Shown here piece by piece: positions 1 to 64,000 of a stretch of DNA of 64,000 nucleotides. Both the position numbers and the translations under genes were made by a program. The stretch's first letter is position 1; each line of letters starts with the position of its first letter. The stretch is from assembly GCF_000364445.2 (NCBI RefSeq), contig NZ_CP043538.1, forward strand, positions 2,487,612 through 2,551,611, read 5' to 3'. The notes below the pieces were generated by a model. That model was not told the origin of the DNA, made no database searches, and saw only the letters and a program-made list of their open reading frames with translations. This DNA comes from Methylobacterium mesophilicum SR1.6/6 (lineage in GTDB: Bacteria > Pseudomonadota > Alphaproteobacteria > Rhizobiales > Beijerinckiaceae).

Positions 1-8420: not shown

Positions 8421-8666
8421 GTTGACTCTCTGGCTTGAGACCAGGATGTTGTATTCAGTGTCTGCGACGGGGATCCCAAGGCCGAGAATGACGACGCGAG
8501 AGCCGCTCGGCGGTGACCCCAATGGGTCCCTGTGCGCCGCCGTTTGCCGGCCGCATCGCTGACTGCACCCTCCGGCCAATCCCGACTCGATCCGGCCCAA
8601 CACGGTTCCGCGCATCCGCCCCCGGGAACGGTCGCCCATCCCATCCCGCACCTTGAGGTCCCTTCC

Positions 8667-9647
8667 ATGCTCTCGACCCGCCGATCCCTGCTGGCCGCCG
8701 GTCTCGCCCTGGCCTGTCTCGGCAGTGCGTTGGTGCGAGAGGCGCGCGCCGACGATCCCAAGGAAGTCCGCCTCGATTGGGCAACCTACAATCCGGTGGG
8801 CCTGCTCCTGAAGGAAAAGAGTTTCCTGGAGGAGGCCCTGGCGCCGCGCGGCATCAAGGTGCGCTGGGTCCAGTCGCTCGGCTCCAACAAGGCGCTCGAA
8901 TTCCTGAACGCCGGCGCCATCGATTTCGGTTCGGCGGCAGGCGCCGCGGCCCTCGTGGCGCGGATCAACGGCAACCCGATCAAGGCCATCTACGCCTACT
9001 CGCGCCCCGAATGGACCGCGCTGGTCACCCGCAAAGACACCGGCATCACCAAGCCGGCCGATCTCAAGGGCAAGCGCGTCGCGGTCACCCGGGGCACCGA
9101 CCCGCACATCTTCCTGATCCGCGCGCTCCAGGCCGCCGGGCTCACCGAGCGCGACGCCAAGCTCGTCCTGCTCCAGCACCCGGACGGGCGCACCGCCCTC
9201 GATCGCGGCGACGTCGATGCCTGGGCCGGCCTCGACCCGATGATGGCGGCCGCCGAGATCGAGAACGGCGACGTCCTGTTCTACCGGGATGCCGCCGCGA
9301 ACACCTGGGGCCTGCTCGACGTCCGGGAGGAGTTTGCCAAGGCGAATCCCGACCTCGTCCGGACCGTGATCGCCGCCTACGAGAAGGCGCGGGCCTACGC
9401 GCTCGCCAATCCGCAGGCGCTGACTGCGGCCCTCGTGGCGGCCACCAAGCTGCCGGAGCCGGTGATCGCCCGCCAGATCGAGCGCACGGACCTGTCGCAG
9501 CCGGCGATCGGGCCGGCCCAGGCCGAGTCGATCAAGGCGGCCGGCCTCGCCTTGCAGCAGGCCGGCGTGATCCCGGCCGGGACCGACGTGCCGGCGGCGG
9601 TCGACGGCCTGCTCGACCCGGGCTTCAACCCCGCCCCCGGGCGGTGA
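8667..9647 (+). CDS. ABC transporter substrate-binding protein, sulfonate/nitrate/taurine type
   Basis: A 326-residue secreted binding protein. The ATG at 8667 follows GAGGTC and opens a signal peptide (MLSTRRSLLAAGLALACLG, cleavage after AREARA). The mature protein has SsuA/TauA features: VRWVQSLGSNKALEFLNAGAIDFGSAAGAAALVAR, read in parts, and the conserved DLKGKRVAVTRGTDPH segment. It should capture an organic sulfonate or similar anion in the periplasm for the next two genes. Its stop codon overlaps the permease ATG by one base (TGATG). The ligand is not determinable from sequence; aliphatic sulfonates are the likeliest. Confidence 0.9.
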   Translation: MLSTRRSLLAAGLALACLGSALVREARADDPKEVRLDWATYNPVGLLLKEKSFLEEALAPRGIKVRWVQSLGSNKALEFLNAGAIDFGSAAGAAALVARINGNPIKAIYAYSRPEWTALVTRKDTGITKPADLKGKRVAVTRGTDPHIFLIRALQAAGLTERDAKLVLLQHPDGRTALDRGDVDAWAGLDPMMAAAEIENGDVLFYRDAAANTWGLLDVREEFAKANPDLVRTVIAAYEKARAYALANPQALTAALVAATKLPEPVIARQIERTDLSQPAIGPAQAESIKAAGLALQQAGVIPAGTDVPAAVDGLLDPGFNPAPGR

Positions 9648-10435
9648 TGCCTGGAGTGCCGCTCCTGCGGCGGAGCGGTCGTGCCGGGCTCGGCCTGCTC
9701 CTGCCGCTCCTGCTGGCGCTCAGCTGGGAGGTCGCGGTCGATACGGGCCTCGCATCCGGGCGCCTGCTCCCGCCGCCGAGCCGGATCGGTGCCACCCTGT
9801 GGGCGCTCGCCGCCTCGGGCGACCTGCAGATGCATGTCGAGGCCACCCTCCTCCGGGTCGGGCTCGGCTTCCTCTGCGGGGCGGCGGCTGGGATCCTGGC
9901 CGGCGCCCTGGTGGCCACGGTGCCGGTGCTGCGCTGGCTGATCGACCCGACCCTGCAGGCACTGCGCGCGGTTCCATCCCTCGCCTGGGTGCCCCTGTTC
10001 ATCCTGTGGTTCGGCATCCTCGAGACGCCGAAGGTGCTGCTGATCGCCGTGGGCGTGTTCTTCCCGGTTTATGTCGGGGTCTCGGGAGCGATCGCCTCGG
10101 TGGACCGGAAGCTCGTCGAGGTCGGGCGGATCTTCCGGCTGTCACGCCTCGCGCTGGCCCGGCGCATCCTGCTGCCGGCGGTCCTGCCGGCGACCCTCGT
10201 GGGTCTGCGCACCGGTCTCGGCCTCGGCTTCCTGTTCGTCGTGGCGGCGGAGCTGATGGGCGCATCCGAAGGCCTCGGCTACCTGCTGGTCGATGGTCAG
10301 CAGTTCAGCAAGCCCGATCAGATCGTGGCGGCGATCATCGCCTTCGCGCTGGTGGGCAAGCTGGCCGACATGGCCCTCGTCTCGCTGACATCGCCCTTGA
10401 CGCGGTGGCAGGATACGGCGCGAGAGAGCCTGTGA
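9647..10435 (+). CDS. ABC transporter permease, SsuC type
   Basis: A 262-residue inner-membrane permease with about six hydrophobic segments. The ATPase-contact (EAA) loop is present as VDRKLVEVGRIFRLSRLALARRILLPAVLPATLVGLR, read in parts, with the family mark PLFILWFGILETPKV before it. Its start overlaps the binding-protein stop (TGATG) and its stop overlaps the ATPase GTG (GTGA), so the three genes are translationally coupled. It forms the translocation path, probably as a homodimer. Confidence 0.92.
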   Translation: MPGVPLLRRSGRAGLGLLLPLLLALSWEVAVDTGLASGRLLPPPSRIGATLWALAASGDLQMHVEATLLRVGLGFLCGAAAGILAGALVATVPVLRWLIDPTLQALRAVPSLAWVPLFILWFGILETPKVLLIAVGVFFPVYVGVSGAIASVDRKLVEVGRIFRLSRLALARRILLPAVLPATLVGLRTGLGLGFLFVVAAELMGASEGLGYLLVDGQQFSKPDQIVAAIIAFALVGKLADMALVSLTSPLTRWQDTARESL

Positions 10436-11292
10436 CCGCCGGCGCCGATCTCGCCGCGACCACCGGCTCAGTCGTCACACCAGCAGCCACGCCCGGACCA
10501 GAGACGCCCGTGCTCATCGTCGACGACCTCTCGAAGACCTACGCCGACGGCACGCGCGCGCTGGAGGGGATCGGCCTGTCGGTGCAGCAGGGGGAGGTCG
10601 TCGCGTTGATCGGCGGCTCTGGCTGCGGGAAGACGACGCTGCTCCGGCTGATCGCGGGACTCGACCAAGCCAGCCGCGGCCGCGTTCAAGTCGACGGCGA
10701 GACCATCCGCGAGCCGCACCCGAGCGTCGGCGTCGTCTTCCAGGAGCCGCGGCTCCTGCCCTGGCTCGACGTGGCGGGCAATGTCGGCTTCGGGCTCACC
10801 GGCCTGTCCCGCTCCGAGCGGCGCGCGCGCGTGACTCGCGCTCTCGAGCGGATCGGCTTGGCCGAGCACGGCGGCCGGTGGCCGCGCGAGCTGTCGGGCG
10901 GGCAGCAGCAGCGCGTCGCGATCGCCCGAGCCTTCGTGGCCGAGCCCCGGGTCCTGCTCCTGGACGAGCCGTTCTCGGCGCTCGACGCCTTCACCCGGAA
11001 GGGCCTCCACGAGCAGCTCTTGGACCTCTGGTCCGAGTCGAAGCCGACGATCCTGATCGTCACCCACGATGTCGGCGAGGCGGTGACGCTGGCCGACCGC
11101 GTGGTTGTGATGCGCCCACGGCCGGGACGCCTCGACGAGACGGTGCCGGTCAGGCTCGCGCGTCCCCGCGACCCGGTGGCGGCGACCTACGAGGAGGCGG
11201 TGCGCAGGGTACTGGCGGCCCTGGATCGCTCGCTGAGGCCGGCCGCGGCCAGCCGCCAACCCGTGCCCGAGACCCGCGCCAGCTGGTGGTAA
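10432..11292 (+). CDS. ABC transporter ATP-binding protein, SsuB type
   Basis: A 286-residue ATPase with all ABC motifs: Walker A GGSGCGKTT, Q-loop VVFQEPRLLPW, signature LSGGQQQR, Walker B VLLLDEP and the switch THDVGEA. The GTG at 10432 overlaps the permease stop by four bases; a second GTG at 10510 would remove a poorly conserved Ala/Thr-rich extension and is possible. It energises the importer encoded just upstream. The C-terminal tail after residue 250 is Arg/Ala-rich and probably unstructured. Confidence 0.92.
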   Translation: MTAGADLAATTGSVVTPAATPGPETPVLIVDDLSKTYADGTRALEGIGLSVQQGEVVALIGGSGCGKTTLLRLIAGLDQASRGRVQVDGETIREPHPSVGVVFQEPRLLPWLDVAGNVGFGLTGLSRSERRARVTRALERIGLAEHGGRWPRELSGGQQQRVAIARAFVAEPRVLLLDEPFSALDAFTRKGLHEQLLDLWSESKPTILIVTHDVGEAVTLADRVVVMRPRPGRLDETVPVRLARPRDPVAATYEEAVRRVLAALDRSLRPAAASRQPVPETRASWW

Positions 11293-11346
11293 CCGGCATA
11301 CGGCATCTCAAACCGTTGCCGATCGATGCCTTCCACCCCCGTCTTG

Positions 11347-11430
11347 GCGAGCGGAGCGAAGCGATCCAGACGGCGCCACCTCCATCCAGATCGCGCCACC
11401 CTGGACCCCTTCACACTGCTCGTGATGACG
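11347..11430. repeat. extragenic palindromic repeat, GCGAGCGGAGCGAAGC type
   Basis: The left arm GCGAGCGGAGCGAAGCGATC (11347-11366) is followed by CAG, a second CCAGATCGCGCCACC segment and a right side with GCTCGTGATGAC. The same left arm with one change recurs at 40290. It fills the gap between the ABC operon and the convergent RND pump gene. Confidence 0.65.
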
Positions 11431-11470
11431 GTGAGGATGCGTCAACCGAAGTGTCCCGTCGGAAATCGTA

Positions 11471-14624
<3,154 letters not shown>

Positions 14625-14638
<14 letters not shown>

Positions 14639-15752
14639 CCCCCACCACCCGGATCCGGCTCTTCATCTCTTCCGAGAGGAGCGCCTGACCGCCGCGCAGA
14701 ACGATCTCGCCGCCGTCCGGCAGATCGGTGACCACGTAGGCATCGGCCGACATCGGCGCGTCGGGCCGCACCGGATGCCGGACGAAGGCGCCGTCGCCGG
14801 TGCCGCGATAAACCCAGGTGCTCCCCTCGCCGTGCACGACGGCATCCTCGGGCACCAGGACCCCGCGGACCGCGCGCGCGGCCGGCAGGAATGCCATGGT
14901 GCTGGTGCCGGGCAGGAGGCCGCTGTCGCCGGAGACCAGGTAGAAGAAGCTCTGGCCCTGGATGCGCGGATCCGTCCGGGTCGCCGCCGAGACCAGCCGC
15001 AGCGCGACCCGCTCGCTCTGTGGCGGAACCTCGGCGAAGGCGGCCTGCGGCGGCTGCGGAAGCGTCTCGCCCGGCGGCAGCGTCACCTGAACCAGGAATT
15101 CGGCCCGCTCGATGAGGCGCGTGACCAGGGGCGAGCGCTCGACGATCGCCTTGCCGAGCACCGATCCCCATTCCTGCCGCGCGGTAGCGGCGAGCGTCCG
15201 CACCTGGGACTCGGCCGCCGTCACGGCAGCCCGATCGGTGAGCAGGGTGCCCTCGGCGGTCTCGATCTGCGCCACCGCCACGACGCCCGCGCCGAGGCTT
15301 CGCGCGCGCCGGGCGGCGCTGCCGGAGACCTCGACCCGCGCCTGGGCGGTTTGAAGCGCCGCGACGGCGCCCGCGTAGCTGTTGGCGAGTTCCGTCACGC
15401 GGGCGATGTCGAGCACGCTTCCGTACGCGGTCAATTCCTGCCGGTGCAGCACGGCCGGGCGGACCTCGGCGACGAGGCCGATCCGCTCGCGCTCGGCCGC
15501 CGACAGCCGCACGAAGGTGCGCCCGTCCTCGACGGCGGTGCGAGGGGCCGGAAGGTGCACCTCGGCGACGCGCTCGGTGCGGAGATTCGGGATCAGCGGT
15601 TCGAGTCGCTCGCGCAGATCGGACAGCAGCGGGCCGGCCCTGGCGCGCAGATCGGCGCCGGCTTGCGTGAAAGCGCCGCCGACGACGAGCAGCAATCCCC
15701 CGATGAGCAGGAAAGCTCGCCCCCGACCCACGACATGTCCTCCCAAGCGCAA
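14625..15752 (-). CDS. RND efflux periplasmic adaptor subunit
   Basis: A 375-residue membrane-fusion protein with an N-terminal membrane anchor (AFLLIGGLLLVVGGAFTQA), a short helical hairpin region (ELANSYAGAVAALQTAQARVEVSGSAARRAR, read in parts) and C-terminal beta domains with VLVPEDAVVHGEGSTWVYR, a common adaptor motif. The acidic C-terminus VVGDDDD is unusual. It links the RND pump encoded immediately downstream to an outer-membrane channel. The long N-terminal linker (about residues 30-75) has no metal-binding His/Met cluster of the CusB type. Confidence 0.85.
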
Positions 15753-15911
15753 TTGCCGAATCTACCCGACTTTGACGCCAGATACACCGGCTGAGCCGAT
15801 CTCAAACCGGGCCCAGGGCGAGAATTCGGTGCAGGGGAACGTGCCTGTTGCGGATATGTCGAACCGGCCTCGCCGTGCGGCGCGCGGGTTTTCGCGGGGG
15901 TCCAGATACAG

Positions 15912-15945
15912 GCAAGCCCGCCGCGGCTAGGCCGGGCGGGCTTGC
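15912..15945 (-). terminator. rho-independent-like hairpin after the secreted repeat protein
   Basis: A perfect 11-base stem, GCAAGCCCGCC paired with GGCGGGCTTGC around a 12-base loop, starts 27 bases past the stop of the minus-strand gene. The run of U after it is poor, so termination is inferred mainly from the stem and position. Confidence 0.6.
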
Positions 15946-15972
15946 ACAGGTGCTTCGACTATCAGATGCGGA

Positions 15973-16371
15973 TCAGCAATCGTCTTTCGAGGCCGGTGCG
16001 GTCTGGCTGTCGGCGGCGGCCTTGTTCATCGCGCCCACGGTGCCGGGAGAGGCCGGCTGGTTGCCGCCCGCGAGGTTGGCGGCCGCCGGATCCTTCGCGT
16101 TGGACTTGGCGTTGGCATCGGTCGGCGCCTGACGCTCGGCGGTCTGCGTAGCACCGGCGTTGTTCATGGCGCCCACGGTGCCGGGCGAAGCGGGCTGGTT
16201 GCCGCCAGCGAGGTTCTTGCTCGACTTGTCGACGTCGGAGCTGTTGGGGTTGGAAGCCTGCTGGTCCGGGGACTTGGCCTTCGTCGTGCCGGTGCTGCAC
16301 GGCGCGGCAAGGGCGGGGCTGGCAGCCAAGGCAAACAGCGCGAACGCACCGGCCAGGTGTGAAACCTTCAT
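15973..16371 (-). CDS. small secreted protein with two 18-residue repeats
   Basis: A 132-residue protein. The ATG at 16371 follows a very strong ribosome site (GGAGGAGCG), suggesting high expression, and begins a clear Sec signal (MKVSHLAGAFALFALAASPALA). The mature part is low-complexity and hydrophilic and contains NLAGGNQPASPGTVGAMN twice (about residues 58-75 and 98-115), separated by Ala/Asn/Lys-rich spacer. One Cys sits near the mature N-terminus and one is the last residue. No known domain. It is likely an abundant periplasmic or exported protein of unknown role. Confidence 0.85.
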   Translation of the reverse strand: MKVSHLAGAFALFALAASPALAAPCSTGTTKAKSPDQQASNPNSSDVDKSSKNLAGGNQPASPGTVGAMNNAGATQTAERQAPTDANAKSNAKDPAAANLAGGNQPASPGTVGAMNKAAADSQTAPASKDDC

Positions 16372-16749
16372 GTAACGCTCCTCCAGAGTTTTCAGAGGGC
16401 TCAAGTGCCGGATCGACCCGGTAGTTCCGTGGAAAAACAGGAACTTCGGATCGTTCGACCGGCGCCACGGGTTCTGGACTGTCCATTGGCACCATCTGGA
16501 CACAGCGACGCCCCTTATCGTCGGTGTCCAAGCTGCGCTGCCGCTTCCCGATGCCGCAGATCAGCCGGGCGGCCTGCCGCGGCGGTGACGCGTCGGAGGC
16601 CGGCCGGGCCGGGCCGGCGGATTCAAAACGGCGAGGCGGCATCGGGCATCGGCCTTGCACCCGTGGAGGCGCCCGCGCGACTTCTGATAAGGAACCGCGT
16701 TGGATGAACGCGGGCGCGGCGGGGGCGCCTCGGCAAGGGAGCGGGACCG
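16372..16749. other. gene-free intergenic stretch
   Basis: The 378 bases between the secreted repeat protein (leftward) and pxpA (rightward) should hold two divergent promoters. I see no gene, repeat or clear promoter hexamers in it. Confidence 0.5.
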
Positions 16750-17511
16750 TTGATCAGCGTGGACCTCAACTCCGATCTCGGCGAGGGCTACGGCGCCTAC
16801 GCCTGCGGCGACGACGCGGCCATCCTCGGGATCGTGACCTCCGCCAATGTCGCCTGCGGTCTCCACGCGGGGGATCCCGAGATCATGGCCAGCACCTTCG
16901 CGCTGGCGAAGGAACGCGGCGTCGCGGTCGGCGCCCATCCGGGCTTCCCGGACCTCTGGGGTTTCGGCCGACGCCGGATGCCGTTCAGCGCCCCCGAGAT
17001 CGAGCGCCTCGTCGCCTACCAAGTCGGCGCCGCGCAGGCGCTCGCCGCCTATGCCGGCCACCGCATCACCTACGTGAAGGCTCACGGGGCGCTGGCCAAC
17101 GTCGCCGCCGAGGAGCGGCCGGTGGCCGACGCCATCGCCCGCGCGGTCCGCGCGGTGGACCGCGATCTGGCGCTGCTGGCCATCGCGCTCACCGCGCAGG
17201 TGCAGGCGGCCGAGGCCTGCGGCCTCGAGGTTCACCAGGAGATCTTCGCAGACCGTGGCTACACCGAAGCCGGGCTCCTGATGCCGCGCAGCCAGCCGGG
17301 TGCCCTGATCACCGATGCCGGCGAGGCTGCGGATCGGGTCCTGCGCATGGTCGAGACAGGGGCGATCCTGACGGCGGGGGGCACGGCGCTGCCAACGCCG
17401 ATCCGCTCCATCTGCGTGCATGGGGACTCGTCCCACGCGGTCGCCACGGCCCGCGCGGTCCGGACCCGGCTCGAAGGCGCGGGCGTCGCGCTGGCGCCGT
17501 TCCGGCCGTGA
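16750..17511 (+). CDS. pxpA: 5-oxoprolinase subunit A (LamB/YcsF family)
   Basis: A 253-residue LamB/YcsF protein, subunit A of the three-part ATP-dependent 5-oxoprolinase that opens 5-oxoproline to glutamate. Family motifs are DLNSDLGEGYGAY at the N-terminus, SANVACGLHAGDP at about residues 30-43, GAHPGFPDLWGFGRR, and YVKAHGALAN. The start is a TTG at 16750, chosen because DLNSDLGE must lie near the N-terminus. The GTG of pxpB overlaps the stop (GTGA). It is the first gene of a four-gene rightward group. Confidence 0.93.
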   Translation: MISVDLNSDLGEGYGAYACGDDAAILGIVTSANVACGLHAGDPEIMASTFALAKERGVAVGAHPGFPDLWGFGRRRMPFSAPEIERLVAYQVGAAQALAAYAGHRITYVKAHGALANVAAEERPVADAIARAVRAVDRDLALLAIALTAQVQAAEACGLEVHQEIFADRGYTEAGLLMPRSQPGALITDAGEAADRVLRMVETGAILTAGGTALPTPIRSICVHGDSSHAVATARAVRTRLEGAGVALAPFRP

Positions 17512-18239
17512 GCGGCGGGGCCGACGAACCCCGGCTCCTCGACGCCGGCGAAGCCGCACTCGTGGTCGAGTTCGGCACCACCGTCGATCCCGCGATCAGC
17601 GATCGGGTTCTCGCGCTGGACGATGCCCTCGGCGGAGATCCGCCGCGGGGCCTGCGGGAGCGTGTTCCGACCTACCGCTCGCTGATGCTGCACTACGATC
17701 CCCTGGTGCTCGACCGCGAGGCGCTCGTCGCCCGGGTGCGGTCCCTGACGGCGGGCGCCGCCCGCGCGGCCACGCCCACCGTATGGACGCTGCCCTGTTG
17801 CTACGACGCCCCGCACGGGGAGGACATCGCCCAGGTGGCCGAGCGCTCCGGCCTGACACCGGACGCGGTGGTCTCGACCCATGCCGGGGTGACCTACCGG
17901 GTCTACATGTACGGCTTCGCCCCGGGTTTCGCGTATCTCGGCGGCCTGCCGGAGGTCCTGGCGGTCCCGCGCCGGGCCAGCCCACGGCCGCCCCACCCGA
18001 GGAACGCCGTCATGATCGGCGGCGGTCTCGCGGCGGTCGCCACCGTGCCGATGCCGACCGGCTGGTACGTGATCGGCGCCACGCCGGCGCGTCTCTACGC
18101 GCCGGAGCGCGACCCGAGCTTCTTCGTCGGCGCGGGCGACCTGCTCCGCTTCGAGCCCGTGGACGCCGCAGCCTTCGACGCGCTGTCGGCCCGCGAGGCG
18201 GCGGGCGAGCCGGTCGCCCGCCGCGGGGAGGCCCGCTGA
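17508..18239 (+). CDS. pxpB: 5-oxoprolinase subunit B
   Basis: A 243-residue protein of the KipI/allophanate hydrolase subunit 1 type. It has VPTYRSLMLHYDP, HAGVTYRVYMYGFAPGFAYLGG (read in parts) and GGGLAAVATVPMPTGWYVIG, the usual marks of PxpB. The start is GTG 17508 overlapping the pxpA stop by four bases; the stop overlaps the pxpC ATG by one base. It works with subunit C on the ATP-dependent step of 5-oxoproline cleavage. The coupled gene order pxpA-pxpB-pxpC supports this over a urea amidolyase role. Confidence 0.93.
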   Translation: MSGGADEPRLLDAGEAALVVEFGTTVDPAISDRVLALDDALGGDPPRGLRERVPTYRSLMLHYDPLVLDREALVARVRSLTAGAARAATPTVWTLPCCYDAPHGEDIAQVAERSGLTPDAVVSTHAGVTYRVYMYGFAPGFAYLGGLPEVLAVPRRASPRPPHPRNAVMIGGGLAAVATVPMPTGWYVIGATPARLYAPERDPSFFVGAGDLLRFEPVDAAAFDALSAREAAGEPVARRGEAR

Positions 18240-19306
18240 TGGGTGCGCTCGTGATCGAGGCCGCGGGCCCCGGCGTGACCCTCCAGGATGGCGGCCGTCA
18301 CGGCTACCTGCGCTACGGCATCACGGCCGCCGGGCCGATGGATCCGCTGATGCACGCCACCGCCAACCGCGCGGCCGGCAATCCCCTCGATGCCATCGCC
18401 ATCGAGATCTCCACCGGCGGCGTGACGGTCGCCGCCGAGGACGGCCCGCTCGGGATCGCGCTGGTCGCCCCCGGCTTCCGGATCGCCCTCGACGGCGCGA
18501 CGCTGCCCGGCGCCGTCGCGCTGACGCTGGCCCCCGGACAAACGCTCGCCGTGCGGGCGGGCGATGCGGGATCGTGGGGCTATCTCGCGGTCTGCGGCCG
18601 GCTCGACGTGACCCCGGTCCTCGGCTCCACCGCCACCCATACCCGCTCGGCGCTCGGCGGCCTCGACGGTCGCGGCCTCGCCGCCGGGGATCGCCTGCCG
18701 GTGGCCGATGATCGGCCGGCCGACGGGGCGCCGCACAGGCTCGTCATCCCCTGGCTTCAGCGGGACGCGCGACCGATCCGTGTCGTGCTCGGCCCGCAGG
18801 ACGATTATTTCGCGCCCGACCAGATCGCGGCCTTCCTCGATGGGCCTTGGACCGTCTCGCCGCGGGGCGACCGCATGGCGTGCTTCCTGGACGGGACCCC
18901 GCTGGCGCACGCCCGCGGCCACGACATCGTTTCCGACGGCGTCGCCATGGGGGCGATCCAGGTGCCGGGGAACGGCCTGCCGATCGTGCTGATGGCGGAC
19001 CGGCAATCCACCGGCGGCTACCCGAAGATCGCCACCGTGATCGGCGCCGATCTGGGACGCCTTGCTCAGGTTCGGGGCGGGACGCACCTGCGCTTCCGAA
19101 GCGTCACCGTCGCCGAGGCGGTCGACGCCCGCCGTGCCGAGCGCGACGCGCTTCGCGAGCCCGTAGCCCGCGAGCCGGTGGTGCGCACCGATTTCGCGTC
19201 GGACTTCCTGCTCGGGCTCAACCTCGTCGGCGGCGTGACGGACGCTCATGCCTGGCCGTCCGAATCCGCGCCCGGGGCGCCTCCGCAAGACCGCGCCGGC
19301 GGGTAA
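18239..19306 (+). CDS. pxpC: 5-oxoprolinase subunit C (biotin-dependent carboxyltransferase-like)
   Basis: A 355-residue protein of the KipA/allophanate hydrolase subunit 2 type. Marks are AAGPGVTLQDGGRHGYLRYGI (read in parts) at the N-terminus, AGPMDPLMHATANRAAGNP, the central VLGPQDDYFAP and the C-terminal MADRQSTGGYPKIA. Its ATG overlaps the pxpB stop (TGATG). The C-terminal 30 residues are longer than usual and low-complexity. With pxpA and pxpB it makes the complete enzyme. Confidence 0.93.
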   Translation: MGALVIEAAGPGVTLQDGGRHGYLRYGITAAGPMDPLMHATANRAAGNPLDAIAIEISTGGVTVAAEDGPLGIALVAPGFRIALDGATLPGAVALTLAPGQTLAVRAGDAGSWGYLAVCGRLDVTPVLGSTATHTRSALGGLDGRGLAAGDRLPVADDRPADGAPHRLVIPWLQRDARPIRVVLGPQDDYFAPDQIAAFLDGPWTVSPRGDRMACFLDGTPLAHARGHDIVSDGVAMGAIQVPGNGLPIVLMADRQSTGGYPKIATVIGADLGRLAQVRGGTHLRFRSVTVAEAVDARRAERDALREPVAREPVVRTDFASDFLLGLNLVGGVTDAHAWPSESAPGAPPQDRAGG

Positions 19307-19368
19307 GATGCGCGTCAGGCCGGGGATCCCGGCCGCCCCTTCGCACGAGAACAGGAAGGCCTTCACGC

Positions 19369-20157
19369 ATGGCTCACGCCGTCACCGCCCCGGGCACGCC
19401 GCCCGTGCGCAGCAACGAGCCCCTGAACGCCGACAGCGTGCGCCGGGCGCGCGTCGATCTCGCCGCCTGCCTGCGCTGGGCCGCCCGCCACGGCCTGGAG
19501 GAAGGCATCTGCAATCACTTCTCGGCGGTGCTGCCCGAGCGGCCGGACCTGTTCCTGGTCAATCCCTACGGCCTCGCCTTCGCCGAGGTGACGGCGTCGA
19601 GCCTGCTGCTCTGCGACTTCCACGGCAACGTCGTGGAGGGCGACGGCCAGCCCGAGGCCACCGCCTTCCACATTCACGCCGAGCTGCACCGGTTGAAGCC
19701 CCGGGCCCGGGCCGCCTTCCACACGCATATGCCCTACGCGACGGCGCTCGCCATGCTGGAGGGGCAACCTCTGATGTGGGCGGGCCAGACCGCGCTCCGC
19801 TTCTACGGGCGCATTGCGGTGGACGAGGACTACAACGGTCTGGCCCTGGACGCGCAGGAAGGCCAACGGATCGCCAGCGCCGCCGGCGAGGCCGACGTGG
19901 TGTTCCTGAAGAACCACGGCGTGATGGTGCTGGGCGAGACCATCGCGGAGGCCTGGGACGACCTCTACTACCTGGAGCGGGCCGCGCAGGCGCAGGTGCT
20001 CGCCTTCAGCACCGGCCGGACCCTCAAGGTCGTGCCCGAGGCGATCGTGAAGCGCGTGGCGGCCCAGGAGGCCGCCGGGCGCGCCGAGAGCGCGCGGCTG
20101 CACCTGGAGAGCGTCAAGCGCGTCCTCGCCCGGGACGAGCCGGCCTTCCTGGCCTGA
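19369..20157 (+). CDS. class II aldolase/adducin family protein
   Basis: A 262-residue class II aldolase-fold protein (AraD/FucA superfamily). The zinc site is visible as FHTHMPYATALA (two His at about residues 119-121) and KNHGVMVLG (third His near 181), with an acidic residue in FHIHAELH. These enzymes do zinc-assisted retro-aldol, epimerase or decarboxylase chemistry on small sugars or acids; the substrate is not clear. The ATG follows AGGAAGG. It is 62 bases after pxpC on the same strand and may be cotranscribed. It ends nine bases from the convergent transglycosylase gene. Confidence 0.88.
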   Translation: MAHAVTAPGTPPVRSNEPLNADSVRRARVDLAACLRWAARHGLEEGICNHFSAVLPERPDLFLVNPYGLAFAEVTASSLLLCDFHGNVVEGDGQPEATAFHIHAELHRLKPRARAAFHTHMPYATALAMLEGQPLMWAGQTALRFYGRIAVDEDYNGLALDAQEGQRIASAAGEADVVFLKNHGVMVLGETIAEAWDDLYYLERAAQAQVLAFSTGRTLKVVPEAIVKRVAAQEAAGRAESARLHLESVKRVLARDEPAFLA

Positions 20158-20166
20158 TCGCCGAGT

Positions 20167-21414
20167 TCAAGGCGTCGCCCGAATCCGCTCCAGCACGGGG
20201 GCGTCGGCGTAGCCGTCCGCCGGCAGGCCGACCGAGACCTGGAAGGCCCGGAGTGCCGCCCGGGTCTTCGGCCCGATCTTGCCGTCCACGATCCCGGGGG
20301 CGAAGCCGCGCTCGGCGAGACGGTTCTGCAGGTCGCGCCGCTCGTCCGAGGTCAGCGGCCGGTCGCCCCGCGGCCAGTCGCGCGCGAAGCCCGGGTCGCC
20401 GCGCAGGCGGTCCGACAGATGCGCCACCGTGAGTGCGTAGGCCAAGGCCGTGTTGTAGCGCAGGATCACCGCGAAGTTCGGCCTGAGCAGGAAGGCCGGG
20501 CCCCGGATGCCGGCGGGCAGGATCAGGGTCGCCTCCGCGGCTCCGTCCGTCCACGCGCGATCGGCGACCGGACGGACCCCCAGCGCCCGCCACGCGTCGA
20601 GGCTGCGGGAGGTGGTCTCGTCGGCCAGGGCGGCGTCGAAGCCCGGGGGCAGGTTCACCTCCGAACCCCAACCCTCATCCGGGCGCCAGCCGTGGGCGCG
20701 CAGGTAATTCGCCGTCGAGGCGAGTGCGTCGGGGACCGAAGTCCAGATATCGCGCCGGCCGTCACCGTCGAAATCGACGGCGAAGCGCTGGTAGACCGTC
20801 GGCATGAACTGGGTGTGGCCCATGGCGCCGGCCCAGGATCCGGTGAGACCACCGGGCATCCGGTCCAGCGGCGCCGCATTCCATGCCAGGATCTGGAGGG
20901 CGGAGGTCAGCTCGTCGCGCCAGTAGCCGGATCGGGCGGGATCGCCGCAGGCGAGCGTCGCGAGCGAGCGCACGACCGGCTTCACCACCGCCGGATTGTC
21001 GAGCACGGCGCCGTAGCTCGACTCGACGCCCCAGAAGGCCACGAGGATGTGCCGGTCGACGCCGTACTGGGCCTCGATGGCCGCCAGGTTGTCGGCGTGC
21101 TCGGCCAGCTTACGCTGGCCAGCCTCGATGCGGGCCGGGGTGACGCTGGCCTCGATATAGTCCCAGATCGGCCGGACGAACTCGCCCTGGCTCCCTGTCG
21201 CGGCGATCACCTCCGGATCCGGCGTGAGGCCGGCGAGCTGCGCCTCCGCGACGCCCGTCGGCACCGCCCGCGCCTGCGCGGTGGCGACGAGGTCGGCGCG
21301 GCAGGTCTCGAAGGGCGGAGCGGCCTCCGGAGCCGCTTGCGCCACCGCGGGCGCGAGGCCGCAGACGATTGCGGCCGCGCGGACCGCCTGGGACATGCGC
21401 GCCGTGATGCTCAT
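20167..21414 (-). CDS. lytic murein transglycosylase, MltB type, with peptidoglycan-binding domain
   Basis: A 415-residue secreted protein that cleaves peptidoglycan glycan strands. After the signal peptide (cleavage near AVAQA) comes an SLT/MltB domain with catalytic Glu131 in LVAFWGVESSYGA, and family motifs GAMGHTQFMPTVYQRFAVDFDGDGRRDIW (read in parts) and LRPNFAVILRYN. The last 60 residues form a PG_binding_1 domain (LTSDERRDLQNRLAERGF through GKIGPKTRAALRAFQ). The start at 21414 or an in-frame ATG at 21396 are both possible. Confidence 0.92.
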   Translation of the reverse strand: MSITARMSQAVRAAAIVCGLAPAVAQAAPEAAPPFETCRADLVATAQARAVPTGVAEAQLAGLTPDPEVIAATGSQGEFVRPIWDYIEASVTPARIEAGQRKLAEHADNLAAIEAQYGVDRHILVAFWGVESSYGAVLDNPAVVKPVVRSLATLACGDPARSGYWRDELTSALQILAWNAAPLDRMPGGLTGSWAGAMGHTQFMPTVYQRFAVDFDGDGRRDIWTSVPDALASTANYLRAHGWRPDEGWGSEVNLPPGFDAALADETTSRSLDAWRALGVRPVADRAWTDGAAEATLILPAGIRGPAFLLRPNFAVILRYNTALAYALTVAHLSDRLRGDPGFARDWPRGDRPLTSDERRDLQNRLAERGFAPGIVDGKIGPKTRAALRAFQVSVGLPADGYADAPVLERIRATP

Positions 21415-21632
21415 CGCGGGCTCCGGTGGTCGAGATCGAGCGGGGCGCGGGATTCGGGCCGGCCGTGCCGAGCGCCTTCTAGGGGCAGATCGATCGCGTG
21501 TCGCCTCCGGGGCGGGGCGGCCTGATCACGAGCCTCTCGGCGGCGCTCCCAATCTTCGCGTCGCCCCGCTCCGGCGACGGATCATACGTCGCGCCCTACA
21601 TCCCCCGCGATACCGCGAGGGAGCCCGATCGC

Positions 21633-22127
21633 GTGACCCGCATTGCCCTCGCCGGAAGCCTGGTGGCGATGGTCGCGGCCGGACCGGCCTGCGCCCTCGA
21701 AGTCACCCGCAGCCGCGATCTTCCCGCGCCGCCCGCCGCCGTGTGGGCGCTCATCGGCGACTTCTGCGCGATCCAGTTCTGGCATCCGCAGGTCGCGCGC
21801 TGCATCCTGTCGGCCGACGATGACGACGACGGCATCCGCGCGCAGATCCGCGGCCTCGTCGTGAAGGGCGGCCTCGGCACCGTCGTCGAGGTGGAGACCG
21901 CCCGGGACGAGGCCGGCATGAGCTACAGCTACAGCTTCATCCAGGGTCCGCTGCCCGTGCGCGCCTACAATGCGACCCTCGCGGTCCGGCCGAACGGGCC
22001 CGGATCCACGGTGGTCTGGAGCGCGACCTTCGACGCCGAGGGCATGAGCGACGCCGATGCCGTCGCCGACATCGCGGGCGTCTTCGACGCGGGACTGGCC
22101 GGGATCGCCCGCGAGGCAGCCAGATAA
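21633..22127 (+). CDS. secreted SRPBCC (START-like) family protein
   Basis: A 164-residue protein. GTG 21633 is preferred because GAGGGAG lies just upstream and it opens a signal peptide (RIALAGSLVAMVAAGPACA); the open frame itself reaches back to 21498. The mature protein is a SRPBCC/polyketide-cyclase-like fold: LEVTRSRDLPAPPAAVWALIGDFCAIQFWHP (read in parts) is the usual START/SRPBCC opening. Such domains bind hydrophobic ligands; export to the periplasm is notable. No specific ligand can be named. Confidence 0.82.
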   Translation: MTRIALAGSLVAMVAAGPACALEVTRSRDLPAPPAAVWALIGDFCAIQFWHPQVARCILSADDDDDGIRAQIRGLVVKGGLGTVVEVETARDEAGMSYSYSFIQGPLPVRAYNATLAVRPNGPGSTVVWSATFDAEGMSDADAVADIAGVFDAGLAGIAREAAR

Positions 22128-22274
22128 CGGGTGGCCGAGTCTCCGGCGCCCGCTGAAAATGCACTCGTCCGGCACTGCCCCCCTCGCCGCGGACGGTCCC
22201 GGGCCCGATGTGAGCGGCGTCGGCGTGCAATCGCCCGCCGATCCCGGAGTCAGCCTCAGGAGCCCGAGACCCTC

Positions 22275-23687
22275 ATGCGCCGACACCGCCATGCCAAGAT
22301 CGTCGCCACCGTTGGACCCGCCAGCTCGACGCCGGAGCAGCTGCATGCCCTGTTCCTCGCCGGGGTCGACACCTTCCGGCTGAATTTCAGCCACGGCGTC
22401 CAGGCCGACCACGCCAAGGTCCACGCCGCGATCCGCAACCTCGAGAAGGAGGTCGGCCGGCCGATCGGCATCCTTCAGGACCTGCAGGGACCGAAGATCC
22501 GGATCGGCACGCTGCAGGGCGGACGCCTGGACCTCCAGGCCGGCGAAATGGTGCGCTTCGTCCTGGAAGGCGACGAGGGCGACAAGCAGGCGATCCCGCT
22601 GCATCATCCGGAGATCTTCGACGCCGTGGTTCCCGGCCAGGAGCTCCTGATCGACGACGGCCGGGTGCGGGTGCGGGTCACCGGCCCGGAGCGGACCGCC
22701 ATCACCGCCGAGGTGGTCACCGGCGGCCCGATCTCGAACCGCAAGGGCGTGAACCTGCCGGGCACGTTGCTGGATCTCTCGCCGCTGACCGAGAAGGACC
22801 GTGCCGACCTCGCCTTCGGCCTCGACCTGGGGGTCGACTGGGTGGCCCTGTCCTTCGTTCAGAAGCCCTCCGACGTCATCGAGGCGCGCGGCCTCATCGG
22901 CGAGCGCGCCGGCATCATGTCGAAGATCGAGAAGCCGCAGGCGCTGGAGCGGATCGACGACATCATCCAGCTCTCCGACGCCGTGATGGTGGCCCGCGGG
23001 GATCTCGGCGTCGAGATCCCGCACGAGGACGTCCCGGGGCGGCAGAAGGAGCTGATCCGCGCCTGTCGGCGCGCCGTGAAGCCGGTGGTGGTGGCCACCC
23101 AGATGCTCGACTCCATGGTGAACGCCCCGGCGCCGACCCGGGCCGAGGCCTCGGACGTCGCCACCGCCATCTATGACGGCGCCGATGCCGTGATGCTCTC
23201 GGCGGAATCGGCCACGGGCCGCTACCCGGTGGAGGCCGTGGCCATGATGGACCGGATCATCCGGAGCGTGGAGGGGCACAAGCTCTACCACTCCATCGTG
23301 GCCGCCCTTGAGCCCGGCGAGGAGGAGACCCCACCCCACGCGGTGGCGACCGCCACGGCCGATCTCGCCGAGGCTGTGCATGCCGCCGCGATCGTCGCCT
23401 ACACGGCCAGCGGGACGACGGCGGCCCGGGTCGCGCGCAAGCGCCCGGCTTCCCCGATCCTGGCGCTCACCCCGAACATCGGGACCTCACGCCGGCTCAG
23501 CCTGCTCTGGGGGGCGCACAGCGTCCTGACGGAGGATGTCGACAGCTACGAGGAGATGACCTCGAAGGCCTGCCACCACGCACAGGACGAGGGCTTCGCG
23601 AAGCCCCACGACATCATCGTGGTCGCCGCCGGGATCCCGTTCCACACCGCCGGCAACACCAACAACATCCGGCTCATGCAGGTCTGA
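22275..23687 (+). CDS. pyk: pyruvate kinase
   Basis: A 470-residue glycolytic enzyme converting phosphoenolpyruvate and ADP to pyruvate and ATP. Key sites: KIVATVGPASS, FRLNFSHG (residues about 36-43), catalytic Lys in MSKIEKPQAL, metal/phosphate site MVARGDLGVEIP, and ATQMLDSM. The C-terminal allosteric domain is intact. ATG 22275 aligns with the family N-terminus; the frame extends upstream without homology. It is apparently monocistronic. Confidence 0.96.
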   Translation: MRRHRHAKIVATVGPASSTPEQLHALFLAGVDTFRLNFSHGVQADHAKVHAAIRNLEKEVGRPIGILQDLQGPKIRIGTLQGGRLDLQAGEMVRFVLEGDEGDKQAIPLHHPEIFDAVVPGQELLIDDGRVRVRVTGPERTAITAEVVTGGPISNRKGVNLPGTLLDLSPLTEKDRADLAFGLDLGVDWVALSFVQKPSDVIEARGLIGERAGIMSKIEKPQALERIDDIIQLSDAVMVARGDLGVEIPHEDVPGRQKELIRACRRAVKPVVVATQMLDSMVNAPAPTRAEASDVATAIYDGADAVMLSAESATGRYPVEAVAMMDRIIRSVEGHKLYHSIVAALEPGEEETPPHAVATATADLAEAVHAAAIVAYTASGTTAARVARKRPASPILALTPNIGTSRRLSLLWGAHSVLTEDVDSYEEMTSKACHHAQDEGFAKPHDIIVVAAGIPFHTAGNTNNIRLMQV

Positions 23688-23712
23688 GGCGGTCGCGGGT
23701 CGCGGGTCGGTT

Positions 23713-23738
23713 GGAACGCGGCCCGCGCCTCACCCGTT
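23713..23738 (+). promoter_or_regulatory. EcfG-type general stress promoter
   Basis: GGAAC (23713-23717), a 17-base spacer, then CGTT (23735-23738) is an exact match to the alphaproteobacterial EcfG/PhyR-regulon promoter GGAAC-N16/17-cGTT. It lies 46 bases ahead of the start codon of the 42-residue gene, leaving room for a short leader and its ribosome site. Confidence 0.65.
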
Positions 23739-23784
23739 GAACCGAAAGCTGCGCCGTTGTGGCGTTCTACCGGAGGGCCGACCC

Positions 23785-23913
23785 ATGAACCTGATCGGAC
23801 GCATCGTCACCAAGCTCCTCGGCAACGAGAACCGCCCCGTCGATCGCGACGACCGGAACGCCAGCTCGGCGACGCCGATCGGCCGCCTCGTCACGAAGAT
23901 CCTGGGCAAGTAA
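23785..23913 (+). CDS. 42-residue protein with an internal duplicate
   Basis: A short gene: ATG 23785 follows a strong CGGAGGG ribosome site and TAA ends it at 23911-23913. The protein has two near-identical amphipathic segments, IGRIVTKLLGN (residues 4-14) and IGRLVTKILGK (32-42), joined by a charged linker (ENRPVDRDDRNASSATP). There is no signal peptide. Both segments look like short cationic helices that could bind membrane, nucleic acid or a partner. It lies 97 bases after pyk but has its own EcfG-type promoter. I recognise no family. Confidence 0.78.
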   Translation: MNLIGRIVTKLLGNENRPVDRDDRNASSATPIGRLVTKILGK

Positions 23914-24009
23914 CCGTCACGGTCGCCGCGCCCACCCCAGGGCGCGGCGCCAGTCCGAGGAGCCCGGCGCCCGAGCGCGCCGATCAGCGACCGGTTTCCC
24001 AGACGCGCC

Positions 24010-24121
24010 CTCATCCTGAGGCGCCGAAGCGGAGCGGAGGCCTCGAAGGAGCCCTCCCGCTAGCACCGCGATCCCTGGAGCTCTCCTTCGAGGCCCGCTG
24101 AGGCGGGCACCTCAGGATGAG
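24010..24121. repeat. large extragenic palindrome, CTCATCCTGAGG type
   Basis: The outer arms CTCATCCTGAGG (24010-24021) and CCTCAGGATGAG (24110-24121) are perfect complements. Inner arms GCCTCGAAGGAG (24040-24051) and CTCCTTCGAGGC (24083-24094) are also perfect. Together they could form a long two-step stem between the 42-residue gene and the patatin gene. This type is familiar as a dispersed intergenic repeat in Hyphomicrobiales. Confidence 0.8.
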
Positions 24122-24154
24122 GACGTGGGATGGGATATCGCGCCGTACAGGCGC

Positions 24155-25342
24155 TCAGTTCGCCACCGCGCTCGCGGTCTCCTTCAGCGTCGGCGCCGCC
24201 GGGACCGTGTGCTGCCAGAACGTGCCGGTCCGGCCCTTCTCCAGACCCTCCTCGTACAAGGCCCGCATGTAGGCGGTGTCGAATCCCTTGGAGGCCGGTA
24301 CCTTCGGGCCGCCCTCATCGATGTAGGTGAGATTGAATCCAATCCCGTTGTTGCGCGCCAGGGCGTAGGTCGCCGTGAGCGTCGCCCGCGAGCGGGCCCG
24401 GCTGGCCGTGGTGAAGGAGCGCTCCACGATGGAGAGGGTGTTGTCCTTCGTGACCTCGAAATCGGGCTCCAGGCGCCCGTTGATCACCACGTAGATCTCG
24501 GCCTTGCCACCCGTGCGGATGCGGCGGTCGCGCAGGAGCAGGGTCTGTGGGAGGGTGAAGACCGGCGTCACCACCGAGCCGTCGACGTGCATCTCCTGGA
24601 AGCGCGCGTCGCCGGCCGAGACGTCGATGAATTGCGGCGGGAAGACCGCCGGGATGCTGGCGGAGGCGGCCAGCACGTCGCGGAACAGCTCCCGGGTGTT
24701 GGGCGCGCCGCTCGCCGCGATGGCACCCATGTTCCAGATCACCGCGCGCTGGGAATCCAGGTTGGTGGTCACCACGAGCAGGCGCCGGCCCTTGGCGTGC
24801 TCCTCGGCCACCGCCCGGATCAGGTCCGGGGTGACGTAGCGGTCGATCAGGTTGCGCAGGCGCCCGTCGCCGAACAGGCCGGACCCGAACAGCACGTTCG
24901 CGATGTTCGGCGAGGCCACCAGTTCGCCGGCGACGCCGCTGGTGTAGAACTCGGTGAGGTACGCGTCGTAGGCGGAGCCCAGGAACGCGAAGGGCGCGAT
25001 CAGCGCGCCTGTCGAGACACCCGACACCAGGGTGAATTCGGGGCGCTTGCCCGAGGCCGTCCAGCCGTTGAGCACGCCCGCCCCGTACGCGCCGTCGCCG
25101 CCGCCGCCGGAGAGCGCCAGATAGGAAAAGCCCGAAGATCGGCGTTGCGGGTTGGCCGCCAGCTCCGCGATCGTCTCCACAGACGCGTCCGCGAAGACCC
25201 GGGCGCCGGGAATGCCCGGCACGGTGGCGAAGGTCGCCTGCTCGGCCGTGTAGGGTGCGCGCGGAACGCTTCCGCAGGCCGCGACCTGACCCGCCAGCCC
25301 GAGCACGGCCAGCGCGCGCAGGCCCATCTGACGGAAACCCAT
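24155..25342 (-). CDS. patatin-like phospholipase lipoprotein
   Basis: A 395-residue lipid-anchored patatin hydrolase. ATG 25342, preceded by GAGG, opens a lipoprotein signal (LAVLGLAGQVAAC, lipidated Cys23). The patatin core shows the oxyanion loop SGGGGDGAYGAG, the nucleophile elbow GVSTG (Ser) and the dyad Asp in VDGSV. The enzyme should hydrolyse acyl chains of lipids at the cell envelope. A GGAACG-N18-CGTTCC inverted repeat lies 43-71 bases upstream. The open frame continues to 25465 but without a signal sequence. Confidence 0.88.
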   Translation of the reverse strand: MGFRQMGLRALAVLGLAGQVAACGSVPRAPYTAEQATFATVPGIPGARVFADASVETIAELAANPQRRSSGFSYLALSGGGGDGAYGAGVLNGWTASGKRPEFTLVSGVSTGALIAPFAFLGSAYDAYLTEFYTSGVAGELVASPNIANVLFGSGLFGDGRLRNLIDRYVTPDLIRAVAEEHAKGRRLLVVTTNLDSQRAVIWNMGAIAASGAPNTRELFRDVLAASASIPAVFPPQFIDVSAGDARFQEMHVDGSVVTPVFTLPQTLLLRDRRIRTGGKAEIYVVINGRLEPDFEVTKDNTLSIVERSFTTASRARSRATLTATYALARNNGIGFNLTYIDEGGPKVPASKGFDTAYMRALYEEGLEKGRTGTFWQHTVPAAPTLKETASAVAN

Positions 25343-25763
25343 CGTCCTCACCCCGATCCGTGGTCCGCGACCACTGTGCCATACGGAACGAGCTTGGCCG
25401 TATCGCCCGTTCCCGCTTTGCCGGCAACGGGGCGCGATATGGCCGCGCTGTTGCGCTGCGGTCACGATCCCATCGGATCACGGCGCGAGCGAGGCCGTTG
25501 CGGAATGCGGGTCGGCGCCGGGCCGCAGCCTTTGCCGGTGGACAGGGGAGGCTGTGCCCCCCCGGCCGCCCTTGCAACGCTCGGGAACGCCGCGCTAGGG
25601 TTCCCCGTGGCTCGACGGACAGGGTGTCGCACGCGGTGCGGCAGCCTTGGCGCGGGTACGCAGTCTGCATGGCAGCTTGGCCAGCCGGATGATGGGTCGT
25701 TCGGCCCACGGGGCGGACGGCAGACCCGGGCGGCACCGGAGCCGCAGGGGGCGGAGGGGGAAT
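25343..25763. other. gene-free divergent region
   Basis: The 421 bases between the patatin gene (leftward) and gcrA (rightward) carry the GGAACG dyad near the patatin end and otherwise GC-rich sequence. No GANTC methylation site or CtrA box was noticed close to the gcrA start. Confidence 0.5.
25385..25413. promoter_or_regulatory. GGAACG...CGTTCC inverted repeat ahead of the patatin gene
   Basis: GGAAC-N18-CGTT reads on both strands because the element is a 6-base dyad with a 17-base centre. It resembles an EcfG promoter facing the patatin gene, but the spacer is one base longer than the reported 16-17. It may instead be an operator. Confidence 0.35.
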
Positions 25764-26291
25764 ATGGAACCGGGCCTGGGCTGGACGGATGATCGCGTCG
25801 CACTCTTGCGGCGGCTGTGGGAGGATGGGCAGAGCGCCAGCAAGATCGCTGCGCAGCTCGGCGGCGTGACCCGTAATGCCGTGATCGGCAAGGTGCACCG
25901 GCTCGGCCTCGCCGGCCGCGCCCGGGGTGGCGAGGAGATCCAGGCCGCTGCGCCGCCGTCGAAGACCGTGGAGATCGAGACCGCCATCGCGGTGGTCGAG
26001 ACGCAGGCGCCCGAGCCTGTGGCGATCCTCTCGCATCGGCCCGCGCCCGAATTCCCGGCGCCCGCCCCGGCTCCGGAGCCGGTCGCCCTGGCGGTGTCTC
26101 AGCGGGTCACCATCATGGACCTGCGCGAATCGATGTGCCGGTGGCCGCTCGGCGACCCGACCACGCCGGAGTTCCGGTTCTGCGGCGCCCGCTCGATCAC
26201 CGGGCTGCCCTACTGCACCCACCACGCCGAGATCGCCTACCAGCCGGCCACGGAACGGAAGCGGGACCGCCGCGTCGCGTCGTTCCGCTGA
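25764..26291 (+). CDS. gcrA: GcrA cell cycle regulator
   Basis: A 175-residue GcrA protein, the sigma70-associated regulator that acts at promoters with CcrM-methylated GANTC sites. The N-terminal DNA-binding domain is WTDDRVALLRRLWEDGQSAS then IAAQLGGVTRNAVIGKVHRLGL. A Pro/Ala-rich linker leads to the C-terminal sigma-interacting domain with CRWPLGDP, FCGARSITGLPYC and HHAEIAY. ATG 25764 follows GGAGGGGG; the frame reaches 25647 but the conserved W-T-D start fixes the N-terminus. It marks the genome as alphaproteobacterial. Confidence 0.95.
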   Translation: MEPGLGWTDDRVALLRRLWEDGQSASKIAAQLGGVTRNAVIGKVHRLGLAGRARGGEEIQAAAPPSKTVEIETAIAVVETQAPEPVAILSHRPAPEFPAPAPAPEPVALAVSQRVTIMDLRESMCRWPLGDPTTPEFRFCGARSITGLPYCTHHAEIAYQPATERKRDRRVASFR

Positions 26292-26300
26292 CGGAAATGC

Positions 26301-27248
26301 TCAGCGCGGGACGGTCCGGCCGTCCCGCATGAAGCGCAACGTCGCCGGATTGATGGCGGTCTCGGGCACGATCCCGGCCAGATTTCTGGGGGCGGTCGCG
26401 CCGAGATCGGCCTGAGCGATCGCCCGGACGAGCCGGTGGGCCGTCCCGTCATCGAGGGCCGGCCGCGCCAGCACGAAACTCCAAGAGCCCACGGTCTCGA
26501 TCGGCGTGTCCTGTCCCGGGAAGCTGCCGGCCGGAACGGTGAGCCGCCGCATTGCGCTTCCCGGCTGTGCCAGTTGCGCGATGCCCGCCGCCGACGGGCC
26601 GAAGAAGCGCGCGCCGCCGGGCTCGCGGGCCAGGGCCAGGAAGCCCGGCCAGTCGAGACCGCCCCCCCAGAGCGCGTCCGCCCGCCCCTCGCGAACCAGG
26701 GACGGCCCATCACCGGCACGATCGACCAGGACCGGCTGGATGTCCCGCTCCGGATCGAGCCCGGAGGCCCGCAGCGCGTCGCGGCCCATCACGGTGAGCC
26801 CCGAATTATGGGTGCCCAGCACCACCGTGCGCCCTCGCAGGTCGTCCACCGACCGGATCGGGCTGCCGGCCGGGACTGCGAACAGGCCCGGGGTCGCGTA
26901 CATAGGCGCCAGGACGGTGAGCCCGCCGCCCTCGGCCAAGGCCGGATAGGCGTACGCACCCTGGACCAGGGCCAGGTCGACGCGGCCGGACCGCAGCAGA
27001 CCGATATTCTCGGCCGAGCCGCCCGTGGCGCGGGTCTCCAGCGCCAACGTCGGATCGGCCGCGTGAACCGCCGTCACGAAGCTCTCCCCGAAGGCCGGGA
27101 AGCCGCCTCCGGGCGTCGCGGTCGCCAGGATCAGGCGCACCGGCTCTGCCGCACGCGCCTGGTCCACAATGATGAGCCCGAAGGCCGCCAGCACAGCCGC
27201 CCGCCGGGTCCAGGTCGCGGCACTGCCGGCCAGTTCGAGGGTCGCCAT
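26301..27248 (-). CDS. TAXI-family TRAP transporter solute-binding protein
   Basis: A 315-residue secreted binding protein of the TAXI family. ATG 27248 follows GGAGCGAG and opens a signal peptide (cleavage after DQARA). Family segments include LILATATPGGGFPAFGESF, ETRATGGSAENIGLLRSG, and LALVQGAYAYPA. It should bind a small anion such as an organic acid, usually with a fused DctQM membrane protein; none is next to it here. It ends nine bases from the gcrA stop (convergent). It shares its upstream region with cysK. Confidence 0.88.
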   Translation of the reverse strand: MATLELAGSAATWTRRAAVLAAFGLIIVDQARAAEPVRLILATATPGGGFPAFGESFVTAVHAADPTLALETRATGGSAENIGLLRSGRVDLALVQGAYAYPALAEGGGLTVLAPMYATPGLFAVPAGSPIRSVDDLRGRTVVLGTHNSGLTVMGRDALRASGLDPERDIQPVLVDRAGDGPSLVREGRADALWGGGLDWPGFLALAREPGGARFFGPSAAGIAQLAQPGSAMRRLTVPAGSFPGQDTPIETVGSWSFVLARPALDDGTAHRLVRAIAQADLGATAPRNLAGIVPETAINPATLRFMRDGRTVPR

Positions 27249-27295
27249 TATCGCTCGCTCCGCCGCGGAACGGATGCATGCCGACATCCGGAAGA

Positions 27296-27379
27296 GAAAG
27301 TTCTTCTATCAGGCTGGCGTTTGCCGACAACGCCATTCCACCCCAGGTCGTGCCGTCGCGAAAACCGGAAAGAACTTTC
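27296..27379. promoter_or_regulatory. widely spaced inverted repeat between TAXI gene and cysK
   Basis: GAAAGTTCTT (27296-27305) and AAGAACTTTC (27370-27379) are perfect complements 64 bases apart in the divergent region. They are AT-richer than the surroundings. Two operator copies for one regulator, or looping, are possible; no regulator is identified. Confidence 0.4.
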
Positions 27380-27507
27380 GGTAAGGGCACTTAGCCCGAT
27401 TGCTCCGGAGACGCCAACGCGATATCGCAGCCTCCCGTCGGGCCGCGACACGCGCGACCCGGCGGATCCGACAGCAGTCCAACGCTTACACGAGCAGGAG
27501 CTCCGCG

Positions 27508-28482
27508 ATGGCCGACACCCTCAACGCGCCGGCGAAGGTCGGCCACGGCCGTGTCTACGGCTCGATCACCGAGACGATCGGCAACACCCCGCTGGTGCGC
27601 CTGAACCGCCTTCCCAAGGAGCACGGCGTCGATGCCGAGATCCTGCTGAAGCTCGAGTTCTTCAACCCGATCGCCAGCGTGAAAGACCGCATCGGCGTCA
27701 ACATGATCGACGCGCTTGAGGCGTCCGGCAAGCTGCAGCCCGGCGGCACGCTGGTCGAGCCGACCTCGGGCAACACCGGCATCGCGCTGGCGTTCACGGC
27801 GGCGGCCCGGGGCTACCGGCTGATCCTGGTGATGCCGGAGACCATGTCGCTGGAGCGGCGCAAGATGCTGGCCTTCCTGGGTGCCGAGCTGGCGCTCACC
27901 CCCGGAGCACAGGGCATGAAGGGTGCGATCGCCAAGGCCGAGGAACTCCTGAAGGAGATCCCCGGCTCGGTCATGCCGCAGCAATTCTCGAATCCGGCCA
28001 ACCCCGAGATCCACCGGAAGACCACCGCCGAGGAGATCTGGAGCGACACGGGCGGCCAGCTCGACGCCTTCGTGGCTGGCGTCGGCACCGGCGGCACCGT
28101 GACCGGCGTCGGGGAGGTGCTGAAGCCGCGCCTGCCGAATCTGAAGGTGTTCGCGGTAGAGCCGGAGGATTCGCCGGTGATCTCCGGCGGTCAGCCCGGC
28201 CCGCACAAGATCCAGGGCATCGGCGCAGGCTTCATCCCGGACAACCTCCACACCACCATCCTGGACGGCGTGCTGAAGGTGTCCAACCAGACCGCCTTCG
28301 ATACCGCCCGGGCGCTGGCCCGGCTGGAGGGCATCCCGGGTGGCATCTCGACGGGCGGCAACGTCGCCGCGGCGCTTGAGCTGGCCAAGCGGCCGGAGTT
28401 CCAGGGCAAGCGGATCGTCACCGTCGCCTGCTCCTTCGCCGAGCGCTACATCTCGTCGGCCCTGTTCGAGGGGATCGGCTGA
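27508..28482 (+). CDS. cysK: cysteine synthase A
   Basis: A 324-residue pyridoxal-phosphate enzyme making cysteine from O-acetylserine and sulfide. The PLP Schiff-base Lys59 lies in NPIASVKDR, the substrate loop is TSGNTG at 86-91, and the phosphate-binding glycine loop is [13 protein letters not shown] 27508 follows AGGAG. The gene is divergent from the TAXI binding protein and is followed by a hairpin terminator 73 bases after its stop. A sulfonate-type importer at 8.7-11.3 kb could feed sulfur into the same pathway. Confidence 0.96.
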
Positions 28483-28789
28483 GCGGGATCCGCATAGGAC
28501 CAGCCGTCCTCGCTCCGGATCGAACGGAGTAGGGGTACGGTTTCGCTCCCAGAGAGGCCGCGCCATCCGGTGCGGCCTTACTTATGTCCGCGATACTTTC
28601 CGATTATCGACCAGGTCTCAGAAATAACAAAATGCCAATTTGATAGATGAACATCGATTTCACGGCGCGATAGACGCAGCGTTGCGGCACCGGTTTACCC
28701 GCTTCTGGGTCGAAGATCTTGACGGATCCGCTGGATCTTCGACACTTGTTTCGCTACCGCCGATCGAGCCATCGGTCGGAGAGTCTCAC
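28483..28789. other. gene-free stretch with terminator
   Basis: The 307 bases after cysK carry its terminator and then an unusually AT-rich patch (about 28580-28670), likely the promoter region of the next gene. No other feature was seen. Confidence 0.5.
28555..28578 (+). terminator. hairpin terminator after cysK
   Basis: A 10-base stem (AGGCCGCGCC with GGTGCGGCCT, one G-T pair) around an ATCC loop, followed by TACTTATG, 73 bases past cysK. A sister hairpin with the same AGGCCGC arms is at 38109. Confidence 0.65.
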
Positions 28790-29287
28790 ATGCGCCGCTT
28801 CCTCGTGATTCTGTGCTGTCTCTGGCCAAAGATCGTGCTGGCGCAGGGATTCGCGGTCCACGATCTGACCGCCCTGGCCGAGGAGGGCCGGACCGCGCTC
28901 GGCGACGGCACCACCGCGCAGGCGCAGCCGCTCCAGCTCGTCCTCACCTGCGCGGCCTGCGACAGCGCCCCCGCAGCCGAGATGCAGCTCGGGCGCCTGA
29001 CGGACGGGACCGAAGGCCGGGTCCGATCCGGCAAGACCACCCTGGCGGCCCTGGAGGCACTCTGCGTCAAGCAGAACCCGGATTGCCGCCTCACCAGCCT
29101 GCCGGCCGGCCCGGCGATCGGGTGGATCAGCGTCTACGCCCTCGAACGCGGCGCGGGCGCCACCGCCGTCATCCTGCGCGACGGCGATCTCCTGACGATC
29201 GCCGCCAAAGCGGCCACCCGCGGGGCGGCGGCGGATGCGGTGCAGCGGCTCGCCCGGAAGCTCCTGCCCCAAATCGTCGGGCGCTGA
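28790..29287 (+). CDS. secreted hypothetical protein
   Basis: A 165-residue protein. ATG 28790 follows GGAGAG and opens a signal peptide (MRRFLVILCCLWPKIVLAQ). The mature part is compact, with Cys in LTCAACDSAP and two more Cys (LCVKQNPDC) that could form disulfides. It has beta-rich segments such as VYALERGAGATAVILRDGDLL. I do not recognise the family. It is 89 bases upstream of the three small disordered proteins on the same strand and may be cotranscribed with them. Confidence 0.8.
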   Translation: MRRFLVILCCLWPKIVLAQGFAVHDLTALAEEGRTALGDGTTAQAQPLQLVLTCAACDSAPAAEMQLGRLTDGTEGRVRSGKTTLAALEALCVKQNPDCRLTSLPAGPAIGWISVYALERGAGATAVILRDGDLLTIAAKAATRGAAADAVQRLARKLLPQIVGR

Positions 29288-29376
29288 GCCCTGGATCGAC
29301 CGCGATCGATCGACCCAGTCCGCGCAACCCTCCCGCGCTGCCTCCGTTGTCCCGCGAAGACGCAGTGAGGCAAGCC

Positions 29377-29703
29377 ATGACTGGGCAGACAGGACGACCG
29401 TCTCTGAAGGCGTTCGACGCGAACGCCGACCGCAACGGCCAGGATCTCGGACAGGATTCACCGCTGGACGTCGGGTTGGCGGCTCGAACGCAGGCCGACC
29501 TGCAGCGGGATCCGGCGGGCGACGCCCAGGCGGCGCGGGTCGCCTCCGGTACCCCCGGCTCCGATGCCACGGACGCCACCGAGGCCGAGACGCCGCGCGA
29601 GAATCTCGACAAACTGAAAGGCGCGACCGGCCTGAGCCCGGCCGCGAAGGAATCGATCGATCGCGCCACCGCGGCGGTCGGCGAGGACGACGGGAAGCGG
29701 TGA
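29377..29703 (+). CDS. small disordered protein 1
   Basis: A 108-residue hydrophilic protein rich in Asp, Ala, Gly and Gln, starting at ATG 29377 after GAGG. There is no signal peptide, membrane segment or Cys. The C-terminal part (ENLDKLKGATGLSPAAKESI) may form a short helix. The stop overlaps the next start (TGATG). Composition resembles hydrophilin-like stress proteins, but this is inference. Confidence 0.7.
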   Translation: MTGQTGRPSLKAFDANADRNGQDLGQDSPLDVGLAARTQADLQRDPAGDAQAARVASGTPGSDATDATEAETPRENLDKLKGATGLSPAAKESIDRATAAVGEDDGKR

Positions 29704-30017
29704 TGCCCAGGCCAACGAGCGAATCCGGGACCGTCACCCGCAAGCCCGACGACGTGGTCGGCTCGCGCGGGGATGCACCCGCCGGCGGCGGCCGGCAGAC
29801 CGCCGATCAGGCGGCCATCACTGAAATGGGGTCCAACGGAAGCCCCCGCCCTGAACCCAAGGACGGTTGGGGAAAGGCGGGCGAACCGGGTCGCTCACCA
29901 CCCGCCGTCGGGGGTTCGTCCGGCGGCCATTCCGACCAGAAGGCGTCGCGCGGCCCGGCCGAGGACGAGAAGGTCGCGGGCGGCCTCTACAGGGCCGAGC
30001 GGGAGGATCAGGGATGA
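29703..30017 (+). CDS. small disordered protein 2
   Basis: A 104-residue protein made almost wholly of Gly, Pro, Ser, Asp, Lys and Arg (for example SGGHSDQKASRGPAEDE). It should be unfolded. Its ATG overlaps the previous stop by one base and its stop overlaps the next ATG (ATGA), so translation is coupled across three genes. No known domain. Function is unknown. Confidence 0.68.
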   Translation: MPRPTSESGTVTRKPDDVVGSRGDAPAGGGRQTADQAAITEMGSNGSPRPEPKDGWGKAGEPGRSPPAVGGSSGGHSDQKASRGPAEDEKVAGGLYRAEREDQG

Positions 30018-30172
30018 GCGAGCGGGATGACACCGGCGCGAAGCCGGACAAGCCGAAGAACGTCGCGCCCGACGCGGTGAAGGACCCGAACGAGAAGACG
30101 GAGGGCAAACCCGGCATGGGTCCGCCGGCCGGCGGGACGCAGCGCGACGAGACCGATCCCGGCAGCAGCTGA
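30014..30172 (+). CDS. small disordered protein 3
   Basis: A 52-residue protein starting at ATG 30014 inside GGGATGAG, overlapping the previous stop by four bases. The sequence is charged and Pro/Gly-rich (SERDDTGAKPDKPKNVAPDA) with no hydrophobic core. It is short enough to be missed by gene finders. The three-gene coupling is the best support that it is real. Confidence 0.65.
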   Translation: MSERDDTGAKPDKPKNVAPDAVKDPNEKTEGKPGMGPPAGGTQRDETDPGSS

Positions 30173-30214
30173 GCGGGCCGCGCCCGTGAGAGGCGCGCCG
30201 CCCGCGCGTTGCGC

Positions 30215-30460
30215 TCAGACGAGCCGGAACGGGATGGGATCGACGGCGAGCCGCACATCGTCCGGCCGGCAGCCGCTCTCGACGCAGGCGTACCGGATCG
30301 CGTCCTGACGGGAGCGGAAGATGCCCCCGGCCCGTCCGCCGGTCGCGACGGCCACCCAATGGCCGTCGCCGTCCTGGCCGACGAGATAGGAAGCCGGGGC
30401 CGCGGTAGCGGGCGAGCGGACGGGTTGGAGTGGGTTCAACGCGACGGGCATGGAAGTCAC
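30215..30460 (-). CDS. small hypothetical protein (DUF2188-like)
   Basis: An 81-residue protein with a central beta-rich segment GQDGDGHWVAVATGGRAGG followed by IFRSRQDAIRYACVESG, a W-x-V ... A-x-R pattern seen in small DUF2188-like proteins. The start is a GTG at 30460 or the ATG at 30451; neither has a strong ribosome site. It is convergent with the disordered-protein operon and reads toward it. Function is unknown. Confidence 0.6.
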   Translation of the reverse strand: MTSMPVALNPLQPVRSPATAAPASYLVGQDGDGHWVAVATGGRAGGIFRSRQDAIRYACVESGCRPDDVRLAVDPIPFRLV

Positions 30461-30559
30461 AGGGTTGACGCGGGCCTCTCGGGTCCGCCCGACCGAGCTA
30501 AGCCGCCCGGCATAAGGGTTCGATGGGCCCGAGAGCCGACAGGAATAAGGGCCGCATCA

Positions 30560-30585
30560 GCAACCGGGCCTGAGCGCCCGGTTGC
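30560..30585 (-). terminator. hairpin after typA
   Basis: A perfect 10-base stem, GCAACCGGGC with GCCCGGTTGC around CTGAGC, lies 48 bases beyond the typA stop on the minus strand. The U-tract is weak. Confidence 0.55.
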
Positions 30586-30633
30586 CGGCCGTTCACGTCC
30601 GGTGCCGGCCGTTGATAGCTGGAGACAGCGGCC

Positions 30634-32457
30634 TCAGGCCGCGTTCTCCTTCGAACGCTCAGCGCGTTTGCGGTCGTTCGGGTCGAGGATCGCCTTGCGC
30701 AGTCGGATCGACTTCGGCGTCACCTCGACGAGCTCGTCGTCCTGGATCCAGGCCAGCGAGCGCTCCAGGGTCATCCGGATCGGCGGGGTGAGGCGGACGG
30801 CCTCGTCCTTCGACGTGGTGCGGATGTTGGTGAGCTTCTTGCCCTTGAGCACGTTCACCTCGAGATCGTTCTCGCGGTTGTGCTCGCCGACGATCATGCC
30901 CTGGTACACCTTCCAGCCCGGCTCGATCATCATCGGGCCGCGGTCCTCCAGGTTCCACATGGCGTAGGCCACGGCCTCGCCCTGGTCGTTGGAGATCAGC
31001 ACGCCGTTGCGCCGGCCCGGCATCTCGCCCTTGTAGGGCTCGTAGGCCTTGAACAGCCGGTTCATGATCGCGGTGCCGCGGGTGTCGGTGAGCAGCTCGC
31101 CCTGGTAGCCGATCAGGCCGCGGGTCGGAGCGTGGAAAACGAGGCGCAGGCGGTTGCCGCCCGACGGCCGCATCTCCAGCATCTCGGCCTTCCGCTCGGA
31201 CATCTTCTGCACGACGACGCCGGAATGCTCCTCGTCGACGTCGATCACGACCTCCTCGATCGGCTCCAGCAGCCCGCCGGCCTCGTCGCGCTCGTACACG
31301 ACCCGAGGCCGCGACACGGCGATCTCGAAGCCCTCGCGGCGCATGGTCTCGATCAGGATCGAGAGCTGAAGCTCGCCGCGGCCCGAGACGTAGAACGAGT
31401 CCTTGTCGGCCGCTTCCTCGATCTTGAGCGTGACATTGCCCTCGGCCTCCTTGAACAGGCGGTCGCGGATCATGCGGCTCGTGACCTTGTCGCCCTCGGT
31501 GCCGGCGAGCGGGCTGTCGTTGACGATGAACGACATGGTCACGGTCGGCGGGTCGATCGGCTGCGCCTGGATCGGCGTCTCGACCTGCGGATCGCAGAAC
31601 GTGTCGGCCACGGTGCCCTTCACGAGGCCGGCGATCGAGACGATGTCGCCCGCCTCGCCCACCTCGATCGGCGCGCGCTCCAGGCCGCGGAAGGCGAGGA
31701 TCTTCGAGACGCGCCCGGTCTCCACGACCTTGCCGGTCCGGTCGAGCACCTTGATCGACTGGTTCGGCTTCACCGAGCCCGACGCGATGCGGCCGGTGAT
31801 GATGCGGCCGAGGAACGGGTTGGCCTCCAGCAGGGTGCCGAGCATCCGGAACGGCCCCTCCTCGGTCTTGGCCGGCGGCACATGCTTGAGCACGAGGTCG
31901 AACAGCGGCTCCAGACCCACCGACGGGTCGGCCTCCGGGCTCTCGGCCATCCAGCCGTTACGGCCCGAGCCGTAGAGGATCGGGAAGTCGAGCTGCTCGT
32001 CGGTGGCGTCGAGGGCGGCGAACAGGTCGAAGACCTCGTTGACGACTTCGTTGATGCGCGCGTCCGGCCGGTCGACCTTGTTGATCGCCACGATCGGACG
32101 CAGGCCGATCTTCAGCGCCTTGCCGACCACGAACTTGGTCTGCGGCATCGGCCCCTCGGCGGCATCCACCAGCACGATCACGCCGTCGACCATCGACAGG
32201 ATGCGCTCGACCTCGCCGCCGAAATCGGCGTGGCCGGGGGTGTCGACGATGTTGACACGGGTGTCCTTCCAGACGACCGAGGTCGCCTTGGCGAGGATCG
32301 TGATGCCGCGCTCCTTCTCGAGGTCGTTCGAGTCCATCGCCCGCTCCTCGACCCGCTGGTTCTCGCGGAAGGTGCCGGATTGGGCCAGCAGCTTGTCGAC
32401 GAGGGTCGTCTTGCCGTGGTCGACGTGAGCGATGATGGCGATGTTGCGCAGATTCAT
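30634..32457 (-). CDS. typA: translational GTPase TypA/BipA
   Basis: A 607-residue ribosome-binding GTPase used in stress and low-temperature ribosome assembly. G motifs: G1 [11 protein letters not shown]2 region RGITI, G3 [10 protein letters not shown]4 NKVDRPDAR. It has EF-G-like domains III and V and the TypA-specific C-terminal domain. Length matches the family. The first ATG aligns with the family start. The gene is monocistronic; a hairpin follows, and a possible promoter lies about 95-120 bases upstream. Confidence 0.96.
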
Positions 32458-32862
32458 GGCTGCCCGAAACGGGTTGTGCCGGCTCCCTGGCGGCCGCGCG
32501 GCGCGGCCGTCCGCGCCGGTTCAGGTACGGAGTCGTGGTGGTTGCGTCGCAATATAAGGACGCGCGTCTCGGAGCAAGGCCGGCACACGCATGACGGATG
32601 CATCTCTCCGGGATGATCGCGTCTGCGGGAGGGCCGCCGGCCGGCGGCGGCACGGCGCTGTGCAGAGCAGCCCTGCATGCCCTTCGGACGGCCGCCGACG
32701 CGCTATATGACGGTGCGATGAACCCGTCGGTCGTCCTTGGGAGCCCGGCAGCCGGCGGAACTTACTGGGCGTGAACGGATACCGTCTTGATCGTATGTTC
32801 GCGGGATCGCGCACCGATTCGGCACTGCTCACGCCAGGACGGGCTTTCACCGGAAGGACACG
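32458..32862. other. gene-free divergent region
   Basis: The 405 bases between typA (leftward) and the ABC exporter (rightward) hold the possible typA promoter at 32551-32578. Only shadow open frames are present otherwise. Confidence 0.5.
32551..32578 (-). promoter_or_regulatory. possible sigma70-like promoter for typA
   Basis: On the minus strand CTTGCT and TATATT are separated by 16 bases, about 95 bases ahead of the typA start. The -10 is good for this GC-rich genome; the -35 is weak. Confidence 0.35.
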
Positions 32863-35511
32863 ATGCGCGCGCTTGAGCCGCGGCTCTTCCCGTATATTTG
32901 GCGCTACTCCAAGGGCGACCAGCTCAAGATCTGCGCCGTGGTCCTGGCCTCGCTGCCGTTCTACTTCGCCTCGCTCGACCTGCCGAAGCGCATCGTCAAC
33001 GACGCGATCACCGGCAAGGCCTTCGCCCACGGCGAGGCGACGGCCTCGTTCCTCGACATCACCGTCCATTGGCCGGACGCCCTCGGCGGCGGAGCGACCC
33101 GGCTGTTCGAGGGGTTCCAGCTCGACCGGTTCGAGCTTCTGCTCGGGCTCTCAACCCTCTTCCTGGCGCTGGTGCTGATCAACGGCGCGTTCAAGTTCTG
33201 GATCAACCTGCAGAAGGGCATCCTCGGCGAGCGGATGCTGCGCCGGCTGCGCTTCCAGCTCTTCTCCCTGATGCTGCGGTTCTCGCCGGAGGCCCAGCGG
33301 GAGGTGAAATCCTCCGAGACGGCGACGATCATCCGCGACGAGGTCGAGCCGATCGGCTCCTTCATCGGCGACGCGATCGTGGTGCCGGTGTTCCTCGGCA
33401 CCCAGGCCGCCACGGCCCTCGCCTTCATCATGATGCAGAACCTGTGGCTCGGCCTTGCGGCGGGCGGCATGGTCGGCGTTCAGATGACCGTGATCCCGCG
33501 GCTGCGCCGCGAGATCATCCGCCTCAGCCGGAAGCGGCAGATCGCCTCGCGCAACCTCGCCGGCCGTGTCGCCGAGGTGCTCGACGGGCTGCCGGCGGTC
33601 CTGCTCAACGATACCGGGCGCTGGGAACGGGCGGAGATCGGCGGCCGGCTCTACAGCCTCTACGACCTGCGCCTGCGGATCTATCGCCGCAAGTTCGCGG
33701 TCAAATACCTCAACAACCTGCTCGCGCAGGTCACGCCGTTCCTGTTCTACGCGATCGGCGGCGTCTTCGCCCTCAAGGGTCAGCTCGATATCGGCCAGCT
33801 GGTCGCCGTCCTCGCCGCCTATCGCGACCTGCCGCCACCGCTGAAGGAGCTGATCGACTGGGATCAGCAGCGCCTCGACGTCGAGGTGAAGTACGAGACC
33901 GTGGCGGCGCATTTCGGCCCGCAGCGCCTGCGCCCGGCCGAGCCCGAGACGGAGGCGCCGCCGCCGCTCCTGGGGACGCCGCTGCGCTTCGAGGGGCTGG
34001 CCCTGCGCGACCCGCAGGGCGGCGCTCCGGTGGAGGTCGGGGACGCCGAGGTGCCCCTGCCGACCCGCCTCGCACTGGTCCCGTCCGGCTCCGTCGCGCA
34101 GGAATTCACGCGCGTCCTCGCGGGCCTGCAGACGGCGCCGAACGGAGCGATCCGGATCGGCGATCACGACCTGGCCACCCTGCCGCGGCCAGCCCACGCG
34201 CGCCGCATCGCCTATGCGGGGGTCGAGCCGGTGCTGTTCCCCGGGACGGTGCGCGACAACATCCTGTACGGACTGCGGATCTGTCCGCTGCGGACCGGCC
34301 ATCTCGACCTGAGCCGGGCGCAGATCAACGAGGCGGTGAAGACCGGCAACCCGTGCGACACGGTCGACGATCCCTGGATCGACTATCGGCAGCTCGGCGT
34401 CCGGGATGCGGAGGAGCTCGACGAGCGGCTCGTCGGCCTGTTGAGCCGGCTCGATCTCGGCGACGACCTGTACCGGTTCGGCCTCGGCGCCCTCAGCTCG
34501 GTCGCGCACGATACGCCGGTGGGCCAGCGCATGATCGCGGCCCGGGAGCACCTGCGCGAGCACTTCGCCCAGAAGGGCCTCGCCGACCTCGTCATTCCGT
34601 TCGCCCGCGGCCGCTACAACGATCAGGCGACGGTGGCGGAGAACCTGCTGTTCGGCGTGCCGCGCGATCCGACGCTGACGGATCCGCGGCGTCTGGCGGG
34701 CACCGCCCTCTTCCGCGAGGCGCTGGAGAAGGTCCAGCTCCTCGAAGCGCTGGACCGGATGGGTGTCGCCATCGCCAGCAACCTGAAGGACATTTTCGCC
34801 GACGTGCCGCCCGGCCATCCGCTGTTCCGGCGCTTCTCGCTGATCACGCCGGACGCGTTGCCGGACTACCTGCTCCGGCTGTCCCGCCTGCCCGCGGAGG
34901 GTCGCCTCAGCGACGACGACAGCGTGGCCTTCCTGGCCCTGGCCCTGGCCTATGTCGAGCCGCGGATGCGCTTCGGCCTCCTCGACGAGGATCTCGCCAC
35001 GCGCATCGTCGGGGCGCGGGCCGTCGTGCAGGGGCGGATGCACGGCCAGGACGGGTGCGACATCGAATCCTACGATCCCACCCGGATCAACCCGCGCAGC
35101 ACCGTGCTCGACAACCTCCTGTTCGGCCGCATCGACACGGCCCGGATGCACGGCGAGACGCTGATCCAGCGGGAAGCGCGGGCGGTGTTCCGGGAGTTCG
35201 ATCTGGAGGGGCCGATCCAGCGGCGCGGGCTGGAGAAGGCGGTCGGCAACCGGGGGCAGCTGCTTGCGGAGCGCGTCCGCGTGCGGATCGGCCTCGCCCG
35301 CGCGATCTTACGGGACCCGGAAATTCTGGTCGTCGACCGCGTGGACGAGCACCTCGATGGCGGCGTCGACACGCTGCTCGATGTCGCGGGCGCCACCCTT
35401 CCCAGGGCGAGCCTCGTGGCGAGCCTCTCGGCGGAGGCGGACCCTGCACGGTTCCCCGCGCGGCTGCCGCTCCGGAGCAGCGAGGCGCGGCTGCGCTCCG
35501 CGGCCGAGTGA
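32863..35511 (+). CDS. ABC exporter-like protein with degenerate nucleotide-binding motifs
   Basis: An 882-residue protein starting at ATG 32863 (GGAAGGACACG upstream). Residues 1-330 form an ABC exporter membrane domain with several hydrophobic helices and a long loop between the first two. The remainder is ABC ATPase-like but eroded: the Walker A position reads VPSGSVAQEF instead of GxxGxGKST, the LSGGQ signature is LLAERVRVRIGLARAIL, and Walker B is ILVVDRVDEHLD without the catalytic Glu. It is also interrupted by an insert of over 200 residues, and the INPRSTVLDNLLFG and QATVAENLLFG segments look like duplicated Q-loop regions. ATP hydrolysis may be lost. A P450 gene follows 60 bases later. 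Confidence 0.75.
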   Translation: MRALEPRLFPYIWRYSKGDQLKICAVVLASLPFYFASLDLPKRIVNDAITGKAFAHGEATASFLDITVHWPDALGGGATRLFEGFQLDRFELLLGLSTLFLALVLINGAFKFWINLQKGILGERMLRRLRFQLFSLMLRFSPEAQREVKSSETATIIRDEVEPIGSFIGDAIVVPVFLGTQAATALAFIMMQNLWLGLAAGGMVGVQMTVIPRLRREIIRLSRKRQIASRNLAGRVAEVLDGLPAVLLNDTGRWERAEIGGRLYSLYDLRLRIYRRKFAVKYLNNLLAQVTPFLFYAIGGVFALKGQLDIGQLVAVLAAYRDLPPPLKELIDWDQQRLDVEVKYETVAAHFGPQRLRPAEPETEAPPPLLGTPLRFEGLALRDPQGGAPVEVGDAEVPLPTRLALVPSGSVAQEFTRVLAGLQTAPNGAIRIGDHDLATLPRPAHARRIAYAGVEPVLFPGTVRDNILYGLRICPLRTGHLDLSRAQINEAVKTGNPCDTVDDPWIDYRQLGVRDAEELDERLVGLLSRLDLGDDLYRFGLGALSSVAHDTPVGQRMIAAREHLREHFAQKGLADLVIPFARGRYNDQATVAENLLFGVPRDPTLTDPRRLAGTALFREALEKVQLLEALDRMGVAIASNLKDIFADVPPGHPLFRRFSLITPDALPDYLLRLSRLPAEGRLSDDDSVAFLALALAYVEPRMRFGLLDEDLATRIVGARAVVQGRMHGQDGCDIESYDPTRINPRSTVLDNLLFGRIDTARMHGETLIQREARAVFREFDLEGPIQRRGLEKAVGNRGQLLAERVRVRIGLARAILRDPEILVVDRVDEHLDGGVDTLLDVAGATLPRASLVASLSAEADPARFPARLPLRSSEARLRSAAE

Positions 35512-35571
35512 TCGCATCGGGACACGGGCGCGGCGGTTTACAGCCTCCCCGTCTCCGGTCCAGGGTACCGT

Positions 35572-37008
35572 ATGCCCACGCTGTCGGACGCGATCGAGAA
35601 CCCGGCCCGGACGACCGGGAGCCTCGCCGGCCTGCCCCGCGTGGTGCCGCCCCGCCGCGCGCCGCCGGAGCGCGAGCTGCCGATCCCCGCCTACCTGCGC
35701 TCGATCCGCGACAACAGCCTGGCGGGCTTCCCCCGGCGCGCCTTCGAGGAGCCGGTGACCCGCCGCGGCCTCCTCGGGCGGTCGAGCTATGTCCTGAACG
35801 ATCCGGAAGCGATCCGACGCGTGCTGGTGGAGAACCAGACGAATTACGCGCGCACCACCGGGACGATCCGCATCCTGCGCCCGATCCTGGGCGACGGGCT
35901 CCTGATCAGCGAGGGATCGGCGTGGCGTCATCAACGCCGGACCCTGGCGCCGGCCTTCACGCCGCGGGCGATCGACGGGCTGGTGCCGCACATCGCCGCC
36001 GCCGTCGAGGACGGTCTGAGCGACATCGCCGCCGAAGCCGCGGCGGGTCCGGTCGACCTGTTCACGTCCTTCTACCGGCTCGCCCTGGAGATCGCCGGCC
36101 GCGCCATGTTCTCGGTGGGCATGGACGAGCACGGTGCGGAGCTGCGCGCCTTCATCGCCGAGTACGCCGAACGGATGGGCCGGCCCCACCTCCTCGACAT
36201 CGTGACGCCGCCGGGCTGGCCGGTCCCCCTCGACTGGTCGCGGTCGCGGTTCCGCCGCCGCTGGATCCCGTTCCTCGACCGCATCATCGCGGCGCGCCGC
36301 GCCTCGGATCAGCCCCATGCCCGCTCGGGTGACCTGCTGGACCTGCTCGCGGCCGCGCGCAACCCCGACACGGGCGCCGCGTTCACGCCCGACGCGTTGC
36401 GCGACCAGGTCGCCACCATGATCCTCGCCGGCCACGAGACCACGGCCGGCACGTTGTTCTGGGCCGCCTACCTGCTGGCACTGGCGCCCGAGATTCAGGA
36501 GCGCGTCGCCGCCGAGGCGCGCGACGCCGACCTCGCGGATCCCACCGGCTGCCAGAGCGACGGCCGGCTCCCCCTCGCCCGCGCGGTGATCGACGAGACC
36601 CTGCGGCTCTACCCGGCGGCCTTCGTGGTGGTGCGCCGCGCCCTCGGCCCGGACCAAGTGGTCGGTCACGCGGTGAAGAAGAACGACATCGTGATGGTGA
36701 GCCCCTGGGTGCTCCATCGCCACAGGCAGCTCTGGTCGGACCCGGACGCGTTCGATCCCGGCCGCTTCCTGCCGGGGGCGGCGCCCCCGCCGCGCTTCGC
36801 CTATCTGCCGTTCGGGGCCGGGCCGCGGGTCTGCATCGGCGCGCAATTCGCGCTGAGCGAGGCGGTCCTCACGCTGGCGCGGCTGCTGGCACGGTTCCGC
36901 GTGGTCCTGGAGGGGTCCGAGCCAGTCCTGCCGCAGGCCGTCGTCACGACGCAGCCGGACCGGAACGCCCGATTCCGGCTGATCCCGCGAGATCCGGTCA
37001 GCCTCTGA
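35572..37008 (+). CDS. cytochrome P450
   Basis: A 478-residue P450 monooxygenase. The I-helix oxygen motif is AGHETTAGTLFWA, the ExxR motif is ETLRLYP, and the haem ligand Cys421 is in FGAGPRVCIGAQFAL. There is no N-terminal membrane anchor, so it is a soluble bacterial P450 needing redox partners not found here. The N-terminal 40 residues are Arg/Pro-rich. The substrate is unknown. Its 3' end overlaps the convergent hydrolase gene by 11 bases. The 60-base gap to the ABC protein suggests a shared transcript. Confidence 0.94.
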   Translation: MPTLSDAIENPARTTGSLAGLPRVVPPRRAPPERELPIPAYLRSIRDNSLAGFPRRAFEEPVTRRGLLGRSSYVLNDPEAIRRVLVENQTNYARTTGTIRILRPILGDGLLISEGSAWRHQRRTLAPAFTPRAIDGLVPHIAAAVEDGLSDIAAEAAAGPVDLFTSFYRLALEIAGRAMFSVGMDEHGAELRAFIAEYAERMGRPHLLDIVTPPGWPVPLDWSRSRFRRRWIPFLDRIIAARRASDQPHARSGDLLDLLAAARNPDTGAAFTPDALRDQVATMILAGHETTAGTLFWAAYLLALAPEIQERVAAEARDADLADPTGCQSDGRLPLARAVIDETLRLYPAAFVVVRRALGPDQVVGHAVKKNDIVMVSPWVLHRHRQLWSDPDAFDPGRFLPGAAPPPRFAYLPFGAGPRVCIGAQFALSEAVLTLARLLARFRVVLEGSEPVLPQAVVTTQPDRNARFRLIPRDPVSL

Positions 37009-37882
37009 TCCCCGTGATCGTCGCCGAGATCGCGCGCGGGTCGCGCATCGGCCAGCGGCCGGTCTCGACCTGGGCCAGGAAGTCGTCGAGGAGCCGGTTG
37101 TAGGACTCCGGCTCCTCGACCGAGAGGGCGTGGCCGGTATTCGGCACGACCGCAAGCCCGGCGGACGGGATCGCGCGCTTCAGCATCAGGCTGGGGGCGA
37201 GGCAGGGCCAATCCTCGTCGCCGGCGACGATCAGGGTCGGCACGGCGAGCCGGCCCAGAGCCTCCGTCAGGTCGTATAGGGAGGGACGCTCCTTCTGAAC
37301 GCCGGCCTGCGTGTTGGCCGAGCCCAGCGCCGAATGCTCGGCCAGCATCCGCTTGAACTCGGCGTGCCCGCGCGGGTCCTTGGTCTCGAACTGCACCCGG
37401 GTCGGCCCGACGGCGTAGCGTTCGGCGAAGGCCGCCATGCCGTCACGCCGCAGCACCTCCGCGGTGGCCTCCGCCTCGGCGCGGAACTGGGCCTGCCGTT
37501 CGGGCTCGGCGCCGTAGCCGCAGCCGCCGAGGCAGAGCGACAGGGCGCGGTCGGGGTGGCGCAGTCCGAAATGGAGGGTCGCGAAGGCCCCCATCGAGAT
37601 TCCCGCGACATGGGCCTTCGGGGCGCCGATATGATCGAGGATGGCGAGGATGTCGTCGGCGGCGCGGGCCTGGGAATAGGCCGAGACGGATTCCGGCACG
37701 TCGGAGGGCGGATAGCCCCGCGCGTTGAACGCGACGGCGTGGTAGCGGCGGCCGAAATGGCGGAGCTGCGCCTCGTAGCTGCGGTGATCGCCGGCGAATT
37801 CGTGCACGAAGATCAGCGGCGTTCCGCGCCCGCTCGCCTCGTAATGGAGGCGGATCCCATCATCCGTGGTGGCACTCGGCAT
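36998..37882 (-). CDS. alpha/beta hydrolase
   Basis: A 294-residue alpha/beta-fold hydrolase. ATG 37882 aligns with the usual N-terminus (DDGIRLHYEASGRGTPLIFVH); the frame reaches 37966 inside a repeat element. The oxyanion segment is VHEFAGDH, the nucleophile Ser is in GISMG, the acid Asp in VAGDEDWPC and the His in PNTGHALSVEEP. It is probably a small-ester or lactone hydrolase; substrate unknown. Its stop overlaps the P450 gene end. Confidence 0.88.
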   Translation of the reverse strand: MPSATTDDGIRLHYEASGRGTPLIFVHEFAGDHRSYEAQLRHFGRRYHAVAFNARGYPPSDVPESVSAYSQARAADDILAILDHIGAPKAHVAGISMGAFATLHFGLRHPDRALSLCLGGCGYGAEPERQAQFRAEAEATAEVLRRDGMAAFAERYAVGPTRVQFETKDPRGHAEFKRMLAEHSALGSANTQAGVQKERPSLYDLTEALGRLAVPTLIVAGDEDWPCLAPSLMLKRAIPSAGLAVVPNTGHALSVEEPESYNRLLDDFLAQVETGRWPMRDPRAISATITGIRG

Positions 37883-37922
37883 GGCGGTCCCGGATTGCTT
37901 CGAACTGTTGCACGCCACCCCG

Positions 37923-38033
37923 TCATCCCGGGGCCGCGCAACGGCGCCCGGGATCCAGACCCTCATCGCGTGCCACGAATGGCTCCGCCGGAGGGTCTGG
38001 ATTCCGGGCTCGCCTTCGGCGACCCGGAATGAC
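37923..38033. repeat. paired inverted extragenic palindromes
   Basis: Two hairpins face each other: ATCCCGGG...CCCGGGAT (37925-37954) and ATTCCGGG...CCCGGAAT (38001-38030). Their outer flanks are also complementary, GTCATCCCGG with CCGGAATGAC and CCAGACCCTC with GAGGGTCTGG, so the whole 111-base unit can fold as a cruciform. A single related copy is at 8128. Confidence 0.75.
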
Positions 38034-38108
38034 GGTGCGGCGATCCTCGCTGACGCCGAAGGTGCTCCCGGCGTTTCGGGTCTAACGTCGTCGAACCTTC
38101 GGCGGTTC

Positions 38109-38128
38109 AGGCCGCAACCGTGCGGCCT
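38109..38128. terminator. small hairpin, AGGCCGCA type
   Basis: AGGCCGCA and TGCGGCCT form a perfect 8-base stem around ACCG. It resembles the cysK terminator (28555-28578) and may back up the min operon terminator. Confidence 0.45.
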
Positions 38129-38156
38129 GGCAGATGGCGACCGCTTTCAGACAGCA

Positions 38157-38186
38157 AAGCCGCGCCCGGCTGCCCGGACGCGGCTT
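38157..38186 (-). terminator. terminator of the min operon
   Basis: AAGCCGCGCCCGG pairs with CCGGACGCGGCTT with one mismatch; read on the minus strand it begins 37 bases past the minE stop and is followed by TGCTGTCTG. Confidence 0.6.
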
Positions 38187-38223
38187 ACGTCGATCGATGC
38201 CGGCGGGAGCGGTCCCGCCCGGC

Positions 38224-38562
38224 TCAAGCGGCCTTCTTGGACGCCGCCTTCGCACCGCCCTTGTTGGCGGCGACCTCGGCGAGCTTCGCCGCGAGCTTCG
38301 CGTCGAGCTTGCCGGCGGCACCGAGCGGAAGCTCGATGTCGAGACCCAGCGTCGAGACGCCCTCGCCACGCTCCAGGGTGACCTTCACCTTGTCGGGCTC
38401 GACCGCGACGTGGTTGGCGATCACCGCCAGGATCTCCTCGCGGAGCTGGAGCACGAGGTCGGGGCGACCCGACTCGGCCCGCTCGTGGGCGAGGATCAGC
38501 TGCAGACGGTCGCGGGCGACCGAGCCGGAGTTGCGCTTCTGGAAGATGCCCAGGATGCTCAT
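38224..38562 (-). CDS. minE: cell division topological specificity factor MinE
   Basis: A 112-residue MinE that stimulates MinD ATPase and drives Min oscillation. The N-terminal membrane-binding segment is MSILGIFQKRNSGS, the anti-MinCD helix region is ARDRLQLILAHERA, and the dimer domain follows. The C-terminus has an extra Ala/Lys-rich tail (GAKAASKKAA), longer than in enterobacterial MinE. ATG 38562 overlaps the minD stop (ATGA). It is the last gene of minCDE. Confidence 0.95.
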   Translation of the reverse strand: MSILGIFQKRNSGSVARDRLQLILAHERAESGRPDLVLQLREEILAVIANHVAVEPDKVKVTLERGEGVSTLGLDIELPLGAAGKLDAKLAAKLAEVAANKGGAKAASKKAA

Positions 38563-39374
38563 GCCGCCCTCCGCATGAACAGCTTGTCGAGGAACGACTT
38601 GCGCTCGACCGGCAGGCTCATCGGGATGTCCTCGCCCTTCAGCCGGCGCGCCGCGTCGGCATAGGCCCGCGCCGGGGCGCAGAGGGGATTGTTGAGGGTC
38701 ACCGGGCAGCCGAGGTTCGAGGCGCGCAGCACCTCCTGGCTCTCCGGGATGATGGCGAGCAGCGGGATCGACAGGATGTCGAGCACGTCCTCGGTCTTGA
38801 GCATGTCGCCGCGGTCGGCCCGGGACGGGTCGTAGCGGGTGAGGATGAGGTGCTTGTCCATCTCCTCGCCCTTCTCCGCCTTGGCGGTCTTGGAATCGAG
38901 GAGGCCGATGATCCGGTCGGAGTCGCGCACCGAGGAGACCTCGGGGTTGGTCACGACGACGGCGATGTCGGCGTGGTGCATGGCCAGCTGGGCGCCGCGC
39001 TCGATGCCGGCGGGGGAGTCGCAGATGACCCAGTCGAACTTCTCGCGCAGCTCCTCCATGACCCGGGCGACGCCGGCATCGGTGAGCGCGTCCTTGTCGC
39101 GGGTCTGCGAGGCCGGCAGCAGGTGCAGGGTCTCGACCCGCTTGTCCTTGATGAGCGCCTGCGGGAGCTTCGCGTCGCCGTTGACCACGTTGATCAGGTC
39201 GTAGACGACCCGGCGCTCGGCGCCCATGATCAGGTCGAGGTTGCGCAGGCCGACGTCGAAGTCGACGACGCACACGCTCTGACCACCCTGGGCCAGGGCC
39301 GCTCCGAGGGCCGCGGTCGTCGTCGTCTTGCCGACGCCGCCCTTGCCCGATGTGACGACGAGAACCTTTGCCAC
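38559..39374 (-). CDS. minD: septum site-determining ATPase MinD
   Basis: A 271-residue ParA-type ATPase. The deviant Walker A is SGKGGVGKTTTT near the N-terminus; ICDSPAGIERGAQLA gives the switch II region, and the C-terminal amphipathic membrane-targeting helix is present as RKSFLDKLFMRRAA. The start is GTG 39374 after GGGAGAT; the frame extends 16 codons further but without the conserved start. It recruits MinC and MinE to the membrane. It is coupled to minE by a four-base overlap. Confidence 0.96.
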   Translation of the reverse strand: MAKVLVVTSGKGGVGKTTTTAALGAALAQGGQSVCVVDFDVGLRNLDLIMGAERRVVYDLINVVNGDAKLPQALIKDKRVETLHLLPASQTRDKDALTDAGVARVMEELREKFDWVICDSPAGIERGAQLAMHHADIAVVVTNPEVSSVRDSDRIIGLLDSKTAKAEKGEEMDKHLILTRYDPSRADRGDMLKTEDVLDILSIPLLAIIPESQEVLRASNLGCPVTLNNPLCAPARAYADAARRLKGEDIPMSLPVERKSFLDKLFMRRAA

Positions 39375-39387
39375 GCGTCGATCTCCC

Positions 39388-40116
39388 TTAATCCAGGCTT
39401 GCCATTCGGATGTTGCCGCCATCGAGCCAGACCTGAGCGGCCTTGCCGCGCAGGGCCGTGCCCATGTCCTCCGCCGTCCGCACGAGGCGGTCGATCCCCA
39501 GCAACTCGGGCTCGAATTTGCGGCAGTAGATTCGTGCGCGCGGGTTGCGCGCGGCTCCGGCGATCGCGCGACCGCGCAGGGCGCCGTAGACGTGGATGGA
39601 GCCGCCGGCCAGGATCTCGGCCCCCGAGGACACCGAACCCATCACGGTGACGTCGCCGGTCGGGTTGATGACGCTCTGGCCGGAGCGGACCGAGCCCTCG
39701 ACGGTGATCGAGGTGACCACATGCGGCTCCGGCTCGGCCGGAATGCTCGGGATCTCGACCGTCTCGGACGGGTGTCCCTTCACCAGAAGCGGCGGCAGGC
39801 CTTCCGCCACCGCGTCGGCGCCCTCGATGCCCAGGACCGCGATGCCGCGGGCCTTGAGCTCGTTCATGAGCGTCTCGAGAGTGTCCGGCTCGGGCTTGAG
39901 CCGGGCGCAGTCGAGGATCACGGCCCGGCCTTTCAGCAGGGTCGGCGAGCGCTTCAGCGCCGCGTCGAGACCCGCGAGCCACTCGGGAAGCGGCGGTTCG
40001 GGGGCGAGGGCCAGGGCCTTGAAGGCCCGTCCGCGCAGGCTGAGCGGCCGGGGCGCGGAAGGAGCCGCCGTCTGGGCGGTCTCCGGGTCGATCGGCTCGG
40101 GGAGGGTGTCGCTCAT
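39388..40116 (-). CDS. minC: septum site-determining protein MinC, first copy
   Basis: A 242-residue FtsZ-polymer inhibitor. The N-terminal domain (about 26-110) contains GRAFKALALAPEPPLPEWLAG; the C-terminal beta-helix (about 130-230) has VRSGQ, the MinD-binding patch, then GDVTVMG and GGSIHVYGALRGRAIAG. It lies 13 bases upstream of minD in the operon. A CtrA-like box is 47 bases upstream of its start. A second, diverged minC lies about 390 bases further on. Confidence 0.95.
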   Translation of the reverse strand: MSDTLPEPIDPETAQTAAPSAPRPLSLRGRAFKALALAPEPPLPEWLAGLDAALKRSPTLLKGRAVILDCARLKPEPDTLETLMNELKARGIAVLGIEGADAVAEGLPPLLVKGHPSETVEIPSIPAEPEPHVVTSITVEGSVRSGQSVINPTGDVTVMGSVSSGAEILAGGSIHVYGALRGRAIAGAARNPRARIYCRKFEPELLGIDRLVRTAEDMGTALRGKAAQVWLDGGNIRMASLD

Positions 40117-40162
40117 GTCCGCCCGTTAAGAGTCCTTACCGGACCATTGACGGCGGGTATGG

Positions 40163-40177
40163 TTACCGAAGGGTTAA
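40163..40177 (-). promoter_or_regulatory. CtrA-like box upstream of minCDE
   Basis: On the minus strand TTAA-CCCTTCG-GTAACC differs from the CtrA consensus TTAA-N7-TTAACC by one base. It lies 47 bases ahead of minC. CtrA control of minCDE is reported in Sinorhizobium meliloti, which supports the reading. Confidence 0.55.
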
Positions 40178-40289
40178 GTTTCTGATCCGGTCGGCAAATT
40201 CTGCCGGGATCCTGGTATCGGGGCGGCGCAGGACGACAGCTCTATGGTCGTCAGCCCGTTCCGGTCGATGCCGTGGCACCACCGACTTT

Positions 40290-40369
40290 GCGAGCGGAGC
40301 GAAGCAATCCAGTGGCGCTTTGCCCATTCTGGGTGGCGCTGCCCTGGGTCACTTCGCGTCGCTCGTGAG
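40290..40369. repeat. extragenic palindromic repeat, GCGAGCGGAGCGAAGC type
   Basis: The left arm GCGAGCGGAGCGAAGCAATC followed by CAG, and the right arm CTGGGTCACTTCGC...GCTCGTGAG, form an imperfect palindrome. The left arm matches the copy at 11347 with one change. It lies between the two minC genes. Confidence 0.68.
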
Positions 40370-40507
40370 TCGTGCGAGACCCGCCACCACAGGCATTCGA
40401 ACGGGAGCCGCAAAGGCGTCTCCGTGCCGCTGGCGCGGCGCCTTCTCTGCTGGATCCGGATCAGATTTCGCCTCGCTCCACCCGCCCGGTAAGAACCGCC
40501 CGAACGA

Positions 40508-41221
40508 TCACCCCCGATCGAACAAGGTCAGCTTGATCGCATCATCCGTGAGCCGCACCTCCGTGGCCTGTCCCCGGAAGGACGGGTCGAGGTCGTCCGC
40601 GGCGCGGTAGAGGCCGTCGATCGCCACCAGCTCCGGCTCGAACTTGCGGCACCAGATCCGCGCCGCCGGATTGCCCGCGGCGCCGGCGATCGCGCGGCCG
40701 CGCAGCGCGCCGTAGACGTGGATCGAGCCTCCCGCGATCACCTCGGCGCCCGAGGCAACGGCGCCCAGGACGGTCACGTCGCCCTCGAGATGGAGCACCG
40801 TCTGGCCCGATCGCACCGGCGCGTCGAGGATCAGCGAGCGGACGGCCTCCTTCGGTTGCGGCTCGGCCGGCGCGGGCTCGCCGGAGACCGCGACCTCGCC
40901 GGCCGGGCGTCCGCCCGACAGGGCCGGCGGCAGGCCGTCGCCCAGGAGCGCGGGCGGCGCGCCCTCGATGCCCAGGATGGCGATGTTGCGGGCCGTCAGT
41001 TCCACGAGCAGCCCGTCGAGATCCTCGCGGCCGAGCCGGAGGCCCGCGAGGTCGAGGATCACCGGGCGTCCGGCGAAGAAATTGGGCGCTCGCCGGTTGA
41101 GGGCGTCGAGGTCGCCCAGCCAGTCCGCCACCGGTGGCACGGGCGCCAGGACGGTGGCCATGAAGGAGCGGCCGCGGAAGCGGATCGGCGGGCGGGCCGG
41201 CTCGGATGTCGGCTGAGTCAC
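40508..41221 (-). CDS. minC: MinC-like septum site-determining protein, second copy
   Basis: A 237-residue paralogue of the neighbouring MinC with both domains. It shares PVRSGQT (MinD patch), GDVTVLG, GGSIHVYGALRGRAIAG and CRKFEPEL, but the N-terminal domain and the C-terminal 35 residues have diverged. The start is GTG 41221; an in-frame ATG at 41260 would add 13 residues with no counterpart. No clear ribosome site is visible. It is divergent from addA and outside minCDE. It may tune FtsZ inhibition, or be a decaying duplicate, though no disabling change is seen. Confidence 0.88.
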   Translation of the reverse strand: MTQPTSEPARPPIRFRGRSFMATVLAPVPPVADWLGDLDALNRRAPNFFAGRPVILDLAGLRLGREDLDGLLVELTARNIAILGIEGAPPALLGDGLPPALSGGRPAGEVAVSGEPAPAEPQPKEAVRSLILDAPVRSGQTVLHLEGDVTVLGAVASGAEVIAGGSIHVYGALRGRAIAGAAGNPAARIWCRKFEPELVAIDGLYRAADDLDPSFRGQATEVRLTDDAIKLTLFDRG

Positions 41222-41371
41222 GGGCGTGTCTTGCTTCGCGCAGGTTGTCCCCGCATCCATGCGGCGCCGCCGCGCCGGGGGCAATCCCGCAACGCCCGGT
41301 GTGACGCCTTGGCGGCCCCGCGCACGCGTTTCTGTTGTAGAACGTGGCGCCAGCCGAGCCGGACCGGACCG

Positions 41372-44300
41372 TTGAGCAGCGCCAGCACGCACGCCGTCAA
41401 ACCCTTCGTCGTCGACGACCTCACCCGGGCGAACCAGCGCCGGGCGGCCGATCCGCGGGCCTCGGCCTGGGTCTCCGCCAATGCCGGCGCGGGCAAGACC
41501 AAGGTGCTCACCGACCGGGTGGTGCGGCTGCTCCTCGACGGCGCCCCGCCCGGCCGGATCCTCTGCCTGACCTTCACCAAGGCGGCGGCCGCCAACATGG
41601 CGATCCGCGTGTTCCGCCTGCTCGGGCGCTGGGTGACGCTGGACGACGACGCCCTGGCGGCCGAACTTGCTGAACTCACCGGCGAGCAGGCTGGGCCGGA
41701 GCGCCTGCGCATGGCCCGGCGCCTCTTTGCCCGGGCGGTGGAGACGCCGGGCGGCCTCAAGATCGAGACCCTGCACGCCCTGTGCGAGCGGCTGCTCCAT
41801 ATGTTCCCGTTCGAGGCGAACGTCCCGGCCCGATTCGTGGTGCTCGACGAGGCGAAGGCCCGGGAGATCTTCGACATCGAGATGGCCAACGTGCTGGCCG
41901 ACGCGGTCTCGAACGGCGACACGCCGCTGAGCGCGGCCCTCGCCCGCGTCGCCCCCGAGGCGACGGGCGACACGCTCCGGGCGGCGATCCGCTCCGCGAT
42001 GCGGGCGCGCAGCCTCATCGGCGATACGGCAGGCCTGGAGCGCGCCTTCGCGCGCCTGCACGGCGCGCTGGGGCTCGCCGCCGAGGAGAGCGCCGAGCGG
42101 ATCGAGGCGGCGATCCTGGAGGGCGGCCCCGGCCTCGCACCGGAGGATCGGGCCGCCGTGGTCCAGGCCCTGCGCACCGGCAAGGCCAACGACGAGAAGC
42201 TCGCCGACGCGCTGGCGGCCGCCGAGGCCGAGCGGGCCCGCTCCGAGGACCAGCCGGACCGGGCGGAGGCGCTTTCGCTCTACCGCGCCGTGTTCTTCAC
42301 CCTCAAGGACGAGCCCAAGGCCGATTCCAGCCTCGGCACCAAGAGCGTCCCGGCTGCGGTGAAGGACGCCCTGATCGCCGAGCGCGACCGCCTGGACCCT
42401 CTCTTCGACCGCCTGCGCGCCGCCCGCGCCCACGCCCGCACCCAGGCCCTGTTCCAGATCGCCGCCGAAATCCACCGCCGGGTCGAGGCGCAGAAGGCGC
42501 GGCTCGGCGCCCTCGACTTCGACGACCTGATCCACAAGGCCCTGGACCTGCTCGGCCGGGTCGGCGCCGGCTGGGTCCTGTACAAGCTCGACCGCGGCAT
42601 CGATCACGTCTTGGTGGACGAGGCGCAGGATACCAACCCCGAGCAATGGGCGATCCTGCGGGCGATCACCCAGGAATTCGCCGCCGGCGAGGGCGCGCGC
42701 GCAGGCCATCGCACGCGCTTCGCCGTGGGTGATCCGAAGCAGTCGATCTACGGCTTCCAGGGCGCCGAGCCGCGGGAATTCGCCCTGACGCGGGCTTCCT
42801 GGATCGCGGAGTCGCGGGCGGCGGGCCTCACCTTCGAGGACGTGCCGCTCACCCTGTCGTTCCGCTCGACCAGCCTGGTGCTGCGCGCCGTCGATGCCGT
42901 GTTCGCCCTCGACGCGCACAACGAGGGCCTGTCCTTCGAGGACACGGTGCGCCGGACCGTCCACGCGAGCGCGCGGCCGGACGTGCCCGGCGCGGTGGAG
43001 CTGTGGCCGATCACCGAGCCCGAGCCGGCGGCCGAGCCCGATGCCTGGACGGCACCGGTCGACGCGCCCGAGACCAGCGCCCCCGCGATCGTGACCGCCC
43101 GCCGCGTCGCGCAGGCGGTGCGGAGCTGGACCACACGGGGCGACGCGGCAGGCCGGATCTGGCGCCCCGGGGACGTGCTGATCCTGGTCCGCAAGCGCGG
43201 CCCGGCCTTCGAGGAGGTGATCCGCGCCCTCAAGAGCCTCGGGGTGCCGGTGGCCGGCCAGGACCGGCTTGAGGTCTCGGCCCATATCGCGGTGGCCGAT
43301 CTCGTGGCGGCCGGGCGGGCCGGGCTCCTCCCGGCCGACGACCTGACCCTCGCCACGGCGCTCAAGACGCCCCTGGTCGGGTTCACCGACGAGGATCTGG
43401 TGCGGATCGCCGCCCGTCGGGACCTGTCGGAGACGCTGGAGGACGCCCTGCACCGCCACGCCGCGGCGGGCGATGCGACGGCGATCCGCGGCCTCGCGGC
43501 ACTCGCGGGATGGATCGCGCTCGCGGGCCGCCACGGCCCGTTCGGGTTCTACGCCCGGCTCCTCGGCCCGCAGGAGGGCCGCGCCAAGCTGGTCGCGCGG
43601 CTCGGCGGCGAGGCGGGCGACGCGATCGACGTCTTCCTCGCCGCCGCCGCGCAGGCCGAATCGGCCGAGGACGCCCCGTCGCTGGGCGGATTCCTGGCCC
43701 GCTATGTCGGCGCCGAGGCCGGGCACACGGTCAAGCGCGACCTCGAATCGGGCCGTGACGAGGTTCGGGTCATGACGGTGCACGGCGCCAAGGGCCTGGA
43801 AGCGCCGGTGGTGGTGATCCTCGACGGCTGCGAACCGCTCGGCCGAAACGACCCGCCACTGCTGCCGCTGGCGGCGACCGGAGGCGCCCTCCCACCCGTC
43901 TGGTCGAGCGGGAAGCTGCAGGATTGCGCGGCCACGGAAACCGCCCGCGCGGCCCTGCTCGCCCAGGCGCGGCAGGAGCACAACCGCCTCCTCTACGTGG
44001 CCATGACCCGGGCCGCCGACCGGCTGATCGTCGCGCCCTTCCGCGGGCACGAACGCGAGACCGAGGCGGCATGGTGCCGGATGGTGCGCGCCGGCCTCGA
44101 AGCCGTGCTCGGCGCGGGCGAGACGATCGAGCTGTCCTACGGGACGGCCACCGTCTGGCAGGACGGCTCCGAGGCTCGCCGCGCGCCGGAGACACCGAGG
44201 CCCGCGGATCCGCCGGCGTCGGAGCCTGACTGGCTGCGCGACCCGGTCCCGGCCGAGCCGCAGGTGCAGGCGCTCAATCCATCCAGCGCTCTCCAGGCGG

Positions 44301-44863
44301 CGGATGGCGCACGGGTGCCGCCGCCGCGCCTCGCGGATGCCCAGGCGCGGCGCCGCGGTATCCTGATCCACGCCCTTCTCCAGCACCTGCCGCGGGTCGA
44401 GCCGGCGCGCCGCGAGGCCGCGGGACTGGCCTTCGTGCAGGCTCGGGCGCCCGGCCTGCCCCGCCCGGCCTTCTACGGGCTCGTGCGATCGGTCCTGCGC
44501 ATCATCGACGATCCGGACCTCGCACCCCTCTTCGCGCCGGATGCCCGGGCGGAGGTGAACCTGTCAGGGCGGGTGCAGGTCGGCGGCGCGGAGAGGGCTG
44601 TCCAGGGTCGCGTCGACCGGTTGGCCGTGACGACCGACACCGTGCGGATCGCCGACTTCAAGACCGGGCGGCCGCCGGATCCGGACGCGCCCCTGCCCCC
44701 CGCCGAGGCCGGCCAGATCGCCGTCTATGCCCGGCTGCTCGGCCAGATCTACCCCGGCCGGACGATTCGGCCGATGCTCATCTGGACCTCGGGCCCGGTG
44801 ATCCGCGCCTTGAGCGCCGAGGACATCGCGACCGCCCTGGACCAAGCCGGGATTGCGGCCTGA
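41372..44863 (+). CDS. addA: double-strand break repair helicase AddA
   Basis: A 1163-residue UvrD-like helicase-nuclease. Walker A is [12 protein letters not shown] (about residues 35-46), motif Ia [12 protein letters not shown], motif [14 protein letters not shown], motif [16 protein letters not shown], motif [17 protein letters not shown] and motif [15 protein letters not shown]. The C-terminal RecB-type nuclease shows GRVDRL and IADFKTGR. The start is taken as TTG 41372 because upstream in-frame codons lie inside divergent minC2; this is uncertain by a few codons. It normally acts with AddB, whose gene is not next to it here. Confidence 0.92.
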
Positions 44864-45069
44864 CGCCTCGGCGACGGCTCGGGTTGCCGGATCGGAGCGC
44901 CCGGGTATGCGCCAGCGCACATGCGCGGGGCACATCCCCACCACAGCGCCCGCTGGGGTGTCGCGACTTCTTGACCCCACGCGGACCCGTCGCCAATTCT
45001 GACCGGACCGCGCGGGCCCCTGCCCGCTCGACGCCGCCCGATGGGTGGCGCAGACCGAAAGGTGACGTG

Positions 45070-45393
45070 ATGGCGACGGTGAAAGTGACCGACGCGAGCT
45101 TCGAGCAGGACGTTCTCAAGTCCGCCGAGCCCGTCGTGGTGGATTTCTGGGCGGAGTGGTGCGGCCCCTGTCGCCAGATCGGCCCGGCGCTCGAGGAGAT
45201 CGCCACGGATCTTCAAGGCAAGGTGAAGATCGCCAAGGTGAATGTCGACGAGAACCCGCAGATCGCCGCCCAGTACGGCATCCGGTCGATTCCGACGCTG
45301 CTGCTGTTCAAGAACGGCGAGCGGGTCGATCAGAAGGTCGGTGCTGCCCCGAAGGGTGACCTGTCCCGCTGGATCGGTGCGCAGACGGCCTGA
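45070..45393 (+). CDS. trxA: thioredoxin
   Basis: A 107-residue thioredoxin with the active site WCGPC (Cys31, Cys34), the cis-Pro loop RSIPTLLLF and the full thioredoxin fold. It reduces protein disulfides in the cytoplasm. ATG 45070 follows AAGGTGA. It lies about 200 bases after addA, the usual alphaproteobacterial order, and is followed by a strong terminator. Confidence 0.97.
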
Positions 45394-45416
45394 TCCCGGA
45401 GATCGGTCGACAAAAG

Positions 45417-45444
45417 GAAAGCCCGGCCGCGAGGCCGGGCTTTC
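45417..45444 (+). terminator. rho-independent terminator after trxA
   Basis: GAAAGCCCGGCC and GGCCGGGCTTTC form a perfect 12-base stem around a GCGA tetraloop, followed by TTGGTTTCG, 23 bases after the trxA stop. The symmetrical A and T ends allow use in both directions. Confidence 0.85.
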
Positions 45445-45471
45445 TTGGTTTCGAGACCCTTTTGTTATCAA

Positions 45472-45494
45472 GTCCCGGGGCTTATGCCCGGGAC
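45472..45494 (-). terminator. hairpin after the outer-membrane protein gene
   Basis: GTCCCGGG and CCCGGGAC form a perfect 8-base stem with a 7-base loop, 13 bases past the stop of the minus-strand barrel gene. Confidence 0.6.
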
Positions 45495-45507
45495 CTTCCG
45501 TCCGGTC

Positions 45508-46410
45508 TCAGTACGAGCCGAACTTGTAGTTCAGGCCGGCGCGGACGACGGCGAACTCGGCGTTGTTGCGCACCGGCACGTTGTTGAACACCGGCACCAG
45601 CCCGGCGGGGGTGATGTAGCCACCCACCAGCGGGAGACCCGTGTTGCGGCCCTGATCGAGGTTCACGTACAGGCCTTCCACCTTCAGCGTCACGGCCGAA
45701 GAGCGGAAGAAGTTCAGGAACGAGTCGGTGGGCAGGGCGTACTCGATACCGCCGCCGACCGTCCAGCCGGTGACGAAGTCGCTGCGGCTGCCGGCGAAGT
45801 TCTGGAACGCGACGCGCGCGCCCTGATCGCCGGTGGCGTAGGCGAAGCCGCCGGTGCCGTAGAACAGCACGCGGTCGAAGGCGTAGCCGAGGCGGCCACG
45901 GACCGTGCCGAAGAAGTCGAGCGTGCTGAGCAGGCCGTTGGCCGGCACGAAGTTGCCGAAGCCAGCGCCGGGCGCGCCCGCCAGGACATAGCTGCCGCGA
46001 CGGTTGCCGAAGTCGAGGTACTGAGCGTCGGCCTCGACGCCGAACACCACGCCCTGACCCGGGGTCAGCTGCCAGTTGTAGCCGATCTGGCCACCGCCGG
46101 TGAAGCCTTCGTTCTGGTTACGACCGTAGGTCAGCGAGGAGCCGGGGGTCAGGATCGGCGGGACGAACAGCGCGCCACCGGGCGTGATCGCGACCGGGTT
46201 GGCACCCGGGATCTGCGTGAAGCCGTTGGCCGTGTTGTTGCTGGCATCGAAGCCGTAACCGGCGTTGATACCGAAGTAGGCGCCCGTCCAGGTGAACACC
46301 GGAACCGGGGTGAACACCGGCGGCGGAGCGGCGCGGCGCGGCAGGTCGGCGGCCGAAGCGGCGGCCGTCAGCGCCGTGAACGCCGCGAGAGAGGTGATAA
46401 GCTTCTTCAT
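45508..46410 (-). CDS. outer-membrane beta-barrel (Omp25/Omp31-like) protein
   Basis: A 300-residue outer-membrane protein of the small porin-like class common in Hyphomicrobiales. ATG 46410 opens a signal peptide (MKKLITSLAAFTALTAAASA) and then ADLPRRAAPPPVFTPVPVFTWTGAYFGINAGYGF (read in parts), the family's typical start. The C-terminal strand AGLNYKFGSY ends without the classical terminal Phe. Alternating Gly/aromatic segments give about eight strands. An 11-base stem-loop sits in the leader just ahead of the start. It splits the usual trxA-folC neighbourhood. Confidence 0.9.
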   Translation of the reverse strand: MKKLITSLAAFTALTAAASAADLPRRAAPPPVFTPVPVFTWTGAYFGINAGYGFDASNNTANGFTQIPGANPVAITPGGALFVPPILTPGSSLTYGRNQNEGFTGGGQIGYNWQLTPGQGVVFGVEADAQYLDFGNRRGSYVLAGAPGAGFGNFVPANGLLSTLDFFGTVRGRLGYAFDRVLFYGTGGFAYATGDQGARVAFQNFAGSRSDFVTGWTVGGGIEYALPTDSFLNFFRSSAVTLKVEGLYVNLDQGRNTGLPLVGGYITPAGLVPVFNNVPVRNNAEFAVVRAGLNYKFGSY

Positions 46411-46430
46411 TACTGTGATCCCCAGCATTA

Positions 46431-46462
46431 GCCCGATCGCCGTGGACGTTAGGCGATCGGGC
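46431..46462 (-). promoter_or_regulatory. leader stem-loop of the barrel-protein mRNA
   Basis: GCCCGATCGCC and GGCGATCGGGC are perfect 11-base complements around a 10-base loop, ending 20 bases ahead of the start codon. In RNA it would be a very stable 5' UTR hairpin; in DNA it could be an operator. Confidence 0.55.
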
Positions 46463-46643
46463 CCGCGATGGATGTAGCTTAGCTGCCACAGCCGAGGGAA
46501 AGCGTAGCCGTGACGGGACGTCGATCCGGTCGAATGCGGCGAATCGACGACTTTCCGCGCCTGACGATCAAAGCTTGCGGGATGTCCAGAGACATTCCAT
46601 GCGATTGCGGCCGCCGTTTCCGGCACAGCCGGACCGCGACGAC

Positions 46644-47969
46644 TCAGACGGGCGGTGTGTCGTTGGCCGCCAGGACTAGCCCGGCCAAGTAGAGCGACCC
46701 GCAGATCAGGATCCGCGGCGGCCGCTCGAAGGCGATGTCTTTAACCATTGCCAGCGCCGCCTCGATGCTCGGGGCCGCGTAGGTGGAGAGGCCGACGCTC
46801 TCGCCGATCCGCGCGACCTCGTCGGCCGGGCGCGCCGCCATCGTCCCGGTGATCGGGACGGCGACGAGGGCCCGGGCGAGCCCGACGAAATTGCGCAGGA
46901 AGCCGTCGGCGTCCTTGGTGCCGAGCAGGCCGACGATCAGAACCAGCGGCACGTCGCTCTTCTCGCCGAGATCCGCCATCGCGGCGGCCAGGATCCGGCC
47001 CCCGTCGATGTTATGGCCGCCGTCGAGCCACAGCTCGGCGCCGGGATCGATCTGCGCGGCGAGGCGCCCACGGCCCAGGCGCTGCAGCCGTCCCGGCCAA
47101 TCGACCTCCGTGAGACCCTTCTCCAGGGCCGTCGTGCCGATGTCGCCGAAGCCCGCGGCGCGCAGCGCGGTGATCGCCGTCCCGGCATTGACCAGCTGGT
47201 GGCGGCCCGCCAGCTTGGGACGCGGCAGGTCGAAGAGATCGGTCTCGTCCTGGTAGACGAGCCGGCCGCGCTCCTCGTAGACGGAGAAATCCTGGTTGCC
47301 CACCAGGATCGGACCGGCCCCGACCGCCTCGGCGCGCCGGCACAGCACGGCGTCGGCCTCGGCGTAGTCCTGGGCGGCGATCACGGCGGGACAGCCGCGC
47401 TTGAAGATGCCGGCCTTCTCGGTCGCCACCGATTCGACCGTGTCGCCGAGATACTCGGCGTGGTCGCGCCCGATCGGCGTCACCACCGAGCAGGCGGGCT
47501 GCGCGATCACGTTGGTGGCGTCGAGCCGGCCGCCGAGGCCGACTTCGAGCAGCAGCACGTCGGCCGGGCTCTCCGAGAACAGCAGCAGGGCCGCCGCCGT
47601 GGTGATCTCGAACATCGTGATCGGCTGGCCGTCGTTGGCCGTCTCGCAGCGCGAGAACGCGTCGGCCAGCCGGTCCTCGTCGACGAAATGGCCGCCGCCG
47701 ATCCCGCCGATCCGGATCCGCTCATGGAATCGGACGAGGTGGGGCGACGTGTAGACGTGCGCCGCGAGCCCTCCCGCTTCGAGGATCGCCCGCATGAACG
47801 CGATGGTCGAGCCCTTGCCGTTGGTGCCGGCGACATGGATCACCGGCGGCAGGCGCCGCTCAGGATTGTTGAGGCGCGCGAGGAGCCGCTCGATCCGACC
47901 CAGCGACAGGTCGATGGTGCGGGGATGCAGCGCGAGGAATCGCGCCATCAGGGCGTCGGACGAGGCCAT
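46644..47969 (-). CDS. folC: bifunctional folylpolyglutamate/dihydrofolate synthase
   Basis: A 441-residue Mur-ligase-like enzyme adding glutamate to folates. The ATP loop is VIHVAGTNGKGSTIAFMRAI (residues about 45-64). Other marks: YTSPHLVRFHERIRI, LLEVGLGGRLDATNV, GRDHAEYLGDTVESVATEKAGI (read in parts) and LDGGHNIDGG. ATG 47969 lies eight bases after the accD stop; a second ATG at 47948 is possible. It is the last gene of trpA-accD-folC. Confidence 0.95.
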   Translation of the reverse strand: MASSDALMARFLALHPRTIDLSLGRIERLLARLNNPERRLPPVIHVAGTNGKGSTIAFMRAILEAGGLAAHVYTSPHLVRFHERIRIGGIGGGHFVDEDRLADAFSRCETANDGQPITMFEITTAAALLLFSESPADVLLLEVGLGGRLDATNVIAQPACSVVTPIGRDHAEYLGDTVESVATEKAGIFKRGCPAVIAAQDYAEADAVLCRRAEAVGAGPILVGNQDFSVYEERGRLVYQDETDLFDLPRPKLAGRHQLVNAGTAITALRAAGFGDIGTTALEKGLTEVDWPGRLQRLGRGRLAAQIDPGAELWLDGGHNIDGGRILAAAMADLGEKSDVPLVLIVGLLGTKDADGFLRNFVGLARALVAVPITGTMAARPADEVARIGESVGLSTYAAPSIEAALAMVKDIAFERPPRILICGSLYLAGLVLAANDTPPV

Positions 47970-47977
47970 CGCGCGGC

Positions 47978-48874
47978 TTACGCCGCCTCGGAGGCGGTGA
48001 GCGGGGCGCTCGCCTCGGCGGCGTTGGTGAGGAGCTTGCAGAGGCGCGTGATCGTCTCCTTGAGCTGGTGGCGATGGACGACTTGGTCGACCATGCCGTG
48101 CTCGCGCAGGTACTCCGCCCGCTGGAAGCCGTCCGGCAGCTTCTCCCGGATGGTCTGCTCGATCACCCGGGGACCGGCGAAGCAGATCAGGGCCCCGGGC
48201 TCGGCGAGGTGGACGTCGCCCAGCATCGCGTAGGAGGCGGTGACGCCGCCGGTGGTCGGGTTCGTCAGCACGACGATGTAGGGCAGCCGGGCCGCGTTGA
48301 GGCGGCGCACCGCCACGGTCGTGCGCGGCATCTGCATCAGCGACAGGATGCCCTCCTGCATCCGGGCGCCGCCCGAGGCCGCGAACAGCACGTAGGGCGT
48401 GCGCTTCTCCAGGGCCGTCTCGGCGCCGCGCACGAAGGCCTCGCCCGCCGCCATGCCGAGCGAACCGGCCATGAAGCCGAATTCCTGCGCGGCCAGCACC
48501 ATCGGCAGCCCGCCGACCCGGCCGAAGCCGATCTTGAATGCGTCCTGCAAGCCGGTCTTGGCGCGCGCTTCCTTGAGGCGGTCGGCGTAGCGCTTCTCGT
48601 CGCGGAACTTCAGCGGGTCCGGAGCGACCTCGGGCAGCGCGACGTCGATCCACGTGCCCTCGTCGAACATCATCTTCAGGCGCGCCTGGGCGCCCATCTT
48701 CAGATGGTGCTCGGAGCCGGGGATGACCCAGTGATTGGCCTCCACCTCCTTGTGGAACACCATCTGACCGGTATCGGGGCACTTGACCCAGAGGTTCTCC
48801 GGCGTCTCGCGCTTGAACAGGGTCTTGATCCGGGGGCGCACAACCTCCGAGATCCAGTTCATCGGTTCGACCAT
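47978..48874 (-). CDS. accD: acetyl-CoA carboxylase carboxyltransferase subunit beta
   Basis: A 298-residue subunit that, with AccA, moves the carboxyl group from biotin to acetyl-CoA for fatty-acid synthesis. The core [17 protein letters not shown] and [18 protein letters not shown] are intact. The N-terminal zinc ribbon of the enterobacterial enzyme (CxxC...CxxC) is reduced to one Cys ([20 protein letters not shown]), as seen in other Hyphomicrobiales. It lies between trpA and folC on the same strand. Confidence 0.95.
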
Positions 48875-48959
48875 CGCCTCGCGTCCGTCCGCTTCAAGCC
48901 CGCGCCAATATCAGGATGGCGGCGCTCCGCCGCCAGGGGCGACCGCCAGGGATCGCCGA

Positions 48960-49799
48960 TCAGGCGGCCTGCCCGACCCGCGCCGAGCGCACCCCCTCGG
49001 CCAGTTCGCGCACGAGTTGCACGACTGCCGGGACGCTGCCGGGCTGGGCCCGGCCGTCGGCATCGAGTGAACGCACGAGCGTGTCCACCAGCGCCGAGCC
49101 GACCACGACCCCGTCCGCGCCCCGGGCGATGGCCGCCGCGTGGGCGCCGGTCTTCACGCCGAAGCCGACCACCACCGGAAGCTCGGTGTGCCGCCGGATC
49201 CGCGCCACCGCCTCCGAGACCTTGCCGAAATCGGGCGTCGCCGTTCCGGTCACGCCGGTGATCGACACGTAGTAGACGAAGCCTGCCGTATTCGCGAGCA
49301 CGGCCGGCAGCCGCTTCTCGTCGGTGGTGGGGGTGGCGAGCCGGATGAAGGCGAGGCCCTTGCCCAGCGCCGGCAGGCACAGCTCGGCATCCTCCTCGGG
49401 CGGCAGGTCGACCACGATCAGCCCGTCGACGCCGGCAGCCACCGCGTCCTCCAGGAACCGGTCGACGCCGTAGGTGTGGATCGGGTTGTAGTAGCCCATC
49501 AGCACGATCGGCGTGGAGCCGTTCTCCGCGCGGAAGCGGCGCACGAGATCGAGGGTGCCGGGCACGGTCTGCCTGGCCTTCAGCGCCCGCAGGCCCGCCG
49601 CCTGGATCGCCGGGCCGTCCGCCATCGGGTCGGTGAAGGGCAGGCCGAATTCCAGGATGTCGGCGCCGGCCCCCGGAAGGGCCTTCAGCACCTCCAGGGA
49701 GGTCTCGGGGTCGGGGTCGCCCGCCATCACGTAGGTGACGAGGACGGCCCGGTTCTCCGCGCGGGCGCGGGCGAAGGTGGCGTCGATGCGGCTCGGCAT
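48960..49799 (-). CDS. trpA: tryptophan synthase alpha subunit
   Basis: A 279-residue TIM barrel that cleaves indole-3-glycerol phosphate. Catalytic Glu50 and Asp61 are in [18 protein letters not shown], and the phosphate loops VVGFGVKTG and [11 protein letters not shown] are present. ATG 49799 aligns with the family N-terminus; the open frame reaches 49907. It heads trpA-accD-folC. trpB and trpF, often just upstream in relatives, are not here; a divergent HAD gene is there instead. Confidence 0.96.
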
Positions 49800-49993
49800 G
49801 GGTCTGGGGTATTTCGCAGTGTCAGGGCGCGGGGGCCCGGGATTGCCCTCCGCGCTACACCAAAGGCGCGGGCCCGTGAAGCGGGCGCCTCCGGCATCGG
49901 CCGGCATCGCGGATCGGGCCGCGGCCGGATGCGGGGTCCGGCCATGCGCGCGGGCCCGTTGCCCGCCGAGCGTCCCCCGCGTAGCGCTCGGCC

Positions 49994-50659
49994 ATGACCG
50001 AGGATGCCTTTCCCGCCCGCCGCTTCGCCGCGCTCCTGTTCGACATGGACGGCACGCTGATCAGCTCCCTCGCCTCGGCGGAGCGGATCTGGTCGCGCTG
50101 GGCGCGGGCCCACGGCCTCGACGTGGCGGCGTTCCTGCCGACGATCCACGGCGTGCGCTCGGTCGAGACGATCCGGCGCCTCGACCTGCCCGGCGTCGAT
50201 CCCGAGGCGGAGGCCGCGGCGATCACCCGGGCCGAGATGGACGACGTGGCCGACATCACCGAGATCCCCGGCGCCCGCGCCTTCGTGGAGGCGCTGCCGC
50301 CCGGCCGCTGGGCGATCGTGACCTCGGCCCCCCGGGCGCTCGCGGAGCGCCGCCTCGCCGCCGCCGGGATGCCGCGTCCCCGACTGATGATCGCCGCCGA
50401 GGACGTGGCGCGGGGTAAGCCGGCGCCGGACTGCGTCCTGGCGGCCGCGGACCGGCTCGGCGTCGCGGCGGCGGATTGCCTGATGTTCGAGGATGCGCCG
50501 GCCGGCATCCAGGCCGCCGAGGCGGCGGGGGCGTCCGTCGCGGTCGTCACCGCCACGCATCACGCGCCGGTGCGGACGTCCCATGCGCGGATCCCGGATT
50601 ACCGCCGCCTGCGCGCCGAGGCCGGTCCGGACGGGATCCGCGTGAGCCTGACGGTTTGA
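49994..50659 (+). CDS. HAD-family phosphatase
   Basis: A 221-residue HAD hydrolase of the beta-phosphoglucomutase/sugar phosphatase subgroup: motif [13 protein letters not shown] (nucleophile Asp), motif [11 protein letters not shown], motif III GKPAPDC and motif [14 protein letters not shown]. It should dephosphorylate a small sugar or polyol phosphate. It lies 83 bases before a glycosidase on the same strand, so a role in sugar handling with that enzyme is possible. Confidence 0.9.
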
Positions 50660-50741
50660 GCGTCGCGCCGACGTTGACTTTTACCGGACGGACCGGGGCA
50701 GTATCGGCGGTTCGAATGCCGGATCCGGGACATGCTAGCCC

Positions 50742-53414
50742 ATGACCAAGCCCGAGGGCGCACCGCGGAGCATCTTCGAGACCGCCGAGGGCCGGCGGCT
50801 CGTCGCGGCGCGCTCCGACCCGGCCTGGCGCCAGTGGGGCCCCTATCTGAGCGACCGGCAATGGGGCACCGTCCGGGAGGATTACAGCCCCGGCGGTGAC
50901 GCCTGGGACTACCTGCCCCACGACCACGCGCGGTCGCGCGCCTATCGGTGGGGCGAGGACGGGATCGGCGGCTTCGGGGACCGCCACCTCAACTGGTGCC
51001 TGTCGCTGGCCCTCTGGAACGGCCGCGACCCGATCCTGAAGGAGCGCCTGTTCGGCCTGACCAACCAGGAGGGCAACCACGGCGAGGACGTCAAGGAACT
51101 CTACTACTACCTCGACGGCGTCCCGACCCACGCGTTCATGCGGATGCTCTACAAATACCCGCAAGCCGCCTTCCCCTACGGAGAGCTGGTCGCGGAGAAC
51201 GCGCGGCGCGGGCTCGACGACCCGGAATACGAGCTGCTCGACACCGGCCTGTTCGACGAGGGCCGCTACTTCGACGTCGCGATCGCCTACGCCAAGGCGA
51301 CCCCCGACGACGTCCTGATGCGCGTCACCGTCACGAACCGCGGGCCGGAGGCGGCCGACCTGACGCTGCTGCCGCAGCTCTGGGCGCGCAACACCTGGTC
51401 GTGGAAGCAGGGCGCGCCGAAGCCGGAGCTGATGGCCGGGTCCGACGGCTCGGTCTGGGCGCGCCACCCCACCATGCCGCCGATGCGCTTCTTCGCCGAG
51501 GGCGCGGCCGAGGTCCTGTTCACCGAGAACGACACCAACACGCACCGCCTGTTCGGCAGCGGTCCCGCCGACGGCTTCTACAAGGACGGGATCGATCGCT
51601 GCGTCGTCGGCGGCGAGGCGAACGCGGTCAACCGACTCTCCGGCACCAAGTGCGCCGCGCGCTACGACCTGCATCTCGGCCCCGGCGAGACCCGCACCCT
51701 GCGCCTGCGCCTGCGCGCCGAGACCGCGCCGGGGGCGCCCTTCGCGGACTACGACGCCGTCTTCGCCGAGCGCGCGGCGGAGGCCGACGCCTTCTACGCC
51801 GCCCTGCAGGCGCCGATCGCCGATCCCGAGATGCGGCTCGTCCAGCGGCAGGCGCTGGCCGGCATGCTCTGGTCGAAGCAGCTCTACCATTACGACGTGC
51901 GCGAATGGCTGGCGGGCGATCCGGCCCAGCCCGCCCCCGCCCCCGAGAGGCGGCGCGGACGCAACAGCGACTGGGCGCACTTACGCGCCAACGACATCAT
52001 CTCGATGCCGGACGCCTGGGAGTATCCCTGGTTCGCCTCCTGGGATCTCGCGCTGCAGGCCATCGTCTTCGCGCTGTTCGATCCGGACTTCGCCAAGAAC
52101 CAACTCCTGCTCCTCGTGGACGAGGCCTACGCCCATCCGAACGCCGCCCTGCCGGCCTACGAGTGGGGGTTCGGGGACGCCAACCCGCCGGTCCACGCGC
52201 TGGCCGCCTGGCGGGTGTTCGAACTGGATCGCCAGCATACCGGCACGCCCGACCATGCCTTTCTCAAGCGCATCTTCAACAAGCTGACCCTGAACTTCAC
52301 GTGGTGGGTCAACCGCAAGGATTCGGACGACCGCAACCTGTTCCAGGGCGGATTCCTGGGCCTCGACAACATCGGTATCTTCGACCGGTCGAAGCCGGTG
52401 GGCGACGGCGCGACCCTGACCCAGTCGGACGCGACCGCCTGGATGGCGACCTATGCCCTCAACCTGATGCGCATCGCGATCGAGCTGGCGCTGCAGGACC
52501 CGACCTACGAGGACATGGCGGAGAAGTTCTTCGAGCACTTCCTCCTCATCGCGGCCGCCACCGGCGAGGGCGTGTGGGACGAAGGCGAAGGCTTCTTCTA
52601 CGACGTGATCGAGACCCGCGACGGACGCCGGCTGCCGATCCGGGCACGCACCATGGTCGGGCTGGTCCCGATCTTCGCGGTGGCGACCATCAACGAGTGT
52701 GACCTCGAACGGCTTCCGTCCCTGCGTGACCGCATGGTGTTCTTCCTCAGGAACCGTCCCGATCTCGCGACCCTGGTCTCGCGCTGGAACGAGCCCGGCC
52801 AGGCCCGGAGCGCCCTGCTGTCGCTGCTGCGCGGCCACCGGCTCAAGGCGCTCCTGCACCGCGCCCTCGACCCGGCCGAATTCCTGTCGGACCACGGCCT
52901 GCGTGCCGTGTCCCGCGCGTACGCGGATCAACCCTTCTGCTTCGCCTGGGACGGCCGGGATCTCGGCCTCGCCTACGAGCCCGCGGAGTCGCGCTCGCGG
53001 CTCTTCGGCGGCAACTCGAACTGGCGCGGCCCGGTGTGGATGCCGGTCAACTACCTGCTCATCGCCGGCCTGAACCGCTTCCACGATTATTACGGACCGG
53101 ATTTTCGGGTCGAGGCGCCCACGGGCTCGGGGCAGACCTCGTCGCTGCGCGAGATCGCCCAGGCGCTCGCCCGCCGGTTGATCGGCCTCTCCGTGCGCGG
53201 GGCGGACGGCCGCCGGCCGGTCTACGGCCACAGCCGGATCGAACAGGAAGATCCGCATTTTCGCGACCTCGTCCTGTTCTACGAATATTATGACGGCGAC
53301 ACCGGCCGCGGCGTCGGCGCCTCCCACCAGACCGGATGGTCGGGCCTCGTGGCCCTGCTCATCCAGGACATCTCGGAATCCGTCGCGCAGACACCGGCCC
53401 CGCCGCGCCTCTGA
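50742..53414 (+). CDS. GH63/MGH1-like glucosidase family protein
   Basis: An 890-residue protein of the mannosylglycerate hydrolase-like, GH63-related group, with an N-terminal beta domain and a C-terminal (alpha/alpha)6 barrel. Marks include WGPYLSDRQWGTVREDYSP, GDRHLNWCLSLALWNGRDP, MPDAWEYPWFASWDLALQ (acidic catalytic region) and GNSNWRGPVWMPVNYLL. No signal peptide is seen, so it is cytoplasmic and probably trims a glucosyl or mannosyl compatible solute or glycan. It follows the HAD gene by 82 bases. Confidence 0.88.
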   Translation: MTKPEGAPRSIFETAEGRRLVAARSDPAWRQWGPYLSDRQWGTVREDYSPGGDAWDYLPHDHARSRAYRWGEDGIGGFGDRHLNWCLSLALWNGRDPILKERLFGLTNQEGNHGEDVKELYYYLDGVPTHAFMRMLYKYPQAAFPYGELVAENARRGLDDPEYELLDTGLFDEGRYFDVAIAYAKATPDDVLMRVTVTNRGPEAADLTLLPQLWARNTWSWKQGAPKPELMAGSDGSVWARHPTMPPMRFFAEGAAEVLFTENDTNTHRLFGSGPADGFYKDGIDRCVVGGEANAVNRLSGTKCAARYDLHLGPGETRTLRLRLRAETAPGAPFADYDAVFAERAAEADAFYAALQAPIADPEMRLVQRQALAGMLWSKQLYHYDVREWLAGDPAQPAPAPERRRGRNSDWAHLRANDIISMPDAWEYPWFASWDLALQAIVFALFDPDFAKNQLLLLVDEAYAHPNAALPAYEWGFGDANPPVHALAAWRVFELDRQHTGTPDHAFLKRIFNKLTLNFTWWVNRKDSDDRNLFQGGFLGLDNIGIFDRSKPVGDGATLTQSDATAWMATYALNLMRIAIELALQDPTYEDMAEKFFEHFLLIAAATGEGVWDEGEGFFYDVIETRDGRRLPIRARTMVGLVPIFAVATINECDLERLPSLRDRMVFFLRNRPDLATLVSRWNEPGQARSALLSLLRGHRLKALLHRALDPAEFLSDHGLRAVSRAYADQPFCFAWDGRDLGLAYEPAESRSRLFGGNSNWRGPVWMPVNYLLIAGLNRFHDYYGPDFRVEAPTGSGQTSSLREIAQALARRLIGLSVRGADGRRPVYGHSRIEQEDPHFRDLVLFYEYYDGDTGRGVGASHQTGWSGLVALLIQDISESVAQTPAPPRL

Positions 53415-53438
53415 CGCCGGCGACCCGCGGGACCGGTT

Positions 53439-53846
53439 CTAGCCCACGGCCTGCTTCATCCGCAGCCGCTGGCTCTGTCCGATCTGACGCGAGATGCTCG
53501 ACCGGTGGGCGCTGTAGGTGGCCGAGACGAGGGGATAATCCACCGGCAGGCCCCACTTGGCCTTGTAGGCCTCGGGCGTGAGGCCGCGGATCGTCAGGTG
53601 ACGCCGCAACGCCTTGTAGGGCTTCCCGTCCTCGAAGCTGATGAGCGCGTCGGGCCGGATGGAGGCCCGGATCTGCGCCTCGGTCGGACGGCTGATCTGC
53701 GAAGCCCTTCCGCGATCGAGCGCTGCGATCGAGCGATGAACCTCGGACAGAAGATCCGGCAAGGCACCCGCGGGAACGGTGTTTCGCGTGACGTAGGCGC
53801 TCAGTATCTTCGCGGCAAGTTCAATACTCGGCGAGGCATTTGGCAT
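53439..53846 (-). CDS. MucR/Ros-family transcriptional regulator lacking zinc ligands
   Basis: A 135-residue MucR-type regulator. The second ATG (53846) is chosen over 53852 because AGGAGG is eight bases ahead of it but only two ahead of the first. The core ISFEDGKPYKALRRHLTIRG then LTPEAYKAKWGLPVDYPLV is the Ros/MucR DNA-binding domain, but the C-x2-C pair is replaced (SFED) and the second His is Arg, so zinc cannot be bound in the Ros manner. Zinc-less relatives are known in Mesorhizobium. It probably regulates its own AT-richer upstream region. Confidence 0.88.
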   Translation of the reverse strand: MPNASPSIELAAKILSAYVTRNTVPAGALPDLLSEVHRSIAALDRGRASQISRPTEAQIRASIRPDALISFEDGKPYKALRRHLTIRGLTPEAYKAKWGLPVDYPLVSATYSAHRSSISRQIGQSQRLRMKQAVG

Positions 53847-54333
53847 GGGCATCTCCTCCTTCGTCGTGTATCGATGCAGTGTTGGTCAGTGTTGGATACC
53901 GCCTCTTTCACGCCTGCGCGCTCAAGCCCGGCTTACGTCGCTGCAACCAAGATACGCAGCTTTGACCCTGATTCTCTACTTATGATAGTAGCAGCAAGGT
54001 GTGGTCAATATCGTTAACGGTGGCCCGGGACAGGTCCGGCCGGATGCGTCAGCAAGGTCAGCGGGGTTCGCTTCGCGGGTCGCGCTGACGCTTTCGGCAA
54101 GCTCGCCAGACGCGAATCGAGATCACCCGGGACAGCGCGGCGTCGACGCGTGCGGCGCTGTGGATTGACGTCGCCCCGCGAGGTGACGGCGTTCCGGAAG
54201 CGGCAAGCGGCGAGGATTTCAGCCGCTTTCGGCCGCCTCGTGATGCCGGATCATGCGGACTTGGAATCCTGCCGTCGGCGGCTCGGCGCGATGGTGCCGA
54301 CGGAACGCCGGCGCCGGTCGGCCGCCCCTCGGG
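53847..54333. other. gene-free stretch
   Basis: The 487 bases between the MucR-type gene and lrgB are AT-richer near 53870-54010, fitting a regulated promoter region. Only the direct repeat at 53877 was seen; open frames here look like shadows. Confidence 0.5.
53877..53895. repeat. tandem CAGTGTTGG direct repeat ahead of the MucR gene
   Basis: CAGTGTTGG occurs twice with one base between (53877-53885, 53887-53895), about 30 bases upstream of the MucR-type start. It could be a tandem operator. Confidence 0.4.
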
Positions 54334-55050
54334 TCAGAACAGCAGATGCAGCGCCAGTGGCGCGAGGATCGCCGTCAGGAAGGCGTTCAAGCCCATGGCG
54401 ATGCCCGCGAAGGTGCCGGCGACCTCGCTCACCTGGAAAGCGCGCGCCGTGCCGATACCGTGGGCCGCAAGTCCGGCCGCGAAGCCGCGGGCGCGCATGT
54501 CGCGGATCTTCAGCGCCTCCATCATCGGCGTCACCAGGATGGCGCCGATGATGCCGGTCAGGATCACCAGGATGGCGGTGAGGGTCGGATCGCCGCCGAG
54601 CGCCTCGGCGATGCCCATGGCGACGCCGGAGGTCACGGATTTCGGCGCCAGCGAGACGAGGACCGGCTGCGGGATGTCGAGCAGCCGCGCCAGGGCGATC
54701 ACCACGGCCAGCGTCGTCGCCGAACCCGCCGCCAGGGCGGTGAGCATCGGCACCAGCGCGCGCATCACCGTCGCCCGCCGCTCGTAGAGCGGCATGGCCA
54801 GCACCACGGTGGCGGGCCCGAGCAGGAAGTGGACGAACTGCGCGCCCTCGAAATAGGCCGGATAGGGCGTTCCGGTCGCCGCCAGGACGCTGCCGACCAG
54901 CGCCACCGTGATCAGCACCGGATTCGCGATCGGGTGCCGCCCGGTCGCCGCGGCGATGCGGTCGGCCAGCACGTAGGCGGTCAGCGTCACGGTCAGCCAG
55001 AGCAGCGGCGTCTTGGCGAGGTAGACCCAGAGGGAGAAATCGCCGCCCAT
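54334..55050 (-). CDS. lrgB: LrgB/CidB-family membrane protein
   Basis: A 238-residue integral membrane protein with multiple hydrophobic helices and the family motifs LLGPATVVLAMPLY, LAPKSVTSGVAMGIAEALGG (read in parts) and GLAAHGIGTARAFQ. With LrgA it belongs to the holin/antiholin-like or small-metabolite (for example glycolate or pyruvate) transport family. ATG 55050 follows GGGGAG five bases after the lrgA stop. Confidence 0.92.
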   Translation of the reverse strand: MGGDFSLWVYLAKTPLLWLTVTLTAYVLADRIAAATGRHPIANPVLITVALVGSVLAATGTPYPAYFEGAQFVHFLLGPATVVLAMPLYERRATVMRALVPMLTALAAGSATTLAVVIALARLLDIPQPVLVSLAPKSVTSGVAMGIAEALGGDPTLTAILVILTGIIGAILVTPMMEALKIRDMRARGFAAGLAAHGIGTARAFQVSEVAGTFAGIAMGLNAFLTAILAPLALHLLF

Positions 55051-55055
55051 CGCCG

Positions 55056-55460
55056 TCAGGACTCCCCGTCGCTCCCGCCCCGCTCGACCAGCGCCGCGAC
55101 GGCGCGGAACACCAGCACGGTCACCAGCAGGGACAGCGCCGTCGAGACCAGCAGCACGACGGCGAGCTTGATGCCCTGCGCCCGCAGGAGGTCCAGACGG
55201 CCCACGACGCCGACGCCCGCCGGGACGAACATCAGCGACAGGTTCATGAGAAGCCCCCGCGCCGTCGATTCGAGGGTGCCGTCGGTCAGCGGCCGCGGGA
55301 GGTAGCGCGGCAGACCGAACCGGGCGCTGTCGCGCAGGAGCAGGAAGACGAACATCAGCCCCATGCCGATCACCGGCCCGGGGATCGGAACGCCGGCCCC
55401 GCGGGCCAGGATCTCGCCGATGAGCTGCGCGAGCAGGATCAGCGCGAGGCTCGCGATCAT
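55056..55460 (-). CDS. lrgA: LrgA/CidA-family holin-like protein
   Basis: A 134-residue protein with four predicted membrane helices; IPGPVIGMGLMFVFLLL and MFVPAGVGVV are family motifs. It pairs with LrgB encoded five bases downstream. The C-terminus after the last helix is short and acidic. The upstream TerB-like gene ends 14 bases away on the same strand. Confidence 0.92.
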   Translation of the reverse strand: MIASLALILLAQLIGEILARGAGVPIPGPVIGMGLMFVFLLLRDSARFGLPRYLPRPLTDGTLESTARGLLMNLSLMFVPAGVGVVGRLDLLRAQGIKLAVVLLVSTALSLLVTVLVFRAVAALVERGGSDGES

Positions 55461-55474
55461 CGCGCGCCCCTCGC

Positions 55475-55936
55475 CTAGGCGAGCCCGACGCTCTGCTGGC
55501 CGCCCCGGCGGGCGGCCGCGATGGCCGCGTCATCGAAGCCGAGCAGCCGGCCGAGGCGCTCGACCAGCGCCTCCTCGAACTCGTCGACATGGCCGTCGGC
55601 GGCGGCGACCGACCACGCCATGGTGAGGAGTTCCCGACGCTCGGCCGCGTCGGCCTCGTGCGGAAGCATCTCGACGAGGCTCGCCACGTCGCGGATCTCC
55701 GTGTCCACCGTGGTGGCCCGCTCGATCAGCACGCGGGCGGCCTCCGGCCCGTCGGCGTAGTGGCCCTGGACGAGGCGTGACAGGCGCTCGCTCTCGGACG
55801 GGGCGAGGATGCCGTCGACCCGCGCCACGTGGACGAGGAGCGCCGTGGCGGCGAGGTGCGTGTCGTCCACCACCTCGATATGGCCGACGCCGAGAGCCTC
55901 GGCCGCGTAGGCGCGCAGGCGTGCGATCAGGGACAT
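55475..55936 (-). CDS. TerB-like (tellurite resistance TerB family) protein
   Basis: A 153-residue all-helical protein. ATG 55936 follows GGAG. Acidic pairs in LLVHVARVDGILAPSE and MAWSVAAADGHVDEFEEAL match the two metal-binding-like repeats of TerB/COG4103 proteins. It lies 14 bases upstream of lrgA and is probably cotranscribed with lrgAB. No other ter genes are near, so a tellurite role is not supported. Confidence 0.85.
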   Translation of the reverse strand: MSLIARLRAYAAEALGVGHIEVVDDTHLAATALLVHVARVDGILAPSESERLSRLVQGHYADGPEAARVLIERATTVDTEIRDVASLVEMLPHEADAAERRELLTMAWSVAAADGHVDEFEEALVERLGRLLGFDDAAIAAARRGGQQSVGLA

Positions 55937-56046
55937 GGCGGCTCCGGCGGATGTTGCACTGCTCAGTTCGGCCGCGCGGCAGCCGCCGTCAAGGACGCGG
56001 GACGACGTCGCGCCGGAGCGTGGCAGCGCTGCATCGGCGGCCCGCC

Positions 56047-56829
56047 TCAGTCCCGCGCCGCCGCGCGGGCCCCGGCGACCAGGGGCGCGAGGATCGCGTC
56101 CGCGGCCCGGACGATGGCCGGACCGGCCTGTCCGGGCGTCCCGGCCTGGAACGGCGGCTCCGGGGCGTACTCGGCGACGAGCTGGGCGGTCCGCGCGTAG
56201 TCGGGACCGCGCAGGCGGGCGCAGAGCGCGAGCCCCAGGTCGAGCCCGGCCGAGATCCCGGCCGCCGTCGCCCGATTGCGATCGAAGACGACGCGCTCGG
56301 CCACCGGCTCGGCGCCCAGGAGCGGCAGGACTGTGTCGCGCACGCACCAGTGCGACGTGGCGCGGTAGCCCCGCAGCAGGCCGGCGGCGCCGAGGATCAG
56401 GGATCCGGTGCAGACGCTCGTCACCCAGGCCGCGCGCGCGGCGCGCGCGCGCAGGAAGTCGAGGAGCGTCGCGTTTCGCATCTGGGCCGGGGTCCCGTCG
56501 CCGCCGGGCACGAACAGCACATCGAGATCCGCCGGGCAGCGCGCGAAGGTGTCGGTCGCCACCAGGGTGAGGCCGGTATCGCTCGCCACCGGGCCCGCCA
56601 CCTCGGCGACGAGGTGCAGGCTGCCCGGGGCGAGGCCAGCCAGCAAAGCCTGCGGCCCGGCGAGATCCAGGGCGGTCATGCCGGGGAAAAGCAGCATGGC
56701 GATTCGGACAGGCCGGTCCGACGGGATCGGGTCCGGACTCCCGGCCGCCTCCGCGCCGGCCGGCCAGACGGCCGCCGCGGCGAGGGCCGCGTTCAGCAGA
56801 GCGCGCCGGCTCGGATCCGGATCGGTCAC
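56047..56829 (-). CDS. DJ-1/PfpI (GATase1-like) family protein with signal sequence
   Basis: A 260-residue DJ-1/PfpI protein. The start is GTG 56829, overlapping the tenA stop (GTGA). The N-terminus DPSRRALLNAALAAAAVW looks like a Tat or Sec signal. The catalytic-type Cys is in TSVCTGSLILGAAGLL, with a His in the region ATSHWCVRD. No AraC DNA-binding domain is present, unlike GlxA regulators. It may be an exported amidase or isocyanide-hydratase-like enzyme; the function is uncertain. Confidence 0.82.
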   Translation of the reverse strand: MTDPDPSRRALLNAALAAAAVWPAGAEAAGSPDPIPSDRPVRIAMLLFPGMTALDLAGPQALLAGLAPGSLHLVAEVAGPVASDTGLTLVATDTFARCPADLDVLFVPGGDGTPAQMRNATLLDFLRARAARAAWVTSVCTGSLILGAAGLLRGYRATSHWCVRDTVLPLLGAEPVAERVVFDRNRATAAGISAGLDLGLALCARLRGPDYARTAQLVAEYAPEPPFQAGTPGQAGPAIVRAADAILAPLVAGARAAARD

Positions 56830-57524
56830 AAGGGCCAGGCCGCGTCGCGATAGGCGCTGTCCCAGAACATCCACTCGAGCCGGGTCGCCTGCGCGAAAGC
56901 CCGCTGCATCCGCTCCCGCGTCGCGGCGGAGACGTTCAGGGCCGCCCGGTCGGTGACGGCGATCATGGCCGCCACCGCCGCGGCAAAATCCGCGCCCGCG
57001 TAGGTGTCGATCCAGGCCCGGTACGGGTTGCCCTGGCCCGCGCGGGCGAAGATGTCGTCGCCCACCGCCTTGTAGATCCAGAAGCAGGGCAGCAGGGCCG
57101 CGCAGACGACCTCGAAGGGCTCGGCGTAGGCGGTGGCCATCAGAAAGCTGACGTAGTGGTCGCAGGCCGGCGTCAGCGGCGTGGCCGCGAAGGTGTCCGG
57201 GCCGATGCCGTAGTCTCGGAAGAAGCCGCCGTGGAGGGCCCGCTCGACGACGATCGCCTCCTCGGCCGCGCGCGCGAACTGGACGATCGTGTCCGGCTCC
57301 GGCGCCTTCGCGGCGGCGAGGCTGAGGGCACGTCCGAAGCCGATCAGGTAATGGGCGTCCTGGACGATGTAGTGCCGGAACCGGTCCTGGGGCAGCGTGC
57401 CGGCGGCCAGTTCCGCGTTGAACGGCATCGACCGGATGGTCTCGCAGGCGGTGGCGTTCCGCGTCCACGCCTCCCGGGAGAAGGATCCGGGGCCGCCATC
57501 GCCCGTCATGCCATCGCCCTTCAT
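56826..57524 (-). CDS. tenA: TenA-family aminopyrimidine aminohydrolase
   Basis: A 232-residue TenA protein that salvages the pyrimidine part of thiamine. Catalytic Cys147 is in LLPCFWIYKAVG and the conserved Glu217 in RLEWMFWDSAY; the substrate pocket includes HYIVQDAHYL. The start is the first ATG or the one at 57509, which has a better AAGGGCG ribosome site. It overlaps the DJ-1-like gene by four bases and lies 16 bases after the response-regulator stop. No TPP riboswitch precedes it. Confidence 0.93.
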   Translation of the reverse strand: MKGDGMTGDGGPGSFSREAWTRNATACETIRSMPFNAELAAGTLPQDRFRHYIVQDAHYLIGFGRALSLAAAKAPEPDTIVQFARAAEEAIVVERALHGGFFRDYGIGPDTFAATPLTPACDHYVSFLMATAYAEPFEVVCAALLPCFWIYKAVGDDIFARAGQGNPYRAWIDTYAGADFAAAVAAMIAVTDRAALNVSAATRERMQRAFAQATRLEWMFWDSAYRDAAWPL

Positions 57525-57540
57525 CGCGAAGCCGCCACGC

Positions 57541-58215
57541 CTAGCCCTGCCGCTGCGCGTGGGTCACGGCGACGTGGATCAGCTCGGCGAGGGTGCGCAC
57601 CCCGAGCTTCTGCCGCATCTGCGAGCAGGCGTTGGTGACGGTCTTGTAGCTCACCGACAGGTCGGACGCGATGGCGCCGTAGGAGCGGCCCTGGGCGAGC
57701 CGCGCCAGGATCTGCTGCTCCCGCGGGGTGAGCTGCGATTCCGGCGTGCGGCGGGCGTCGGCGCGCAGCATCGCCACCTCGGTGGCCAGCCGCCGGTCGA
57801 GGTAGACCTCGCCGATCCGCACCTTCCCGAAGGCCTCGAACAGTTCCGCCGAGGCGTGGTCCTTCAGGACGTAGCCGAGCGCCCCGGCCTCGAGGGCGCG
57901 GGCGACAATGACGGGATCGTTGTGCATGCTGAAGACCAGGATGCGCGTGTCGGGGGCGACCGCGCGGATCCGGCGGATCAGGCCGAGCCCCGCCATGCCG
58001 CTGCCCTGGAAGGTCAGGTCGCAGATCACCACCGGCGGCCGGAGCCGGTGGAAGATCCGGTAGCCGCCGACCACCGTGGTGGCCTCCGCGATGGTCTCGA
58101 CGCCGGCATCCTCCAGCACGCGTCGACAGCCCTGGAGGACGATCGGGTGATCGTCGATGACGAGGACCGGCAGGCGCGTGGCGGCGATGTCGATCTGTGA
58201 GGCGATGGCGTTCAT
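57541..58215 (-). CDS. NarL/FixJ-type response regulator
   Basis: A 224-residue regulator. The receiver domain has VLVIDDHPIVLQG (acidic pocket) and the phospho-acceptor Asp66 in VVICDLTFQG; the C-terminal LuxR-type HTH is LTPREQQILARLAQGRSYGA then IASDLSVSYKTVTNACSQMR. Its ATG overlaps the kinase stop (ATGA), so it is the partner of that kinase. Tandem tenA and DJ-1-like genes downstream are possible but unproved targets. Confidence 0.94.
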   Translation of the reverse strand: MNAIASQIDIAATRLPVLVIDDHPIVLQGCRRVLEDAGVETIAEATTVVGGYRIFHRLRPPVVICDLTFQGSGMAGLGLIRRIRAVAPDTRILVFSMHNDPVIVARALEAGALGYVLKDHASAELFEAFGKVRIGEVYLDRRLATEVAMLRADARRTPESQLTPREQQILARLAQGRSYGAIASDLSVSYKTVTNACSQMRQKLGVRTLAELIHVAVTHAQRQG

Positions 58216-59624
58216 GCGCTCGGCGCGTTGTTCTCGTCGCCCCGCTCCGGCGGAACGGGGATCGTGATCCGGACGATTGCGCCGGGGCCGGCATTGTCAA
58301 GGGCGAAGGTGCCGTCCAGGGCCTCGACACGCTCACGCATCCCCGACAGACCGAGCCCGGTGCCGTGTTCGGCCGGGATTCCGGTGCCGTTGTCGCGGAT
58401 GGTGACGTCGAGCCGGCCGTCGGACTCGGTCGCCTCGGCCTCCACCCGGGTCGCGGCGCCGTGCCGCACGGCGTTGGTGACGCTTTCCTGGACGCAGCGG
58501 AAGACCGTGAGGTCGACGAGGTCCCCGTATCCCCGGGCCAGACCGTCGAACTCACCGATGAAGGTGAGCCCCGGGTGACGCTGGCCGAAGCCGCGCAGCA
58601 GCAGGTCGAGGCAGGTGGCCAGCGGCGCTTCCCCGAGGCCGTGGGGCCGGAGGCGGTTCAGAAGCTCGCGGTTGACAGTCTGAACCTGGCCGACGATGGC
58701 GCTGATCTCGGCGGCGCGGGCGGTCAGCTTGTCGCGGCTGGGCTCGCCAGGCCCGGAGGCGATCCGGGCGATGGAGGCCGCGTTGGCCTCCAGGGCGAAG
58801 AGGCAGGGGCCGAACTCGTCGTGCAGTTCCAGAGCCGTCCGGCGGCGCTCGTCGTCCTGCGCGGTGAGCAATTGCCGGTTGAGACGGCCGTTGGCGGCAC
58901 GGACCTCGCCCAGGGCCTCGGCCACCTTGTTGAAGCGCGCGGCGATCACCGCCAGCTCCTGGGCGCCGGGCGGTTCGAGGCGGACCGTGTAATCGTGGTG
59001 CTCGAGCTGCGTCAGGCCGCCGCCCAGCCGTCGCAGCGGCGCCAGGATGCGGCCCAGAGCGACGTAGAGCGCGATCAGCATGGCGACGTTGATCGCCCCG
59101 GTCGTGAGCGACAGCGCCCGCGCGTAGCCCCAGATCTCGTCGATCTCGTCGAGGGGCTGCGTGGTGATCTGCGCGGTGCCGAGACGCTGGCCGTTCACCG
59201 CGATCGGCAGGGTGTGGCGCTCGATCGGCGGCATGATCAGGTCAGCGAACCAGCGCGGCGCCTCCCGTTCGGACCGGTGCGGGGGCGCCGGGTCGCCGAC
59301 CCGGTCGCCGTCCGCGTCGAGCACGGCGACGCGGACGTGGCGCAGCACCTTGAACCGCAGGTCCAGGGTCTGGAGGAGCGTGTCGGGCGAGGCCGTGTCG
59401 GACAACCGGATCGTGTCGGCGACCAGCGACTCGACGGTGGCCAGGGAGGCGCGGGTCTCGACCCGAACCGCCGAGCGCGCGTTCAGCACGATCACGCCGC
59501 AGGAGATCAGGGCCGCGAGCGCGTCGATGAACAGCACCACGGCGACCAAGCGGGCCCGCGTCGACCACGACGCCCACGGCCACCGGCCCGCGCGGCTTCC
59601 GGGCGGCGCGAGGGTCTGGGACAT
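58212..59624 (-). CDS. HisKA_3-type sensor histidine kinase
   Basis: A 470-residue membrane kinase of the NarX/UhpB class. Helix 1 (RLVAVVLFIDALAALISCG), a periplasmic sensor region of about 130 residues, and helix 2 (TTGAINVAMLIALYVAL) are followed by HAMP. The phospho-acceptor His is in DERRRTALELHDEFG and the ATPase domain has VTNAVRH and IRDNGTGIP with GLGLSGMRERV. ATG 59624 fits the first membrane helix; the open frame reaches 59828. It is coupled to the response regulator by a four-base overlap. Confidence 0.93.
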   Translation of the reverse strand: MSQTLAPPGSRAGRWPWASWSTRARLVAVVLFIDALAALISCGVIVLNARSAVRVETRASLATVESLVADTIRLSDTASPDTLLQTLDLRFKVLRHVRVAVLDADGDRVGDPAPPHRSEREAPRWFADLIMPPIERHTLPIAVNGQRLGTAQITTQPLDEIDEIWGYARALSLTTGAINVAMLIALYVALGRILAPLRRLGGGLTQLEHHDYTVRLEPPGAQELAVIAARFNKVAEALGEVRAANGRLNRQLLTAQDDERRRTALELHDEFGPCLFALEANAASIARIASGPGEPSRDKLTARAAEISAIVGQVQTVNRELLNRLRPHGLGEAPLATCLDLLLRGFGQRHPGLTFIGEFDGLARGYGDLVDLTVFRCVQESVTNAVRHGAATRVEAEATESDGRLDVTIRDNGTGIPAEHGTGLGLSGMRERVEALDGTFALDNAGPGAIVRITIPVPPERGDENNAPSA

Positions 59625-59936
59625 CGGGAGAAGGGTCGGGCGGGTATCCACCCCGAGACGCTTAACGGGCGCCGCGCCGATGTCCATGCCAGCCGACCCA
59701 GTCGGACAGCCGGTACACCGGTCGAGACGATGACGGATTCTTAAGCGGAGCCGCGTTATCCTGTGGATAGCCGGCCCAGGACTGGCCGCGCCCGCAATTC
59801 GAACCGACATCTTTGCGCCGTATTGCACCTCCTCTATCGCGACCTTGTCGAACGGCCTTCGGAAACGCGAAGGGAAGCGGCCGGGGACGGGGAGCCCGGT
59901 CGCGCGCGTCGTGAATCGTGTCAGAGACCCCGGATC
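59625..59936. other. gene-free divergent region
   Basis: The 312 bases between the kinase and the Pro/Ala-rich protein should hold both promoters. I see no repeat, CtrA box or EcfG site in it. Confidence 0.45.
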
Positions 59937-60785
59937 ATGATCGATCTCGCCCTGGATGCCTCCGAAACCCGAGCGACTCGGCGGCCGGACGGCCGGCTTG
60001 GGCGGTCGGCGAAGCTCCGCATCGTCCTGTTCGGATTGGCCGGCGCCGGCGCGCTCGGCGGCTTCGGTGTGGCCGCCTCGAGCCTGATGGCAGGCCTCGC
60101 CGCCCCGGCCCCCGTGAAATTCGTCGCGTCCGGGCGGGCCACCGACTGGCCCGATCTGAAGGACGGTCTCCCCGCCCTGGCCGGATCGGGCAAGCCGCCG
60201 TCGACGCAGGTGGAGAAGCCGGCCGAACCTGCGGGCTCGGACATGCGGATGGCCGGCCTGCCCGACACGTACGCGCCATCCGCCGCCGGTACATCCGTCG
60301 CATCCGCGGACGCTGCCCCGATCCCGGCGCGCGCGCCGGCACAGGCCGCGGCAGCCCCGGTTCCGCCGGCCCGCCGTATCCCAGTCCCGACGCCGGTCGC
60401 GCCCCTGGCCGCGGGCCGGCAGGTCGTTCCGCTACCTCCTGCCCGCATGGCGGCGCTGCAATCTCCCCGCGCCTCCGAGACCGTGCGGGCGCGCGACGTG
60501 CACGAGCCGGCGGCCGCGCCCAAGCCGGTGGCGCCGCCCGCGACACCCGCGGCAATCTCCGAGAAGACCGAGAAGCCGGCGCGCAAGGTGGCGGCGTCCC
60601 ACAAGCCCCCGGCCGTCGCCAAGCCCGCCGAGAAGGCCAAGGCCGCGCCGACTGCGGTGGCTCAGGCCGAGCCCGCGGAGGAGACCGAGGTGCTCGGGAT
60701 CAAGCTGCCATCCCTGGCACCGGCCGGACGCAAGTTGAAGGAGAGCGTCGACGCCCTCGGCGAGGCCGTGAAGAACGTGTTCTGA
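59937..60785 (+). CDS. membrane-anchored Pro/Ala-rich protein
   Basis: A 282-residue protein. ATG 59937 is chosen because the sequence before it (open from 59763) has no protein-like character. One membrane segment (IVLFGLAGAGALGGFGVAAS, about residues 31-50) is followed by a long disordered Pro/Ala/Lys region and a conserved-looking C-terminal helix (GRKLKESVDALGEAVKNVF). It has TonB-like composition but no TonB domain. It probably spans the periplasm. Function is unknown. Confidence 0.72.
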   Translation: MIDLALDASETRATRRPDGRLGRSAKLRIVLFGLAGAGALGGFGVAASSLMAGLAAPAPVKFVASGRATDWPDLKDGLPALAGSGKPPSTQVEKPAEPAGSDMRMAGLPDTYAPSAAGTSVASADAAPIPARAPAQAAAAPVPPARRIPVPTPVAPLAAGRQVVPLPPARMAALQSPRASETVRARDVHEPAAAPKPVAPPATPAAISEKTEKPARKVAASHKPPAVAKPAEKAKAAPTAVAQAEPAEETEVLGIKLPSLAPAGRKLKESVDALGEAVKNVF

Positions 60786-60847
60786 GCACGGCGCGCCGGG
60801 TAGTCGTCGCCCGACGGGGCCGGCCTGCTCATCCGCGAAGGAGGAAC

Positions 60848-60872
60848 GCGGATCGCAAAGATCGCGATCCGC
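60848..60872. terminator. convergent hairpin between the Pro/Ala-rich gene and the helicase
   Basis: GCGGATCGC and GCGATCCGC form a perfect 9-base stem with a 7-base loop, between two converging genes, 63 bases after one stop and 14 before the other. Confidence 0.55.
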
Positions 60873-60885
60873 AGGGTCCCGTCCG

Positions 60886-62640
60886 TCAACCCCGGCCCGA
60901 ATGGCGACCGGGCTTGTGGTCGGCCTTCGGACCCGACCGCTCGACCTTGCGCTGATGCTTGCCGGCGCGCGAGCTCGCGAAGCCCTTCGGGCCGCTCGGC
61001 CGGCCCTTCCGCTCGGCCGGGGCCGCGTCTCCCGCGAGCGCCTCGACCTGGATCTCCGGCGAGCCGTTGCGGGCGAAAGCTTCGGCGAAGCGCGCCGCCG
61101 CGTTGCCCCGGACCTCGAACTTGGTCTCGCGGTCGAAGATGCGGATCGCGCCGATCTCCTGGCGGTCGACACCGCCGCGGCGCGTCAGCATCGGCAGCAG
61201 CCGCCGCGGGTCGGCATTGTCGCGGCGGCCGAGGTTGAGCCTGAACCACACGGCCGGACCCATGGCGGCGATCCGCTCCGGATCCATCGGATCGTAGGGC
61301 GGGCGTTCCCCGCGTGGGGCGCGGCCCTCGCCCGGATCGCTGACCTCCTCGGGGGCCGGCAGACGGGTTCGATAGACGCGGGCCAGCAAGGCGGCCAGTT
61401 CCTCCGGGCTCTTGCCGGCGAGCAGCGTCTCCGCCAGCGCAACGTCCTCCTCGGCCGGCGGCTCCGAGAAGAGCGGATCGGAGAGCATGCGCTCGCCGTC
61501 CAGCCGGCGGATCTCGTCGGCCGAGGGCGGTCCCGACCATTCGGGGCTGACCTTGGCGATGGCGAACATCTGCTCGGCGCGACGGCGCCGGGAGTTGGGG
61601 ATCAGCAGCACCGACGTGCCCTTGCGCCCGGCCCGGCCGGTGCGGCCGGAGCGGTGCTGCAGCACCTCGGCGTCGTGGGGCAGGTCGGCGTGGATCACGA
61701 GGCTCAGGGACGGCAGATCGATGCCGCGGGCGGCCACGTCGGTGGCGACGCAGACCCGGGCGCGGCCGTCGCGCAGGGCCTGGAGCGCGGCGTTGCGCTC
61801 GCCCTGACCCAGCTCGCCGGACAGCGCCACCACCGAGAAGCCGCGTTCGGTCAGGCTCGCCTGGAGGTGGCGGACCGCGTTGCGGGTGTTGCAGAAGACG
61901 ATGGCGGTCTTGGCGTCGGCCTCGCGCAGGAGGTTGAGCACCACGTGCTCGGTCTCACGCGGCATGATCCGCACCGCCCGGTAGGCGATGTCGGCGTGTC
62001 CCTTGGTCTCGCCCTTGATGGCGAGCCGCAGAGCATCGCGCTGGTAGCGCTCGGCCAGCGCCTCGATGCCCTTGGGCAGGGTCGCGGAGAACAGGTAGGT
62101 GGCCCGGTCCGGCGGAGTCGCCGAGAGGATGAACTCGATGTCCTCGCGGAAGCCGAGGTCGAGCATCTCGTCGGCCTCGTCGAGGACCACGGCCCGGAGA
62201 GCCCTGGGATCGAGGTTGCGGCGCTCGAGATGGTCGCGCAGGCGGCCCGGCGTCCCGACGACGATATGGGTGCCCTCGGCCAGCATCCGGCTCTCCCGGC
62301 GCGGATCCATGCCACCGACGCAGGCCGCGACACGGCCGCCGGCGGGGCTGTAGAGCCAGGACAGCTCGCGCTGCACCTGCAGAGCGAGTTCCCGGGTCGG
62401 GGCGATCACCAGCGCGACCGGCGCCGCCGGGGGCGGCAGCATCTCGGCCTCGCCGATCAGGAGGCTCGCCATGGCAAGGCCGTAGGCCACGGTCTTGCCG
62501 GAGCCGGTCTGCGCGGAGACGAGCAGGTCGCGGGAGCCGGCGGCCGCCTCCAGCACCGCGGCCTGGACCGGGGTGGGATCGGCGTAGCCGCGGTCGGCTA
62601 GGGCCCGCGCGAGGGGGGCGGGCAGGGTCGGGAAAGGCAA
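60886..62640 (-). CDS. DEAD-box RNA helicase, DbpA type
   Basis: A 584-residue DEAD-box helicase. Motif I SAQTGSGKT at residues 42-50, PTRELA, motif II LDEADEMLD, SAT, and motif VI HRSGRTGRAG. The C-terminal part carries a DbpA-type RNA-binding domain (RLNLGRRDNADPRRLLPMLT then GAIRIFDRETKFEV) and a basic tail (KHQRKVERSGPKADHKPG) that could bind rRNA. It likely acts in ribosome assembly. The first ATG fits the Q-motif (ADPTPVQ). Confidence 0.94.
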   Translation of the reverse strand: MPFPTLPAPLARALADRGYADPTPVQAAVLEAAAGSRDLLVSAQTGSGKTVAYGLAMASLLIGEAEMLPPPAAPVALVIAPTRELALQVQRELSWLYSPAGGRVAACVGGMDPRRESRMLAEGTHIVVGTPGRLRDHLERRNLDPRALRAVVLDEADEMLDLGFREDIEFILSATPPDRATYLFSATLPKGIEALAERYQRDALRLAIKGETKGHADIAYRAVRIMPRETEHVVLNLLREADAKTAIVFCNTRNAVRHLQASLTERGFSVVALSGELGQGERNAALQALRDGRARVCVATDVAARGIDLPSLSLVIHADLPHDAEVLQHRSGRTGRAGRKGTSVLLIPNSRRRRAEQMFAIAKVSPEWSGPPSADEIRRLDGERMLSDPLFSEPPAEEDVALAETLLAGKSPEELAALLARVYRTRLPAPEEVSDPGEGRAPRGERPPYDPMDPERIAAMGPAVWFRLNLGRRDNADPRRLLPMLTRRGGVDRQEIGAIRIFDRETKFEVRGNAAARFAEAFARNGSPEIQVEALAGDAAPAERKGRPSGPKGFASSRAGKHQRKVERSGPKADHKPGRHSGRG

Positions 62641-63014
62641 GTTTCGGGAACTCTCAACGGCCGCGCCGCGCCCGGCAGCGCGCCATCGCGCGGCGGAGGA
62701 ATCAGACGCCGGACTTTAATCGGGTCTGTCGATGGTAATGCCTTGCGGGCCGACTGACCACTCCCGCCGCAGCATGGGGCGGTTGCGCGCGTTCGATCCG
62801 GAGCCTGGAGGCTAGCTTGCGGCCGGTGGCGGGTCGGGATCACCGCGTCACCGGTCGTGGGCCGCCGAAGCCGCTCCGCGCGCGGGACGTCCGCACCGGC
62901 CGAGCATCGCCTCATGATTCATGTCCGCACTGGTCACGTCATGAATCCGGACTAAGACGATGTCTACCAGCGCACAATGAGGCGTCGACGGCGCGCCCGG
63001 AGAACACAACCACC
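62641..63014. other. gene-free divergent region
   Basis: The 374 bases between the helicase and the antiporter gene contain an 8-base dyad (62916-62947) near the antiporter start. No gene is seen. Confidence 0.5.
62916..62947. promoter_or_regulatory. inverted repeat upstream of the antiporter gene
   Basis: GATTCATG (62916-62923) and CATGAATC (62940-62947) are perfect complements 16 bases apart, about 68 bases ahead of the antiporter ATG. It is a candidate operator; no matching regulator is known. Confidence 0.4.
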
Positions 63015-64000
63015 ATGATGGCAGCCCTACGGGTGGCGGTCGCCTGGGCGACGGTTCTGGCCTTCGCATGGTTCGGCAAAGGCTGGCTCGCCGACCTGTC
63101 GCAGCCGCTGGTCGCCGGGGGCCTGTTCGCGTGGCTGCTGGCGGTAATCGTCTGGGCGGCCTTCGGCGTCGTGCACGAGGCGGAGGAGCTCGCCCATCGC
63201 CTCGGCGAGCCGCTCGGCACCCTGGTGCTGACGCTCGCCATCGTGATCATCGAGGTGGCGCTGATCTCCGCCGTGATGCTCTCGGCCAAGGACGCGCCGA
63301 CGCTCGGCCGCGACACGATGTTCGCGGTTTTGATGATCGTGCTGAACGGCGTGGTCGGACTCGGGCTCCTGGTGGGCGGCCTGCGGCATCACCAGCAACG
63401 CTACAACCTGCAGGGCGCCTCGGCCTTCCTCTCGGTGATCATCCCCCTCACCACGATCGCGCTGATCATCCCGAACTTCACCAGTTCCACCAGCGACGGG
63501 ACGCTGACCACCCTCCAGGCGGTGACGTTCTCGGTGTTCACGCTGGCACTCTACGGCGTGTTCCTGCTGATCCAGACCGGCCGCCACAGCGAGTTCTTCA
63601 TCGACGCGGAGGCCGTCGAGGCGGCCGAGCCGCCGGCAGGCTCCGGATCCGTCTCCGGCGGCGGCATCGCCAAGCATGTCGGCCTGCTGCTCGCCAACGT
63701 CGTGCCGATCGTGATCCTGGCCAAGAGCCTCGCGGTCATCCTCGACCACGGGATCGCGGCTCTGGGCGCGCCCACGGCGCTCGGCGGCGTGCTGATCGCC
63801 GCCATCGTGTTCACCCCGGAGGGGATCTCGGCGCTGAAGGCGGTGGCCCGCAACGAACTCCAGCGGGCGATCAATCTGTGCCTGGGCGCGGCGACCTCGA
63901 CGGTCGGCCTGACCGTGCCGGCGATCCTCACCATCGGCCTGCTCACCGGGCAGACCGTTGTGCTCGGCCTCAAGCCCACCGAGATGACCCTGCTTGCCGT
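63015..64000 (+). CDS. chaA: ChaA-type cation/proton antiporter (5' part)
   Basis: The first 328 codons of an integral membrane antiporter of the Ca2+:cation (CaCA) superfamily, running off the right edge. ATG 63015 (or 63018) is followed by about nine hydrophobic segments. The first alpha-repeat is HRLGEPLGTLVLTLAIVIIE, with the acidic pair typical of ChaA, and the second is FTPEGISALKAVARNELQRA followed by INLCLGAATSTVGLTVP. It should exchange Ca2+, Na+ or K+ for protons. A short acidic loop (EAVEAAEPPAG) lies mid-protein. Confidence 0.9.
   Translation, partial: MMAALRVAVAWATVLAFAWFGKGWLADLSQPLVAGGLFAWLLAVIVWAAFGVVHEAEELAHRLGEPLGTLVLTLAIVIIEVALISAVMLSAKDAPTLGRDTMFAVLMIVLNGVVGLGLLVGGLRHHQQRYNLQGASAFLSVIIPLTTIALIIPNFTSSTSDGTLTTLQAVTFSVFTLALYGVFLLIQTGRHSEFFIDAEAVEAAEPPAGSGSVSGGGIAKHVGLLLANVVPIVILAKSLAVILDHGIAALGAPTALGGVLIAAIVFTPEGISALKAVARNELQRAINLCLGAATSTVGLTVPAILTIGLLTGQTVVLGLKPTEMTLLA

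Follow-up and report, generated by a model that had tools for sequence, protein, structure and literature searches.

A predicted two-helix 42-residue protein behind an EcfG-type stress promoter, conserved in nearly all genomes of the genus Methylobacterium

Introduction

The closest described system to the locus studied here is the EcfG regulon of Methylobacterium extorquens AM1. In a study on M. extorquens, the EcfG promoter consensus is given as GAAC-N16,17-C/GGTT, and 490 genes are reported to be down in a six-fold ecfG mutant (PMC4814048). Many general-stress genes are without a known role. Outside this pathway, a useful reference is SpoVM, a small membrane-surface peptide with a short, cationic, amphipathic helix.

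We examined a 64,000-nucleotide window of the Methylobacterium mesophilicum SR1.6/6 genome that contains a gene for a 42-residue protein. The locus resembles the M. extorquens AM1 system in the form of its promoter, in coming from the same genus in the GTDB sense, and in having the NepR/PhyR switch of its genome at the same motif. With SpoVM the protein shares a predicted short cationic amphipathic helix; it differs in carrying two such helices, near-identical and tethered, its membrane binding is putative, and the likeness is one of form.

Gene, promoter and regulatory context

The features of the locus are collected in Table 1. The gene encodes MNLIGRIVTKLLGNENRPVDRDDRNASSATPIGRLVTKILGK, and the DNA of its two repeats, IGRIVTKLLG and IGRLVTKILG, is identical at 25 of 30 bases. 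An earlier note on this DNA had described the ribosome site, the two near-identical segments and a GGAAC-N17-CGTT motif, all of which are present in the window where it had placed them. Its count of 43 codons is correct if the stop codon is included, the protein itself having 42 residues.

Table 1. Coordinates of features at the locus, numbered from the first base of the window.
Feature	Position	Strand	Basis or remark
EcfG-type promoter: -35 GGAAC (23713-23717), 17-nt spacer, -10 CGTT (23735-23738)	23713..23738	+	Form kept in 109/109 loci
Leader element AAGCTGCGCCGTT, where the mRNA is predicted to begin	23746..23758	+	Transcription start inferred at about 23745-23747
Small predicted leader hairpin, GCGCC-loop-GGCGT	23751..23765	+	Predicted fold
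Ribosome-binding site GGAGG	23772..23776	+	8 nt 5' of the ATG; read from the sequence
Gene for the 42-residue protein	23785..23913	+	ATG 23785, stop 23911-23913
Helix 1, residues 3-12 (LIGRIVTKLL)	23791..23820	+	Structure models and conservation
Flexible linker, residues 13-30	23821..23874	+	Sequence and length differ among species; low pLDDT
Helix 2, residues 31-40 (PIGRLVTKIL)	23875..23904	+	Structure models and conservation
Inverted repeat GCCGCGCCC-ACCCCA-GGGCGCGGC	23925..23948	+	Possible transcript end, without a T run; read from the sequence
Patatin-like phospholipase gene (PF01734), next gene	24155-25465	-	Pfam match
Promoter-like site GGAAC-N18-CGTT 5' of the patatin gene	25413-25387	-	Read from the sequence

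Within the window, GGAAC-N16/17-NGTT was found once, against 1.45 matches expected from shuffled sequences. This is not above chance, and the case for the promoter must rest on the comparison between genomes. In the genome as a whole, GGAAC-N17-CGTT occurs at 33 sites and the reversed pattern at 21, a mild enrichment. Among the 109 homologous loci, every one has GGAAC-N16/17-[CTG]GTT within 200 nt 5' of the ATG, with the -10 box reading CGTT in 87, TGTT in 15 and GGTT in 7. The published C/GGTT form is thus matched in full by 94 loci, and the 15 with TGTT fall outside it. Elsewhere in these loci, across 625,292 bases with both strands included, there are 17 motifs of this kind, of which 15 lie, in 15 loci, at one conserved place 5' of the neighbouring patatin gene and the remaining two are opposite-strand readings of that place. 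Judged from these sequences, conservation of the promoter over 109 loci, among which spacers and neighbouring genes vary, is not due to chance. The EcfG-type assignment made in the earlier note stands in that the form is kept genus-wide and agrees with the M. extorquens consensus (PMC4814048), and we strongly infer that the 42-residue gene is under EcfG control.

The switch of the pathway was located with the NepR profile PF18557, which matched eight places in the M. mesophilicum SR1.6/6 genome, six of them over the cut-off. The NepR frame at 801022 stands after GGAAC-N17-CGTT, with its first in-frame ATG 12 nt past the motif and another at 75 nt, and the frame divergent from it is PhyR (PF22029, E 1.4e-23; PF22233, E 6.2e-21). 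In this genome, then, the NepR/PhyR switch itself lies at a promoter of the expected EcfG form. The 42-residue protein is like NepR in being small, predicted to be helical and probably of the same stress pathway, but its gene (genome positions 2511396-2511521) is not among the eight PF18557 places. The eight NepR-like places suggest several anti-sigma paralogues, which agrees with the title of the M. extorquens study (PMC4814048).

A further conserved element lies where the mRNA is predicted to start. The hexamer AAGCTG is found no more than 22 nt past the -10 box in 83 of the 109 loci, compared with 0.3% of shuffled leaders, and extends to a conserved 13-nt form, AAGCTGCRCCRTT. If AGGCT is accepted beside AAGCT, 87 loci have the element, 86 of them at an offset of 6-10 nt. 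It is missing from 22 loci that keep the protein, namely all 19 loci with a long protein and three with the 42-residue form. The exact 13-mer has a single copy in the M. mesophilicum SR1.6/6 genome; with up to one mismatch allowed there are 15 sites, and the reversed pattern also has 15. The combination of promoter and AAGCTG has the 42-residue gene as its sole match in this genome. Over the genus it matches 93 of 111 genomes; in many of them the match is at the 42-residue gene, and in others it lies elsewhere. The small hairpin predicted in the leader was rejected as a conserved feature: stems averaged 6.05 bp, compared with 5.34 bp with shuffled tails, over 82 distinct leaders, of which only six reached p<=0.05, giving no support beyond chance.

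Two other observations concern promoter-like DNA. One genome (G317) holds five copies of an identical 43-nt promoter-like stretch that ends in AAGCTG, perhaps part of a mobile element. Another promoter-like stretch, GGAACAAACAAGGAACCTGGCGGTTGCGACTCCCGAAGCTG, recurs nearly unchanged in several species.

The genes nearest upstream and downstream fall into several unrelated groups over the 109 loci (approximate groups, since nearest genes were picked by GC frame), so the promoter and the gene persist as a unit. A constant partner gene was sought and not found, as neighbours differ across the loci. The patatin family, named from the copy in the window, stands nearest on the downstream side in 45 of the 109 loci. 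The 15 related loci with a motif at the patatin-upstream place have it as GGAAC-N16/17-CGTT, and on the strength of this motif the patatin gene may belong to the same stress regulon.

Selection and distribution

Selection was analyzed on 87 distinct 42-residue coding sequences, which represent 90 of the 109 loci, with the 19 loci for longer proteins excluded. The ratio pN/pS was 0.36 for helix 1, 0.53 for the linker and 0.21 for helix 2, and the five other reading frames gave 0.61 to 2.08. Nonsynonymous change was also lower in the helices than in the linker (pN 0.053 and 0.075 versus 0.210). Coding conservation is biased toward synonymous change, as one would expect of the gene that the earlier note proposed, and this pattern of substitution supports a real protein-coding gene under purifying selection.

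The protein has 42 residues in 90 loci and 44, 46, 48, 49 or 50 in the other 19. Glycine, valine, lysine and leucine are invariant in both repeats (109/109 each), two further sites are R/K and T/S throughout (109/109), and the remaining repeat sites vary among I, L and V. Gene conversion between the repeats left no sign, with same-codon use for a shared residue at 0.588 within genomes and 0.590 between them. A special RNA constraint on codons 2-13 was also discarded: the low synonymous rate there is equally a property of cysK, whose rate in related genomes was 0.132 in codons 2-13 and 0.326 in codons 31-42 (22 of 30 cysK loci usable, against 26 small-gene loci of the same clade). A gcrA control (29 of 30 loci) proved out of register and was excluded.

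With a profile of 18 sequences, a single-copy homologue was found in 109 of 111 Methylobacterium genomes and in 108 of the 109 good ones. The two genomes that lack one are fragmented assemblies of 730 and 610 contigs, with completeness of 90% and 70%. Among 248 genomes drawn from the family and queried with one 44-residue form, 21 matched, 16 of them in the genus; the other five matches are weak and partial (E 0.008-0.08) and lie in other genera. Of 24 genomes from the order's other families, 5 had weak partial matches (E 0.14-1). A pattern scan over 84,980 species, one genome per species, returned 84 relatives, and the 80 of these that were listed are Methylobacterium or Methylorubrum except for two MAGs, labelled Beijerinckiaceae and Methylobacteriaceae.

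A search of 5.8 billion proteins returned 102 at E<=10, many being unnamed metagenome proteins. Those with a good E value and a named source are from Methylobacterium or Methylorubrum, or carry wider labels that take in these genera (one cluster 'Pseudomonadota', one 'Methylobacteriaceae'). In one metagenome protein, P0090, both helices are kept around a very different Gly/Ser-rich linker. Four matches (P0093-P0096, E 0.002-0.5) look like translated CRISPR arrays, with F-Q-S/F-LIGRLVT recurring between variable stretches, and P0064 and P0091, which are fusions encoded on short contigs (about 500-560 bases), are probably assembly chimaeras; all six were set aside on this reading. No convincing homologue outside the genus was found in the family, order, species-wide and 5.8-billion-protein searches.

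The claim that gene finders would miss the gene does not hold, as relatives are already in NCBI (e.g., P0006, P0025, P0042), although one M. bullatum record, with an incomplete gene table, has no feature at the locus. These Methylobacterium relatives of the 42-residue protein itself carry the name 'TFIIS helical bundle-like domain containing protein'. The TFIIS/Med26 helical bundle, which we take to be PF08711, does not appear when 59 members are compared with Pfam at E<=10, a search that returned four weak families (E 0.06-0.2), and the window protein matches no Pfam family at E<=1. The NCBI name is misleading and without support. NCBIfam, PHROGs and PADLOC profiles gave no family for four proteins each, no Rfam family (gathering score) and no tRNA was detected in the window, and among solved structures there was no relative of the protein. 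Literature searches on the protein (by name, by GRIVTKIL, on small proteins of the PhyR regulon and on ribosome profiling), mostly outside subscription journals, found no paper whose title or passages concern it. An N-terminome study of M. extorquens DM4, cited in PMC8765459, might contain peptides of the protein.

Predicted structure and proposed role

AlphaFold models from the single sequence and from 59 sequences both placed helices at residues 3-12 and 31-40, in line with the helical nature suggested in the earlier note. The packing of the helices is not confident (mean pLDDT 71.8 and 65.0, pTM 0.26 and 0.24), and the deeper alignment did not raise the confidence. The two helices have hydrophobic moments of 0.59 and 0.57 and charges of +2 and +3. 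Comparable values of moment and charge are rare in the window: of 16,426 12-residue segments taken from 38 long stop-to-stop frames, 45 reach them. Permutation of the residues equals the moment in 3-4% of cases, and in up to 6% for a long-linker relative, which makes the amphipathicity moderate. Both segments have the character of the cationic amphipathic helix of a membrane-surface peptide, at moderate strength.

The best explanation for these properties, which we hold tentatively and with somewhat less than even confidence, is that EcfG drives expression of a general-stress protein and that its two cationic amphipathic helices bind the surface of the inner membrane. The gene would be transcribed alone, as a unit of the general stress response of alphaproteobacteria. 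Under stress, PhyR would take up NepR and free the sigma factor EcfG, RNA polymerase with EcfG would start at GGAAC-N17-CGTT, and the short mRNA would be translated into the 42-residue peptide, whose two near-identical helices, LIGRIVTKLL and PIGRLVTKIL, are joined by a flexible polar linker. Both helices would most likely rest against the inner membrane on its cytoplasmic side, with their hydrophobic side inward and Arg/Lys toward anionic lipid, and the two contacts per peptide would stabilize or mark the membrane under stress. Membrane-surface binding as such is weakly supported, being read from composition. On the other hand, 10-12 residues are short for a membrane helix, and the conservation of Gly, Thr and Val, invariant or almost so in both helices, is stricter than generic binding needs.

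That strictness favors the main rival, which we consider possible but clearly less probable, namely a bivalent docking peptide. Each helix would fit the same protein groove, with the tether allowing one peptide to bridge two subunits of a dimer or an oligomer, and the peptide would serve as an EcfG-induced adaptor or inhibitor. Both repeats retain the same residues in all 109 loci, linker length is free, and a GxxxT small-residue ridge on each helix, as read from the sequence, could be a packing surface. Against docking, no one gene stays adjacent, an argument that in another weighing favors neither docking nor the membrane. Moreover, a degenerate DNA pattern of the motif matches only the 42-residue gene in M. 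mesophilicum SR1.6/6 (2/2), so a second user of the motif is not seen in that genome.

A speculative reading that we regard as rather unlikely is that this is a genus-founding stress effector of new build. In it, one short helix, repeated across a loose tether, would act as a two-handed clamp retained in almost all Methylobacterium, the surroundings of the gene would be exchanged, and the start of the short mRNA, AAGCUGCRCCRUU, would in the majority of species be a conserved regulatory site specific to this gene.

The remaining explanations fare worse. At least two copies of the protein might pack their helices into a soluble bundle as the working form; the two symmetric amphipathic helices would suit such self-assembly, but the models, which are of monomers, have low pTM values and we think it improbable. 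Small, cationic and amphipathic, with an mRNA leader conserved in most species, the peptide might also be a membrane-active toxic or dormancy peptide of the kind that type I toxin-antitoxin systems encode. These tend to be patchily distributed and multi-copy, and the single copy in 109 of 111 genomes, together with the empty Rfam, PADLOC and PHROGs searches, makes this very improbable. Least probable of all, and hardly to be expected, is that the leader RNA does the work and the peptide is secondary, since the element, conserved as it is in most species, is absent from 22 loci that keep the protein, protein-level selection is clear in both helices, and the low synonymous rate at the start of the gene is ordinary.

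Conclusions

The gene is listed in databases, yet apparently unstudied and misnamed, and the comparison of loci makes a strong case for its membership in the EcfG regulon. The analysis corrects a misleading database name. It also points to a gene that is tiny, single copy and nearly universal in a widespread plant-associated genus, without constant neighbours, and these properties together make a direct test of a minimal stress effector feasible.
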